This document shows, one piece after another, positions 1 to 51,838 of a stretch of 51,838 bases of DNA (position 1 is its first letter; every line of letters starts with the position of its first letter). The DNA is taken from NCBI GenBank assembly GCA_945861025.1, contig CAMASN010000019.1, positions 1 to 51,838 on the forward strand. Direction: 5' to 3'. Below the pieces are notes generated by a model. That model worked only from the letters and a program-made list of their open reading frames with translations, was not told where the DNA came from and searched no databases. The translations under genes and the position numbers were made by a program. Source of the DNA: Ferrithrix thermotolerans DSM 19514 (GTDB lineage: Bacteria > Actinomycetota > Acidimicrobiia > Acidimicrobiales > Ilumatobacteraceae).

Positions 1-58
1 GCCGCGTGTGCGGCGCACCACCTTGTGCAATACGACGTTCAATGAGGGGTGAGGGCCG
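1..58 (+). other. possible 3' end of an upstream gene
   Basis: All three forward frames stay open from the window edge until TGA at 43-45, 50-52 or 60-62, so the last codons of an upstream gene, perhaps the substrate-binding protein of the importer that follows, may lie here. Frame 2 has the most G/C-ending codons and frame 3 would overlap the next start as ATGA. The piece is too short to choose. The purine-rich GAGGGGTGAGGG at 44-55 serves as the Shine-Dalgarno site for the next gene. Confidence 0.25.
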
Positions 59-2293
59 ATGAATGGTCTCGTAACAAAGTGTCTCCAATGGTTCATTGGG
101 TTGAGCGCATTAGGCATGGTGGTGTGGGCGTTGCTCGACACGAACACCAGGAACCAATTCCTCACCGGCCCAGGCTTGGCCAGCGGTGCGCTCATCGCTG
201 CGATTTCGTTGGGCTTGGTCGTTACCTATCGCGGTTCGGGCGTGGTCAACTTCGCCAACAGCGCGATCGCGATGTACGTGGCCTATGTGTATGCAGTGTT
301 GCGCCGCGATGGCGACCTGTTTCTTCCACCGTTGCCGAACCCCTTCGCGCTCATCGAAGGCATTGCTCACAAACTCGATTCGGCTTCAACGCTCGATCTT
401 CCCGATTGGCCCACACGAATTTCGTTTGGGCCCGACATGCAGTTTTGGCCCGGCCTGCTCATCTCGCTGTTGTTCGCAGTTCTGCTCGGCCTGGTGCTGC
501 ACTTCTTGATCTTTCGGCCGTTGCGCTCTGCGCCGCCGTTAGCCAAGGTGGTTGCATCCATTGGTCTTTTCTTGTACCTGCAAGCGGTCATCGTGCGCCG
601 GTTTTCTATTCAGCCCTTCGCCGTTGAGTCGATGCCGTTCTTCAGTGGCTCAAAGCCGCTTCAGTTGCCGCTCGGCATCAGCATGAACTCCGACGAGTTG
701 GCCATTGCGATCTTGGTATTGGTGCTCACCGGCGTGCTCTATGCGGTGTTCCAACTCACCCGCTTTGGCTTGGCCACGCGCGCCGCTTCCGAAAACGAAA
801 AGGGCGCTGTTGTGCTCGGCTTCTCGCCCGAGTTTTTGGCCGGCACGAACTGGGTTATCTCCACGGTCATCACGGGTCTACTCGGCATCTTCGCTGCCAC
901 CGTGTTGCGCACAGTTGACCCGTCGGTGCTGCCGGCGCTCATCATTCCAGCGCTCACTGCGGCGCTCGTGGGTAGCTTCACATCGTTTGGCTGGACCACA
1001 TTCGCAGCAATGGTGCTGGGCATGCAGTACGGACTCGTGAAGTACCTCGAGGCGCAACACGATTGGTTCCCGAAGTCGGCCGGAAGTGCCTTCCCGGGCA
1101 TGGAGCGCCTGCTCCCGCTTGTGGTGATTGTGTTGGTGCTGTTCCTGCGGGGTAAGAGCTTGCCCACTCGCGGTGCTATCAGCTCGGGCCGATTACCGTT
1201 CTCGCCTACGCCACCACGTTGGGCCACTCGCTATGCCGGACCCGCCCTCGCACTGGCGACGGCCGTGTGTGGTCTGTTTATCTTCGGCCCCACTTTTCGC
1301 TTGGCGCTGGCCAACTCACTCATCGGCATCATTATCTGCTTGTCGATTGTGGTGATCACTGGTTACGTCGGTCAGATCTCATTGGCGCAGATGGCTTTCG
1401 CTGGCATATCTGCGTACTTGGTGGCCAAGATGACCACCGAGCACAACGTGCCGTTCCCTATCCCAATCTTCATCGGCGCGATTGTGGCGATGTTCGTCGG
1501 AGTGCTCGTCGCCCTGCCCGCGTTGCGGGTGCGCGGTGTGAACTTGGCAATTGTCACGCTCGCTTTCGCGGTCGCAGTGGACCGCGCAGTCTTTGGCAAC
1601 GGGTCGGTCAACGGTGGTTTCAAGGGCGCTCCGGTGAAGGTGCCATCGCTCATATCGCAGCCGCGAGACGTGCAGTACAAGATTCTGGGCTTCATCGCCG
1701 GCGACGGCAAGCAGCCCAACCCGATGACAGCGTTGTTCTGCCTCATCGTTGTGGTCTTGCTCTGTTACGGAGTTGCCAACCTTCGTCGGTCGGCAACCGG
1801 ACGCCGACTGCTCGCCACTCGTTCAAACGAGCGCGCAGCAGCAGCAGCCGGTGTCAATGTGTCGGGCATGAAAGTCCTCGCCTTCGCAGTGTCGGCGTTT
1901 ATCGCTGGCATCGGTGGCGCTGTGTCGGCGTATCGCTTCGGTGGTGTCACGCCCGACAAGTTCAACTATGTGCAGTCGCTCACGTTCTTCGCGTTTGCAT
2001 ACCTTGGCGGCATCACCAGTGTGGCCGGTTCCATTAGCGGCGGACTCTTGGTGGCCGGTGGTCTGGTCTTTACGTTTGCCGGCGAAACACTCGGCGTGCC
2101 CAGCGAGTTCACCCTCATTCTTGGTGGCCTCGGATTGGTCATCGCCTCGGTGCGTAACCCCGAAGGCATTGCTGGTGCGGCCCGTCAGATGGGCCAAGCG
2201 GTGCAACACAAGTTCGCACGACAACGACCCAGCAGCGATACTTCGCACGACTCGTCTGCCCTTACTGCAACTGAGAAAGCGGGTGCCCACTGA
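59..2293 (+). CDS. branched-chain amino-acid type ABC transporter permease, LivH-LivM fusion
   Basis: Inner-membrane permease of a HAAT-type importer for branched-chain amino acids, amides or similar small polar compounds. The 744-residue product is about the sum of a LivH and a LivM subunit. Residues 1 to about 370 are a LivH-like set of membrane helices, including a segment starting TRAASENEKGAVVLGFSP. A short linker rich in Pro, Arg and Ser follows, and residues from about 390 carry the LivM half, with the typical GYVGQISLAQMAFAGISAY segment and LRVRGVNLAIVTLAFAV. The ATG at 59 follows a purine-rich ribosome-binding site. Its TGA overlaps the ATG of the first ATPase gene by one base, so the three genes form a coupled operon. 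No substrate-binding protein is visible, so the substrate is unknown. Confidence 0.93.
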   Translation: MNGLVTKCLQWFIGLSALGMVVWALLDTNTRNQFLTGPGLASGALIAAISLGLVVTYRGSGVVNFANSAIAMYVAYVYAVLRRDGDLFLPPLPNPFALIEGIAHKLDSASTLDLPDWPTRISFGPDMQFWPGLLISLLFAVLLGLVLHFLIFRPLRSAPPLAKVVASIGLFLYLQAVIVRRFSIQPFAVESMPFFSGSKPLQLPLGISMNSDELAIAILVLVLTGVLYAVFQLTRFGLATRAASENEKGAVVLGFSPEFLAGTNWVISTVITGLLGIFAATVLRTVDPSVLPALIIPALTAALVGSFTSFGWTTFAAMVLGMQYGLVKYLEAQHDWFPKSAGSAFPGMERLLPLVVIVLVLFLRGKSLPTRGAISSGRLPFSPTPPRWATRYAGPALALATAVCGLFIFGPTFRLALANSLIGIIICLSIVVITGYVGQISLAQMAFAGISAYLVAKMTTEHNVPFPIPIFIGAIVAMFVGVLVALPALRVRGVNLAIVTLAFAVAVDRAVFGNGSVNGGFKGAPVKVPSLISQPRDVQYKILGFIAGDGKQPNPMTALFCLIVVVLLCYGVANLRRSATGRRLLATRSNERAAAAAGVNVSGMKVLAFAVSAFIAGIGGAVSAYRFGGVTPDKFNYVQSLTFFAFAYLGGITSVAGSISGGLLVAGGLVFTFAGETLGVPSEFTLILGGLGLVIASVRNPEGIAGAARQMGQAVQHKFARQRPSSDTSHDSSALTATEKAGAH

Positions 2294-3054
2294 TGACGAC
2301 CTTGCTGCAGACAACCAGCATGTCGGTCACGTTTGGCGGCCTCAAGGCCGTCAACGAAGTCGACTTCTCCGTGCAGAAGGGGCAACTCGTCGGCCTGATT
2401 GGGCCCAACGGTGCCGGCAAGACCACCTTCATTGATGGCATTACCGGTTTCGTCCCCACTACGGGTCGCATCGAGTTCGCAGGCCGCGACATTGGCTCGC
2501 TTCCACCGCATCGCCGCGCGAAGTTGGGCTTAGGCCGCACGTGGCAATCGCTCGAATTGTTCGACGATCTCAGCGTGCGCGAGAACCTGCAAGTAGCTGC
2601 CGAGAAGCAGTCGGTTGGCGGTTTCTTCGCCGACCTCGTGGCGCCGCGTCGCTCACGCGATAGCTCGTCTACCGATTGGGCGCTCGACGTACTTGGCATT
2701 TCCGATCTTGCATCGAAGATGCCCAACGAGATCAGCCAGGGTCAGCGCAAGCTCGTCAGCGCAGCGCGAGCACTAGCTGCCCGCCCAGAACTGGTGTGCA
2801 TGGACGAACCTGCGGCCGGACTCGACAGCGTCGAGTCCCGAGTGCTGGGCGACCGACTACGCGACATCATTAGCGCTGGGTCAACGATTTTTCTGGTCGA
2901 CCACGACATGGGTCTCGTGCTCAACGTGTGCGACTACATCTACGTGATTGAGTTCGGCGTCAAAATTGCCGAGGGCACTCCAAGCGAAATTCAAAAGAAC
3001 CCACGTGTGATCGAGGCCTACCTTGGTCACACGGCCGAAGAGGAGACGCACTGA
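2293..3054 (+). CDS. livG: ABC transporter ATP-binding protein, LivG type
   Basis: Cytoplasmic ATPase that powers the upstream permease. The 253 residues contain Walker A GPNGAGKT at 37-44, a variant signature ISQGQ at 147-151 in place of LSGGQ, Walker B LVCMDEP at 167-173 and the switch histidine in VDHDMG near 204. The long insertion before the signature (about residues 100-145) and the C-terminal [14 protein letters not shown] block are usual for LivG. Start and stop overlap both neighbours by one base (TGATG), which suggests translational coupling and equal expression with the other subunits. Confidence 0.95.
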
Positions 3055-3773
3055 TGGCTCTGCTCGAGATCGACGATCTCTGCACCGGTTACAACGGTGT
3101 CCCGGTCGTACGCAATCTGAACCTCACGGTTAACGAAGGCGAGATCGTTGCCCTGCTTGGACCCAACGGTGCCGGCAAGACGACCACGCTGTTAACCACC
3201 TCGGCGCTCAATCCGATTTTGTCGGGTGACATCCGTGTGCTCGGCAAATCTGTGAAGGGGCGCCGCGCTCACATGATCGCTCGCGAGGGCTTGGCCCATG
3301 TGCCTGAAGATCGCAGTCTGTTCTTTCAGCTCACCGTGCGCGAGAACCTCAAGTTGGGCGCAGCGAAGGGCTCGGCCAACTTCGACCAGGCACTCGGCTA
3401 TTTCCCGGCGCTCGACAACCTCATGGATCGCAAGGCTGGCTTGTTGTCTGGTGGCGAGCAGCAAATGCTGGCCATGGGCCGTGCGCTTGCCACAAGCCCC
3501 AAGCTGCTGATGGTCGACGAGATGAGCCTTGGTCTCGCACCCATCATCGTCGAGCGACTGTTGCCCGTGCTTCGCCGCATCGCCGATGAAACCGGGGCAG
3601 GTATTTTGCTCGTCGAGCAGCACGTGCATCTCGCCCTCGAGGTAGCCGATCGGGCCTATGTCTTGAACCATGGCACGCTCGAAATCGAGGGTGATGCCAA
3701 GCACTTAGCGGCCAACCGCCATCTCATCGAGAGCAGTTATCTCGGCGGCGGCGACCACGCCACTGCCGAATGA
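3054..3773 (+). CDS. livF: ABC transporter ATP-binding protein, LivF type
   Basis: Second cytoplasmic ATPase of the importer, 239 residues. Walker A GPNGAGKT is at 36-43, the canonical signature LSGGE at 131-135, Walker B LLMVDE at 151-156 and the switch histidine in EQH near 190. The block [18 protein letters not shown] is typical of LivF. Walker B is followed by Met-Ser-Leu-Gly rather than Pro-Ser-Leu-Gly, a small deviation. It is the last gene of the operon; the next gene has its own promoter. Confidence 0.95.
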
Positions 3774-3822
3774 CCACCCGCTTGTGTCGCTGATGAAAAG
3801 CTCCGCGCGAGTGGCGTAGCAC

Positions 3823-3828
3823 TAACGT
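3823..3828 (+). promoter_or_regulatory. -10 hexamer TAACGT of pgi
   Basis: TAACGT ends 7 nt before the GTG of pgi, with no Shine-Dalgarno sequence between, so transcription probably begins at or next to the start codon. Confidence 0.6.
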
Positions 3829-3835
3829 CTGCTCC

Positions 3836-5494
3836 GTGGACATCACAGCTACGCCGGCCTGGTTGGCGCTTCTCACGCACGCGCGCGCTCAGTCGATGGT
3901 GTCGTTGCGCGACGCCTTCGCGACAGATCCGTTGCGAGCCGAGGCGTTCACCGTGAAGATGGCCGACCTGCGTGTCGACTTCTCGAAGCAGCGGGTATCG
4001 GCAGCCACCATGCGCCTGCTCGCCGACGTCGCCGAGGTTGCTGGTGTAGCAGCGAAACGCGACGCAATGTTCTCAGGCGAGCGCATCAACACCACCGAGA
4101 ATCGGGCGGTGTTACACGTGGCGCTGCGATCACCGCGCGACACAGTCATCACTACTGCTGACGACACCGGGCAAGTGCGCGATGTGGTTCCCGATGTGCA
4201 CGAAACCCTCGATCGCATGGCAGCGTTCGCTCATCGGCTGCGCTCGGGGGCGTTTACTGGGCATACCGGTCAACGTATTCGTACGGTGGTCAACATCGGT
4301 ATCGGTGGTAGCGACCTCGGCCCAGCGATGGCCTATCAGGCGTTGCATGCGTACAAACACGCCGACATCGAGTGTCGATTCGTGAGCAACGTAGACGGCG
4401 CCGACATCGCCCAAAACCTTGCCCAGCTCGATCCGGCGACCACGCTGTTTGTGGTCTCATCGAAGACCTTCACCACTATCGAGACCATCACCAATGCCTC
4501 AACCGCGCGCGACTGGCTGCTTGCCGGCCTTGGCGCGCACGGCACTCAATCGGCAGTGAGCAAGCACTTCGTGGCGGTGTCTACCAACGCCGCGGGGGTC
4601 AGCGCTTTCGGCATCGACACCGACAACATGTTCGGTTTTTGGGATTGGGTGGGCGGCCGCTATTCGGTTGATTCAGCAATCGGCCTGTCGCTCATGCTCG
4701 CCATTGGGCCCGATGCGTTCACCGAGTTCCTCGCCGGATTCCACGCTGTTGATCAACACTTCCTACACACGCCACTGGCTCAGAACGTGCCGGTCATCAT
4801 GGCGATGCTTGGCGTCTGGAACAGCAATATGTTGGGTGCGCAAAGCCATGCCGTGCTGCCCTATGCCCATGAGCTCAGTCGGTTCACCGCGTATCTGCAG
4901 CAACTCGACATGGAAAGCAACGGCAAGTCGGTACGCCGCGATGGCTCGCCGGTTGTCGGCGAGACCGGGCCCATCGTGTGGGGTGAGCCAGGAACCAACG
5001 GCCAGCACGCGTTTTATCAGCTCATCCATCAGGGCACCAGGTTGGTGCCGGTAGACATGATCGGCTTCGCGCGCCCCAATCACGCGCATCGCAACCATCA
5101 CGATCTGCTGATGGCCAACATGTTCGCTCAGACTGAGGCGCTGGCTTTCGGCAAGACCGAAGCCGAGGTGATCGCCGACGGAGCGTCGTCAGAGCAAGCG
5201 CCGCACCGGGTGTTCACCGGCAACCGACCCAGCACCACCATCGTTGCCTCGCGGCTTACTCCGCGAGTTCTTGGCGAGCTCATTGCGCTCTACGAGCACA
5301 AGGTGTTCGTGCAGGGCTGCGTGTGGGACGTGAACAGCTTCGACCAGTGGGGTGTCGAGCTGGGCAAGGTGCTCGCCAACCGCATCACGCCCGAGCTCTC
5401 AGCACCTCACCGCCCTACGGCGGCGGTCAATCACGACAGCTCGACCGCAGCGCTGATCCAGTGGTATCGCGACGAACAGCACAGTGCACCGTGA
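3836..5494 (+). CDS. pgi: glucose-6-phosphate isomerase
   Basis: Interconverts glucose 6-phosphate and fructose 6-phosphate in glycolysis and gluconeogenesis. The 552 residues match the usual long Pgi length. Both family signatures are visible: [12 protein letters not shown] in the middle and [10 protein letters not shown] near the C-terminus. Catalytic positions can be seen in [10 protein letters not shown] (Glu), [10 protein letters not shown] (His) and VELGK (Lys). The GTG start at 3836 is chosen because the -10 hexamer lies 7 nt upstream. The last four bases (GTGA) overlap the start of the ClC-like gene, so the two are probably co-translated. Confidence 0.97.
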
Positions 5495-6777
5495 GTCGTC
5501 GCTCCGGCATCACCTCGATGCTCGTCACGTTTCTCGCTGCAGTGGCGGTGTCGGCATTTGCCGCGCTGTTTGCCTTCGCGTTTCGCCGCTCGATCCACTT
5601 TCTCCTCGAACATTTCGGCGGTGACGAACGATCTACAGCGGTATCGCAGTCCACCTCACCGCTGCTCGTGTTTGCGATTGTCACCGGTGGGCTACTGCTC
5701 GCAAGTTGGCTTGGTCGTCTCGCGTCGCGTTGGCGCCGCGAGCGCCTTGGGCTCGGCTGCATTGCTGATGTCACGCGCGGCGTGGGTCTCGGACCCAGCC
5801 TCAGCGGCACGTTGGTGCGCACCTCGGGCACGTGGGTAGCGATGACCTCGCTTGCTTCACTGGGGCGCGAGGCCACCATCCTCGAGACGGGTGGCAGCTT
5901 TGGCTCGTGGCTGAGTCGCAAGATCAGCCGGCCACCTGCCGACCTCGCCGTAACGGGCGTGGCCGCAGCGTTCGCCGCTGTGTACAACGCCCCAATTGCA
6001 GGCTTCCTCTATGTGCGTGAGCACGTGGTCAACCAACCGCAGCGCCGCACCGCTGGTAGCGCGCTCGCCGGAGGCGTGCTGGGTTGGGCGATCTCGGCGC
6101 AGTTCCTTGGCGGCGGCCCGGTCTTCGATCGCGGTATTGCGCCGCTCGGTATTGACTCGTTCGCGCATGCAGCAGTAGGGCTCGTTCCGGCTCTTGTCGC
6201 CACGCGCCTGTTCTTTATGTTGCGTCAACGGATAGTCCCCGCGCAGATGCCTACGGATGAGACGGCGCGCACATGGGCTCGATCGCTGATCTTCGCCGCA
6301 CTTGGCGGCCTCACGATTGCGCTTGTCCCGTTGGCCTCTGGAAACGGAATGGACGCAATCAATAAGGGTGTCACCGGTGCCACCGTTGGCCTCGGGCTGG
6401 CGTTGTGCTTCGGCAAGATTGTTGCCACCACTGCGTCGCTCGCAGCGGGCGCGCCCGGGGGCGCCTTTTCGCCATCAATGGCTGTTGCAGCTGGTGCGGC
6501 GCTGCTCGCTTTCGAGGCACTCGACAAGTTGGGCGCACCACTGTCGGGGTCGCATTGGGACGGCATGCTCGCAGCGATGTCGGTGGGCATTGCGGTTGGC
6601 ACGCAGGCCCCACTTGTGGGAATTGTGGTGATTGCCGAACTGGCGGGCGATGCGCGCTTGATTCCTGTGTGCGCGCTGTCGGTTGTGGGCGTACGCGCAC
6701 TCGAGTTGGTGGTCCGCAAGCTTCGGGCCTCGCGTTCGGCAGAGCTGCAAGTTGTTGCCGAAACCCTCGACGCCTAG
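5491..6777 (+). CDS. ClC family chloride channel/antiporter-like protein
   Basis: Multi-spanning membrane protein of 428 residues related to ClC chloride channels or H+/Cl- antiporters. The GTG at 5491 overlaps the pgi stop as GTGA; an ATG at 5518 is an alternative. The segment [13 protein letters not shown] aligns with the GREGPxxxxGG motif and keeps the gating glutamate, but Gly-Pro is replaced by Ala-Thr. The later motif [12 protein letters not shown] matches GGxFxP. The first selectivity motif, GSGIP in classic members, seems replaced by GLGCIADV. Ion selectivity is therefore uncertain. Coupling to pgi is unusual and may only reflect compact gene order. The stop overlaps the convergent SDR by four bases. 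Confidence 0.82.
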
Positions 6778-7601
6778 CGGGCAACCACCATGCCGGTGCG
6801 GGCCCAACGCGAGTTCATTGAGGCGCCAGCGGTGAGCCCAGCGTCGACCACGATGCACTGTCCGCTGATGTAGCTGCCAGCGTTGCCCAACAAGAACAAG
6901 GCGGTCTCGGCGATGTCGTTCGGCGATCCGGCGCGGCCCAGCGGCGAGGTGGCAGCGATTTGCGCGGTGGCTTTGTCGAGTGCGTCGGGGTCGCCAGACA
7001 TCACATGAGCGGTCATGCCGGTGGGGATGCTGCCGGGCGCGATCGCGTTGACTCGAATGCGGTGTTGGGCAAGCTCAGCCGCAGCCGAACGGGTGAGCCC
7101 AATGACGCCAGCCTTGGCCATTGCGTAGGTGTGGGGCCCGAGTCCACCCTGCACGCCAGCCGTGCTTGAGGTGGCGATGATTGCGCCTCCGTTGCCGCAC
7201 GCAATCATCTGCCGCGCCGCGTGCTTCACGGTGGCGAAGACTCCACGAACTAACACGGCGATGGTGCGGTCGAAATCGTCCATTGGCGTTTGCTCGATGG
7301 GGCCGATCACGCCCACAATGCCGGCGTTCGCGAATGCGCCATCGAGGCGTCCCCAGGTGATCACGGCTGCGTCCATCGCCGCGGCAACGTCGGCTTCGTT
7401 GGTTACGTCGCACTGCACAAACCGAGCAGCGTCACCGAGAGAGGCTGCAACTGCTTGTCCGCGTTCGGCGCCGTAGTCGGCGATGATTACGTGTCCGCCT
7501 TCGGTCACGAGAAGCCGCGCCGTTGCTTCGCCAAGACCGCTGGCGGCACCGGTGATTACGGCAACCTTGCCGGCATATCGTCCCGCTTGGGTTGTGTCCA
7601 T
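6774..7601 (-). CDS. SDR family NAD(P)-dependent oxidoreductase
   Basis: Cytoplasmic short-chain dehydrogenase/reductase, 275 residues, substrate unknown. It has the Rossmann motif TGAASGLG near residue 17, FANAG, the active-site serine in ATSSTAG, and the catalytic YAMAK (YxxxK). The C-terminal block SGQCIVVDAGLTAG is typical of classical SDRs. The ATG at 7601 is preferred to the longer open frame because AAGGGG lies about 8 nt before it and the fold begins directly after. It is divergent from the cobalamin-binding gene, with 190 bp between. Confidence 0.9.
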   Translation of the reverse strand: MDTTQAGRYAGKVAVITGAASGLGEATARLLVTEGGHVIIADYGAERGQAVAASLGDAARFVQCDVTNEADVAAAMDAAVITWGRLDGAFANAGIVGVIGPIEQTPMDDFDRTIAVLVRGVFATVKHAARQMIACGNGGAIIATSSTAGVQGGLGPHTYAMAKAGVIGLTRSAAAELAQHRIRVNAIAPGSIPTGMTAHVMSGDPDALDKATAQIAATSPLGRAGSPNDIAETALFLLGNAGSYISGQCIVVDAGLTAGASMNSRWARTGMVVAR

Positions 7602-7791
7602 CGCCCACCCCTTATGTGTCTCTAAACCGATTGGTCCCGATGTTACGCACTGAGCTCGAACGGTGATCCACCGGAACCCCATAGGCCACCGGTGCGTTGC
7701 GCTGTCGAGCAGGCACGCCATGAGTCCGCGATTTTTTGTTTTCGTTATTAGGGTTACCGCATGCGTAGCAACTTGCCTGTCGGTCGTATGT
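7602..7791 (+). other. divergent intergenic region (190 bp)
   Basis: Longest gap in the window. It holds the SDR ribosome-binding site on the minus strand, the direct repeat CCACCGG (twice near 7670-7690), an 8-bp palindrome CACCGGTG, and an AT-rich stretch around 7730-7755 that probably belongs to the promoter of the downstream plus-strand gene. On the minus strand, TAACAT upstream of the SDR could be its -10 element. I see no RNA gene. Confidence 0.4.
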
Positions 7792-8199
7792 ATGAGTGAT
7801 CGAGTGTTGGTCGCCAAGGTCGGGCTCGATGGGCACGACCGCGGTGTCAAGGTCGTGGCTCGAATCTTGCGCGACGGGGGCTTTGAGGTGATCTACACCG
7901 GGCTCTTTCAGACACCCGACAAGGTTGCTGCTACAGCAATCGACGAAGACGTCGATGCCATCGGATTGTCGATGCTCAGCGGGGCACACATGACCCTGGC
8001 CCCACTGGTGGTTGCCAAGTTACGTGAACGTGGTGTCGACATTCCCGTCGTTGTCGGGGGCATCATCCCGCCGCTCGATGCTGCCAAACTCATCGAACTC
8101 GGTGTCGCCGGAGTCCTCACTCCAGGAGCGTTAAGCGACGATGTCGTGGCCATCATGCGCCGGGTCATCGACAGCAGTCGCGCCGAAGCGTCCGGCTGA
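7792..8199 (+). CDS. cobalamin-binding small subunit of an acyl-CoA mutase (B12-binding domain protein)
   Basis: A 135-residue stand-alone B12-binding domain like the C-terminal domain of methylmalonyl-CoA mutase and the separate small subunits IcmB/HcmB (about 136 residues). It starts VLVAKVGLDGHDRG, with the cobalamin-ligand motif DxHxxG at D13, H15 and G18, followed by GLSMLSGAH and VVVGGIIP, which line the nucleotide tail pocket. Family knowledge says such subunits pair with a separate radical-enzyme large subunit to rearrange acyl-CoA carbon skeletons. No large subunit or MeaB-type chaperone is in this window, so the partner must lie elsewhere. The ATG at 7792 gives the length expected for the family. 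Confidence 0.88.
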   Translation: MSDRVLVAKVGLDGHDRGVKVVARILRDGGFEVIYTGLFQTPDKVAATAIDEDVDAIGLSMLSGAHMTLAPLVVAKLRERGVDIPVVVGGIIPPLDAAKLIELGVAGVLTPGALSDDVVAIMRRVIDSSRAEASG

Positions 8200-8204
8200 G
8201 CATC

Positions 8205-8210
8205 TACGCT
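8205..8210 (+). promoter_or_regulatory. -10 hexamer TACGCT of pafB
   Basis: TACGCT ends 8 nt before the pafB ATG; no ribosome-binding site intervenes. No TTGTCRGTG-like element lies at the right distance upstream. Confidence 0.55.
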
Positions 8211-8218
8211 CCACAGCC

Positions 8219-9172
8219 ATGGCCGATCCTCTTGAGCGACTTACCAATCTGTTGGCGCTGCTACTCGAAACGCGCGAGCCGCTCACGCTCGAACGCATAA
8301 CGCACGAACTGACCGATCAGTATCCCGACGGCGAAGCTGCTCGACGTGGCGCTTTCGAGCGCGACAAGACCGTGCTCCGCGAACTTGGCATCACCATCGA
8401 GCAAGAAGTTCTTGGCGGCGATCAGGCGGGGCGCACTGCCTACAGAATCGATCGTCGACGCTACGAGTTGGCCGATCTCGATCTCACCGACGACGAACGC
8501 CGAGCGCTGCAACTTGCGGTCGCTGCGGCTCACACTGATGACTCTTGGGGGCAAGACGGTCTGTGGAAATTGGGCGTCGGTAGTGAGCAGCTATCGCTTG
8601 CGGTGGCCGCCAGAGTGCCCACCTCCGAGGTGCTCCCACCTCTGCAAGAGGCCATTACATCACGAGCCACTGCACAGTTCTCATATCGCGACGTTGTCCG
8701 GGTGCTCAATCCATATGGGCTGTTACTTCGCGATGGCCGCTGGTATCTCATCGGCCACGAGCACGCTCACGACGCGCAGCGCACCTATCGAGTCGATCGC
8801 ATCGAGGGTTCGGTCGCCGTTGGCGAGGCGGGCTCTTTCGAACGTCCGGAAAAGTTCGATATCCGCGAGGCATTTCCCGCCGATCCACGCCTGATGGGCG
8901 ACCCCGATACCGAGATCAGCGTGGCTCAAGTGCGCATCGAGGCAAGCCGCGGATGGCATGCAGCGGGCGACCTCGGGCTTGCTGGCTTTGGTACTCCGAA
9001 CCCCGATGGTTCAGTGACCGTCGACGTGCCGTGCCTCAATCGGTTTGCGTTTCACACATGGTTGCTCGGGTTCGGTGAACATGCGGTGGTCGAGGGCCCC
9101 CCCGAGATCCGCAACGAGACAATTCAGTGGCTCAACAACATTGTCGCTGCCGCAAACGCAGGTGATCGCTGA
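8219..9172 (+). CDS. pafB: WYL-domain transcriptional regulator PafB
   Basis: N-terminal winged helix-turn-helix (about residues 1-60) followed by a WYL domain with GRWYLIGHE and a WCX-type C-terminal region, 317 residues. In mycobacteria PafB and PafC form a heterodimer that activates LexA-independent DNA-damage promoters; the WYL domain senses a nucleic-acid ligand. Here the gene overlaps pafC by one base (TGATG), the usual arrangement. The longer open frame upstream is rejected because the ATG at 8219 has a -10 hexamer 8 nt before it and is followed directly by the conserved N-terminus. Confidence 0.9.
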   Translation: MADPLERLTNLLALLLETREPLTLERITHELTDQYPDGEAARRGAFERDKTVLRELGITIEQEVLGGDQAGRTAYRIDRRRYELADLDLTDDERRALQLAVAAAHTDDSWGQDGLWKLGVGSEQLSLAVAARVPTSEVLPPLQEAITSRATAQFSYRDVVRVLNPYGLLLRDGRWYLIGHEHAHDAQRTYRVDRIEGSVAVGEAGSFERPEKFDIREAFPADPRLMGDPDTEISVAQVRIEASRGWHAAGDLGLAGFGTPNPDGSVTVDVPCLNRFAFHTWLLGFGEHAVVEGPPEIRNETIQWLNNIVAAANAGDR

Positions 9173-10131
9173 TGGCCAAGCGCGGACCCCGCCCGGCGCA
9201 CGAGCGCCTCAAGCGACTCTTGGTGATGTTGCCGTGGCTGATGCAGCGCGAGGAAGTCCCCGTGTCTGAGATGGCCGCGCACTTCGCGCTCACCGAGGCC
9301 GAACTCATTGCCGATATTGAGCGAGCTGCGATGTGCGGCCTGCCTCCGTATCAAGACGAACTGATCGACGTCTACATCGACGAAGGCATGGTCTGCGTTG
9401 GGGTGCGGAGGCTCTTTACGCGACCGTTGCGGCTCACTGCCCCCGAGGGCTTTGCCCTACTCGTGGCGGGTCGCTCAGCGATGCAGTTGCCCGGGGCCGA
9501 CCCGACGGGCCCACTTGGGCGGGCGCTCGACAAGCTTGCCATTGAGCTTGGTGATGATGGCGTTGTGGTCGATCTCGACAGGCCTGAAGCGGCCGACGAA
9601 CTCGCCACCGCCGCAACCAGTGGCGAGCGTTTGCGTATGTCGTACTGGACACCTGCGCGTGACGAAGTAACCGATCGAGACGTAACGCCGCGCGCTGTAT
9701 TCACCGATAGCGGCCACTGGTACTTACTCGCCGACGATCACCGAACGGGCGAGGAACGCATCTTCAGAATCGATCGCATCAGGGCTATCGACGCAACGGG
9801 CATCTTCGATGCGGCGCGCGATGTGGAGATGCCCGACCCTAGGAAGTGGTTTATCGATGACCCCGATTTCGAACGGGTCACCCTGCGGATGCCCACCCAC
9901 ATGTTGTGGATGATCGAGCGCTATCCAACTGACTCGATCACTCAAGACGAGTCCTTTGCCGATATGTCGATTGTGGTGCTTGCGGTAACCGGTGAGCAGT
10001 GGTTGTCGCGGCTGATGCTGCGCTTAGGCGCTTCGACTGTGGTGTTGCAGCCCGAACGATGGTCGTCGTTGGCGGCAACCGCAGCACAGACTGTGCTGCA
10101 CCGTTATGGTGTGGACCACAGCGCGACCTGA
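9172..10131 (+). CDS. pafC: WYL-domain transcriptional regulator PafC
   Basis: Partner of PafB, 319 residues, with an N-terminal HTH-like region (PWLMQREEVPVSEMAAHF) and a WYL domain containing GHWYLLADD near residue 183. The PafBC complex acts as transcription activator after DNA damage. In many actinobacteria pafBC sits by proteasome or tat genes; here the next gene is a convergent DEDDh exonuclease whose 3' end overlaps by 28 bp. A promoter resembling the PafBC target lies before the nuclease gene near 36180. Confidence 0.9.
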   Translation: MAKRGPRPAHERLKRLLVMLPWLMQREEVPVSEMAAHFALTEAELIADIERAAMCGLPPYQDELIDVYIDEGMVCVGVRRLFTRPLRLTAPEGFALLVAGRSAMQLPGADPTGPLGRALDKLAIELGDDGVVVDLDRPEAADELATAATSGERLRMSYWTPARDEVTDRDVTPRAVFTDSGHWYLLADDHRTGEERIFRIDRIRAIDATGIFDAARDVEMPDPRKWFIDDPDFERVTLRMPTHMLWMIERYPTDSITQDESFADMSIVVLAVTGEQWLSRLMLRLGASTVVLQPERWSSLAATAAQTVLHRYGVDHSAT

Positions 10132-10697
10132 TTGGCGTTGCTGACGCCGTGTGCGTGCAGCAAGAACGGCAACACGCCGGCGGTGGCAAGGGCGTCTTCG
10201 AGGGCGTCGTGCGGTCGATCGAGTGACACCCCGTAGCGAACGCAGACATCGGTGAGCTTGTGCGACATCGTGCGACCTGGGTCGAGTTGGCGAGACAGCT
10301 TGAGAGTGCAGAGCGGAGCGCTCAGGTGCAGATCGATGTTGGCTCGCTGTGCACTTTGCTGTAAGAAGCCCGCATCGAACTTGGCGTTGTGGGCGGTGAA
10401 GGTGGTGCCTGCTAACCGAGATGCCAATTCGGTGAGAACGGTCTTGGCTGGCGGCGCTGATCGCAGGGCCGAGCGGGTGAGCCCGTGGATGTGCTGCGGC
10501 CCGAGGCGAAAGAACCAGCGATTGCGGGGGCGGATCAGGCTGACCCACTTGTCGAGCACGGTTCCGTTGCCATCGACCGTGACCACCGCAACCTGCAAGA
10601 CGCGGTGCTTGCTGGACGATAAGCCTGAGGTCTCGACATCGACAACGCCAAAACGTAGGTCTGCCAATGTGCCGAGGCTCGACGGGGAATGACTCAT
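10104..10697 (-). CDS. DEDDh 3'-5' exonuclease (DNA polymerase III epsilon-like)
   Basis: Small cytoplasmic 3'-5' exonuclease of the DnaQ superfamily, 197 residues. The catalytic acidic residues are all present: D20 and E22 in VVDVETSGL, D108 in AHNAKFDAGF, and H163/D168 in HDALEDAL, which defines the DEDDh class. Such single-domain proteins proofread or trim DNA or RNA ends. The ATG at 10697 is chosen over an upstream GTG/ATG because TAGGGT ends 7 nt before it. The 3' end overlaps pafC in convergent orientation. Confidence 0.9.
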   Translation of the reverse strand: MSHSPSSLGTLADLRFGVVDVETSGLSSSKHRVLQVAVVTVDGNGTVLDKWVSLIRPRNRWFFRLGPQHIHGLTRSALRSAPPAKTVLTELASRLAGTTFTAHNAKFDAGFLQQSAQRANIDLHLSAPLCTLKLSRQLDPGRTMSHKLTDVCVRYGVSLDRPHDALEDALATAGVLPFLLHAHGVSNANQVALWSTP

Positions 10698-10704
10698 GTG
10701 CCAC

Positions 10705-10710
10705 ACCCTA
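10705..10710 (-). promoter_or_regulatory. -10 hexamer TAGGGT of the DEDDh exonuclease gene
   Basis: Reads TAGGGT on the minus strand, 7 nt before the ATG at 10697. A TTGCAC hexamer lies a further 9 nt upstream, too close for a normal -35 spacing. Confidence 0.55.
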
Positions 10711-10748
10711 GGCGTGGGGTGCAACATGGTTACGAAACGCGGCGTCGG

Positions 10749-11129
10749 CTATGCCGACATCTGCTCGATAAAGGTCTGCTTGTCGAAGTAGTCGCGCCAC
10801 AACACGATCTTGTTGTTGCGGATGACAAACAAGCCGGCGACGGCAATCTCGAGCCAGTGATCGCCGAGGTGGAAACGATCGAGCCGTTCGTTCATCACGA
10901 CGCCGGCGTGCACTGTGCCCGACTCAACTTGGTGCGACACCAGCCACTCGATTTGGTCGCACATCGCAATGAAGGGTTCAAGGCTGGCGCGAATGCCCTC
11001 GGGGCCAACGACCTTGCCCATCGGCACATTGTCGTATTCGCATTCGTCGTCGACCATGCCGATCGCTGCCTCAAGGTTGCGACTATTGAAGGCACTAATA
11101 AAATCGGAGACGAGTTCGCTTGGTGTCAC
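10749..11129 (-). CDS. limonene-1,2-epoxide hydrolase-like protein
   Basis: A 126-residue cone-fold protein of the SnoaL/LEH group. All active-site positions of limonene-1,2-epoxide hydrolases can be picked out: Y32-x-N34 in EYDNV, R82-x-D84 in ERLDRF and D113 in LWRDYF. That points to hydrolysis of a small hydrophobic epoxide by direct attack of a water, although the true substrate is unknown; family members in actinobacteria also act on sterol-like or polyketide epoxides. The GTG start at 11129 is supported by TAACGT ending 6 nt upstream. Confidence 0.82.
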   Translation of the reverse strand: MTPSELVSDFISAFNSRNLEAAIGMVDDECEYDNVPMGKVVGPEGIRASLEPFIAMCDQIEWLVSHQVESGTVHAGVVMNERLDRFHLGDHWLEIAVAGLFVIRNNKIVLWRDYFDKQTFIEQMSA

Positions 11130-11135
11130 GGCACC

Positions 11136-11141
11136 ACGTTA
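11136..11141 (-). promoter_or_regulatory. -10 hexamer TAACGT of the LEH-like gene
   Basis: TAACGT on the minus strand with a 6-nt spacer to the GTG at 11129; it lies in the short gap after the whiB stop. Confidence 0.55.
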
Positions 11142-11193
11142 GCGAGCGAGGCGGGCACGACTGCCGTTGCAGCGCAACCCGACGACTCTGGGA

Positions 11194-11529
11194 CTAGTTG
11201 GCGAGAGCAGCGGGGCGGGCGCGGATGCCGATGGGTGCCGACACGGTGTACCCGGCGCGGTGGCGTTCTTCTTCTGACTCGCAGCCCCAGAAACCGTATT
11301 CATGGTTGTCACGGGCGAAGCTGCGGCAGTCGTCGACAACGGTGCACTTGGCGCAGATGGCCCCGGCTTGGGTCTCGCGGCGCAATCGTGCCTGCGGACG
11401 TTCGGCGCGTGGAGCAAAGAACAATGAGGTGCGGCCTTTGCATGCAGCAAAGTCGGACCAATGAACCGAATTGCCGAGTCGGGCTTCGACGGCGTTATCT
11501 GCGGGCTGGTTTGGAGACCTCATAAACAT
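11194..11529 (-). CDS. WhiB family iron-sulfur transcription factor
   Basis: A 111-residue Wbl protein, a regulator that binds a 4Fe-4S cluster and usually acts with the primary sigma factor. Cluster cysteines are C30, C59, C62 and C68, with the family spacing C-x28-C-x2-C-x5-C. The G[VI]WGG turn that follows is GFWGC here (79-83), which adds a fifth cysteine. The C-terminal part is basic only at its end (GIRARP). A GAGGT ribosome-binding site precedes the ATG at 11529; a second in-frame ATG lies two codons later. Which Wbl subclass it belongs to cannot be told by eye. Confidence 0.92.
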   Translation of the reverse strand: MFMRSPNQPADNAVEARLGNSVHWSDFAACKGRTSLFFAPRAERPQARLRRETQAGAICAKCTVVDDCRSFARDNHEYGFWGCESEEERHRAGYTVSAPIGIRARPAALAN

Positions 11530-11642
11530 CTGCTGACCTCATCTTCACTGGCCCACGGGCTCAGTAATGGAAGACATTACGGGCTGAACAGATTTAACAC
11601 TAATACTTTGTGCCGGAAATGTACAGAAGGTTACGGTGTGAC
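11530..11642 (-). promoter_or_regulatory. whiB upstream region with short inverted repeat
   Basis: The 113 bp between the phoH stop and whiB hold the inverted repeat TAATG-5 nt-CATTA near 11564-11578 and AT-rich TATTAG and TTAAAT hexamers on the minus strand that could be -10 elements. The ribosome-binding site means this transcript has a leader. The exact promoter is undecided. Confidence 0.35.
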
Positions 11643-13070
11643 TTACAACAACTCGGCAGCCAGGCTGGCGACCTCGCTGCGCTCACAAGCCGACAGCGTG
11701 ACATGACCAAAGCAGGCTTGACCGGCGAAGGCTTGGATGAGCACGGCGAGGGCATTATTCGACTCGCCCATATACGGGGCGTCGATCTGGCTTGTGTCGC
11801 CAGTGAATACAACCTTGGTGCCGTCGCCAATGCGGGTGAGGATTGTTTTGAGCGTGGTTGGCTCGAGGTTCTGGGCCTCGTCGACCACCACGAACTGGCG
11901 ATGCAGCGATCGGCCACGAAGGAAGGTCACCGACTCCATTGAGAGCTGACCCCGAGAAGTGAGGTCTTCGATCAGCGAACGAGCATCTCTGCTGCTGCGC
12001 TGATCGGTGAGTGCAACGATCGAGTCGTGGATCGCCGACATCCACGGATCGAGCTTCTCTTCGAGTCCACCGGGCAGGAACCCGACATCGGCGCGCCCGA
12101 CGGGAATAAGCGGGCGGTAGATAGCCAGGCGTTCGAAGGCTCGTCGCTCGACGACCTGTTCGAGACCGGCGGCTACGGCCAAGAGTGTCTTGCCGGTGCC
12201 GGCGCGCCCGTCGAGAGCCACCACGCTGACCTGCGGATCGAGCAGCAACTCGAGCGCAAACCGTTGCTCTTTAGAGCGTGGACGCAACCCCCACGCTTCG
12301 GGTGTGGTGTGGCTCAGCACATGGAAGTCGTTGCCGCGGCGACGAGCGAGCGCCGACTGCGAACCCGAACGCAGCACGGCGAATCCGTTCTCGTCGAGTT
12401 TGTCGGAGCCTTCGATGTCGTCGACGGCAATGGTTGAGTCGGCGTACAGACGATTAATGCCTTCGTGATCGGTGTTGAGCGTGAGCCAACCAACCGGCCG
12501 GGTGTCGGCAGCGCGGCCGGCCGGGTGATGCTCGACTGCCTCAAGGCCAAGGTGGGCTGCTTTGATGCGCAGCGCCGCATCGTTGGAGACCATTCGAGTA
12601 GGGGCATGGTTTGCCTGGCCGAGCGCAGCACCGATGATGCGGTTGTCGGCTTTCTCGGTGTCGAGTCCGTGCTCGATGAGGAGATGCTTTTGTACGCCGT
12701 TGATCTCGATGCGAAGCGTTCCGGTGTTGTCTGCGGAGCCGACGCGAACCGGCTCGGCAAGCGAGCCCCCATTGCGCATTCGGAGTTCTTCGATAGCGCG
12801 CAGCGCAGTGCGTGCTGCGCGTCCGACATCGTCGGGCCGACTCTTGAGCCCATCGAGTTCTTCGATGACGGTGAGCGGAATCACAACATCGACATCGCCG
12901 AAGCAGTTGATGCAGCCCGGGTCGGCGATGAGTACCGACGTGTCGAGAACGAATCGGGTTCGCTGAGCGGCTCCAGGAGGGATGACCTCTCGGCCCGGAA
13001 CAGGTAGCTCGGAAGGAGCCCTCAAGAGATCGGTCACGGTCATCCCTTCAAACACCACGAGGCGATACAT
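11643..13070 (-). CDS. PIN domain-PhoH ATPase fusion protein (PhoH2 type)
   Basis: Predicted RNA helicase/ribonuclease of 475 residues. The N-terminal PIN domain (about 38-180) shows its acidic residues in VLDTSVLIAD (D43), VIEELD (E70/E71), D142 and SNDAAL (D164). The C-terminal PhoH ATPase has Walker A GRAGTGKT at 288-295, Walker B VVVDEAQN near 395 and TGDTSQID. In mycobacteria PhoH2 cuts RNA in an ATP-dependent manner and may sit with a toxin-antitoxin partner; no small antitoxin gene is visible here. Start is uncertain: ATG 13070 or ATG 13043 (MTVTDLL). Confidence 0.93.
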   Translation of the reverse strand: MYRLVVFEGMTVTDLLRAPSELPVPGREVIPPGAAQRTRFVLDTSVLIADPGCINCFGDVDVVIPLTVIEELDGLKSRPDDVGRAARTALRAIEELRMRNGGSLAEPVRVGSADNTGTLRIEINGVQKHLLIEHGLDTEKADNRIIGAALGQANHAPTRMVSNDAALRIKAAHLGLEAVEHHPAGRAADTRPVGWLTLNTDHEGINRLYADSTIAVDDIEGSDKLDENGFAVLRSGSQSALARRRGNDFHVLSHTTPEAWGLRPRSKEQRFALELLLDPQVSVVALDGRAGTGKTLLAVAAGLEQVVERRAFERLAIYRPLIPVGRADVGFLPGGLEEKLDPWMSAIHDSIVALTDQRSSRDARSLIEDLTSRGQLSMESVTFLRGRSLHRQFVVVDEAQNLEPTTLKTILTRIGDGTKVVFTGDTSQIDAPYMGESNNALAVLIQAFAGQACFGHVTLSACERSEVASLAAELL

Positions 13071-13211
13071 GTTGGCAGTGCGTGTTGGCGAAGCCTTTCG
13101 GTTTCGTCGTGCTCTCAGATATAGCTCAGGTCGCGCATTCGATGGTGGACTGTTCGATGAACATTAGGTGACGCCTTGTGTCGGCAATGTTGAGCGGTGT
13201 GAAGCGCTGCG
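13071..13211 (-). other. intergenic region upstream of the PIN-PhoH gene (141 bp)
   Basis: Lies between the phoH start and the DUF429 stop. An AT-rich CTATATC element on the minus strand near 13120-13130 may be part of a phoH promoter with a 50-60 nt leader. No gene or strong hairpin seen. Confidence 0.3.
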
Positions 13212-13883
13212 CTAAACAACGATTCGCATCAGCAGGTCACGGGCGTCGCGCTGCTCGTGGTGCTCGGGCATCGTGCGGTGTTTCCCTGCGGCGAATCGTT
13301 CGGCACTCCACAGCACTGCGTAGGCATCGAGCACGTCGTCGATGCGCGCAAATCGCAGCGGTATGGGGGTGATGGCGAAGTGAGATTCGACGAGTCGTGT
13401 TCGTTGTTCGATGCCAACCGATGTGTGCTTCGAGGCCAATGGCTCGTCGTTGTTCATCGCGAGGAATGAGCACTCGGGATGCATCTCCGCAACGCGGTGT
13501 TCGTGGTCTCGCGAGATAAACGCATCGACCTCTTTAATCTTCGCCACGATGTTCCACGCTTGTATTGAGATCGCTTTTCCAGTGGCCTCACGCGCGAGCG
13601 CGCATGCCTCTGAGTAGTCGGTTGCTTCGATGCACGCGCGAGGCGGAGTTGGAAACACAGTGCTGCCGCGCGGCCGCAAGTAGCGACGAGCTTCAAAATC
13701 GCTCTGTCGCGAAAAAATATTTGGAAGACCAATCGGCATGTCGATGCCGACGATGTCGAAGGTCGCGATGACGTTGGCGATCGATGGCTCGACATGCGCG
13801 CCGCCGCGACTTGCTACGACCCAGCCACCTTTGCAGCCGTCGACTCCGGCGCAGCGTTGCTGAGGCCGAACATTTCGAGACAT
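13212..13883 (-). CDS. DUF429 protein, predicted RNase H-like nuclease
   Basis: A 223-residue protein that opens with GVDGCKGGWVVA, the first acidic beta-hairpin of the RNase H-like DUF429 family, and later has FDIVGIDMPIGLP (second acidic residue), RGSTVFPTPPRACI and EMHPECSF, which are the family hallmarks. Activity has not been shown for most members, so the function is open. The ATG at 13883 lies inside the 3' end of the upstream GNAT gene (70-nt overlap); the conserved N-terminus starts ten codons in, so a shorter overlap would need a rare start. The two genes are probably co-transcribed. Confidence 0.82.
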   Translation of the reverse strand: MSRNVRPQQRCAGVDGCKGGWVVASRGGAHVEPSIANVIATFDIVGIDMPIGLPNIFSRQSDFEARRYLRPRGSTVFPTPPRACIEATDYSEACALAREATGKAISIQAWNIVAKIKEVDAFISRDHEHRVAEMHPECSFLAMNNDEPLASKHTSVGIEQRTRLVESHFAITPIPLRFARIDDVLDAYAVLWSAERFAAGKHRTMPEHHEQRDARDLLMRIVV

Positions 13884-14506
13884 GGTGTTAGGCCTTCGAT
13901 GCTGATGTCGTCACGGCGTTGAGTTTCCCATGCAGCCCGAGTGAGGCGATAACCGACCATCTCGCGGGGCTCACCGCGGCTGGTCATTCGGTGTCGTCCT
14001 TCGACCTCGTAACCCAGTTTGCGGGTAACGCCAAGTGACTGCGCGTTGTCCTCCCACGACCCAGTGAGGGCTCGGTCTGCCTCAAGTCCAGCGAAGATGA
14101 GGTGCAGTACTGCTGACCGCATCTCGGTACCCAAACCCTTATTTTGAAAGGGCTGGAGCAGATACGAGCCGGTGACAGCGCACCGCATAATGTTGAAGTT
14201 GTCTGCCGCCACTGATTGAGAGCCCACGATCAGATTGTCGGCCACGATGACAAAGTTGCACGTCCAAGACGTGGGCTCCCACAATGCGCGTTGGCTCCAA
14301 TGATGCTGCAGCGTGCGTCGTTGCTGGAGAGGCGCCGGCACGTCGGTCCACTCGATTGAGAACGGCATGTACGACGGATCATGCACGCCGTCCGAGACGG
14401 CGCGCTCCGCGATTTCGGCGACCTCATCGTCGGTGGGATAGCGCAGTTCGAGACGTGGTGTTCGCACATGTAAATCGAAAAGTGGCCAATGCTGAGTGAG
14501 CGACAT
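13814..14506 (-). CDS. GNAT family N-acetyltransferase (RimJ/RimL-like)
   Basis: A 230-residue acetyl-CoA dependent acetyltransferase of the RimJ/RimL/SpeG-like branch. It starts with TPRLELRYPTDDEVAEIAERA and has the acetyl-CoA binding P-loop in FQNKGLGTEMR (Q/RxxGxG). The segment NAQSLGVTRKLGYEVEGRHR is the usual C-terminal motif. It may acetylate a protein N-terminus or a small amine; the substrate cannot be read from sequence. About 20 extra C-terminal residues reach into the DUF429 gene. It is divergent from hup. Confidence 0.88.
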   Translation of the reverse strand: MSLTQHWPLFDLHVRTPRLELRYPTDDEVAEIAERAVSDGVHDPSYMPFSIEWTDVPAPLQQRRTLQHHWSQRALWEPTSWTCNFVIVADNLIVGSQSVAADNFNIMRCAVTGSYLLQPFQNKGLGTEMRSAVLHLIFAGLEADRALTGSWEDNAQSLGVTRKLGYEVEGRHRMTSRGEPREMVGYRLTRAAWETQRRDDISIEGLTPCLEMFGLSNAAPESTAAKVAGS

Positions 14507-14553
14507 GAACGCAGTGAATCGTGTTCGTCTTGCGCGATCAAGTGATTTCGATG

Positions 14554-14571
14554 TAGTTGCATTTGCAACTA
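14554..14571. promoter_or_regulatory. inverted repeat in the GNAT-hup divergent region
   Basis: A perfect 7-bp inverted repeat, TAGTTGC-ATTT-GCAACTA, sits between the GNAT and HU starts, about 80 bp before hup. It could be an operator for a dimeric regulator or a small hairpin. GATAAT at 14607-14612 is a plausible hup -10, placing the repeat just upstream of the promoter. Confidence 0.4.
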
Positions 14572-14652
14572 TCTAAATGCTTGTAATCACTGCGCGAAGC
14601 GTGTTCGATAATGCTTGCGTAACGCTCCGTTAACCGAGGAGGAAATTAGAAA

Positions 14653-14940
14653 ATGACAAAAGCAGAATTGATTGAAGCGGTTGCAACGAAAGCCGAAGTG
14701 ACGAAGGCAGATGCCGAGCGCACTCTTGCGGCTTTCTTCGACCAGGTAGTTGCTGTGGCAAAAAATGACGACAAAGTTGCTTGGCCGGGCTTCGGCTCGT
14801 TCAGCACAAGCAAGCGTAAAGCGCGCGTTGGTCGTAACCCACAGACCGGTGCTGAGGTGAAGATCGCAGCATCGACGAATATGAAGTTCACCTCGAGTTC
14901 AACACTCAAGGCTGCGCTGAATCCGAATAAGAAGAAGTAA
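14653..14940 (+). CDS. hup: HU family nucleoid DNA-binding protein
   Basis: A 95-residue HU core protein: helix-turn-helix dimerisation region (1-40), then beta-arms with the DNA-intercalating proline in GRNPQTG (P63) and a final helix ending in NKKK. HU bends and compacts DNA. Most mycobacterial and streptomycete relatives of the HupB type carry a long Lys/Ala/Pro-rich tail on the same chain; this one stops after the core. A GAGGAGG ribosome-binding site lies about 10 nt before the ATG. A repeat-rich basic mini-gene begins 28 bp downstream, and both end at one terminator. Confidence 0.96.
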   Translation: MTKAELIEAVATKAEVTKADAERTLAAFFDQVVAVAKNDDKVAWPGFGSFSTSKRKARVGRNPQTGAEVKIAASTNMKFTSSSTLKAALNPNKKK

Positions 14941-14968
14941 CCGAGAAATCAACAAGAAGGGAACAGAC

Positions 14969-15097
14969 GTGGCAGCAACAAAGAAGGCTCCGGCCAAGAA
15001 GGCAGCTCCTGCAAAGAAGGCAGCTCCTGCAAAGAAGGCTGCACCTGCAAAGAAGGCTGCACCTGCAAAGAAGGCTGCTCCAGCCAAGAAGAAGTAG
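14969..15097 (+). CDS. 42-aa lysine-rich PAKKAA-repeat protein (histone H1-like tail)
   Basis: A small reading frame from GTG 14969 to TAG 15097, with AAGGGA 6 nt before the start. It encodes MAATKK followed by six copies of APAKKA-type repeats and a final KKK: 15 lysines, the rest nearly all Ala and Pro. The repeat resembles the C-terminal tails of HupB and H1-like proteins, which bind DNA non-specifically. Synonymous codons vary between repeats, so the peptide rather than the DNA repeat seems preserved. It lies 28 bp after the HU core gene in the same orientation, before the shared terminator, which suggests a two-gene operon giving HU core and tail as separate proteins. Confidence 0.75.
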   Translation: MAATKKAPAKKAAPAKKAAPAKKAAPAKKAAPAKKAAPAKKK

Positions 15098-15126
15098 TCA
15101 ACGAACCATCCGGTTTGGAGCGCGTC

Positions 15127-15161
15127 GAACGGGGGGCTACGGCCTCCCGTTCGTGCTTTTT
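15127..15161 (+). terminator. rho-independent terminator with UACG tetraloop
   Basis: An 11-bp stem (GAACGGGGGGC with GCCTCCCGTTC, one G-U pair) closed by the very stable C(UACG)G tetraloop, followed by a GTGC spacer and five T. It ends the hup operon and faces the 3' end of the convergent PhyH gene. Confidence 0.9.
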
Positions 15162-15193
15162 CGGGTGAGTGAAGCGCCGCCTGAAATGGGCAT

Positions 15194-16054
15194 CTACGAG
15201 CTCGGCGGCTCGAACCCGAGACCCACTGGCACATCTTCGTAGTCGACAGTCCAGAGCCGTGTGGCGTCGCCGGGCACCGTGTTGTAACAGCGCCAGCCGA
15301 GTAACTGCTGGGCGCGTTCGGGCAAGTGCTTCACCGTGTCCCAATCGACCCCAAGCGGCCCCGCCTCTTCGGGCGTGAGCCAACCGAGCACGTACGACAA
15401 GTGCAAGCCGAACCGCCACTGATCGGCGGTCACGTTTGCGCCAGCGCCGTGCAATGCGCGACCGGTATAGATCATTCCGCTGCCTGCCGGCATAGTGGCC
15501 GCAACGGTGGCTGCTTCAGCGGGCCCAGCGGTGTAGTCGGGCCAGCTGTGGCTACCAGGCGCCACGCGCGTCGCGCCGACCTCTTCGGTGAAGTCGGTGA
15601 TCGCAAACATGCAACTCACTTGGACCTCAAAGCCATCGGGTCGGCTCATCGTGCGCCAGTTGTCGGCGTCTCGATGCAACCCCTGTGCCGCCTCGCCCGG
15701 GCCGATGATCATCATCTGGCCGGTGTTCATCCAGTAGCCCGTGCAACTTGGAAGCAGGAGTGCATCGGCCACGGCGAGCAGCGTTGGGTGCAGCAATATG
15801 TCGACGAAGGCAGTGCTGCGATGAGCGAGTCTCGTGAACCGTTTGGTGGTGTTTCCCCAGAAGTGCTGAACGTCGGAGTCGGCGCAGCGCGTGCCAGCCT
15901 GAAACGTGCTTGCGGCGAGTTCCATGTCGTGGCGAAATCGGGTAACGAGATCGGGCGAGAGCAGTTGATCGACGATGACTGCGCCGTCGGCATGCAACGT
16001 ATTAACAATTGTGTCTATCGGTGCGTCGTGAGCGACGTGCTGAAGTGAAGTCAT
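15194..16054 (-). CDS. phytanoyl-CoA dioxygenase family protein
   Basis: A 286-residue Fe(II)/2-oxoglutarate dependent oxygenase of the PhyH family. The iron ligands are H127 and D129 in GLHRDAD and H202 in RALHGAGANVT; R214 in WRFGLHLSY can hold 2-oxoglutarate. Members hydroxylate acyl-CoAs, amino acids such as proline or ectoine, or secondary metabolites; the substrate is unknown. It follows the PIG-L gene by 9 nt, so the two are probably expressed together. Confidence 0.87.
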   Translation of the reverse strand: MTSLQHVAHDAPIDTIVNTLHADGAVIVDQLLSPDLVTRFRHDMELAASTFQAGTRCADSDVQHFWGNTTKRFTRLAHRSTAFVDILLHPTLLAVADALLLPSCTGYWMNTGQMMIIGPGEAAQGLHRDADNWRTMSRPDGFEVQVSCMFAITDFTEEVGATRVAPGSHSWPDYTAGPAEAATVAATMPAGSGMIYTGRALHGAGANVTADQWRFGLHLSYVLGWLTPEEAGPLGVDWDTVKHLPERAQQLLGWRCYNTVPGDATRLWTVDYEDVPVGLGFEPPSS

Positions 16055-16063
16055 GATGTGGGC

Positions 16064-16843
16064 TCACAAATCTGTGATGAGCTTGAAAACCTCGGCTGAA
16101 CCGACATTGTGTGCGGCGCCGAGGCCTTCGAGTCGGCTGGAAATTCGTGTTCTGAATTGCGCAAGTTGATCGGTTGATGTTGCCTTCATTGTGCTTTCGA
16201 ATTGCGAAGCGTGGGCCTCGAGCGCATGGAGCTTGGTGTGCACGAATGCACTGACGTCCTCGAAGTGATCGGGGGCATCAGCCTCCCACAACAGCAAGCT
16301 GTGCGGACGGTGTGCGGCCAAGCCGTGCTCGCGAAAGAAGTGGGGATCTCGGGCCGCCACGATGGCATCGCACGCAAGCAAACCGGCATGGCGATGGTCG
16401 GGATGTAAGCGATAGCGCTTCCACGGATCGTGCCCTGCGATCACGGCGGGCTTCAGAGTGCGGATGCAGCGCGCGACCTCGCCGCGCAATGCAAGAGTGC
16501 TGTCGAGTTCGCCGTCGATCTGCTCGAGAAAAACAACTTCGCCGCGGTGCGAACCTGCAAGACGAAGCGCTGCTTCGCGTTGCTCAAGCTTGCGCGCTGC
16601 GATCAAAGCAGTGATGTCGGCGTCGGGGTTCCATGTTCCCTTTGAACCGTCGGTGAGCACAAGGTGATGTACCACGCACCCCTGTGACGCCCATTTCGCC
16701 AGCGTGGCTCCACAACCAAACTCGACATCGTCGGGATGCGCTCCGATAGCGAGCACCGAGCTGGGCGTGGCCATGTTCGATGTCCACGCGAAACTGCCTG
16801 ATGGCAATGTCAGGCTTGGTTGACCGGGTTCATTTGCAGCCAT
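16064..16843 (-). CDS. PIG-L family N-acetylglucosaminyl deacetylase-like protein
   Basis: A zinc-dependent deacetylase of the LmbE/PIG-L/MshB fold, 259 residues. It has the zinc motif AHPDD (H36, D38, D39), TDGSKGTWNPD, and the third ligand block HPDHRHAG. MshB and BshB act in mycothiol or bacillithiol synthesis; other members deacetylate sugars or antibiotics, and the sequence here does not decide. The ATG at 16843 has AAGGTG 8 nt before it but overlaps cofC by 34 nt; ATG 16774 would begin six residues before the conserved VLAIGAHPDD and is equally possible. Confidence 0.85.
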   Translation of the reverse strand: MAANEPGQPSLTLPSGSFAWTSNMATPSSVLAIGAHPDDVEFGCGATLAKWASQGCVVHHLVLTDGSKGTWNPDADITALIAARKLEQREAALRLAGSHRGEVVFLEQIDGELDSTLALRGEVARCIRTLKPAVIAGHDPWKRYRLHPDHRHAGLLACDAIVAARDPHFFREHGLAAHRPHSLLLWEADAPDHFEDVSAFVHTKLHALEAHASQFESTMKATSTDQLAQFRTRISSRLEGLGAAHNVGSAEVFKLITDL

Positions 16844-17415
16844 TTGGGCAGCACCTTTGCAACGAGAGGGTGGGCAAGATCGGGGGGCGTATCGATATCG
16901 AGCGCAAGCCGAATATCGCGGTGCACACGAACGGGGCGGCCAAGCGACATGGCTTGCGCAAGATGGCGGCGAAACGACTGCGATCCGTAAGCGGGCTGAA
17001 AGCCGATGCGCGAGGGAATGGCGATCACGTTCGTGCCGTCGTCGCGCAGGTCGGGCACCAACACGATGCCGCCGCTGAGCACAATGTTGGCCAACGGTGC
17101 CGGCGTCGGTAGGTCGCTGTGAGCGACGATGACGTGTTCAATGCCCGCAGCAGCCAACGCGGCGATGCCATCGTGCACGGCAGCGTTCAGGCCGCGTCCG
17201 GGGCTCCACAGCACCGTGGCGCCGTGTGTCTCGGCCCAGGTAGCGACATCGCGGTCGTCGCATGCGATGAACACGGGCAGCGGAGATGCCGCGGCGACCA
17301 CTCGGTCGGCGGTCCAGCGAGCGAGGCGCAGACGATGGTGTGGGGCCAACACATCGGCGAGACGTGCCTTGGCCTGCCGGAAATCTTTAACCGGTATGAG
17401 CACGGCTGCGTCCAC
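16810..17415 (-). CDS. cofC: 2-phospho-L-lactate/phosphoenolpyruvate guanylyltransferase CofC
   Basis: A 201-residue nucleotidyltransferase that activates phosphoenolpyruvate or 2-phospho-L-lactate with GTP in coenzyme F420 synthesis (CofC/FbiD). It begins VLIPVKDFRQAKARLADVL, has the SDLP metal-binding motif and the diagnostic DLRDDGTNVIAIP block, then DIDTPPDL. The GTG at 17415 is chosen because TAGCCT lies 8 nt upstream and the protein then starts exactly where family members do; the open frame continues further upstream. Other F420 biosynthesis genes are not in the window, but an F420-type oxidoreductase lies at 28261. Confidence 0.9.
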   Translation of the reverse strand: MDAAVLIPVKDFRQAKARLADVLAPHHRLRLARWTADRVVAAASPLPVFIACDDRDVATWAETHGATVLWSPGRGLNAAVHDGIAALAAAGIEHVIVAHSDLPTPAPLANIVLSGGIVLVPDLRDDGTNVIAIPSRIGFQPAYGSQSFRRHLAQAMSLGRPVRVHRDIRLALDIDTPPDLAHPLVAKVLPKWLQMNPVNQA

Positions 17416-17423
17416 GAGTGCAC

Positions 17424-17429
17424 AGGCTA
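17424..17429 (-). promoter_or_regulatory. -10 hexamer TAGCCT of cofC
   Basis: TAGCCT on the minus strand, 8 nt before the GTG at 17415, in the gap after the rhomboid stop. Confidence 0.5.
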
Positions 17430-17464
17430 CGGCTGCGGGGTCGACGATGACGATGTTGCGGGTG

Positions 17465-18313
17465 TCAGCCAACTGCGAACACAGAGATCGCGATGGCAAA
17501 AAGCCCTACCGCGACCGGAGTTGCGTACACCGCCCATTTCGGAACTGGCTTCCATTTCGGAGCAAGCATCACTGCGCCGCAGAGGCCGCCTGCCGCCACG
17601 CCGCCAAGATGGCCGCCAATAGCAATGCCGGGGATCACGAACGTGAAGACGAGGTTGAGCATCAGCAGTCGACCAATGCTGGTCTGAAATATGTTGGTGC
17701 CCTGCCGATGCATCGAGATTGCCAGAGCAGCCATCAGCCCGAACACAGCTCCCGATGCTCCGCCGCTAATACCCCGATCGGTGAGCAAGAGCACGCCTGC
17801 GGAGCCACCGAGGAGGCTGGCGAAGTACAACAACGCAAATGCGCCCCGCCCCAACGTGCGCTCGAGCAGTTGACCGAGCTGCCACAAGATGTACATGTTG
17901 AAACCGATGTGCAGAAATCCGAAATGGATGAATCCGCTGGTGATGAGTTGATACCAATGGTGAGTTTGGCCGAGCATGATTCTGTTGAGGCCAAGATCGA
18001 ACTGCGCCTGGCTGACGCGTCCGCCGCCCGACAACGTGCCGATGTCCTGCGCTGACATCCAAAAGAACACAGCGACGTTGATGGCAATGATGGTTGAGGT
18101 GACCAGCGTTGGTTGGCCGGCGCTCGCATATCGCACGCGAGTTTTGATGTCGGGCTGTGCCGCCTTGCGACAATCGGCGCAATGTGAACCCACGCTTGCC
18201 TGAACGAGGCAGTCGCTGCAGGCGGGCTTGCCGCAGCGGGTGCAACTGCGACCGGTTTCGCGATCGGGGTGGCGATAGCAGCGCGTGAGAATTGGTGGCT
18301 GAGGCAGCGACAT
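17465..18313 (-). CDS. rhomboid family intramembrane serine protease with N-terminal zinc finger
   Basis: A 282-residue polytopic membrane protein. Residues 10-50 hold a B-box-like zinc finger (C12, H15, C24, C27, C32, C35, H44, C45 and C48 in the region). The rhomboid core follows, with HFGFLHIGFNM in the second helix, the catalytic serine S187 in GGASGAVFG and the catalytic histidine H235 in GGHLGG. Rhomboids cut helices inside the membrane; targets are unknown. TACTCT ends 6 nt before the ATG at 18313, which fixes the start. Confidence 0.92.
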   Translation of the reverse strand: MSLPQPPILTRCYRHPDRETGRSCTRCGKPACSDCLVQASVGSHCADCRKAAQPDIKTRVRYASAGQPTLVTSTIIAINVAVFFWMSAQDIGTLSGGGRVSQAQFDLGLNRIMLGQTHHWYQLITSGFIHFGFLHIGFNMYILWQLGQLLERTLGRGAFALLYFASLLGGSAGVLLLTDRGISGGASGAVFGLMAALAISMHRQGTNIFQTSIGRLLMLNLVFTFVIPGIAIGGHLGGVAAGGLCGAVMLAPKWKPVPKWAVYATPVAVGLFAIAISVFAVG

Positions 18314-18319
18314 GCTGAA

Positions 18320-18325
18320 AGAGTA
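18320..18325 (-). promoter_or_regulatory. -10 hexamer TACTCT of the rhomboid gene
   Basis: TACTCT with a 6-nt spacer to the ATG at 18313; it lies between the DUF971 stop and the rhomboid start. Confidence 0.55.
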
Positions 18326-18341
18326 CCGGTGGCCGGTGAAC

Positions 18342-18671
18342 TCACGCCTCTTGGCGGGGTGGTTCGTTCTGCGAATCGAACCACCACTGTCGTAGCGATG
18401 CCCACGCGTAGATGCCCGTGTCGTGTCCGTCGCTCCACGAGATCGACATACCCCATGCCCCCGCGAACTCGGCGTTGGTGATGGAGATGTTGGTGGGATG
18501 CCCAGGGCGCGGCCACGCATCGTCGCCGCGTTCGCGGAATCCACGACACGTTGCGCATGGGCATGCGGCGCGTAGATCGCCGACCGCGAAAATGCACACG
18601 ATGTCGTCGTCGAATGAGATGGTCACGCTTTCGCCGCGCTCGATACTCACGTCGGTTACTGATGGGGTCAT
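18342..18671 (-). CDS. DUF971 domain protein
   Basis: A 109-residue DUF971 (gamma-butyrobetaine hydroxylase N-terminal-like) protein. The zinc-binding block LRAACPCATCRGFRERG and the C-terminal IYAWASLR match the family. The same domain occurs alone in bacteria near iron-sulfur or Mrp/ApbC genes and fused to hydroxylases in eukaryotes; its own role is unclear. CAAGGA lies about 10 nt before the ATG. It sits 28 bp upstream of the rhomboid start on the same strand. Confidence 0.85.
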   Translation of the reverse strand: MTPSVTDVSIERGESVTISFDDDIVCIFAVGDLRAACPCATCRGFRERGDDAWPRPGHPTNISITNAEFAGAWGMSISWSDGHDTGIYAWASLRQWWFDSQNEPPRQEA

Positions 18672-18698
18672 TTGGTTGGGTCCTTGTGGGAGAGAGAG

Positions 18699-19352
18699 CT
18701 AGGCGGCGCTCAGCGTGTCGATGGCCACCGCAGCGATGACGAACAAGATGATGCAGCCGTTGTAGCTGGCGTGAGCTCGAGCAGACTCGAGTGTTGCATG
18801 ATGCGTTGAAGGCGTCGCTCGGTACGAACGTAGATAGGCGAACATGAAATACGCGCCGCCGATACTGAGTGCCAATGCTGTGCCAATTGGAATGCCGATC
18901 AAGGCGTGAATCAGGCCGAACTGAACGATCTTGAGGGCGCGTCGGCGTGGATTCCAGTGCTCGGCTCCGCTGCGAAACATGCGCTCCTCGGCATAGGCAA
19001 ACAACGGCAGCGCGGGCACGAGCATCACCATGAACACGGCTGGAATGAGCCATTCCCAGACGGTGCCGATGGTTGACGTGTTTGACCCGAACACGGGATT
19101 ACCTTCGCCGCCGAGCGCGCTCCACCAACCCCATTGCATTCCGGGAATTCGCGCCAGCGCGGTGGCTGCGACGATGACTGAGGTCAGCACGAACGGAACG
19201 GGCCACACGTGACGCCAACGAACGCCACGAACGATTCGAACGATGAGATCGCGGCCGTCGCGAGCCATTGAACGACGTAGGCCTGCGACAAGGCGGGTGC
19301 CCACAAACGCCAGCACGGCAATCGTGAGAATGCTGCCTGCTGGTCCGTTCAC
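18699..19352 (-). CDS. CPBP-like intramembrane metalloprotease (probable)
   Basis: A 217-residue membrane protein with several hydrophobic helices. Three spaced motifs match the CPBP (CAAX protease/Rce1-like) family: E122-E-x-x-x-R127 in YAEERMFR, F145-x-x-x-H149 in FGLIHA, and H194-x-x-x-N198 in HASYN, together forming the predicted metal site. Family roles range from prenyl-protein processing to bacteriocin self-immunity, and none can be assigned. The much longer open frame upstream is antisense to the next gene; the GTG at 19352 is supported by TACACT 6 nt before it. Confidence 0.72.
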   Translation of the reverse strand: MNGPAGSILTIAVLAFVGTRLVAGLRRSMARDGRDLIVRIVRGVRWRHVWPVPFVLTSVIVAATALARIPGMQWGWWSALGGEGNPVFGSNTSTIGTVWEWLIPAVFMVMLVPALPLFAYAEERMFRSGAEHWNPRRRALKIVQFGLIHALIGIPIGTALALSIGGAYFMFAYLRSYRATPSTHHATLESARAHASYNGCIILFVIAAVAIDTLSAA

Positions 19353-19358
19353 ACGCTG

Positions 19359-19364
19359 AGTGTA
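19359..19364 (-). promoter_or_regulatory. -10 hexamer TACACT of the CPBP-like gene
   Basis: TACACT ends 6 nt before the GTG at 19352. The divergent acyl-CoA dehydrogenase promoter must lie within the same 63 bp; TACAGT on the plus strand near 19380 is its likely -10. Confidence 0.55.
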
Positions 19365-19415
19365 TGCAGAGGCTCGCTGGCTACAGTCGAAATACCGACA
19401 CGAGGGGAGCCACTG

Positions 19416-20747
19416 ATGGCATGGGATTTTGAGACCGAGCCAGAGTTCGAAGCCAAGCTTGAATGGATGCGCCGCTTCGTACGCGAAGAGATTATTCCGC
19501 TCGAGACACTTGCTCACGAATTCCGCCAGCCTGGTGGGCGCGAGATGTTCGCAAAAATCGTTGCGCCCCTCAAAGACCAGGTCAAGGCGCAAGGGCTGTG
19601 GGCCGCCCACCTTCCCCCCGATATGGGCGGTATGGGTTTTGGCCAAGTGCGCCTGGGTTTGATGCACGAAATCTTGGGTCAGTGCGCGTTTGCGCCGAGC
19701 GTGTTCGGTAACAACGCACCCGATAGCGGCAACGCCGAGCTGCTCTCGGTGGGTGGCACTCCCGAGCAGCGCGAGCAATGGATGAAGCCACTGTTGGCCG
19801 GCACAATGCGTAGCTGTTTCAGCATGACCGAACCCGGTGCCGGCGCCGACCCCACGCTGCTCACCACCAGCGCAATGCGCGATGGCGACGAATGGGTTAT
19901 CAACGGCCACAAGTGGTTCTCTTCGAATGCGTCGATCAGCGATTTCTTGATCGTGATGTGCAAGACCGGCGACTCGGAGCACGGCGCGTACAAGGCCTAC
20001 TCGATGATCATCGTGCCAACTCGAACCCCTGGCGTGAACATCGTCCGCGATGTGCCGACAATGGGTGAGCCCGACCACAAGACCGGTGAGCCTGGCGGCC
20101 ACGCGGAGATCTTGTACGAGAACGTGCGTGTGCCCTTCGACAACGTTGTGGGTGGCGAGGCGGGCATCGGTCAAGGTTTCGCGTTGGCTCAAAAGCGACT
20201 TGGGCCAGGTCGCATCCACCATGCCATGCGTTGGTTAGGTCAGAGCCAGCGAGCCTTCGACATGCTGTGCGAGCGCGCGCTCACCCGCTACTCACATGGC
20301 AGCATCCTGGCCGAAAAACAGATGATTCAAGACTGGATTGCCGAGAGCCACGCCGAGATGCAGGCCGCTCGGCTGCTCACGCTGCAAGCGGCGTGGAAGA
20401 TGGACCAACTGCACGCACAAGGCAAGCATCACAGCGACGCCCGTGTAGAGATCGGCGTCATTAAGTTTTGGGGCGCCAAGGTGCTCTACAACGTGATCGA
20501 CCGAGCCATTCAGATTCATGGCAGCTTGGGTTACACCACCGACTTGCCGCTCGAGGCGATGTATCGCGCTGCGCGCGCCGCGCGTATCTACGACGGTCCC
20601 GACGAGGTACACAAGGTCACCGTGGCCCGTCAGTTGCTCAAGCGTTATCGGGCATCAGATCCGCCACTCGAGCACATTCCTACGCGTCGTCTTGCCGCAC
20701 AAGAAAAGTTTGCGTCGTATCTCGACGACATCGCGGTCAGCCACTGA
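19416..20747 (+). CDS. acyl-CoA dehydrogenase
   Basis: A 443-residue FAD-dependent acyl-CoA dehydrogenase, catalysing the first beta-oxidation step with electrons passed to ETF. It has the flavin-binding block CFSMTEPGAGADP, the WVINGHKWFSSNA region, RIHHAMRWLGQSQRAFD and the C-terminal IQIHGSLGYTTDLPLE segment. The length and the Arg-Ile-His-His block resemble the ACAD10/11-like group, which act on unusual or branched chains. Unlike many neighbours it has a classic ribosome-binding site (AGGGGAG, 8 nt before ATG), so its mRNA has a leader. Confidence 0.94.
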   Translation: MAWDFETEPEFEAKLEWMRRFVREEIIPLETLAHEFRQPGGREMFAKIVAPLKDQVKAQGLWAAHLPPDMGGMGFGQVRLGLMHEILGQCAFAPSVFGNNAPDSGNAELLSVGGTPEQREQWMKPLLAGTMRSCFSMTEPGAGADPTLLTTSAMRDGDEWVINGHKWFSSNASISDFLIVMCKTGDSEHGAYKAYSMIIVPTRTPGVNIVRDVPTMGEPDHKTGEPGGHAEILYENVRVPFDNVVGGEAGIGQGFALAQKRLGPGRIHHAMRWLGQSQRAFDMLCERALTRYSHGSILAEKQMIQDWIAESHAEMQAARLLTLQAAWKMDQLHAQGKHHSDARVEIGVIKFWGAKVLYNVIDRAIQIHGSLGYTTDLPLEAMYRAARAARIYDGPDEVHKVTVARQLLKRYRASDPPLEHIPTRRLAAQEKFASYLDDIAVSH

Positions 20748-20775
20748 CCAACTGGTTGGCGGCGACAAAGTACGC

Positions 20776-22815
20776 CTAGCGGGTGCGAGCGCGAGCGGTA
20801 GCAGCGAATGATTCGGCTGTCACTGGCTCGCCAAGCAAGAAGCCTTGGGCCATATCGCAGCCGAGCATCTTGAGTCGGTGTAGCTGATCAGGAGCAGTGA
20901 CCCATTCAGCCACGACCTCCATGTCGAGCGCGTGCGCAAGCTGAATAATCGAACGCACGATCGGATCATTGTCGCCGTCGGCTCCAAGGCTTGAGGCTAT
21001 TGAGCCATCGAGCTTGAGCACATCGGCGCGGTAGTCGCGAAGCGCGGTAAGCGACGATGCACCTGTCCCGAAACTGTCGAGGGCAATGCTGACACCAAAG
21101 CGACGCAAGGTTGCCAAGGCTCGCATTGTGGTTGGCTGGTCGGCGTAGAGGGTGCTCTCGTCGAAGTCGAGGGTGAGTTGCTTTGGCAGCAGATCGAGTT
21201 CGCGTACCGAGGCGATGACTCGTTCGACGAACGCGCCTTCGCTCATCTGGCGCCCGCTCACATTGACGTGCACGCTGAAATTGCGCTCGACCAAATCGGC
21301 GTCAAGCCACGCGCGGGCATCGCGACATGCCTGACGGATGACCCAATCGCCCATCGGCAGAATCGATCCGCTCTCCTCGGCGATGGACACGAAGTCGCGG
21401 GGCATCAGCAAACCGCGCTCGGGGTGGTGCCAGCGAAGCAGTGCCTCGGCGCCCACCATGCGGCCGGTGTGGGTCGACATGATTGGCTGGTAGGCCAAGC
21501 GCAACTGGTCGCCAGCCATTGACTTTTCGAGTGCGATTGAGAGCTGCTTGCGATCGTGCGCTGCTGCGCCCATTGCCTCGGTGAAGAGCTCGCAGCGCGA
21601 ACGGCCCCGATGCTTCGCTCGGTACATGGCGGTGTCGGCGTTGCGCAGTAGCGCTAGCGCTTCGTCGCCGGGCGTGCCGGTCATTGGCAGCGAGGGATGT
21701 GACAACGCGATGCCGATGCTGACGCTGAGATCGACTTCAACACCGTTGAGCATTAGCTTTCCGCTGAGCGCATGGCTCACACGTTCGGCAACTTCGACCG
21801 AGGTTTGCTCGTCGATGCCGCCCTCACACATCACCACAAACTCGTCGCCGCCAATACGGGCGATGACGTCGGCGGGTCGTGTGGCCGAAGCAAGGCGACT
21901 GGCGATTGATGCAAGCAACAAGTCGCCAACGTCGTGGCCGGCGTTGTCGTTGACATCTTTGAGTCGGTCGAGGTCTACGAACAACACGGCGATCTGTTGA
22001 TCTTGATACCGGCCACGGTTGAGCGCGTCGGCCAGCGTGCGCAGCAACAACATGCGGTTGGGCAGCCCAGTGAGCGGGTCGTGCGTAGCTTGGTGGGCGA
22101 GCTCAGCCTGAAGCTGCTTATTGGCGGTGACATCGCGAATTTGCGATGCCCAAAACTCGATGGCACCGTCGCTGGCGCGCTGCACATAGACCGTGACGCT
22201 GAGCGTGCGGGCCAGACCATCGACTCCGCGATAGACAACCTCGCCGTTCCAGTCGCCGCTGGTTGGATTGGCCAGAATCTCGCGTGGGATTTGGTCGCGC
22301 AGGGTTTGCAGCAAGCCGCGCATTGCGGGTTCGCGCACGAGATCGACGGCGTCGTCGACTCCGAAGAGTTTGCGAGCAGCGGCGTTCGTGAACGTTGGCG
22401 AGCCGTGGCGGTCGATGATGAGAATCGCATCCGGGCTCACGCCGAGTAGCCCGGTGAGCCGTTGGCTCAACTGACGCTGGTTTTGCTCTTCGCTGATATC
22501 GGTGACACAGCCGGCGTATCCGACGTGCTGTGCAAAAAGATCGCGCTTGGGCGTTGCATCGAGGCGCAGCCACACCAGTTTGCCTTGCGTGGTCCACACC
22601 CGAAAGGTAGCGGTGACTGCTTCGTCGACTTCGCGGCGGCGCGACCACGCAAGTTCGGCCGTGGCTCGGTCGCCAGGGTGGGCATTTGCCCACGGTGCGG
22701 CACCAATGGGCACTGCGCCACCGTTGAGGGCTAACGCGCGAAACGACTCGTCTGCAGAGACGAGGCGACCAAGAAGGTCTGTTTCGAACATCCCAACTGG
22801 GAGTGCATTGATCAC
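20776..22815 (-). CDS. PAS-PAS-GGDEF-EAL cyclic-di-GMP signalling protein
   Basis: About 679 residues with two N-terminal PAS-like domains (about 1-110 and 120-235), a GGDEF domain and an EAL domain; no membrane helix. The cyclase motif is intact (RIGGDEF, 320-326) and an RxxD inhibitory site lies five residues before it (313-316). In the EAL part, Glu of EAL (457), the Asn of HVNVS, Glu of DFDEST (553), Lys 602, Glu 637 and Gln 657 are kept, but the metal-binding DDFG motif is DSFG (580-583). Net cyclase activity with weak or absent phosphodiesterase is likely. The GTG at 22815 (AGGA upstream) is preferred to a TTG at 22857. Confidence 0.92.
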   Translation of the reverse strand: MINALPVGMFETDLLGRLVSADESFRALALNGGAVPIGAAPWANAHPGDRATAELAWSRRREVDEAVTATFRVWTTQGKLVWLRLDATPKRDLFAQHVGYAGCVTDISEEQNQRQLSQRLTGLLGVSPDAILIIDRHGSPTFTNAAARKLFGVDDAVDLVREPAMRGLLQTLRDQIPREILANPTSGDWNGEVVYRGVDGLARTLSVTVYVQRASDGAIEFWASQIRDVTANKQLQAELAHQATHDPLTGLPNRMLLLRTLADALNRGRYQDQQIAVLFVDLDRLKDVNDNAGHDVGDLLLASIASRLASATRPADVIARIGGDEFVVMCEGGIDEQTSVEVAERVSHALSGKLMLNGVEVDLSVSIGIALSHPSLPMTGTPGDEALALLRNADTAMYRAKHRGRSRCELFTEAMGAAAHDRKQLSIALEKSMAGDQLRLAYQPIMSTHTGRMVGAEALLRWHHPERGLLMPRDFVSIAEESGSILPMGDWVIRQACRDARAWLDADLVERNFSVHVNVSGRQMSEGAFVERVIASVRELDLLPKQLTLDFDESTLYADQPTTMRALATLRRFGVSIALDSFGTGASSLTALRDYRADVLKLDGSIASSLGADGDNDPIVRSIIQLAHALDMEVVAEWVTAPDQLHRLKMLGCDMAQGFLLGEPVTAESFAATARARTR

Positions 22816-22886
22816 GTGAGATTCCTGTCCCGCTGAGCCGTGGGTTCTTTCTAACAAATCATTGACCGCGATGGCTCAAGTTTCCG

Positions 22887-23555
22887 TCAAGGTGTGGTGT
22901 ACACGCCGGTGAGTTGAGCCGCCAAGAGCGACGTGTTATCGATGACTGTCATGATGTCGGCCGACGGAGAGCCGGTGGGAAGATCGATCTGTTGATCGAG
23001 GGCGTACAGGGTGAAGCGGAAGCGATGCGTTGCCCCCTTGGGCGGACACGGCGGAGTCCATCCAACACTGGGAACAGCGTCCGTGCTGGCGCCGTTAGTG
23101 CCCTCGATGGCACCGACGGGCACCTCGCCCTCGGGAACACCAAATGTGCTCGGGCTGATGTTTGCAATGACCCAATGGACAAAATCGTTGGCATCGAGGT
23201 CGGTGACCACGAGCGCGAGCGACGCTGTTTCGTCGGGCACCGCAGTCCAACCGAGCGAGGGCGCTATGCCTTCACCCGAACACGTATAGCGCGCATTAAT
23301 AATGTCGCCGTCGGTGATGACAGCCCCAGTATGGAGTTCGAAATCTTCGGTCGGAAGATCTTCTGACGACTCATCGGAGTCGCTGGGCTGCAGCGAGTCA
23401 TCAATGAGCGTGGTGGTGGTCGAGGCGGTGAACACGCTTGCGTTCTGCGACGGATTGGCCGGACGAAGCGTGCGGCCATCAGACCGACAGGCGCTGATCG
23501 CGCTCAGTGCCAATACGCACCCGACAGTGGAAATGAGAATTCGCTGGAGACGCAC
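22887..23555 (-). CDS. YbhB/YbcL family PEBP-like lipoprotein
   Basis: A 222-residue exported protein of the phosphatidylethanolamine-binding family. The N-terminus has a short basic part, a hydrophobic run and the lipobox SAISAC, so it should be lipid-anchored after signal peptidase II. A Ser/Thr/Asp-rich linker follows to about residue 70, then the PEBP core with YTCSGEGIAPSLGW, DLDANDFVHWVIANI (DxxxxxxxHW site) and a Gly-rich CPPKGATHRF segment. Bacterial PEBPs have no settled function. The GTG at 23555 is chosen because TAGGCT lies 8 nt upstream and it begins exactly at a proper signal peptide. Confidence 0.88.
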   Translation of the reverse strand: MRLQRILISTVGCVLALSAISACRSDGRTLRPANPSQNASVFTASTTTTLIDDSLQPSDSDESSEDLPTEDFELHTGAVITDGDIINARYTCSGEGIAPSLGWTAVPDETASLALVVTDLDANDFVHWVIANISPSTFGVPEGEVPVGAIEGTNGASTDAVPSVGWTPPCPPKGATHRFRFTLYALDQQIDLPTGSPSADIMTVIDNTSLLAAQLTGVYTTP

Positions 23556-23563
23556 AAGACATG

Positions 23564-23569
23564 AGCCTA
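23564..23569 (-). promoter_or_regulatory. -10 hexamer TAGGCT of the PEBP lipoprotein gene
   Basis: TAGGCT with an 8-nt spacer to the GTG at 23555. It is back to back with the mca promoter; only 59 bp separate the two starts. Confidence 0.6.
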
Positions 23570-23601
23570 GGTGTTCAAGCATTGCTGCATCGTGCAGCCT
23601 G

Positions 23602-23607
23602 TAGCGT
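23602..23607 (+). promoter_or_regulatory. -10 hexamer TAGCGT of mca
   Basis: TAGCGT ends 7 nt before the GTG at 23615 and defines the mca start against an open frame reaching 18 codons further upstream. Confidence 0.6.
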
Positions 23608-23614
23608 GGCGAGC

Positions 23615-24532
23615 GTGTCTGAACGCCGCCGCTGCATATTGACGGTCCACGCCCACCCCGATGACGAAGCCTCAAAGGGCGCGCCCACCTTGGCCAAATA
23701 TCGCGCCGAAGGGGTACACACCGTGCTGGTTTGTTGCACCGGTGGCGAAGAAGGCGACCTGCAAAACCCGCGTCTGCGCGAACCTGGTCAGCCGTTTCAT
23801 GGCCTGACCCCCAATGAAGAAAAGCTGAAGATGGCCGAGCTTCGACCAATCGAGCTTGCCGAGTCGGCAGCGATCATCGGCTTTGAAGAAGTGGTGATGC
23901 TTGGCTACCGCGACTCGGGCATGGTCGACACAGATGCAAACGCTCATCCCGATTCGTTTCATATGGCGCCTATCGACGACGCCGTGGGTCGCTTAGTTGG
24001 CACCATTCGCCGCACCCGACCACAGGTGATCATTACCTACAGCGACGATCACAGCGGCTACCCACACCCCGATCATGTGAAGGTACACGACATCTCAATT
24101 GTGGCCTTCGAACGCGCCGGCGATCCCAATTGGTACCCAGAGCATGGCGAGCCATTTCAGCCGGCGAAGATGTACTACACGTTGTGGTCAAAGGCCCGCC
24201 TTGTCGCTGTGCACGAGGCCATGCTTCGCCTGCGCGGCTCCTCGCCCTACGACGACCGTTGGTTCAACCGCGTGGGGCAAGACGAGCGCGTGACCACACG
24301 CCTCGAAGTTGGCGAGTACTTGTGGGCGCGCTCGGGTGCGTTGCTGGCGCACGCAACGCAGGTGAATCCCGACGAGCCGTTCTGGTTCGGCTTGTCCGAC
24401 GACGAACTCGCCGAGGTATATCCGTACGAAGATTGGGTGCTGGCCCACTCGCATGTTGGTTACGTGCCCGAAGGCGTCGTCGAAGAGGACCTGTTTGCTG
24501 GCATCGACATCGTGGTCGAGGTTCGGCAGTGA
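23615..24532 (+). CDS. mca: mycothiol S-conjugate amidase Mca
   Basis: Zinc amidase that cleaves mycothiol S-conjugates to release a mercapturic acid for export and GlcN-Ins for recycling; part of actinobacterial detoxification. The 305 residues begin CILTVHAHPDDEASKGAPT with the metal motif AHPDD (H14, D16, D17), then CCTGGEEGDLQNP, ELRPIELAESAAIIGFEEV, YSDDHSGYPHPDHVKVHD and the Mca-type KMYYTLWSKARL. These features favour Mca over MshB. The last four bases overlap the SCP2-like gene (GTGA). Confidence 0.93.
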   Translation: MSERRRCILTVHAHPDDEASKGAPTLAKYRAEGVHTVLVCCTGGEEGDLQNPRLREPGQPFHGLTPNEEKLKMAELRPIELAESAAIIGFEEVVMLGYRDSGMVDTDANAHPDSFHMAPIDDAVGRLVGTIRRTRPQVIITYSDDHSGYPHPDHVKVHDISIVAFERAGDPNWYPEHGEPFQPAKMYYTLWSKARLVAVHEAMLRLRGSSPYDDRWFNRVGQDERVTTRLEVGEYLWARSGALLAHATQVNPDEPFWFGLSDDELAEVYPYEDWVLAHSHVGYVPEGVVEEDLFAGIDIVVEVRQ

Positions 24533-24768
24533 GCGAATCAGCGGTCGCCGTGCAATATCGGGTGGTCTTCGCGAAGAAGGACGAAGTGGCCGATGGCCCC
24601 GACGACGCTGCGTTGGTGGTGTCGGTGGGCGTGGCCGACGTGGGTCTCGACCCAACGGTGGGGTTCATGCAGGGCAAGCTCAAAGCGGCCGGACCAACCG
24701 GAGCGTTGTTCGATCTGCTCAAGTCAGGCGAGATGCCAGCAGTGTTGGCCAGACTTGGCGCTCGTTAG
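24529..24768 (+). CDS. SCP2-like sterol/lipid carrier mini-protein
   Basis: A 79-residue protein whose GTG start overlaps the mca stop (GTGA). The centre LDPTVGFMQGKLKAAGPTGALFDLL matches the hydrophobic-tunnel signature of SCP2 sterol-transfer domains (xxFMQGKLKxxGDxxxxxxL). It is shorter than a normal SCP2 domain (about 100 residues), lacking much of the first helix region. Such domains bind acyl chains, sterols or acyl-CoA. The tight coupling suggests co-production with Mca; whether it carries a lipophilic conjugate is speculation. It ends by overlapping the convergent ChbG gene by four bases. Confidence 0.7.
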   Translation: MSESAVAVQYRVVFAKKDEVADGPDDAALVVSVGVADVGLDPTVGFMQGKLKAAGPTGALFDLLKSGEMPAVLARLGAR

Positions 24769-25601
24769 CTAGCGCGCATTGCACCACGGAGTTGGCGGTA
24801 GCCAATCACCGTTGCGCCGGTGGCGCTGAGCAGTTCGCGAATGCTCTGATCGGTGGTAACCAGCGCAAGGTCGTCGATCCAGCCTTGAGCAGTATCGGAG
24901 ATGGCTCGAACCTCGGGTGTGTCGACCACCGGCTGCACGTGAATCTCGGTGACGCCGGGTTGCAGATTGCTGAGTGCCTCGATGAAACGCTCGCGACTTC
25001 CGGAGCGCCAATAGTGGTTGAAGTGATCGGGGAACACCACGCCCTCTTCGGCGGCGAGATCGCGGAAGGGGAAACCGGCCTGATCTTTGGTGATGGTCGA
25101 TGGCAGGCGAATGGGCAGCCGGAACTCGACGGCGAGTTCGAGGTAGACATCGAAGAACTCGGGGCGCAGCGTGATGGCCGTGAGGTGCGGGGCCAAGTGA
25201 GTGACATCGATTCCCCACGCAAGGGCGCGCTCGATTTGTGCACGGCATTCGCGAAGCACTTCGGCAGGGTCGGCGTGTTCCCACAGATCGTCGACGGTTC
25301 GAGGAAAGCCGGCCTCGCCGCTGAGCAACGATGGCGCGTGCGTGATGGGACCCCAGCGGTAGGTGGGGTGCTCGCAGTTGAGCGTGAGGTGCACACCGAT
25401 GTCGTCGGTTGGCAGGTAACGCAACGCGGCGTCACGCGCCCATGGCGCTGGCACCATCAGCGAAGCGCACGAAGCAATACCGGTGCGCAGCGCAAGGTAC
25501 ACGCCGTCATTCGCGGCATGGCAAGAACCGAGGTCGTCACACGAAATGATGACGAGACGATCGGTGCTGCTGTGCCCAAGTCGTTCGGCGAGAATGCTCA
25601 T
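24765..25601 (-). CDS. ChbG/HpnK family polysaccharide deacetylase (YdjC-like)
   Basis: A 278-residue carbohydrate deacetylase of the YdjC family. Metal-binding residues are visible in VIISCDDLGSCHAANDG (D22/D23), DIGVHLTLNCEH and the VTHLAPHLTAI block near residue 147. ChbG removes the acetyl group of chitobiose; HpnK acts in hopanoid modification; many others are unassigned. The ATG at 25601 is preferred because TAGCGT lies 8 nt before it. This promoter sits inside the last codons of the nuclease gene upstream. Confidence 0.87.
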   Translation of the reverse strand: MSILAERLGHSSTDRLVIISCDDLGSCHAANDGVYLALRTGIASCASLMVPAPWARDAALRYLPTDDIGVHLTLNCEHPTYRWGPITHAPSLLSGEAGFPRTVDDLWEHADPAEVLRECRAQIERALAWGIDVTHLAPHLTAITLRPEFFDVYLELAVEFRLPIRLPSTITKDQAGFPFRDLAAEEGVVFPDHFNHYWRSGSRERFIEALSNLQPGVTEIHVQPVVDTPEVRAISDTAQGWIDDLALVTTDQSIRELLSATGATVIGYRQLRGAMRAS

Positions 25602-25609
25602 TGCCTTCG

Positions 25610-25615
25610 ACGCTA
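25610..25615 (-). promoter_or_regulatory. -10 hexamer TAGCGT of the ChbG-like gene
   Basis: TAGCGT with an 8-nt spacer to the ATG at 25601; it overlaps the stop codon region of the upstream nuclease gene. Confidence 0.55.
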
Positions 25616-26119
25616 CCCGCTGCAAGCGGCCCACAGGCCCAGATTCGTCGCCTCGGCTGTACGGGCGGCTTGAACGAAATCGGAGGCAAAGGCGTTGTTT
25701 GGCGCGATGGTGAGCGGCCGGGCGTATCCCAACCGGACGAGTTCGAGGTTGACGAACAAGCCATCGCTGGACCGATAGATATAGCCAAGCAGTCGCCCGT
25801 AGTCGTCTCGGGCTTCGACATCGCGGCTCACTAGTACCGACGTTCCAGCAGCCAAAAGCTGCTGAGTGAAGTCGCTGGCTTCTGGTCCGAAGCACTGAAT
25901 TGGCGTATTCGGCTTCTTGGTCTCGGGGGTATCGATACCGATGAGGCGAACGCGTTCGCGCCGATTGCCGAAGCGCAGATCGACGGTGTCTCCATCGACG
26001 ACGCGCACCACTACGGCGTTGGTGTCAGAGGGTTTGACGGTGGTAGTGAGCGCCGCCGGGTCAGACCCCTGGGCGCATGCGGCGGTCAATACCACGAGAC
26101 AGCCAAGCCACACTTTCAT
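25613..26119 (-). CDS. thermonuclease (SNase) family lipoprotein
   Basis: A 168-residue exported nuclease. The signal sequence ends at lipobox LTAAC (C15), so the protein is probably anchored outside the membrane. The staphylococcal-nuclease core has VVDGDTVDLRF, RVRLIGIDTPE (R58 and E66, equivalents of the catalytic Arg35/Glu43) and DDYGRLLGYI (third catalytic Arg), then LELVRLGYAR. It would cut extracellular DNA or RNA in a calcium-dependent way. The ATG at 26119 begins at the signal peptide; a start ten codons earlier would spoil it. Confidence 0.9.
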   Translation of the reverse strand: MKVWLGCLVVLTAACAQGSDPAALTTTVKPSDTNAVVVRVVDGDTVDLRFGNRRERVRLIGIDTPETKKPNTPIQCFGPEASDFTQQLLAAGTSVLVSRDVEARDDYGRLLGYIYRSSDGLFVNLELVRLGYARPLTIAPNNAFASDFVQAARTAEATNLGLWAACSG

Positions 26120-26179
26120 AGAGCCATGTCTACCGGATGGGTGCGACAAAGGCTCGTGGCTCCCGCGGCGCCGTTGAAT

Positions 26180-27358
26180 CTAGAGGCGCTCGATAAGCGT
26201 GCCGGTACCGATGCCGCCGCCACAGCACATGCTGATGATGCCGTAACGGCCGCCGGTGCGCTCGAGCTCGTAGAGCGCCTTGGTGATGAGGAACGCACCA
26301 GTTGCGCCAAGCGGGTGACCCAACGCGATGGCGCCGCCATTTGGGTTGGTCTTTGCGATATCGGCGCCGAGCTCTTTCGCCCAGGCAAGCACCACAGAGG
26401 CGAATGCTTCGTTGATCTCGAAGGTGTCGATGTCGTCGATCGAGAGATTGTTGCGCTGCAACAAACGCTGCGTGGCATCGATTGGGCCGGTGAGCATGAG
26501 CACTGGATCGACACCGACTAAGCAGCTGTCGATGATGCGGGCACGAGGCTTGAGGCCAAGAGCGGAGGCCTTGTCTTCGGTCATCATCAGCACTGCGGCG
26601 GCGCCGTCGCTAATCTGCGACGAGTTGCCTGCGGTGTGCACGCCGTTTTCGCGGGCCACTGGCTTGAGTGACTGCAGCTTCTCAAGGCTTGTCTCGCGTA
26701 AGCCTTCGTCGCGGCTGACGCGGTGGGTGGTTCCGGTTGGCTTGCCCTCTTCGTCGAGGTCTGGGGCATCGATGGCGATGTATTGGCCAGCGAAGCGATC
26801 TTCGGCCCATGCCTGAGCGGCACGCTGCTGGCTCAGCAGACCGAACGCATCGGTGTCTTCGCGGCTGATGCCCCACTTGTCGGCGATGCGCTCGGCGCCC
26901 TCGAACTGTGAGGTCATTTCGTACTGGCCAAAGTAGGTGCGTGGAATTGGAACGCCGAGGCCGAGCTTCTTGCCTGAGTTGGATCCGATGGGCACACGGC
27001 TCATGACTTCGACACCACAACCGATGGCGACGTCGACCATACCCGAACCCACCAGAGCGCTGGCGAGGCTGGTTGCCTGCTGGCTCGAGCCACACTGCGT
27101 GTCGACGGTGGTGGCGGCTACGCCCAATGGCAAGCCGGCCGACAGCCAGGCGGTGCGACCGATGTTGAAGCTCTGCTCGCCGACCTGGCTGACACAGCCA
27201 GACACGACTTGGCCAACGAGGGCGGGATCGATGCCTGTGCGATCGATGAGGCCCTTTTGCACGATGGACAGCAACTCGGCTGGGTGCACAGAGGCCAACC
27301 CGCCACCGCGGCGGCCGATAGGGGTACGGACAGCATCAACAATCACTACGTTCGTCAT
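26180..27358 (-). CDS. acetyl-CoA C-acyltransferase (thiolase)
   Basis: A 392-residue degradative thiolase that cleaves 3-ketoacyl-CoA in the last beta-oxidation step. The nucleophilic cysteine is in VDTQCGSSQQA, the catalytic histidine in IALGHPLGATGA and the second cysteine in MCCGGGIGTGTL. The N-terminal VVIVDAVRTPIGRRGG block is standard. Sequence features cannot separate FadA-like from steroid-specific FadA5-like members. TAGCGT 6 nt before the ATG gives a leaderless start; nudC starts only 35 bp away in the other direction. Confidence 0.94.
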   Translation of the reverse strand: MTNVVIVDAVRTPIGRRGGGLASVHPAELLSIVQKGLIDRTGIDPALVGQVVSGCVSQVGEQSFNIGRTAWLSAGLPLGVAATTVDTQCGSSQQATSLASALVGSGMVDVAIGCGVEVMSRVPIGSNSGKKLGLGVPIPRTYFGQYEMTSQFEGAERIADKWGISREDTDAFGLLSQQRAAQAWAEDRFAGQYIAIDAPDLDEEGKPTGTTHRVSRDEGLRETSLEKLQSLKPVARENGVHTAGNSSQISDGAAAVLMMTEDKASALGLKPRARIIDSCLVGVDPVLMLTGPIDATQRLLQRNNLSIDDIDTFEINEAFASVVLAWAKELGADIAKTNPNGGAIALGHPLGATGAFLITKALYELERTGGRYGIISMCCGGGIGTGTLIERL

Positions 27359-27364
27359 GCGCTC

Positions 27365-27370
27365 ACGCTA
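27365..27370 (-). promoter_or_regulatory. -10 hexamer TAGCGT of the thiolase gene
   Basis: TAGCGT with a 6-nt spacer to the ATG at 27358. On the opposite strand CATGCT at 27382-27387 may play the same part for nudC, so both promoters fit in 35 bp. Confidence 0.6.
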
Positions 27371-27393
27371 TCTCGCCGTGCCATGCTGAGCAG

Positions 27394-28200
27394 GTGCCAG
27401 AGAACCAACCAACGAATCAGTCCGAGTTTGTCCCCTTGGTGAACCCGCCAACCCACGAGATCGAGTCGCATCGATACGTGCATGTGGTTGGCTCGAATGT
27501 GTGGGTTCACGACGAACCTGTCGACTCTGAATGGGACCTTCATTTCTTGGGTATGCGTGGCGGCCATGCGATGTGGGGCGTCGATGTGCCTCGGGGACTC
27601 GACCCCGCCGATGGCGCCGCCTCAGATTTGTTCAGCTACTTCGGTAGGGCCAGCGAAACCGATTGGCTCATCGCTGGGCGAGCGGTACAGATCGTCGAGT
27701 GGGCGCGAACGCATCGCTTTTGCGGCCGGTGCGGCACGCCAACGGTGCAGGCTCCTGGCGAGCGCGCGATGAAATGTCCGGCATGCGCAATGTTGGCGTT
27801 CCCGCGTTTGGCGCCGGCGATGATCACGTTGGTCACCCGCGGCGAAGGCGCCGACCAGGAAGCACTGCTTGCTCGCGGCGTGCAGTTTCGAGCACCGATG
27901 TATAGCTGCCTCGCTGGCTTCGTAGAGCCCGGCGAAACGCTTGAAGGCGCGGTCATCCGCGAGGTGCGCGAAGAGGTTGGCCTTGAGGTCGCCAACGTTC
28001 GTTATTGGGGCAGCCAGCCATGGCCGTTTCCGCACAGCTTGATGCTTGGTTTCCAAGCCGAGTACCTCAGCGGTGACATCGTGTGTGACCCCAGCGAGAT
28101 CGTCGATGCTCAGTGGTATCGCCGCGATGCGTTGCCTTCGATTCCGCCGGGCATCAGCATCGCCCGCAAACTCATCGATGCTTGGCTGATCGACGGTTGA
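27394..28200 (+). CDS. nudC: NAD(+)/NADH pyrophosphatase NudC
   Basis: A 268-residue Nudix hydrolase that cuts NADH and removes NAD caps from RNA. It has an N-terminal domain, a zinc ribbon (FCGRCG and KCPACAM), the Nudix box in GFVEPGETLEGAVIREVREE and the NudC-specific SQPWPFPHSLM. The GTG at 27394 is used; the sequence upstream shows only an imperfect -10 (CATGCT, 6-nt spacer), and no ribosome-binding site. Confidence 0.94.
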   Translation: MPENQPTNQSEFVPLVNPPTHEIESHRYVHVVGSNVWVHDEPVDSEWDLHFLGMRGGHAMWGVDVPRGLDPADGAASDLFSYFGRASETDWLIAGRAVQIVEWARTHRFCGRCGTPTVQAPGERAMKCPACAMLAFPRLAPAMITLVTRGEGADQEALLARGVQFRAPMYSCLAGFVEPGETLEGAVIREVREEVGLEVANVRYWGSQPWPFPHSLMLGFQAEYLSGDIVCDPSEIVDAQWYRRDALPSIPPGISIARKLIDAWLIDG

Positions 28201-28247
28201 TCGAGGGCTGAGGCTGCCACGGCTGAGGTATCAAACCGTTGCTCATC

Positions 28248-28253
28248 TATCCT
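28248..28253 (+). promoter_or_regulatory. -10 hexamer TATCCT of the LLM oxidoreductase gene
   Basis: TATCCT ends 7 nt before the ATG at 28261. Confidence 0.55.
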
Positions 28254-28260
28254 CCAGTCC

Positions 28261-29145
28261 ATGAATCTTGGACGTATGGGCTTATGGACTTTTCAACTCG
28301 ACATGCAGCCGATGTCGCGTGCGCGCGAGGCAGTCGCAGAAATCGAATCGCTTGGCTACAAGACGGTGTGGCTGCCCGAAGCGGTCGGTCGCGAGCCATT
28401 TGCGAATTCGGCGTTGCTGCTTTCGGCAACCGAGTCGCTCGTCATTGGCACGGGCATCGCAAGCATGCATGCCCGCACCGCCATGACCATGCAGGCCGGA
28501 TGGAAGACACTCACTGAGGCCTTCCCCGATCGGTTCCTGCTCGGCATTGGCACCAGCCATCAGCCGATGGTCGAAGGCATTCACGGCCACTCGTATGACA
28601 AGCCGTACAGCACGATGGTCGCCTATCTCGATGCGATGGATCGCGGCATGTACTTCGCTTCGCCGCCCGTGGCTCAGCCCACGCGCGTGCTTGCCGCGCT
28701 TGGACCGAAGATGTTGAAGTTGGCCGCCGAGCGCGGACTTGGCGCTCACCCATATTTCGTGCCGGTCGAGCACACCGCTCTCGCTCGCGAAACAATGGGC
28801 GCCGGTGCGCTGTTGGCACCAGAGCAGATGGCCGTCTTCGAGACCGACCCTGACAAGGCCCGGGCAATTGCGCGCGGTGCGATGAGTACCTACCTCGGCT
28901 TACCGAACTACACCAACAACCTTCGCCGTCTCGGCTGGGTCGACGACGATCTGCTCAACGGTGGCAGCGACAAACTGGTCGACGCAATCGTCGTGTGGGG
29001 CTCGCTTGAGACCATCGTCGCTCGCGTGCAGGCGCATCTCGATGCCGGCGCCGACCACGTGTGCGTGCAGGTGCTGCCATCCGATGGAGTTGGGTTGCCA
29101 ATGGCCGAGTGGCGCGAGTTGGCCTCGGCGCTGCCGTCGCTGTGA
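28261..29145 (+). CDS. LLM class F420-dependent oxidoreductase
   Basis: A 294-residue luciferase-like monooxygenase family protein of the kind that uses coenzyme F420 in actinobacteria. It shows GYKTVWLPEAVGREPF, IGTGIASMHARTAMTMQAGW, FLLGIGTSHQPMVE and a terminal VCVQVLP strand, all parts of the TIM barrel. Substrate unknown. Cofactor choice is inferred from the subfamily and from cofC in the window; FMN use cannot be excluded. The next gene starts 13 bp downstream, so they probably form an operon. Confidence 0.88.
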   Translation: MNLGRMGLWTFQLDMQPMSRAREAVAEIESLGYKTVWLPEAVGREPFANSALLLSATESLVIGTGIASMHARTAMTMQAGWKTLTEAFPDRFLLGIGTSHQPMVEGIHGHSYDKPYSTMVAYLDAMDRGMYFASPPVAQPTRVLAALGPKMLKLAAERGLGAHPYFVPVEHTALARETMGAGALLAPEQMAVFETDPDKARAIARGAMSTYLGLPNYTNNLRRLGWVDDDLLNGGSDKLVDAIVVWGSLETIVARVQAHLDAGADHVCVQVLPSDGVGLPMAEWRELASALPSL

Positions 29146-29158
29146 CGAAGTTGGCGTC

Positions 29159-29896
29159 GTGAACACGGCCGATTACCTCGCTGCATTACGTCGCGATGGT
29201 GCTGCATTTGCGGCAGCGGCGCGCGCAGCCGGTCTCGACGCACCCGTTGCTTCGTGTCCAGGTTGGCTCATGGCAGAACTGGTGTGGCATCACGCCGAGG
29301 TGCATTACTTCTGGGCATCGATTGTTGACCTTCGTGCTGTCGAGTGGAACGAGGTCACGCTCATCACTCGCGTGAGCAACGACGAACTGTTCGATGCATA
29401 CGACAAGTATCTGGCCAGGGTTCTTGATGTGTTGTCGGCCGCCGACCCAGCCACGAAGGTGTGGTCATGGTCGGACCAACACGATGTGAGCTTCGTGATC
29501 CGTCGCATGGCTCACGAGACCGCCGTGCATCGTTGGGACGCCGAGCAGGCCTCCGGGGTGTCAGCCCCGATCGAGCCAACGCTTGCCAGCGACGGCATCG
29601 ACGAGTTCTTAGAACACTTCGTCAACGACATCGCCGATGACGCTGAGCCAGTTGCTGGTTCGGTGCATATTCACTGCACCGACGTGCCCGGCGAGTGGAC
29701 CATTCGTCCGATCACGACATCGAGCGGCGATACGTTCGACGTTGCCCGCGAACATGCCAAGGGCGATTGCGCGCTGCGCGGATCCGCCAGTGATTTGTTG
29801 CTCGCACTGTGGCGGCGCATTCCGGTTGAGGCCATTGATGTCATCGGCGATGCGGCGGTCGGCGCTCGGTTTGTGGCCTCGGCCAACCTCACCTAG
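29159..29896 (+). CDS. maleylpyruvate isomerase/mycothiol-dependent enzyme family protein
   Basis: A 245-residue DinB/MDMPI-fold protein. The N-terminal helix bundle carries likely metal ligands in ELVWHHAEVHYFW and MAHETAVHRWDAE (His, His, Asp/Glu), the arrangement of mycothiol-dependent maleylpyruvate isomerase; a C-terminal MDMPI-C domain follows from about residue 150. It may use mycothiol as cosubstrate, consistent with Mca nearby. GTG 29159 is the best start: it opens 13 bp after the LLM gene and matches the usual N-terminus NTADYLAALRRDG. No strong ribosome-binding site is seen. Confidence 0.82.
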   Translation: MNTADYLAALRRDGAAFAAAARAAGLDAPVASCPGWLMAELVWHHAEVHYFWASIVDLRAVEWNEVTLITRVSNDELFDAYDKYLARVLDVLSAADPATKVWSWSDQHDVSFVIRRMAHETAVHRWDAEQASGVSAPIEPTLASDGIDEFLEHFVNDIADDAEPVAGSVHIHCTDVPGEWTIRPITTSSGDTFDVAREHAKGDCALRGSASDLLLALWRRIPVEAIDVIGDAAVGARFVASANLT

Positions 29897-29912
29897 CACG
29901 CCCCACGGCGAG

Positions 29913-29918
29913 TACGGT
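29913..29918 (+). promoter_or_regulatory. -10 hexamer TACGGT of the alpha/beta hydrolase gene
   Basis: TACGGT ends 8 nt before the ATG at 29927, which argues against the GTG at 29921 as start. Confidence 0.55.
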
Positions 29919-29926
29919 TCGTGGTC

Positions 29927-30733
29927 ATGCCCACGGCTCATCTCAACGACATCGACATCTATTACGAGCGCTACGGCGATCATCAGGGCACTGCGCCAAA
30001 GTTGTTGTTCGTCAACGGTTCGGGTGCCACCTTGGCGGCTAGCCAACCGATGCTCAGCCTGTTTGCCAAACACTTCGATCTCGTGGCACACGACCAGCGC
30101 GGGCTCGGACTCACCAGCATTCCCGATGGGCCATACACGATGGCTCAATACGCCGCCGATGCAGCAGCGCTTGTCGAGCATCTCGGCTGGCACACCTATT
30201 CGCTAGCGGGTGTGAGCTTTGGTGGCATGGTGGCGCAAGAACTGGCGGTCACGTTTCCTCAGCGTCTCGAGTGTCTTGCGCTGATCTGCACATCGCCGGG
30301 CGGCGCCGGCGGATCGTCGTATCCGCTACACACGTTGGCGAGCCTCGATCCGGTCGAGCGCGCCGACATCGGTTTGCGCATCCTCGATCAGCGCTTCACG
30401 CCCGAGTGGTTCGACACCCATCCTGGTGACCGAATGCTCAGCGACGCGATGGCTCAGCGCAGCGGCGAGAAGCCAGCCGAAGTGCTGCGTGGCGAAACGC
30501 TGCAGCTACAGGCTCGCAGCATCCACGACGTGTACCACCGGTTGCCGGTAATCACGTGCCCAACGTTGGTGGCCTCGGGCCTGTACGACGGCATCGCCCC
30601 GGCCTCAAACGGCGAGGCGATTGCGGCGCAGATTTCAGGCGCGCAGTTTCGTGCATACGAAGGCGGGCACGCGTTCTTTTACCAGGACCGCACGGCGTTC
30701 CCCGATGTGATCGAGTTCTTGCTCGCCCACTGA
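29927..30733 (+). CDS. alpha/beta hydrolase
   Basis: A 268-residue single-domain alpha/beta hydrolase. The oxyanion region is LLFVNGSGATLA, the nucleophile elbow GVSFGGM holds the catalytic serine, the acid is probably in GLYDGIAP and the histidine in EGGHAFFYQ. The type resembles enol-lactone hydrolases or peroxidase-like esterases (VAHDQRGLGLTSIPDGPYTM). Substrate unknown. It ends 17 bp from the convergent CrtC/AttH-like gene. Confidence 0.87.
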   Translation: MPTAHLNDIDIYYERYGDHQGTAPKLLFVNGSGATLAASQPMLSLFAKHFDLVAHDQRGLGLTSIPDGPYTMAQYAADAAALVEHLGWHTYSLAGVSFGGMVAQELAVTFPQRLECLALICTSPGGAGGSSYPLHTLASLDPVERADIGLRILDQRFTPEWFDTHPGDRMLSDAMAQRSGEKPAEVLRGETLQLQARSIHDVYHRLPVITCPTLVASGLYDGIAPASNGEAIAAQISGAQFRAYEGGHAFFYQDRTAFPDVIEFLLAH

Positions 30734-30750
30734 ACAGCGGGCTCGCAGAT

Positions 30751-31776
30751 CTATTCGTTGAAGCCCACGGGCTTGTTGTCGATGATCTGATCGAGGTACT
30801 CGGATAAGCCGTAGCCCACCGCGCCATCGTGCTCGCCTGAAGCCATGGTCCAGCGGGTCATGCCCTCGCTGATGCGAGTGACCAACCAGTTGCCTTCTGG
30901 GTCTTGGCGACGGTTACGCAACGGGATGAGGTCCATGACCTCGCCGGTGAATTTCCATTCGCGCTCGCTACGTGACGACTTGAGCAGACCCGAGATGCGT
31001 TGGTGGTACGTATCGTCGCCTTCGAACTCGGTGGTGAGCTCGAAATGATCGCAGTAGTGCATCTGGCCGTTGTCCCACACGAAACCACCGCGCGTGCCAG
31101 GGCCGTCTTTTTTGGCGACGCGACTGGCCATGAAACCAAGGTCGGGTCCGAAGTTGGCAGTGAGCCAGCGGTAATACCACGGCGCCTGCCAGTAGCGCGG
31201 GCCCCATGAGTGGTCGCGCAGACCGCAGCCGGCAATGTCGAATTCTTGATCGCCCACGCGGATGGTGCCATGCGCTTCGACGAGTTGCTCGTAGTGACCC
31301 TTTGCGAATTCTTCGCCGGGTGTCTCGTGTGGCTGATCGGGCTCGCCACCAAACATCGAGGGCTTGCCCTTGCCGGTGAAGGTGATGTGCACTTCGCACT
31401 CGGCGTATGGGTTGTTGGTGAAGGCCTCTTTGGGGTTGGCCATCTGCAGCGGGTCGTCGAGCACGACAACCTTGCCGCTGTAATCGATGCGCAGTTCTTC
31501 GAACGGCTTCACCATGGTCCAGGTGAGGCCACCAGCGTTGAACGCATCGTTGTTCGTGATGGTGGGGCGCTTGAACATGAAACCCACCTTGCCGTCGGGC
31601 AAGTAAATGCAAACGGTCATCTCGGCGTAACCCTCGTTGGCGCGGTTACCGATGCGGAACCACCCGCCCACCTGATGGGTTGGGTCGAAACAGTTGATGT
31701 ACATGCTTTCGTTGAAGTTCGACTCTGGGCCGAGTTCGTGCATGTATTCGTCGGAAGGATCAAGACGGATTGCCAT
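30751..31776 (-). CDS. CrtC/AttH-like lipocalin-fold protein (hydroxyneurosporene synthase-like)
   Basis: A 341-residue protein with no signal peptide. The segment GLRDHSWGPRYWQAPWYYRW carries the DHSWG motif found in CrtC/AttH and tocopherol-cyclase-like double lipocalin proteins, several of which act on isoprenoid or steroid-like substrates. The rest is unusual in its many Trp, Tyr and Phe residues, which suits a hydrophobic pocket. No carotenoid genes are near, so a lipid or terpenoid substrate is only inferred. The ATG at 31776 has TAGGGT 7 nt upstream; an earlier ATG at 31785 would lie within that hexamer. Confidence 0.6.
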   Translation of the reverse strand: MAIRLDPSDEYMHELGPESNFNESMYINCFDPTHQVGGWFRIGNRANEGYAEMTVCIYLPDGKVGFMFKRPTITNNDAFNAGGLTWTMVKPFEELRIDYSGKVVVLDDPLQMANPKEAFTNNPYAECEVHITFTGKGKPSMFGGEPDQPHETPGEEFAKGHYEQLVEAHGTIRVGDQEFDIAGCGLRDHSWGPRYWQAPWYYRWLTANFGPDLGFMASRVAKKDGPGTRGGFVWDNGQMHYCDHFELTTEFEGDDTYHQRISGLLKSSRSEREWKFTGEVMDLIPLRNRRQDPEGNWLVTRISEGMTRWTMASGEHDGAVGYGLSEYLDQIIDNKPVGFNE

Positions 31777-31783
31777 GCACTTC

Positions 31784-31789
31784 ACCCTA
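31784..31789 (-). promoter_or_regulatory. -10 hexamer TAGGGT of the CrtC/AttH-like gene
   Basis: TAGGGT with a 7-nt spacer to the ATG at 31776. Confidence 0.55.
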
Positions 31790-31836
31790 AACGTAAAGCG
31801 ATCAGCGATCCGCAGCGGCCGTTGACCGCAACGAAA

Positions 31837-32121
31837 CTACAAGCCGCTTTCGATGGGCCACAGGCTGAGCTGTTCCCACGTGATCGCGACATTCTCGATG
31901 TTCTGCCACGACAGCCGCCCGCGTGATCCGGGGCGGCGCACCTCGAGCCGATCAGGACGCAGCGAACGCGCTGCGCCATCGATGTCGTGCAACGTGATGC
32001 TGCCGTCGGCGTTGACACGCGCCACGCGGCCTTGCACCCATCGTCCGGTTTCGCCGCGACGGAACCTCACGGCTTCGCCAGCTTTCAGGCCAATCTTTTC
32101 GAGCACGACTGCTTCGACCAA
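31837..32121 (-). CDS. small KOW/SH3-like beta-barrel protein of unknown function
   Basis: A 94-residue cytoplasmic protein starting with TTG 4 nt after the SDR stop, so translation is probably coupled. Residues 15-60 (GEAVRFRRGETGRWVQGRV, then GSITLHDIDGAARSL) look like a small beta-barrel that reads as a KOW or SH3-type nucleic-acid or protein-binding fold. The C-terminus has a Trp-rich LSWQNIENVAITWEQLSLW segment. I do not recognise the family. A GTG at 32106 is an alternative start. The reading frame is supported by good codon use and position within the operon. Confidence 0.65.
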   Translation of the reverse strand: MVEAVVLEKIGLKAGEAVRFRRGETGRWVQGRVARVNADGSITLHDIDGAARSLRPDRLEVRRPGSRGRLSWQNIENVAITWEQLSLWPIESGL

Positions 32122-32124
32122 CGA

Positions 32125-32931
32125 CTAACCGCCAACGATGCGGGCTTGCAGCTTGCGCATGCCGGCTAACCAACGGTCGTAGTCGGCCACTTTACGCGAC
32201 CAGTAGGTAAGCACCTCTGGGTGCGGAGCGACGAGAAAGGTTTCGGCTTCGATAACGGCGAGCGCAGCTTCGGCAACTTCGGCAGGCTCAAGCACCACGC
32301 CGGCTGATCGCACCACGCTGCTTGAACCACCCACGCCTGGCTCGTCGCCTTGGCGCAGCATGTTGGTGTTCACGCCTTGCGGACACAAGCAACTCACGCG
32401 CAGTCCTTGGTCTCCGTAGGTAAGGCTCATCCATTCGGCGAACGCGACGGCCGCGTGCTTCGTAAGGCTGTATGGCGCCGAGCCGATCTGCGACAGCAAC
32501 CCGGCGGCCGAGGCTGTGGAGCAGAAGTAGCCGTGGCCGCGCTCGAGCCAACCGGGCAACAGGTGCTTTGCGGCCCACCGATGAGCGTGGACGTTGATGT
32601 CGAACGCTGCGTCCCACACATCTTCGGTGGTGCTGAGGTCGGTGCCGATGCCCACGCCAGCGTTGGCCCAGAACAAGTCGATTGGTCCGAACGCAGCGAC
32701 GGCATCGTTGATCAGTTGCACGTTGCCTTGTTCGCTTGACACGTCGGCGCCGACGCCAATGCTTGAGTCGGCGCGGAGGGCGTTGAGCGCTTGCGAAACC
32801 AGTTGGGCGCCTGCACCATCGAGGTCGGCCACGACCACGCGTGCCCCCGCAGCGTGGAACCGTTCGGCGAGTGCCTTGCCGATTCCGTTTGCTGAGCCCG
32901 TTATAACGACATGCTTGCCAGAGAGATCCAT
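32125..32931 (-). CDS. SDR family oxidoreductase
   Basis: A 268-residue classical short-chain dehydrogenase. It has TGSANGIG (cofactor loop), VVADLDG (an Asp that favours NAD), WANAGVG, the serine in CSTASAAG and the catalytic YSLTK. Substrate unknown; the pocket helix KHAAVAFAEWMSLTYGDQGL is like those of actinobacterial alcohol or steroid dehydrogenases. TACCAT ends 7 nt before the ATG at 32931. It leads a two-gene unit with the small protein downstream. Confidence 0.9.
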   Translation of the reverse strand: MDLSGKHVVITGSANGIGKALAERFHAAGARVVVADLDGAGAQLVSQALNALRADSSIGVGADVSSEQGNVQLINDAVAAFGPIDLFWANAGVGIGTDLSTTEDVWDAAFDINVHAHRWAAKHLLPGWLERGHGYFCSTASAAGLLSQIGSAPYSLTKHAAVAFAEWMSLTYGDQGLRVSCLCPQGVNTNMLRQGDEPGVGGSSSVVRSAGVVLEPAEVAEAALAVIEAETFLVAPHPEVLTYWSRKVADYDRWLAGMRKLQARIVGG

Positions 32932-32938
32932 TGTCGAG

Positions 32939-32944
32939 ATGGTA
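32939..32944 (-). promoter_or_regulatory. -10 hexamer TACCAT of the SDR gene at 32931
   Basis: TACCAT with a 7-nt spacer to the ATG. The 136-bp divergent region also has AGAGATAC twice as a direct repeat (32979-32986 and 33020-33027). Confidence 0.55.
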
Positions 32945-33055
32945 GGCCTCGGCATGGCGATGCGGTGTGATCAGATTGAGAGATACGGACGAATGTCACC
33001 ACCGCGAATCCGAAGCTTCAGAGATACCATGCAGCGGCAGTAAGCGCTACCGAGT

Positions 33056-33061
33056 TACGGT
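33056..33061 (+). promoter_or_regulatory. -10 hexamer TACGGT of a small gene
   Basis: TACGGT ends 6 nt before the ATG at 33068. Confidence 0.5.
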
Positions 33062-33067
33062 GACGTC

Positions 33068-33280
33068 ATGAGTAGTGAGTCAATGAAGATTGAGTCCAAA
33101 CGAGGGGAGCAGCCGATGATCGATTCGAACGAGGCAGTGATTGCCGACGCCTTGGCAGTTATCGACAAAGCGTTGGCAGAAATGTTGCGTCGCGAGCTCG
33201 TGTCATCCGGTGAAGTCGCCGACCTTTTGCTCGATGTGCGCACCTTGCTCACGCATCCAGCAACCACCGCACCTGCCTGA
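33068..33280 (+). CDS. small helical protein of unknown function
   Basis: Encodes 70 residues, mostly alpha-helical and amphipathic (IADALAVIDKALAEMLRREL, then SGEVADLLLDVRTLL), acidic overall, no signal or membrane segment. Two starts are credible: ATG 33068, leaderless behind TACGGT, or ATG 33116, with AGGGGAG 7 nt upstream, giving 55 residues that cover the helical part. No known family recognised. A hairpin directly after the stop separates it from the convergent acyltransferase. Confidence 0.6.
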   Translation: MSSESMKIESKRGEQPMIDSNEAVIADALAVIDKALAEMLRRELVSSGEVADLLLDVRTLLTHPATTAPA

Positions 33281-33289
33281 GCCTTGTCT

Positions 33290-33306
33290 CGCCCGCCGGT
33301 CGGGCG
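33290..33306. terminator. bidirectional hairpin between convergent genes
   Basis: CGCCCG-CCGGT-CGGGCG, a 6-bp GC-only stem with a 5-nt loop, abutting the acyltransferase stop at 33307. No long T-run, so a weak intrinsic terminator or mRNA end-protecting hairpin. Confidence 0.5.
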
Positions 33307-34692
33307 TTAGATAGCCAGCAGGTCTTTGAATGCGCCGACAAGACATCGGTGCAGCAATGCCGGATCAGCAACCGCCGCAATGTCAATGTTTGCACCCATG
33401 TCGAGGCTACCCATGTAGCTCAACAGGGTGAGATTGAACGCCACGCCGCCAAGTGGTCCCACGGGATAGTTCTGCAACACCTGCGCACCGCCCATGAACA
33501 ACGCCACCGGAGCGCCACGCACATTGCTTGTTGCGAAGTCGATGGTGTGCGCCTGCGTACGAGCTAGCCGTGTGACCAACGAGGTGGGCAGAGTCGATGC
33601 CACTGCTGCCAAAGTTTCCAGAGAAGCCGGTGCAACACTGTCGCGGGCAGCCTGTGACGCTTCGTTGATTGCGATGAATCGTTCGGCCACCGACATAGCT
33701 GCGGTGGGTACCTCAATGCGCACGAGGGAGAATGCATTGGCCCCCGATGATTCGCCGCGGGTGCTGATGGCCATCGAGGCACGCAACGTGTCGACGGGTG
33801 CTCCGAGCGCAATGTGATAGCGACTCGAGGCCTCAGCGGCCACGGTGAGAAACGCTGTATTGAGCTTGCCGCCGAGCTTGGCTGCAACGGCTCGTGTTTC
33901 GGCGTAGGGCGCTTGCAGTACCTCAATTTGGCGGCGCAGCGAGCGCTGAGTCCACAGCGGCGAGTGGGCCTGCTCGAGATCGCTGAGTTGGCTGATAATG
34001 CCGCGGATGGTGTCGGCGGCTGCAGTGCCGGCCTCGGGCAACTGAGTGGGGTCGGCGAGCAACTCGCGGACTTGGCGCAGCAAACCGAGCGGCATTCGCA
34101 AGCTGCCGGTCACGAGATCGCGAAGGGTTTCGCTGCTGCTGGGCTGCGACTGCTCGCGGGCTGCGGCGATGTCGTCGGCGTTTAGCGGTGAGCGCTCGGG
34201 TGTGTCGGCAGCAAAGTCGAGAAATTCAAGGCTCAGCTTCACGCCGCCTTCGCCATCGGTGATGGTGTGATGCAGCTTTTGAATGAGCGCGCATTTGCCG
34301 CCGCGTAGGCCTTCGACCAGAGTGAATTGCCAGAGCGGTCGGGTTCGATCGAATGGGTCGGCGGTGATGATGCTGGCGAGGTCGAGCAACTGGCGAAGGT
34401 TGCCGGGCTTGGGCAGCGCAATGTGGCGAACGTGGTACTTAAGGTCGAAGTTGGCGTCATCGACCCACATCGGTGCTGTGAGGTTGGCAGGTGCGGGCTG
34501 CACACGCTGGCGAAGACGGGGCACCACGTGAGTGGCGCGCTCCATGGTGCGCATGATGCGGTCCATGTCGGGCCGCTTTTCGAGGATGGTCACGTTGGCA
34601 AACGTGGACGATAGGTGCGGGTCTTTTTCCATCCGCCACATCAGGCCTTCGGCATCAGACATCTTGTTGTCGAAGGTGGGCGAATCGGCCAT
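33307..34692 (-). CDS. wax ester synthase/diacylglycerol acyltransferase (WS/DGAT)
   Basis: A 461-residue bifunctional acyltransferase that joins acyl-CoA to fatty alcohols or diacylglycerol to give wax esters or triacylglycerol. The catalytic HHxxxDG motif is in KLHHTITDGEGG, the PLWQ motif in TRPLWQFTLVEG, and the second conserved block near NVRGAPVALFMGG. It probably acts at the membrane or lipid-body surface. The ATG at 34692 (MADSPTF) has TAGTCT 8 nt before it; a TTG two codons earlier is less likely. The PAP2 gene upstream could supply diacylglycerol. Confidence 0.94.
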   Translation of the reverse strand: MADSPTFDNKMSDAEGLMWRMEKDPHLSSTFANVTILEKRPDMDRIMRTMERATHVVPRLRQRVQPAPANLTAPMWVDDANFDLKYHVRHIALPKPGNLRQLLDLASIITADPFDRTRPLWQFTLVEGLRGGKCALIQKLHHTITDGEGGVKLSLEFLDFAADTPERSPLNADDIAAAREQSQPSSSETLRDLVTGSLRMPLGLLRQVRELLADPTQLPEAGTAAADTIRGIISQLSDLEQAHSPLWTQRSLRRQIEVLQAPYAETRAVAAKLGGKLNTAFLTVAAEASSRYHIALGAPVDTLRASMAISTRGESSGANAFSLVRIEVPTAAMSVAERFIAINEASQAARDSVAPASLETLAAVASTLPTSLVTRLARTQAHTIDFATSNVRGAPVALFMGGAQVLQNYPVGPLGGVAFNLTLLSYMGSLDMGANIDIAAVADPALLHRCLVGAFKDLLAI

Positions 34693-34700
34693 AGCCAACG

Positions 34701-34706
34701 AGACTA
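34701..34706 (-). promoter_or_regulatory. -10 hexamer TAGTCT of the WS/DGAT gene
   Basis: TAGTCT with an 8-nt spacer to the ATG at 34692. Confidence 0.55.
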
Positions 34707-34754
34707 CGCCGTTCGCGGGTCGGCGCTACCCGGCGTCCAGCAGCGCTGGTGGGC

Positions 34755-35333
34755 CTAGCCCAAGATCTTACGGACAACCCGCTTGGCGATGGCGCCAAGC
34801 GTGAGGCCCAACAAGGCTCCGCCCACCACATCGCTCACGTGATGGATACGCACGTAGGCGCGGCTCAGGCCCACGATGCACGCCAGACCAAACCACATCG
34901 GCGCAGTACGGCGGCCGTCCCATGCAACGAGCAGCGTGGCTGCAGTAAATGCGGACGAGGCGTGCCCGCTCGGGAAGCTGCTCGTAGAGGGTTGACGCAC
35001 ATCGAAGCGGTCGTCGCCGGCCACCGTTGGGCGAACACGACGAAAGAGGCGCTTCACGCCTTGGTTCACGATGAGGCTCTCGACGCCCAACACCGATGAC
35101 AGCACGAGGGTCTGCCGAGCGCGTTGTTGGTTGGTGACGCTGCGGGCAATGCCGATGATGTGCCACAACACGCTGAAGTCGCCCACGTGGCTAGCGGTGG
35201 TGAACAACGCATCGGCAATGGGGTTGCCGCGGAGCTTCTCGAGTTGATCATCGGCCCATTGATCGAGGCGCGCAACCGTGGCACCGAAGTGCTGATCGGT
35301 GTTCACGGTCTGGCCTGATTCGGGTGAGCTCAT
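34755..35333 (-). CDS. PAP2 family phosphatase
   Basis: A 192-residue integral membrane phosphatase. The three catalytic motifs are complete: KRLFRRVRP (KxxxxxxRP), SFPSGHASSAF (PSGH) and SRAYVRIHHVSDVVGG (SRxxxxxHxxxD). It could dephosphorylate phosphatidate, a prenyl diphosphate or another lipid phosphate. The ATG at 35333 lies 13 nt after the nuclease stop, with no clear promoter, so it is probably the second gene of that unit. The WS/DGAT gene follows with its own promoter. Confidence 0.9.
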   Translation of the reverse strand: MSSPESGQTVNTDQHFGATVARLDQWADDQLEKLRGNPIADALFTTASHVGDFSVLWHIIGIARSVTNQQRARQTLVLSSVLGVESLIVNQGVKRLFRRVRPTVAGDDRFDVRQPSTSSFPSGHASSAFTAATLLVAWDGRRTAPMWFGLACIVGLSRAYVRIHHVSDVVGGALLGLTLGAIAKRVVRKILG

Positions 35334-35346
35334 CGAGCAATTCGAG

Positions 35347-36168
35347 TCATGAAGCCGCAACGGTAGCGAGCGGTCGTGGAATTTCTGCGGCTGCTTTCGA
35401 GGGATCGCCGCCAAATGCAGGACACCAGGTTTTGAACGTGCAGCTATTACAGAGGCCACTGGTGCGTGGCTTGAAATCGTTGTTGATGCACGCCCTCTCG
35501 ACTGCCTTCCACACGGCGGTGGTGCGGGTGACCACGGCGCGTACCGATTGCTCGGTTGGCGCGAACTCGATGATGTCGCCGCTCTTGAGATACATCAGGC
35601 GGATCTTTGACGGCCGGCGACCAAGTACGGCGTGGCACAAGAACGAATAGAAGTGCACGCCACTGAGCGAGCTCTGTTCGTATTTGGCGCTGGGTGCTCG
35701 ACCTGTTTTGTAGTCGGTGACAACGAGTTCGCCATCGGCATCGAGCTCAAGACGATCGATGATGCCGCGCAACGTGAGCCCGCCTACTGCGGCCTCGAGA
35801 CGCAGTTCGAGGCCAATCTCGCGAATGCTGGTTGGATCTTCGATCGCGAAGTACGCATCGACCAGTGAGCTCGACTCGCCGAAGAACACCCGCGACTGCG
35901 CTTCGGTCAGGCCGAGCTCGGTGTAGTCAGGGTTGGTTTGGTATTCGGCGAAGGCGGTATCGAGCGACAGCTGTGCGGCTGCGTTGGTGCGAGCTGATGG
36001 CTCGAGCATGAACAACAGCTCAAGGGCACGGTGCACCAGTGAGCCGCGGGTGGTATGCACGCTGGGCGGCTCGGGAAGTTTCTCGATGCTGGCAAAGCGA
36101 AAGGCCATTGGGCACGAGAGGAACGACTGCACGCGGCTTGGCGACAGGCTGTTGGGTACCGGAAACAT
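35347..36168 (-). CDS. RecB/Cas4-like PD-(D/E)XK exonuclease with iron-sulfur cluster
   Basis: A 273-residue single-domain nuclease. The order of motifs is that of AddB/Cas4/Dna2 nucleases: first cluster cysteine C19 in FLSCPMAF, a catalytic histidine H46 in LVHRALE, D138 in RGIIDRLEL, D152-x-K154 in VVTDYKTGR, then C240, C243 and C249 (LCNSCTFKTWC). The four cysteines should bind a 4Fe-4S cluster that staples the fold. No helicase domain or cas genes accompany it, so it is a repair nuclease rather than CRISPR adaptation. TACGAT lies 6 nt before the ATG and a PafBC-type element 8 nt before that, which suggests DNA-damage induction. Confidence 0.88.
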   Translation of the reverse strand: MFPVPNSLSPSRVQSFLSCPMAFRFASIEKLPEPPSVHTTRGSLVHRALELLFMLEPSARTNAAAQLSLDTAFAEYQTNPDYTELGLTEAQSRVFFGESSSLVDAYFAIEDPTSIREIGLELRLEAAVGGLTLRGIIDRLELDADGELVVTDYKTGRAPSAKYEQSSLSGVHFYSFLCHAVLGRRPSKIRLMYLKSGDIIEFAPTEQSVRAVVTRTTAVWKAVERACINNDFKPRTSGLCNSCTFKTWCPAFGGDPSKAAAEIPRPLATVAAS

Positions 36169-36174
36169 GGGTTG

Positions 36175-36197
36175 ATCGTAGAGCAGGCCTGCGACAA
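36175..36197 (-). promoter_or_regulatory. PafBC/RecA-NDp-like promoter of the RecB/Cas4-like nuclease gene
   Basis: Read on the minus strand: TTGTCGCAG, 8 nt, TACGAT, 6 nt, ATG. The known mycobacterial RecA-NDp consensus bound through PafBC is TTGTCRGTG-N8-TANNNT; 7 of 9 upstream bases match with exact spacing. None of the other 22 leaderless promoters I examined has this element at the right distance. Confidence 0.55.
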
Positions 36198-36203
36198 GGT
36201 TGG

Positions 36204-37034
36204 TCAGGCAGGGAACGAGGCAATGATCTCGGCGATTTGGGCCGGTGCCTGCATCGGCCCAAAGTGACCCAGGTTGTCGAGCTCTATGTAGCGAGCCGAC
36301 GGAATCTGCTCGGCAAGGGCGCGCATACGCGACGACGGTTGCATTGGCTGCGGCAACCCGCAGATGACCCACACCGGAAGGCGTAAATCGCCAAGGCGGA
36401 TCCACGTGTTGTGGTTGCCGCCCGCTTCGTAGTTGCGGGCCTCGGACTCGGGCGCGCACTTGAGGTGTACGTGAGCGTCGGGGCCCTCAGCGAATCCGCC
36501 GCGCACATAGGCCTCAAGACACTCAGGGTCGAACACGTTGAGTGGTGGCTTGGCGCTGTAGTTGGCGATCGCTGCATCGAATGATTCGAACGTGCTGCGG
36601 CGCTTGCGTGCCCCAGCGGCCAAGAAGTTACCGCCGCTCTGGTCACCGCCGCCATTGCCGGGAATGGTCACCTCAGGGGGCATCACGATTGGTTCGTACA
36701 CGATGAGCCCGCGGAACAAATGCGGCTGGGCGAGTGCGGCCATCAGCATTGCAGCGCCGCCCATGCTGTGGCCCACGCCTAGCACGGGTCCGTTGTTCTG
36801 CAGCGTGGTTGCTATCGCTGCGGCATCGGCGCCGTGCGTTTGCCAATCGACGATCCACTCGGGATCGACCGGGGTGTTGCCGTGACCGCGAGCGTCGTAG
36901 GCGATGTTGTGATTATTGCGCAGGCGGTTGGCGATGGGCTGCCAGCACATCGAGTGAAAACCAGTGGCGTGCGAGTAGAGCGTTGTGTGGCCGGTGCCGC
37001 CGAGGTCGTACACGGCGTTGATTGGTGTGGGCAC
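36204..37034 (-). CDS. alpha/beta hydrolase
   Basis: A 276-residue soluble alpha/beta hydrolase. The N-terminal strand LGGTGHTTLYSHATGFHSMC and AYDARGHGNTP are typical; the nucleophile serine is in GVGHSMGGAAM, and the histidine probably in LDNLGHFGPMQAP. An insert rich in Gly and Arg (IPGNGGGDQSGG, ARKRR) lies in the lid region. Substrate unknown. The GTG at 37034 starts 7 nt after the LapA-like gene stop, so the two are likely co-transcribed; a longer frame would overlap that gene. Confidence 0.82.
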   Translation of the reverse strand: MPTPINAVYDLGGTGHTTLYSHATGFHSMCWQPIANRLRNNHNIAYDARGHGNTPVDPEWIVDWQTHGADAAAIATTLQNNGPVLGVGHSMGGAAMLMAALAQPHLFRGLIVYEPIVMPPEVTIPGNGGGDQSGGNFLAAGARKRRSTFESFDAAIANYSAKPPLNVFDPECLEAYVRGGFAEGPDAHVHLKCAPESEARNYEAGGNHNTWIRLGDLRLPVWVICGLPQPMQPSSRMRALAEQIPSARYIELDNLGHFGPMQAPAQIAEIIASFPA

Positions 37035-37041
37035 GCGTGAA

Positions 37042-37347
37042 CTAGTTCTTGGCTTCGACAGATTTGTGGCGCCGGCGACGCCACCAGATACTGAAGAGTC
37101 GGTCGGCAATAGCGCCGAGGATGATGGTCATCAGGATCAGCCAACGAATCGTTGTGGTCTTGGTGAAGAACACAAAATGGATCGATGCCTCGTGGTTGTT
37201 CTGCAGAATGAACGCGAGGCACAGCGCTGCAACCACTCCGGCGGCGATGAGGGCCAGGTTGGGTCCGCTTTTACCGCTGGCAGCGGGGCGCTGTTTGCCG
37301 CCCGACTTGGCTGTGTCGTTCGCAGCGATGTTGTCGTTGTTACCCAT
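37042..37347 (-). CDS. LapA/DUF1049 family membrane protein
   Basis: A 101-residue protein: a polar N-terminus (1-30), two membrane helices (about 31-47 and 68-85) joined by ILQNNHEASIHFVFF, the hallmark of the LapA/DUF1049 family, and a basic WWRRRRHK end. E. coli LapA works in LPS assembly, which actinobacteria lack, so the role here is open. GGAGG lies 6 nt before the ATG, one of the few textbook ribosome-binding sites in the window. Confidence 0.85.
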   Translation of the reverse strand: MGNNDNIAANDTAKSGGKQRPAASGKSGPNLALIAAGVVAALCLAFILQNNHEASIHFVFFTKTTTIRWLILMTIILGAIADRLFSIWWRRRRHKSVEAKN

Positions 37348-37371
37348 GGTGGCCTCCGTGGTTGTGATGCA

Positions 37372-38508
37372 TCATGTAGTCGTCGGCTTTGGTTCGCGTG
37401 GCAAGCCAAGCAAGCGCTCGCCGATGATATTGCGTTGCACTTGGCTGGTGCCACCTGCGATGCGGCCGCCTGGAGCCGCAAGCATTCCTTGCGAATCGAG
37501 GCCCTCCAGCATTGCTGCGGCGCCCGCAAGGTCGCCGCGCAACATTGCTGAATCGAACATCATCTCGGTGATACCGAGCTTCATCAACGACGCCGCCGTC
37601 GAGGCGACGGGGCCCTGTCGCAGCCCCATTGCTTTGAACGCGTTGCCGCGGCTGAGCAACTCGGCTAACGACTGACGCTGCACAACGTTGAGGTCGCGGC
37701 CCTCGGCAATGCGCGCCATCGATTCGAGGCGTCGCTCAAGGCCGATGACGCTGGCTCCGATGTGACCGCGTTCGTTTGTGAGCACCGCCATACCCACGCC
37801 CCATCCGCCATGTAGCGGGCCGAGAAGTTGGTCGGCTGGCAACTCGACATCGGTGAAGAACACCTCGTCGAATTCGGCCTCGCCGGTGATCTGTTTGAGC
37901 GGACGAATCTCGACGCCGGGCAGGTTCATCGGGAACAAGAAGAACGAGATGCCGTCGTGCTTTTTTGCTTCCGGATTGGTGCGTGCCATCAAGATGCCCC
38001 AGTCGCTATAACGACCTCCGCTGCACCAAACCTTTTGGCCGTTGATGATGAAGCGATCGCCGGCGCGCTCGGCGCGGGTACTCAACGAGCCAAGGTCGCT
38101 TCCGGCGCTGGGTTCGCTGAACAACTGGCACCACACCCTGTTGGCTTGCAACGTAGGCAACAGGTGCTGTTGCTGTTGCTCGGGGGTTCCGAATTTCATG
38201 ATCGAACCGCCAGCCAGGACCAGACCCACCATGTTGAGCACGGGTGGCACGCCGGCCAATGCGCATTCGTGCATCCACACCGCTTGGTGCGCCGAGCCGA
38301 GGCCGCGACCGCCGTGCTCGACGGGCCAATGAATACCAGCGAAGCCCGCTTCAAAGAGGCGCTGTTGCCATTCGATTCCGGCGCTGATGAGGTCGGGTGG
38401 GCAGATTGCGCCGTAGTCACGCGGGGCGGTGGCTTTGTTGGCGCCGAGCCAGGTCTGCACTGAGGTGCGGAACTCGTCGAGACCGAGTGTTTCGGGTGCT
38501 TGTTCCAT
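37372..38508 (-). CDS. acyl-CoA dehydrogenase
   Basis: A 378-residue flavoprotein of the FadE type. Flavin and substrate blocks are visible in WCQLFSEPSAGSDLGSL, FIINGQKVWCSGG and GGTSQVQRNIIGERLLGLP. The WHW-like N-terminal part (GFAGIHWPVEHGGRGLG) and length resemble the alpha/beta-type FadEs seen in sterol side-chain and branched-chain degradation; such subunits often form heteromers. No tandem FadE partner is adjacent. ATG 38508 (MEQAPETLG) is preferred, with TAGCGT 8 nt before it, over an upstream ATG at 38529. Confidence 0.92.
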   Translation of the reverse strand: MEQAPETLGLDEFRTSVQTWLGANKATAPRDYGAICPPDLISAGIEWQQRLFEAGFAGIHWPVEHGGRGLGSAHQAVWMHECALAGVPPVLNMVGLVLAGGSIMKFGTPEQQQQHLLPTLQANRVWCQLFSEPSAGSDLGSLSTRAERAGDRFIINGQKVWCSGGRYSDWGILMARTNPEAKKHDGISFFLFPMNLPGVEIRPLKQITGEAEFDEVFFTDVELPADQLLGPLHGGWGVGMAVLTNERGHIGASVIGLERRLESMARIAEGRDLNVVQRQSLAELLSRGNAFKAMGLRQGPVASTAASLMKLGITEMMFDSAMLRGDLAGAAAMLEGLDSQGMLAAPGGRIAGGTSQVQRNIIGERLLGLPREPKPTTT

Positions 38509-38516
38509 TGGTGTGC

Positions 38517-38522
38517 ACGCTA
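38517..38522 (-). promoter_or_regulatory. -10 hexamer TAGCGT of the acyl-CoA dehydrogenase gene at 38508
   Basis: TAGCGT with an 8-nt spacer to the ATG at 38508. Confidence 0.55.
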
Positions 38523-38529
38523 GTGCCAC

Positions 38530-38696
38530 CTCATTGGTAGCAACGTGGTGGCGCTACTCGCCGACCCGTATGCCGTAAGGGTTTCTTGGACAAGTCTTTA
38601 CTCCAGCTAGGGCGAGCGCTGCCGATACATAAATTACAGTTCACCTGCGTTCGGCAATCAGTTGTTCGAATTCGCATCTATTTCAGGGAGGTATTC
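38530..38696 (+). other. divergent intergenic region upstream of the Asp/RG-tailed protein gene
   Basis: About 170 bp. The plus-strand gene has a strong ribosome-binding site (AGGGAGG, 38684-38691), so its promoter must lie within; AT-rich ATACATAAATTACAGT near 38625-38641 is the best candidate for a -10 region. An imperfect inverted repeat GCCACC/GGTGGC lies around 38526-38556. Confidence 0.35.
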
Positions 38697-39812
38697 ATGC
38701 GCAAGAGCGCACTCATCACCGCAAGCGCCTTCATTGGTCTTGCCTCACTCGTTGCCGGCGGCACAGCCGCTAGCGCCTCATCACATGCGCCGAAGGTGGC
38801 GGGCGCTTCAAGCTTCACTCTCAACTTGCTTGGCGCGCCCATCATCGTTGGCGTCACCACAGGAGTCGACGGCAGCTTGGCCAACGTCGACGTTGACCCA
38901 GCCGTTCTCGTAGCAACTGCTGCTCGCTACAACAAGGTTTCGTTTACCAACACCGCCGGCACTATGTCGGTGAGCGTTCGCGCCAACCACGGCGGCCAGA
39001 GCCTCACGGTTCGTTCATCGAGCTTGGCCGACCTTGCTGGAACAGCGAACGGCTGGAGCGGCGACGTATTTGGTAACGCCGTAACGAGCACAGTCACGTT
39101 CGACATCGTCGATGTTGCTGGAACGCCAACAATTACTGGTGTCACATGTCTTCCGTTGACTGCTCCAACATGCCAAGTGCGACCGACTGTTGTTGGCTAC
39201 GACGACGACGATGACGACGGCTCAAGCGCCTCGGCCTCGGTGGTGTTCACCAGCGATACTGGCGCGATCCGCACACTTCGAATTCGGGTTGGCATGCATA
39301 GCGAATACGGCACCACCCGAGCAGTCGTGCGCATGTCGCTCTCGAGGATCGCCGAAGCCGCTATTACTGGCGTCGGCCCTCATTCATGGACCGGCGTGTT
39401 GTGCGACGGCACCCCAGCAACGATCAACTACGAGGTTGCTGAGGGCGGCGCAATTTCGGTTACTCCAGATCCAGCGTTTACGGTGAAGGGCCACAAACGT
39501 AATGGTGTCAAGGTGATGTTCGCTTCAGGTGAGCAGGTTCGTATCAGCGCTCGCGGTACCGGACTTACTGCTCAGGTGCGCCTAGAGGTGCGTCAGCGCT
39601 GTGAAAAGAGTCTTCCAACCATTAACAGCATCGCTCCAGACTCAAGCATCGTCAGCGGCGATGACTTCGACGATGACGGCGATCGTTCGGACGACGACGA
39701 CGACGACGACGATGACATCGATGATGACGACGACGATGACGACGACGATCACGGCCGTGGCCGTGGTCGTGGTCGTGGCCGTGGCAACGATGATGCCAAT
39801 GGTCGTGGCTGA
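38697..39812 (+). CDS. exported repeat protein with poly-aspartate and arginine-glycine tail
   Basis: A 371-residue secreted protein of unknown family. Residues 1-28 are a Sec signal peptide with a signal peptidase I site after ASA. Two beta-rich repeats of about 110 residues follow (about 41-160 and 178-300), each with a pattern of SL-x-x-(I/L)A, W-(S/T)G, an (I/V)-T-F/Y-(D/E)V strand and a cysteine pair, joined by a linker with six aspartates (169-174). The C-terminus (321-371) has two runs of nine and ten aspartates, then HGRGRGRGRGRG and a short NDDANGRG end. A calcium- or mineral-binding, or surface-charge role is conceivable but unproven. No membrane anchor is seen. Confidence 0.85.
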   Translation: MRKSALITASAFIGLASLVAGGTAASASSHAPKVAGASSFTLNLLGAPIIVGVTTGVDGSLANVDVDPAVLVATAARYNKVSFTNTAGTMSVSVRANHGGQSLTVRSSSLADLAGTANGWSGDVFGNAVTSTVTFDIVDVAGTPTITGVTCLPLTAPTCQVRPTVVGYDDDDDDGSSASASVVFTSDTGAIRTLRIRVGMHSEYGTTRAVVRMSLSRIAEAAITGVGPHSWTGVLCDGTPATINYEVAEGGAISVTPDPAFTVKGHKRNGVKVMFASGEQVRISARGTGLTAQVRLEVRQRCEKSLPTINSIAPDSSIVSGDDFDDDGDRSDDDDDDDDDIDDDDDDDDDDHGRGRGRGRGRGNDDANGRG

Positions 39813-40470
39813 TCTCACGCATTCAAAGGCCCGGTTCCTCATTTGGGGAGCCGGGCCTTTGCTCGTTGCAATGCTCGTATCGTCGTGCAGCGGGAATGAT
39901 CCAGGCGTTAACGCAGGTACGGCTGATCAGTCGTCGGTAACTTCGATTGCAATCGATCAAGCGATCGATGGGGCAACTGCTTTGCAGACCGCGATTGACC
40001 AATTGGCTGCCGGCTATCACTTCTCGAGCACGGCCACGGTGAACGGCACCGCAGCAGTCACAGCTGCCGGCGACCGAGTGGGCGACAGTACTCGCATGAA
40101 TGTTTCATCAAATGGCGCGGCGGTTGACTATGTGGTCACCCCCACCGCTACATGGGTGAACAAAGACGGCACATGGTCTGAGGTCACCGACGACACGGCG
40201 CCTGCAGATCCGCTCGGTGCGCTACGTGCGCCAACGTCGGTGACGGTTACGTCGTCGGGCGCAGGTGCACCAACGGTGTTGACCGCAAGCTATCCGGCCT
40301 CGGCGCTTTCGCTGCCGGGTGATATCGCTGTAGATGTGGTGTTCACGATCGCCGGTTCGGCGCTGAGCTCGCTGAGTTACAGCACCACAACAGATGGCGG
40401 AGCTGCCGAAGTGCGCACCGATATCACGGCATTGGTCGATACGTCGCCAGTGACGGTGCCGAAGATCTAA
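39799..40470 (+). CDS. LppX/LprG-like lipoprotein of unknown function
   Basis: A 223-residue lipoprotein. The start ATG 39799 (or GTG 39805) lies within the last codons of the upstream gene, so the two are coupled. The signal is basic (HSKAR), then hydrophobic, and ends at lipobox LVSSC. The mature part has a helix (AIDGATALQTAIDQL), then beta strands with repeating STATVNGTA, GDRVGDSTRM, DYVVTPTATWVNKDGTW and FTIAGSALSSLSYST, which recall the half-barrel LppX_LprAFG lipid carriers. Confidence in that family is modest. A strong hairpin covers the signal-peptide codons. Confidence 0.75.
   Translation: MVVADLTHSKARFLIWGAGPLLVAMLVSSCSGNDPGVNAGTADQSSVTSIAIDQAIDGATALQTAIDQLAAGYHFSSTATVNGTAAVTAAGDRVGDSTRMNVSSNGAAVDYVVTPTATWVNKDGTWSEVTDDTAPADPLGALRAPTSVTVTSSGAGAPTVLTASYPASALSLPGDIAVDVVFTIAGSALSSLSYSTTTDGGAAEVRTDITALVDTSPVTVPKI
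39825..39860 (+). terminator. 16-bp hairpin just after the Asp/RG-tailed protein gene
   Basis: AAAGGCCCGG pairs perfectly with CCGGGCCTTT, and the inner TTCCTC/GGGGAG extends the stem to 16 bp with two G-U pairs and an ATTT loop. It begins 12 nt after the upstream stop and looks like an intrinsic terminator with only three T at its end, yet it lies inside the signal-peptide codons of the next gene. It may act as attenuator. Confidence 0.65.
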
Positions 40471-40552
40471 ACAATTCGCGCGGGACTTCGTGGGCGCTGG
40501 GCCTGCGAGGTTCCGTGTGCTTCGGCCGAGAACTGCCCCGGCTCTGAAGCGC
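40471..40552. other. convergent intergenic region (82 bp)
   Basis: GC-rich, with an imperfect hairpin around 40520-40549 (CTTCG-GCCG with CGGC-CTGAAG) that may end one or both convergent transcripts. No gene. Confidence 0.3.
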
Positions 40553-41446
40553 TTAGGCCAAGAACGGCAAGAACATTGCCGTTTCTTCCGAGAGGTTTGC
40601 CGGAACGGCGTAGCCCTCGCGACTGGTGATGGTGCCCCAGTTATCACGGACATCTTCAGGGCTGAGGTTGGCGTGGTGATAGCCCTGCGTCTCGCCAAGG
40701 AACACTTCGGCCACGCGACCGCCACCCACGCTGAACAGTCGGCCGCTTGGCTCACACTGCTCGCTGGCGAGGTAAGTGACCAGTGGCGAAATGAGACCTG
40801 GGTCGAGCTTGTTTCCAAGCGCGCCGAGCAAGCTCTCCGTCATGCGTGTGAGGGCCAATGGCGCAATGGCGTTGGCCTTGATGTTGTACTTGGCGCCCTC
40901 GACGGCGAGCACGCGGGTGAATCCAACGAGCCCCATCTTTGCGGCGCCATAGTTGGCCTGGCCGAAGTTGCCGAAGATGCCCGCAGCCGATGAGGTGCTG
41001 ATGATGCGCCCGTAGCCCTGCTCGCGCATGTGGATCCATGCTGGTTGGGTCACGTTGAACGCGCCACGAAGGTGAACGTCGAGCACTGGGTTGATGAGGT
41101 CGGGTCCCATGTTGTGGAACGCCTTGTCGCGCAGAATGCCTGCGTTGTTGATGACGATGTCGATCTTGCCGAACGCATCGATTGCGGTCTTCACGATGGC
41201 GGCGCCGCCTTCGGTGGTGGCAACGCTGTTGGTGTCGGCAACTGCTTCGCCGCCCGCAGCGCGGATTTCGTCGACGATGTGGTCGGCAGCGCCCTTGTCG
41301 CTACCGGTGCCATCGACCGAACCACCGAGGTCGTTGACCACGATGAGGGCGCCACGTGACGCCATCAAGAGTGCGTGCTGGCGGCCAAGGCCACCGCCCG
41401 CGCCAGTAATGATTGCTACCTTGCCGTCAAATCCAACGTCGCTCAT
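40553..41446 (-). CDS. SDR family dehydrogenase, MFE-2/3-hydroxyacyl-CoA dehydrogenase-like
   Basis: A 297-residue SDR. TGAGGGLG (cofactor loop), VVNDLGGSVDGTG, INNAGILRDKAFHNM, the serine in STSSAAG and the catalytic YGAAK are present. VNDLGGS, NAGILRD and the C-terminal SPEDVRDNWGTI block are characteristic of the dehydrogenase unit of peroxisomal multifunctional enzyme 2 and its mycobacterial relatives, so it likely oxidises a 3-hydroxyacyl-CoA, perhaps of a bulky or branched chain. TAACTT ends 8 nt before the ATG. The acyl-CoA synthetase lies upstream on the same strand. Confidence 0.92.
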   Translation of the reverse strand: MSDVGFDGKVAIITGAGGGLGRQHALLMASRGALIVVNDLGGSVDGTGSDKGAADHIVDEIRAAGGEAVADTNSVATTEGGAAIVKTAIDAFGKIDIVINNAGILRDKAFHNMGPDLINPVLDVHLRGAFNVTQPAWIHMREQGYGRIISTSSAAGIFGNFGQANYGAAKMGLVGFTRVLAVEGAKYNIKANAIAPLALTRMTESLLGALGNKLDPGLISPLVTYLASEQCEPSGRLFSVGGGRVAEVFLGETQGYHHANLSPEDVRDNWGTITSREGYAVPANLSEETAMFLPFLA

Positions 41447-41454
41447 AACGAGAG

Positions 41455-41460
41455 AAGTTA
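41455..41460 (-). promoter_or_regulatory. -10 hexamer TAACTT of the MFE-2-like SDR gene
   Basis: TAACTT with an 8-nt spacer to the ATG at 41446. Confidence 0.55.
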
Positions 41461-41505
41461 GCGAGATCGAACCCGTATCCGCTAGTTCGCTCGATGATCG
41501 GCTGA

Positions 41506-43134
41506 TCAGTCGGCGGGTGCGGGCCCGCCAAGTTGGGCAACGGCTTCGGCTTTGAGGCGCTTGTAGTCGAGCTTGCCGTTGGCCGCGCGGCCGATGGTGT
41601 CGATGGTGAGCACTCGCTTTGGCGCCTTGTACGCGGCGAGGTGAATCTTCACGTGGGCGATGAGTTCGGCCTCGTTGATGACAGCGCCATCGTGTGGCTC
41701 GACCAGCGCAGTGATGGCTTCGCCAAAGCGTTCGTCGGGTAGACCAACCACCGCTGCGTCGGCCACGGTGGGGTGGTGCTTGAGTGCCTCTTCGACTTCT
41801 TCGGGATAGACCTTCTCGCCACCGGTATTGATGCACTGGCTGCCGCGACCGAGCAGTTTGACGGTGCCGTCGGCTTCAACTTCGGCGAAGTCGCCGGGAA
41901 TGCTCCAGCGCACGCCATCGAACGTGATGAAGGTGCTGGCCGACTTTTCGGGGTCTTTGTAGTAGCCCACCGGAGTGCGTCCGCGCAGTGCGACCCGACC
42001 ACGTTCGCCGCTTCCGGGTACGACCTCGCGGCCATCTTCGGTGAGCACCTTGGTGTGTGGCGTGAGCGTGAACTTGGCGGTCTCGCCGGCACCGTCGGCC
42101 GATGTGGTGTTGTTGGCCATGCCGATGGCCTCGCTGCTGCCGAGGCTGTCGATGAGGATCAATCGTGCGTTGTGGCGGAGCAGACCGGCCTTCGAGGCAG
42201 CAGACCACATCACGCCGCTTGAGACGATGACTCGCAACGATGAGATGTCCCAACGATTGGGTTCTGCATCGAGCGCGCGCAGCAGTGGCTTCGCGAATGC
42301 GTCGCCCACGATGGACATGCTGTTCACGCGCTGCTGCGCGATGGTGTCGAGCAGTTCGATGGGATCGAAGTGACGTCCCTGCAAGGTGACCACCGATCCG
42401 GCGAGCGACAGGTTCCACATCGCGTTGAATGCGCCCGTGCCGTGCATGAGCGGAGCGGCCGGAAGGTTGCGTGGGCCTGCTTTGAGGATGCGCTGCTCGA
42501 GCTGTGCCCAACCGGGCACGGGTGGCAGCGGTTGCTTGGAAGCCGCATCGAGGCTGCCGATGACGTCGTCTTGACGCCACATCACACCCTTGGGCATGCC
42601 GGTTGTGCCACCGGTGTAGAGCATGTACAAATCGTCGGGGCTGCGACCCCACGGGGCGGTGGTACGAGAGGTAGCAGATGCTGCAGCAGTCTCGTATGCC
42701 ACTGCCCATTCAGGGCATGGCTCGCTGCCGTCGTCGACCCAGATCCATGTACGAATAGCCGGCAGTTGTTCGCGAAGCGTGGCGCAGCGCGCAGCGAACG
42801 AGCCATGGAAGACCACGGCGACAGCGTCGGCGTTGTTCCAGAGGTACTTCAGTTCGTCGTCGGTGTAGCGGTAGTTGGTGTTGACCGGAACGAGTCCGGC
42901 TTTGTACATACCGAACATGCTCTCGAGGTACTCGGGGCAGTTGTACATGTACTGCGCCACTTTGTCTTGGTGCTGGGCGCCGGCAGCGAGCAGCGTTGCG
43001 GCAATACCGTCGGCGCGACGATCGAACTGGCTCCACGTGAACACACGATCGCCTTGTACCTGCGCCATCGCTTCGGGGAAGCGATCGGCGTGGTGCTCCC
43101 ACATTTCAGCAAAATTCCACCCTGAGCTAGTCAC
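41506..43134 (-). CDS. acyl-CoA synthetase (AMP-binding, FadD type)
   Basis: A 542-residue adenylate-forming ligase that activates a carboxylic acid with ATP and CoA. The P-loop is YTGGTTGMPKGVMW, the hinge region GRGSQCINTGGEKVYPEEVEEAL and the catalytic lysine in NGKLDYKRLK. The MPKGVMWRQDD extension is shared by FadD19/FadD17-like synthetases for sterol side chains and long acyl chains, which is a hint rather than proof. The GTG at 43134 is used because TAGATT ends 7 nt before it; the open frame continues upstream without conserved sequence. It is divergent from an acyl-CoA dehydrogenase gene. Confidence 0.94.
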   Translation of the reverse strand: MTSSGWNFAEMWEHHADRFPEAMAQVQGDRVFTWSQFDRRADGIAATLLAAGAQHQDKVAQYMYNCPEYLESMFGMYKAGLVPVNTNYRYTDDELKYLWNNADAVAVVFHGSFAARCATLREQLPAIRTWIWVDDGSEPCPEWAVAYETAAASATSRTTAPWGRSPDDLYMLYTGGTTGMPKGVMWRQDDVIGSLDAASKQPLPPVPGWAQLEQRILKAGPRNLPAAPLMHGTGAFNAMWNLSLAGSVVTLQGRHFDPIELLDTIAQQRVNSMSIVGDAFAKPLLRALDAEPNRWDISSLRVIVSSGVMWSAASKAGLLRHNARLILIDSLGSSEAIGMANNTTSADGAGETAKFTLTPHTKVLTEDGREVVPGSGERGRVALRGRTPVGYYKDPEKSASTFITFDGVRWSIPGDFAEVEADGTVKLLGRGSQCINTGGEKVYPEEVEEALKHHPTVADAAVVGLPDERFGEAITALVEPHDGAVINEAELIAHVKIHLAAYKAPKRVLTIDTIGRAANGKLDYKRLKAEAVAQLGGPAPAD

Positions 43135-43141
43135 GGCACTG

Positions 43142-43147
43142 AATCTA
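43142..43147 (-). promoter_or_regulatory. -10 hexamer TAGATT of the acyl-CoA synthetase gene
   Basis: TAGATT with a 7-nt spacer to the GTG at 43134; part of a 115-bp divergent promoter region shared with the dehydrogenase at 43250. Confidence 0.6.
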
Positions 43148-43237
43148 GAGCGGCCTTGAAGCGAACCTTGAATTGGTTGAAGATGCAGTTCGGTGAGCGA
43201 TGGAGGGCCGACGCAACCTGCGTTGGTCCAGTAGTCG

Positions 43238-43243
43238 TAGTGT
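43238..43243 (+). promoter_or_regulatory. -10 hexamer TAGTGT of the acyl-CoA dehydrogenase gene at 43250
   Basis: TAGTGT ends 6 nt before the ATG at 43250. Confidence 0.6.
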
Positions 43244-43249
43244 GGCCTC

Positions 43250-44473
43250 ATGGATTTTCAGCTGCCTACCGAGGATGACCCGCGACGTTCAGTGGTGCGT
43301 GAGTGGATCAAAGCGAACCCGAAACCATCGGGTTCCACGTTGGCCAAAGCTGGCTATGTGGCACCGCATTGGCCCGCACCGTGGGGCCTCGCTGCCGACC
43401 CAATTCATCAGCTGATTATCGACGACGAACTCAACCGAGCCGCGGTGCGTCGGCCGACGAACCCCATCGGCATTGGGTGGGCCGGACCAACGCTGTTGTA
43501 CGCAGGCACACAGGAACAAAAAGATCGCTACCTCGACCGACTGTTGAGCGGCGAAGACTTCTGGTGTCAGTTGTTCAGCGAGCCAGGCAGCGGTAGTGAC
43601 CTCGCCAGCTTGGGTACGCGTGCGCTGCGCGATGGTGACGAGTTCATCGTGAACGGTCAAAAGATCTGGACCAGCGGTGCGCAGCACGCGAAGTACGGAA
43701 TTCTTATCGCGCGCACCGATCCCGACCTGCCCAAGCACAAGGGCATCTCGTATTTCGTGTGCCCGATGGATGCTCCTGGTATCGAGATCAGGCCCATCAC
43801 CGAGATGACCGGTGGGCACACCTTCAATGAGGTGTTCTTCACCGACGTTCGTATTCCCGCCGAGAACCTCATTGGCGATCTCAACGATGGTTGGCGTCTC
43901 GCCAAGGTCACCTTGGGTAACGAGCGCGTGTCGCTGTCAACCGGTGGTGTGTTGTGGGGCAGTGGTCCAACGGCTCTTGAGATGCTCGATGCCGTTCGCG
44001 CCAATGGTCCCGTCACCGATGTGCATATGCGTCAGCGGCTTGCATCGATCTACATCGAGCACATGGTGCTCGACCTCATCCGGTTGCGCACATTGTCTGC
44101 AAAGCTGCGCGGCGAGCAGCCCGGACCCGAGGCCAGCATCCGCAAGATCATGGCCGACGAGCACGGACAACACGTGATGGCCGTTGCTCGCGATCTGCTC
44201 GGCGCCTCGGGAATGCTCACGAGCAGCGAGGGCCGTGAAGGGTTCGTGCCGGGCACCGACACCAAGGGCCTTGGGCCTGGTCGTCCGCCAGACGATCTCG
44301 GTCATCCAGGTTGGTACGACGGCTACATGTTCAGCCAAGCGCTCACCATTGGTGGCGGCACAGGCGACGTGCAGCGCAACATCGTGGCCGAGCGTGTGTT
44401 GGGGTTGCCTCACGATATCGATGTTCAGATTGGCCTAACTTGGGCCGAGACACAGCGAGCCGGGTCGCGATAA
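43250..44473 (+). CDS. acyl-CoA dehydrogenase
   Basis: A 407-residue FadE-type flavoprotein for the first oxidation step of an acyl-CoA. The flavin block is WCQLFSEPGSGSDLASLGTRA, followed by FIVNGQKIWTSGAQHAKYG, then the terminal GGGTGDVQRNIVAERVLGLP. It shares a divergent promoter region with the acyl-CoA synthetase and would work with it and the MFE-2-like SDR. The oxidoreductase gene begins 14 bp downstream, so read-through is likely. Confidence 0.94.
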   Translation: MDFQLPTEDDPRRSVVREWIKANPKPSGSTLAKAGYVAPHWPAPWGLAADPIHQLIIDDELNRAAVRRPTNPIGIGWAGPTLLYAGTQEQKDRYLDRLLSGEDFWCQLFSEPGSGSDLASLGTRALRDGDEFIVNGQKIWTSGAQHAKYGILIARTDPDLPKHKGISYFVCPMDAPGIEIRPITEMTGGHTFNEVFFTDVRIPAENLIGDLNDGWRLAKVTLGNERVSLSTGGVLWGSGPTALEMLDAVRANGPVTDVHMRQRLASIYIEHMVLDLIRLRTLSAKLRGEQPGPEASIRKIMADEHGQHVMAVARDLLGASGMLTSSEGREGFVPGTDTKGLGPGRPPDDLGHPGWYDGYMFSQALTIGGGTGDVQRNIVAERVLGLPHDIDVQIGLTWAETQRAGSR

Positions 44474-44487
44474 GAAAGTATTGATAC

Positions 44488-47400
44488 GTGACTGACATTG
44501 TCGAGCCAGAACTGAGCGACTACAAACTCTCTAGTCGTTACGACCGTGATTCGGGCCGGGTGTTCTTGTCGGGTGTTCAGGCGCTTGCTCGATTGCCGCT
44601 TGAGCAAATGCGTGTCGATCGCAGCAATGGGCTCAACACAGCAGCGTTTATCACGGGCTATCCGGGTTCGCCGTTGGCGGGGCTCGATCGTGAAGCCGAT
44701 GTTGCCGCGAAGTCGGCAGGCGAACTCAACTATGTGCATCGTCACGCGCTTAACGAAGAGCTTGCGGCTACCGCAGTAATGGGCAGTCAGTTGGCGGCCG
44801 AGCGTCCCGACTGCCGGTACGACGGAATTGTTGGCTACTGGTACGGAAAGACTCCGGGTGTCGATCGCGCAAGCGATGCAATACGACATGCGATGTTCGC
44901 CGGCGTGCATCGCAACTCTGGCGCGGTGGCGCTCGTTGGCGACGATGGCGCAGCCAAGTCATCTACGTTGCCGAGCGCATCGGACTCCACCCTGATTGGG
45001 TTGCACATGCCCATCCTCTTTCCAGGAGATGTGCAGTCGGCGCTCGATCTCGGACGTCATGCCGTCGCCATGTCTCGCGCCAGCGGGCTGTGGTCGGCGC
45101 TCAAGATTGTGGCGGCTGTAGCCGACGGAACCGAAGCCATCGACCTTGCGCTCGATCGCGTGTCTACGGTTGCGCCGAAGGTCGACTTTGAGGGCTACAC
45201 GTTCGTGCCCCATGCCGACGGTGGGTTGCTCACCCCGCACACGCTCGACCTCGAACGCGAACTGTACGAGATACGTCTCGAGCTGGCGCGTGCCTACGGC
45301 GCCGAGAACAATCTCAATACCCTCGATGTCAATCCTGACGACGCGTGGATTGGTATTGCTGCCGCTGGCCATACCTACACCGAGGTCCGTCAGGCGTTGC
45401 GCATGTTGGGGTTGGCAACCGATGAGCACATTGCCGATGCGGGCATTCGGTTGTTGCACCTTCGGTTGATCTCGCCCGTCGACCATGCACTGTTACGCCG
45501 TTTCGGCGCCGGACTCACCGAGATTTTCGTGGTCGAAGATAAGACCCCCACACTCGAAGCGATGCTCAAAGAGGCGCTGTGGTCTTCGCCCGATCGACCC
45601 ACGATCACGGGTAAGAACGACGAACAAGGTCGTCATCTCTTGGCTGCGCACGGTTCGCTTGATGCCGACTCGATCGTGGGTCCCTTGCGGTCGCGTCTCG
45701 TTGAGCGACTCACCGACGACCGACTCGCGCCCTTGCCTTCTGCGGCCCGCTCTCGGGTGCTCATTCCGCTCACGCTGAATCGCACGCCGTATTTCTGTAG
45801 CGGTTGTCCGCACAACGTGAGCACCGAGGTGCCCGCTGGGTCGCTGGTGGGCGGTGGCATCGGTTGTCACTCGATGGTCGCAATGATGGACTCGTCACGT
45901 GTCGGCGAGATTGTTGGGCTCACTTGTATGGGCAACGAAGGAGCCCAGTGGGTGGGCATGGCTCCGTTTGTCGATACGCCTCATCTCATCCAGAACATCG
46001 GCGACGGCACCTATGCGCACAGCGGCCAATTGGCTATTCGAGGTGCTATCGCCGCTGGCGTCAACATCACCTACAAGATCTTGGTGAACGGCGTTGTGGC
46101 GATGACCGGTGGCCAAGACGCAACCGGCGCGGTCGATGTGCCCACGATGGCGCGTATCTTGCTGTTGCAAGGCGTGCGCAGCGTACTGGTTACTACCGAC
46201 GACCTTGGCCGGTACGACTCGATTGGATTACCCAACGAAGTTGAGGTCTGGGACCGTGCCCGAATGGTTGAGGCGCAAGAACGGTTGGCTGCGATTCCGG
46301 GTGTCACGGTGTTGATCCACGATCAGCTGTGTGCCGCCGAGAAGCGACGTCTGCGCAAGCGCGACAAGGTCGCCAAACCAGCGTTTCGGGTGTTCATCAA
46401 CGAGCGCGTGTGCGAGGGCTGTGGCGACTGTGGGCAAAAGAGCAACTGTTTGTCGGTGCAACCCGTAGAGACCGAGTTCGGGCGCAAGACACGCATCGAT
46501 CAGAGTTCGTGCAACCTCGATTACTCGTGTCTGCGCGGCGACTGCCCCAGCTTCGTGAAGGTGCTTGAGCCAAAGCGACCCGTCAAGGTGAAGATTCGTT
46601 TCACGCCTGCTCCCTCCGATCTTGCGGTCGCAACAGTGGTTGATCCAGTTGATGGTCTGATGATTCGTATGCCAGGTATCGGCGGCACCGGGGTTGTCAC
46701 CGTGAGCCAGATCCTTGGCACCGCAGCGATGCTCGATGGGCTACAAGTTCGTGGTCTCGACCAAACAGGGCTGTCGCAAAAAGCCGGTCCGGTGGTGAGC
46801 GATGTATTCATCAGCAGCGACGAACACGTCGGCTCAAACAAGGCCGCTGCAGGCAGCGTCGATGTGCTGATCGCCTTCGACTTACTCGGGGCCGCCACCG
46901 ACGCGCAGCTTCGCGGTGCTTCGGTCGATCGTACAATCGTCATCGGCTCCGCTTCACCCACACCCACCGGCAAGATGGTGCTCCATCCGGCGGTGGCGTA
47001 TCCAGCGCTCGACGACCTCGCTGGTCGCCTCAACGCCACCAGCCGCGCCGACCTCAATCGGTATGCGCCAGTGTTCGAGTTGGTTTCTGGTCTCTTCGGC
47101 GACACCACCACGGCCAACGTGTTCCTGCTCGGCGTGGCTCATCAGGCGGGCGTGCTGCCGGTGTCTACGCTCAGCCTCGAGCGGGCCATCTCGCTCAATG
47201 GCGTAGCGGTCGATCGCAACCTCGCTGCGTTTGGATGGGGCCGCCAATGGATCATCGATCCCGATTCGGTCGCCAAGGCGGCGGGTGTACACACCTCCGT
47301 CGGGGCGGCGGCCGAGCCGCTCGATCCGATTGCGATGCGCGCAGCCGATCTCGTGGCGTATCAGTCGCAGGCGTATTCACAGCTGTATCTCGATCGCATC

Positions 47401-47940
47401 GAGACGCTGCGCACCGCTGGCGCTTTGGCCGAAACAATTGATGCGTTTGCAATCAATCTGTACAAGCTGATGGCCTATAAAGACGAGTACGAAGTCGCAC
47501 GACTGTTGTTGGCCCCACAAGCGCGTGCCGAGGCCGAAGCCATCGCTGGCGAGGGTGCCCGCGTGCAGTGGCAGCTACATCCGCCGATGCTCCGCGCGCT
47601 CGGGATGAAGAACAAGATCTCATTGGGTCGCTGGGCCACACCGTTGATGGTTGGCCTGCGGGCTGGCCGCCGTCTGCGTGGCACACCATTCGACCTACTG
47701 GGCATGACCAAGCTGCGCCGCATCGAGCGAGCGCTCGCAGGAGAATACGCCGACGCAGTCACGTTGCTCGTGAGGGCCAACGCGCCAGCGGTCGTAACGC
47801 TTGAGGCCGCCGGTCTGCCCGAACTGGTGCGCGGCTACGAGTCGATCAAGCTCGAGTCGTTGGTGCACTACCGGGCCCGTCTGGATGCGTTCATGAACCC
47901 GTCGGGTTCTGCCGAGATCGATTCTGTGTCCGCAGACTAA
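44488..47940 (+). CDS. indolepyruvate ferredoxin oxidoreductase, fused alpha-beta subunits
   Basis: A 1150-residue 2-oxoacid:ferredoxin oxidoreductase, the fused IorA-IorB type that oxidatively decarboxylates aryl or branched pyruvates to acyl-CoA in amino-acid breakdown. The N-terminal part has GYPGSPLAGLD and NEELAATAVMGSQ. A CSGCPHNVS block is near residue 435 and a thiamine-diphosphate region follows (GIGCHSMVAMM, GNEGAQWVGMAPF). The 4Fe-4S region CEGCGDCGQKSNC plus CNLDYSCLRGDCPSF is near 640-690, and the gamma-like domain starts with GIGGTGVVTVSQILG near 730. GTG 44488 starts 14 nt after the dehydrogenase stop. Confidence 0.93.
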   Translation: MTDIVEPELSDYKLSSRYDRDSGRVFLSGVQALARLPLEQMRVDRSNGLNTAAFITGYPGSPLAGLDREADVAAKSAGELNYVHRHALNEELAATAVMGSQLAAERPDCRYDGIVGYWYGKTPGVDRASDAIRHAMFAGVHRNSGAVALVGDDGAAKSSTLPSASDSTLIGLHMPILFPGDVQSALDLGRHAVAMSRASGLWSALKIVAAVADGTEAIDLALDRVSTVAPKVDFEGYTFVPHADGGLLTPHTLDLERELYEIRLELARAYGAENNLNTLDVNPDDAWIGIAAAGHTYTEVRQALRMLGLATDEHIADAGIRLLHLRLISPVDHALLRRFGAGLTEIFVVEDKTPTLEAMLKEALWSSPDRPTITGKNDEQGRHLLAAHGSLDADSIVGPLRSRLVERLTDDRLAPLPSAARSRVLIPLTLNRTPYFCSGCPHNVSTEVPAGSLVGGGIGCHSMVAMMDSSRVGEIVGLTCMGNEGAQWVGMAPFVDTPHLIQNIGDGTYAHSGQLAIRGAIAAGVNITYKILVNGVVAMTGGQDATGAVDVPTMARILLLQGVRSVLVTTDDLGRYDSIGLPNEVEVWDRARMVEAQERLAAIPGVTVLIHDQLCAAEKRRLRKRDKVAKPAFRVFINERVCEGCGDCGQKSNCLSVQPVETEFGRKTRIDQSSCNLDYSCLRGDCPSFVKVLEPKRPVKVKIRFTPAPSDLAVATVVDPVDGLMIRMPGIGGTGVVTVSQILGTAAMLDGLQVRGLDQTGLSQKAGPVVSDVFISSDEHVGSNKAAAGSVDVLIAFDLLGAATDAQLRGASVDRTIVIGSASPTPTGKMVLHPAVAYPALDDLAGRLNATSRADLNRYAPVFELVSGLFGDTTTANVFLLGVAHQAGVLPVSTLSLERAISLNGVAVDRNLAAFGWGRQWIIDPDSVAKAAGVHTSVGAAAEPLDPIAMRAADLVAYQSQAYSQLYLDRIETLRTAGALAETIDAFAINLYKLMAYKDEYEVARLLLAPQARAEAEAIAGEGARVQWQLHPPMLRALGMKNKISLGRWATPLMVGLRAGRRLRGTPFDLLGMTKLRRIERALAGEYADAVTLLVRANAPAVVTLEAAGLPELVRGYESIKLESLVHYRARLDAFMNPSGSAEIDSVSAD

Positions 47941-48009
47941 AAAATGGACTTTGTGCCCTAACCATTGCCGCCTTCGTGACGCACCATATACGGGCGTGAA
48001 GGAGTCGTA

Positions 48010-49314
48010 ATGAGTTCTCGGATTGTGATTCTCGGTGCAGGTACGGGCGGCACTCTGGCTGCCAACCGTTTGCATCGAGAGCTCGGTGGTCGCGACGCGG
48101 ACATAACCGTGATCGACCTCGACGATGTGCATGTGTATCAACCAGGGCTGTTGTTCGTACCGTTTGGTCTTGCCAGACCGCATCATCTCGAACGGCCGCG
48201 ACAGAGTCAGCTGAATAGCGACATTCTCTACATCGAACGGCTCATCGACCACGTCGATGCTGATCGGAACAAAATCGTTCTACGCGATGGCGAAGAGGTT
48301 CCCTACGACGTACTGATCGTGGCCACGGGCGCCGTGTTGTCTCCCGATGAAACCGAGGGGCTGTCCGATGCGATTGCGATGAACGCGGTGCATCACTTCT
48401 ACACCCTGCATGGGGCCGAAGTGCTCGAAGCAGCACTCGATCGTTTCGTCGGCGGGCGCTTGGTTGTCAACGTGGTGCACAATCCCATCAAGTGTCCAGT
48501 GGCCCCAATTGAGTTCTGCTTCTTGGCCGACTGGTACTTTCATCAACGTGGCATTCGCCATCGTGTAGAGATCACCTACGTGACGCCGTTGGATGGCGCC
48601 TTCACGAAGCCGATCGCAAGTGACACGCTCGGGGGATTGCTCACCGAAAAGAACATTCGGCTCGTACCCGATTTCAACACCGGCAGCGTCGATGGAATCA
48701 AGCGCCGGCTTGTTGGCTACGACGGCAGCGAGGTTCCGTTCGATCTGGCCGTAGTGATCCCGATGCACAGCGGCGCGGCTTATGTGGGCCGTTCGAATGG
48801 CCTCGGCGACGAGAACAACTTCGTGCCGGCCGACCCGCACACGATGCAATCGTTGGTGCGGCCAAACATCTTTGTGATTGGCGACGCTGCAAACATCCCG
48901 GCATCAAAGGCTGGCTCGGTCGCCCATTTTGAAGGCGATGCATTGGTGGCGAACGTGCTGCATTTCCTGAATGGCGAACCCCTCGATGCCAGCTACGACG
49001 GGCATACCAACTGCTTCATCGAATCGGGATTCGGCAAGGCATTGCTCATCGACTTCAACTACGACACCGAGCCGATGCCCGGCCGGTTCCCTGGCGCGAT
49101 TGGGTTACCGCTGCTCAAAGAGAGCCGGCTCAACCACTGGGGCAAGGTCACGCTTCAATATCTGTATTGGCACGCCCTGATCGCAGGCCGCCACATCCCC
49201 GGGATCAAATCCAAAATGCCCACCGCAGGTAAGCGGTTCGAGCTTGGCGGCCCCCCACGATTGCGCTCGATCAAACGGTCAACGGAAGAGCCCACTCCAG
49301 AAAAGGTGTCATGA
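48010..49314 (+). CDS. sulfide:quinone oxidoreductase-like FAD protein
   Basis: A 434-residue flavoprotein of the SQR/NDH-2 group. The N-terminal FAD loop is VILGAGTGGTLAANRLH; the second is DVLIVATGAVLSP; the third is FVIGDAANIPASKAGSVAHF. Two of the redox cysteines of SQRs can be placed: IKCPVAPIEFCF in the middle and GHTNCFIESG near residue 337. A hydrophobic, basic C-terminus (WGKVTLQYLYWHALIAGRHIPG) would dock to the membrane. It probably oxidises sulfide and reduces quinone, although the first cysteine of classic SQRs is not evident. AAGGAG lies 6 nt before the ATG. Confidence 0.87.
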   Translation: MSSRIVILGAGTGGTLAANRLHRELGGRDADITVIDLDDVHVYQPGLLFVPFGLARPHHLERPRQSQLNSDILYIERLIDHVDADRNKIVLRDGEEVPYDVLIVATGAVLSPDETEGLSDAIAMNAVHHFYTLHGAEVLEAALDRFVGGRLVVNVVHNPIKCPVAPIEFCFLADWYFHQRGIRHRVEITYVTPLDGAFTKPIASDTLGGLLTEKNIRLVPDFNTGSVDGIKRRLVGYDGSEVPFDLAVVIPMHSGAAYVGRSNGLGDENNFVPADPHTMQSLVRPNIFVIGDAANIPASKAGSVAHFEGDALVANVLHFLNGEPLDASYDGHTNCFIESGFGKALLIDFNYDTEPMPGRFPGAIGLPLLKESRLNHWGKVTLQYLYWHALIAGRHIPGIKSKMPTAGKRFELGGPPRLRSIKRSTEEPTPEKVS

Positions 49315-49379
49315 CCTCGACTGTAATTGCGAGCGAGTTCTACGAGGAGGCCGCAGGCGGTCGGATCATCTTCACGTAA
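49311..49379 (+). CDS. possible 22-aa translated mini-ORF after the SQR-like gene
   Basis: ATG 49311 overlaps the SQR stop as ATGA and has AAGGTG 4 nt upstream inside the SQR codons. It reads 22 codons to TAA 49379 and includes EFYEEAAGGRIIFT. No family can be assigned to so short a peptide. It may be the remnant of a larger gene, a leader that affects SQR mRNA, or chance. The next promoter begins 18 bp later. Confidence 0.35.
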   Translation: MTSTVIASEFYEEAAGGRIIFT

Positions 49380-49397
49380 GCCGGCGTCATTGCACAG

Positions 49398-49403
49398 TAG
49401 ATT
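49398..49403 (+). promoter_or_regulatory. -10 hexamer TAGATT of the ceramidase-like gene
   Basis: TAGATT ends 6 nt before the ATG at 49410. Confidence 0.6.
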
Positions 49404-49409
49404 CTGGCG

Positions 49410-51431
49410 ATGTCACCACGCCGTACTCGTTTGCTCGCCGCCGCTGCCTGTGTTGGTCTCTTGGCGGGATGCTCAAGTAGCTCATCTCCAGGCTCAAACT
49501 CTGCAGACGACACCGGCACAAGTTCAGCGACGGCCACCTCTGATGTAGCCGCCTCGAATGTGCTCGTTGGCGCCGCAAGTCGCTCGGTGTTGCCAACGGT
49601 GGGTGGCAATCGCGACTACGTGTCAACTGCCCCGGGCTGGTCGAATGTTGACCCGTACAACCCTGGTGTCTACGTGCCGGCGTTCGATCAGGGCGCTGTC
49701 GATGTGGGTAACGGCAACAACGATGCGGCTTGGGTGCACGATGATCTGAAGGCCACCGCAGTAGCAATTCAAGAAGGCGATTCATTGGTGGTCTTGGTAA
49801 CCGCCGATGTCTACATGGTGTTCGCTGTCGACGCTGCCGAGATCGAGGCAATGGCGCGCAAGAGCCTGCCTGCGCAGTGGAAAGACAGCGCCAAGATCAT
49901 CGTGTCCGCCACGCACAACCACCACGGTCCCGACACTGCGTTCAGCGTGAACGACAAGTGGTACGAGGCGATGGCCGCCGAGACTGCGGCCACCGTGAAC
50001 GAGGCTGTCGTCGCGCTCGAGCCAGCAACATTGGCGGTGGCATCGGGCGAGCATCGATACGGCATGAACGATGTTCGCGATCCTGTTGTTTTTGATCCGG
50101 CGCTCAACGTGTTGGTTGCGCGCAGCACGGCCACCGACGACGTGATTGCCACCATTGTGCAATGGGCGAGCCACCCCGAAACCACCTTGGGCTTTGAGCC
50201 CAAGACTGGGTTTGATATTTCTGCTGTCTGCACAGCCAAGGGTTGGACAGGCGACGACTGCAAAGCCGATGGGCGTTACTTCACGTCTGATTACCCGGGC
50301 GTTCTCCGCGATGTCGTGAGCAGCGAAATCGGCGGCGAGGTGATGTACTTCAACGGTCCACTCGGCAGTCAGATCGGACCCGGCCAAGCGCCTACTTGGG
50401 TCATCGACGCCGAGCACCCCGAGGGCAACGGTTGGGTTGTGCCAGCCGGGGCCAAGCCGCTTCCGGGCGCCACCGACTATCTCGGCAGGAGCTTCGCCAA
50501 GACCGAATCGATCGGAACCCAGTTGGGTCTTCATGTGCTGCAGCTCGTCGACGCTGCCAAGCCGATAACGGTGCCGGCACTGGTGTGGCGAGAGCAGTCG
50601 TTTTATACGCGCCTCACCAACATCGGCTTTCGGGTGCTTCTGGCCGACGGCGATCTTGGGTGGAAGACCCCTATGGGTTACAACTGCACGATGCCGTTTA
50701 GCGATACAACGTGCGTATCTGACGACGGCAAGGTCGTCGACGATCCGGTGCTTACGCCACTCGTCCAAAGCCAGATTCGGGTAGCCGACGTGCTCAAGAC
50801 TCGACTTGTCCATGTATCGCTCGGGTCGGTCGGCTTCTTGTTCATGCCGGGTGAACTGCCTCCCGAGTTGGTTGTCGGATTGCCTTCTGACTTCGTGACG
50901 AACACCGACAAGTACTATCGCGATGCCAGTGAGCAACACACCCGCGGCGCCGATTATGTAATGCCTGGCTACCTGCTCAATCTCGTCGACGAGCCGACCA
51001 CGTTCACCGTTGGTCTGGGCGGTGACGAACTGGGTTATTGGGTGCCGCTCAACGAAGTAACGGTGCGCTGTGCAGCCGAAATCATTGGGCCTCCCGATGG
51101 GTGCAAGCGGGCCTTCGAGGCTGGCGTCATCAACGCCGTCGATGGCGTGAGCGGGCCGGTGTGCAAAAAGATAACCGACGACCCAAGCAGTCTCGACGGT
51201 GTGGCGGCCGATCTCGCCAAGGTTGCGCTCGACTCGTGTCGTTATGGTCAGGCGCTTGGTCGTGAGCTTGGTGAACCTCCGGGGCACTACGAAGAAACCA
51301 ACAGCGCCGGCTGGGATCTTGTCGATGACACATGGAAGGCCGCGGTGATCTTGTTTGGTCGCGATAACCAGCGTCAGATCAATCCCGAGAACAAGGGATA
51401 CACGCCCGAATTCCCACCGCCTGCCCCGTGA
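49410..51431 (+). CDS. neutral/alkaline ceramidase-like lipoprotein
   Basis: A 673-residue exported hydrolase. Residues 1-21 are a lipoprotein signal ending in LLAGC; a Ser/Thr/Asp linker follows to about residue 48. The core resembles the catalytic domain of neutral ceramidases: LVVLVTADVYMV, the zinc-binding ATHNHHGPDT near 167-176, VQWASHPETTLG (further His) and GSVGFLFMPGELPPELV. Many bacterial members with this domain act on unknown amides or lipids; several inserts with paired cysteines (VCTAKGWTGDDC and others) suggest an oxidised, extracytoplasmic protein. The large minus-strand open frame opposite it is a shadow. Confidence 0.82.
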   Translation: MSPRRTRLLAAAACVGLLAGCSSSSSPGSNSADDTGTSSATATSDVAASNVLVGAASRSVLPTVGGNRDYVSTAPGWSNVDPYNPGVYVPAFDQGAVDVGNGNNDAAWVHDDLKATAVAIQEGDSLVVLVTADVYMVFAVDAAEIEAMARKSLPAQWKDSAKIIVSATHNHHGPDTAFSVNDKWYEAMAAETAATVNEAVVALEPATLAVASGEHRYGMNDVRDPVVFDPALNVLVARSTATDDVIATIVQWASHPETTLGFEPKTGFDISAVCTAKGWTGDDCKADGRYFTSDYPGVLRDVVSSEIGGEVMYFNGPLGSQIGPGQAPTWVIDAEHPEGNGWVVPAGAKPLPGATDYLGRSFAKTESIGTQLGLHVLQLVDAAKPITVPALVWREQSFYTRLTNIGFRVLLADGDLGWKTPMGYNCTMPFSDTTCVSDDGKVVDDPVLTPLVQSQIRVADVLKTRLVHVSLGSVGFLFMPGELPPELVVGLPSDFVTNTDKYYRDASEQHTRGADYVMPGYLLNLVDEPTTFTVGLGGDELGYWVPLNEVTVRCAAEIIGPPDGCKRAFEAGVINAVDGVSGPVCKKITDDPSSLDGVAADLAKVALDSCRYGQALGRELGEPPGHYEETNSAGWDLVDDTWKAAVILFGRDNQRQINPENKGYTPEFPPPAP

Positions 51432-51444
51432 CCGCGAGGTAGGT

Positions 51445-51462
51445 GTGGCGCCGCAGGCGCAC
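51445..51462 (+). terminator. weak hairpin after the ceramidase-like gene
   Basis: GTGGCGCC-GCA-GGCGCAC forms a 7-bp stem with one bulged G and a 3-nt loop, 14 nt after the stop. No T-run follows, so termination is uncertain. Confidence 0.3.
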
Positions 51463-51482
51463 TTCGTGGCAAGGTCGCGCCT

Positions 51483-51838
51483 ATGACTGCTGTGAGCAAC
51501 GAACGTTTGGTGGTCGATCTTCTCGACCCAGAGTTCTACCGATCGAATCCACACGACGCGTATACGTGGATGCGCGCCAACGAACCGGTCTATCGCGACC
51601 ATCGCAACGGCTTGTGGGGAATCACCCGTCACGCTGATCTGATGGAGGTTGAGCGGCGCAGCAGCGTGTATCTCAGCGGTCAGGGCTATCGCGCTATCTG
51701 GTCGCCCGACGAGATCAACATGATCGCTCAAGACGATCCGCGGCATCGCCAGCAGCGCATGCTCGTGCAGCACAAGTTCACCCGCTCGGCTGTCAGCGAT
51801 CGCCGCGCCGAGATCGATGCGCTGGTAGCCGAACTCAT
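51483..51838 (+). CDS. cytochrome P450, N-terminal part (cut by window end)
   Basis: The first 118 codons of a cytochrome P450. It opens with LVVDLLDPEFYRSNPHDAYTWMR, continues with PVYRDHRNGLWGITRHADLMEVER and reaches the C-helix block DDPRHRQQRMLVQHKFTRSAV, the usual bacterial class I pattern. The heme-binding cysteine and ExxR motif lie beyond the window. The N-terminus is like that of actinobacterial steroid or fatty-acid hydroxylases (CYP125/142-like), which fits the lipid genes nearby but cannot be settled. A variant hexamer CAAGGT (51470-51475) lies 7 nt before the ATG. Confidence 0.88.
   Translation, partial: MTAVSNERLVVDLLDPEFYRSNPHDAYTWMRANEPVYRDHRNGLWGITRHADLMEVERRSSVYLSGQGYRAIWSPDEINMIAQDDPRHRQQRMLVQHKFTRSAVSDRRAEIDALVAEL

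Follow-up and report, generated by a model that had tools for sequence, protein, structure and literature searches.

A Lys/Ala/Pro-repeat tail encoded as a separate gene beside HU in a family of Acidimicrobiia

In HupB/MDP1 of mycobacteria and in HupS-type HU of Streptomyces, an HU core and a PAKK-type tail are found at one locus, as passages of PMC5676037 and PMC5683647 describe, and the tail is fused to the core. The stretch of DNA considered here (51,838 nucleotides, referred to as the window) carries the same two parts at one locus. In contrast to the fused proteins, the tail has a gene of its own, which begins 28 nt past the HU stop codon. This arrangement raises the question of whether the tail is a protein in its own right, and, if it is, whether it works together with HU. 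A separate gene implies that the two products either cooperate though not covalently joined or act independently.

The HU ORF encodes a complete HU domain of the HU/IHF family. It matches PF00216 (Bac_DNA_binding) with an E-value of 1.2e-29, protein residues 1–90 covering profile positions 1–90 of 90, and resembles solved HU/IHF chains (for example, 2o97_B, E 1.5e-16). The chain ends in ALNPNKKK, followed by a TAA stop codon at 14938–14940. It has no Lys/Ala/Pro tail and so differs from HupB-type proteins, in which the tail belongs to the same chain as the core. It is the single HU match at E ≤ 0.001 in the window's genome, which is 95.6% complete. Its best named relatives come from actinobacterial MAGs, several titled Ilumatobacteraceae or Acidimicrobiaceae and some lake-derived by name, which points to an Ilumatobacteraceae-like actinobacterium, probably from fresh water. 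A pattern scan of 14450–15300 revealed no sigma-70-type promoter, and the window contains no tRNA and no Rfam family at the gathering score.

Two neighbours flank the unit. The divergent GNAT acetyltransferase gene has a match in 10 of the 210 loci that were fetched (7 after merging of duplicate records), every one of the window's genus; because it is confined in this way, it is placed outside the conserved unit and ruled out as a dedicated acetylase of HU or the tail belonging to that unit. Convergent to the unit, at 16064–16843, lies a gene for a PIG-L/LmbE-like protein (named by eye), and sequence similar to it occurs in 70 of the 210 fetched loci at E ≤ 1e-6, duplicates included. Elsewhere in the window, at 38586–39812, a 408-aa ORF has a long stretch of Asp towards its end and, after it, Gly-Arg repeats (39659–39785).

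The coordinates and frames of the ORFs confirm the initial annotation, which had described an HU gene ending after its core and followed by a free-standing ORF of PAKKAA repeats with its own AAGGGA site. The tail reads MAATKKAPAKK, then five AAPAKK units and a final K. With 15 Lys, 19 Ala, and 6 Pro among its residues, a calculated charge of +14.5 and a pI of 11.2, it has an H1-like composition, namely Lys/Ala/Pro-rich repeats without acidic residues. The repeat length of about 18 bp given in the initial annotation was recovered as the period of the array. Two ORFs on the minus strand overlap the array (14899–15234 and 14949–15419) and are taken as mirror frames of the repeat. The view that one terminator closes the unit also held. 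Although terminator-like sites found by pattern scan number 2 against a shuffle mean of 1.3, a count that by itself is not above chance, the segment 15098–15170 folds at z −4.55, and none of 200 shuffles was equally stable.

Table 1. Coordinates of the HU gene, the tail gene, and adjoining features in the window.
Feature	Position	Strand	Remarks
GNAT acetyltransferase gene	13814-14506	minus	divergent from HU
HU core gene	14653..14940	+	ORF list; 95 aa; PF00216 match
Ribosome-site-like motif AAGGGA	14957..14962	+	6 nt 5' of tail GTG
Separate tail gene, 42 aa, GTG start	14969..15097	+	ORF list; frame differs from HU
18-bp tandem array encoding tail repeats	14987..15091	+	period 18, 5.8 copies
Intrinsic terminator stem, 12 bp	15126..15153	+	T-rich stretch 3' of stem

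A search of relatives for intergenic ORFs after HU, suggested with the initial annotation, indicates that the separate tail ORF is not a local accident and is linked to HU across the family. The family-level set comprised 86 HU loci, 36 from genomes of the window's family (f1) and 50 from named contigs (L031–L080), which are without a family code and were grouped with f1 by an HU identity of at least 62%. These loci gave 74 distinct HU DNA sequences. Five contigs (L007, L016, L024, L061, L080) have less than 60 nt of sequence downstream of HU, which leaves 69 of the 74 readable there. In 62 of these 69, a separate Lys/Ala/Pro ORF without interruption lies after HU, complete in 49 and cut by the contig end in 13. 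In four more, read by eye, the tail is broken or partly readable: the frame breaks within the array in L002 (identical in sequence to L031), a run of N lies within the tail in L056, the tail start falls at the contig end in L068, and L038 has a normal tail start and then departs from the pattern close to the contig end. L002, L031, L038, L056, and L068 were assigned to the separate class by hand. The remaining three (L021, L025, L067) have no tail, and all of them retain HU and the convergent PIG-L/LmbE-like neighbour; hence, the tail is dispensable somewhere in the family. The same layout is present in genomes assembled as single contigs (G020, G173, and G042; loci L022, L114, and L119), with tails of 130, 138, and 170 aa. 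It also occurs in four public MAG records titled Bifidobacterium breve (L053, L055, L065, L073; HU 68–74% identical to the window's); with an HU this similar and the same ORF after it, the titles look wrong.

The tails share a composition and vary in length. Complete tails (n=49) are 22–170 aa long with a median of 77, so array length differs between relatives, the level at which the comparison stands because the collections hold one genome per species. None of the 49 contains Asp or Glu, and Lys plus Arg make up 27–65% of residues (median 50%). With the tail start placed at whichever start codon lies closest to the first run of Lys, 32 of the 62 uninterrupted tails begin with ATG, 29 with GTG, and one with TTG, and the gap from the HU stop is 4–69 nt (median 28). 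A site with at least five of six matches to AAGGAG precedes 48 of the 62 tails. Random 14-mers reach this level in 6.4% of cases and shuffled versions of these sites in 25.9%, and the HU starts at these loci do so in 34 of 62.

Free-standing or H1-like Lys-rich repeat proteins are known from other bacteria. For example, Chlamydia Hc2 likewise stands free and consists of Lys-rich repeats, and it differs in size according to how many of them it has, as stated in PMC2848022; the histone H1-like proteins of Bordetella and Burkholderia are related to Hc2. Two longer tails from relatives matched these profiles weakly: those of L119 and L131 gave E-values of 4.2e-5 and 1.3e-4 against Hc2, and of 1.7e-10 and 2.2e-5 against the Burkholderia H1-like model. 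The curated cut-offs of PF07382 and NF038053 were not reached by either (24.2 bits against 40 and 41.5 against 80 for L119; 22.6 against 40 and 24.8 against 80 for L131), and no Pfam or NCBIfam model matched the window's tail at E ≤ 0.1. The likeness rests on composition with scores below cut-off, and, unlike those proteins, the tail gene described here is linked to HU. AlgP of Pseudomonas aeruginosa is likewise a DNA-binding protein with an H1-like part made of KPAA repeats, according to PMC9239181; there, the repeats belong to a larger protein, in which they occupy the C-terminal 154 aa, whereas here the tail stands free.

The tail gene itself is well supported, and its likely action can be outlined from sequence and from related proteins. 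It appears probable, and it is the reading that we favour, that the locus is a two-gene unit which supplies an HU core together with a trans-acting, H1-like DNA-condensing peptide. The unit would make the HU core and, as a small protein of its own, a disordered polycationic Lys/Ala/Pro-repeat tail. The tail probably has a ribosome site of its own, from which it would be translated on an mRNA shared with HU. The tail would neutralise and coat DNA with no sequence specificity, and beside HU it would condense the nucleoid, as an in-trans counterpart of the role that the HupB tail plays in cis. Its charge and dose may be set by the array length and the separate start. A partnership on DNA is the best reading because of the linkage to HU, which extends over the family and beyond, and because of the fused forms found among relatives. 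To this extent, the initial annotation's proposal of a condensing peptide acting in trans is partly supported.

Work on mycobacteria bears on this proposal in two ways. A passage of PMC5676037 describes the C-terminal domain of HupB as indispensable for nucleoid association, and one of PMC5974015 states that compaction by MDP1 depends on the tail. In work cited in PMC5974015, the HU domain or the tail of MDP1 alone bound DNA weakly, which, as far as that citation goes, speaks against a free tail being equivalent to an attached one.

The chief rival reading is that the tail is made and mainly acts on another polyanion, such as polyphosphate granules, RNA, or ribosomes, or serves as a general charge buffer, its adjacency to HU reflecting co-expression only. 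Other proteins encoded by these genomes do bear Lys/Ala/Pro tails. In the window's own genome, a phasin-like ORF (G000:C1:164845-164946; L278:1243-1875, minus) has a C-terminal tail of PAKKA/PVKKA repeats, a layout that presumably recalls mycobacterial HBHA. In relatives, such tails are found on a DksA-like ORF (N-terminal) and a TopA-like ORF (near the C-terminus), both named by eye (L280, L282). In addition, AlgP with its KPAA repeats associates with polyphosphate granules, as PMC9239181 reports. Against this reading, the ORF remains beside HU throughout the family, and some relatives have HU and tail fused in one chain. We regard it as unlikely, with a real chance of being right.

Less probable still is that the array yields no useful protein and is either the decaying remnant of a once-fused tail or a functional DNA repeat. 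The tail-less relatives, together with one frame-broken and one deviating array among 66 loci showing a tail start, point in this direction, whereas the complete frames free of acidic residues, the frequent motif before the tail start, and the pattern of codon changes point away from it. The initial annotation had taken codon differences among the repeats as a sign of a selected peptide, and the comparison agrees with it: when the units of the window's array are compared at an 18-nt shift, 7 of 7 mismatches fall at third codon positions (13 of 20 over the whole tail ORF including its non-repeat ends). Four of the first 20 codons differ between the window and its closest relative, and all four differences are synonymous. 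Among the 62 family-level tails, 21 pass a 75% self-match, and in these 356 of 660 mismatches between units are at third positions, an excess to which no probability is attached since repeats are not independent. Codon changes of this type suggest a coding sequence.

The closest relative (L002, HU 97% identical) nevertheless shows what had been named as evidence against a peptide, a frame broken by an indel not divisible by three. Its array of 331 nt is one above a multiple of three, the frame is lost in mid-array, and the array ends like the window's. This break may be an assembly error, as the sequence comes from a MAG scaffold that contains internal exact repeats as long as 81 nt. L002 and L038 are 2 departures from the pattern among the 66 loci, and they count against the peptide. 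The tail gene is a place where assemblies tend to break: of 74 contigs, 20 stop in the first 400 nt downstream of HU and 1 within 400 nt upstream. The window's tail is itself short for the family, and its array may be an assembly artefact, a shortening, despite a longest internal exact repeat of 35 nt.

It is very improbable that the split is only apparent, with a frameshift or readthrough of the stop yielding a single HU-tail protein. The window's tail frame is open from 14921, within HU's end, so that a +1 shift could join the two, but gap remainders of 0, 1, and 2 are spread about evenly (20, 18, and 24 of 62 loci), a stop interrupts the tail frame between the HU stop and the tail start in 16 of the 62, and the tails have ribosome-site-like motifs of their own. 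Because gaps occur in all three frames and stops intervene, one event cannot serve all loci; family-wide fusion by either route is excluded on these grounds, and the separation of the two ORFs appears conserved with no conserved route to a fused product.

Beyond the family, the class Acidimicrobiia holds separate, fused, fused-plus-separate, and tail-less HU loci. In the class survey, 295 genomes were searched and 270 matched; part of the loci were fetched and sorted by rule as separate, fused, both, or none, where fused means at least 20 aa with at least 15% Lys plus Arg after the core (L204 was assigned fused by hand, as was L209 for the tree). The fetched loci represent 52 family codes, and 19 of these include one or more loci with a separate tail ORF: in 12 codes it lies beside a tail-less HU, and in 7 the neighbouring HU carries a fused tail as well. 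In a second family cluster, a tail-less HU is followed by an ORF beginning MVTVPPAK or similar. A relaxed ORF search of the loci called tail-less returned three short, chance-like matches (L095, L158, L197). A search for a tail elsewhere in the tail-less genomes G012 and G014 gave no match, and the same search also missed the HU-linked tails of G020 and G042. In family code f43, two close HU loci differ, one having a separate tail (cut by the contig end) and the other none (L138 and L143). A check for second HU genes covered eight stretches, three of which contain a readable HU and the rest little or nothing. A small genome of the window's family has a second, distant HU bearing a short fused tail (L214), and in another genome the tail-like end alone is readable (L210 and L215).

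Outside the class, 246 genomes of the phylum were searched and 160 matched; 55 loci were examined, 54 with a readable HU. None of these 54 has a separate tail ORF, 9 have a fused tail, and 45 have none, counts that give no estimate of the frequency of fused HU because families are shared and the query favours HU paralogues like itself. The initial premise that the tail is usually fused in HupB-type actinobacterial HU is thus weaker than stated: fused tails exist, and they are the smaller part of this sample.

A tree of 165 HU cores, one per row (160 of the class and 5 from elsewhere) and 90 columns includes 80 separate, 54 tail-less (the 5 outsiders included), 18 fused, 8 both, and 5 unknown; the tail labels require 24 changes, compared with a mean of 72.4 when shuffled. 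The direction and number of conversions are not claimed since the alignment has 90 columns and 77 of 162 inner branches are open. Two fused rows, L023 and the long-branched L124, come from other families and sit inside the group holding the window's family, possibly owing to transfer, independent fusion, or misplacement. Since eight rows have both kinds of tail, the separate gene is not simply a replacement of the fused one. As a tentative and broader proposal, Acidimicrobiia may have a two-component chromatin, an HU core and a linker-histone-like trans peptide. The peptide's own start site would tune its dose and its repeat number its charge, each separately, and evolution may have converted fused, split, and double forms into one another several times.

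Judging by titles and the starts of abstracts, none of the matches listed in a literature search (bioRxiv and most subscription journals lie outside its scope) describes a separate tail gene beside HU. We therefore file the locus as known parts in an arrangement not found described and conserved over a family. According to a passage of PMC5683647, the clade HU_acti_0 is the only one to which HU of Acidimicrobiia belongs, and the same source describes the Streptomyces member of that clade as lacking a C-terminal extension. Set against that account, the class survey finds both separate and fused tails, and the picture of Acidimicrobiia HU as simply tail-less changes. The tail of mycobacterial HU is part of one chain, and a family that has two genes instead is a natural experiment on the importance of the covalent link. 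In this group of probably freshwater actinobacteria, it becomes simple to test if the tail needs attachment to HU for its function.
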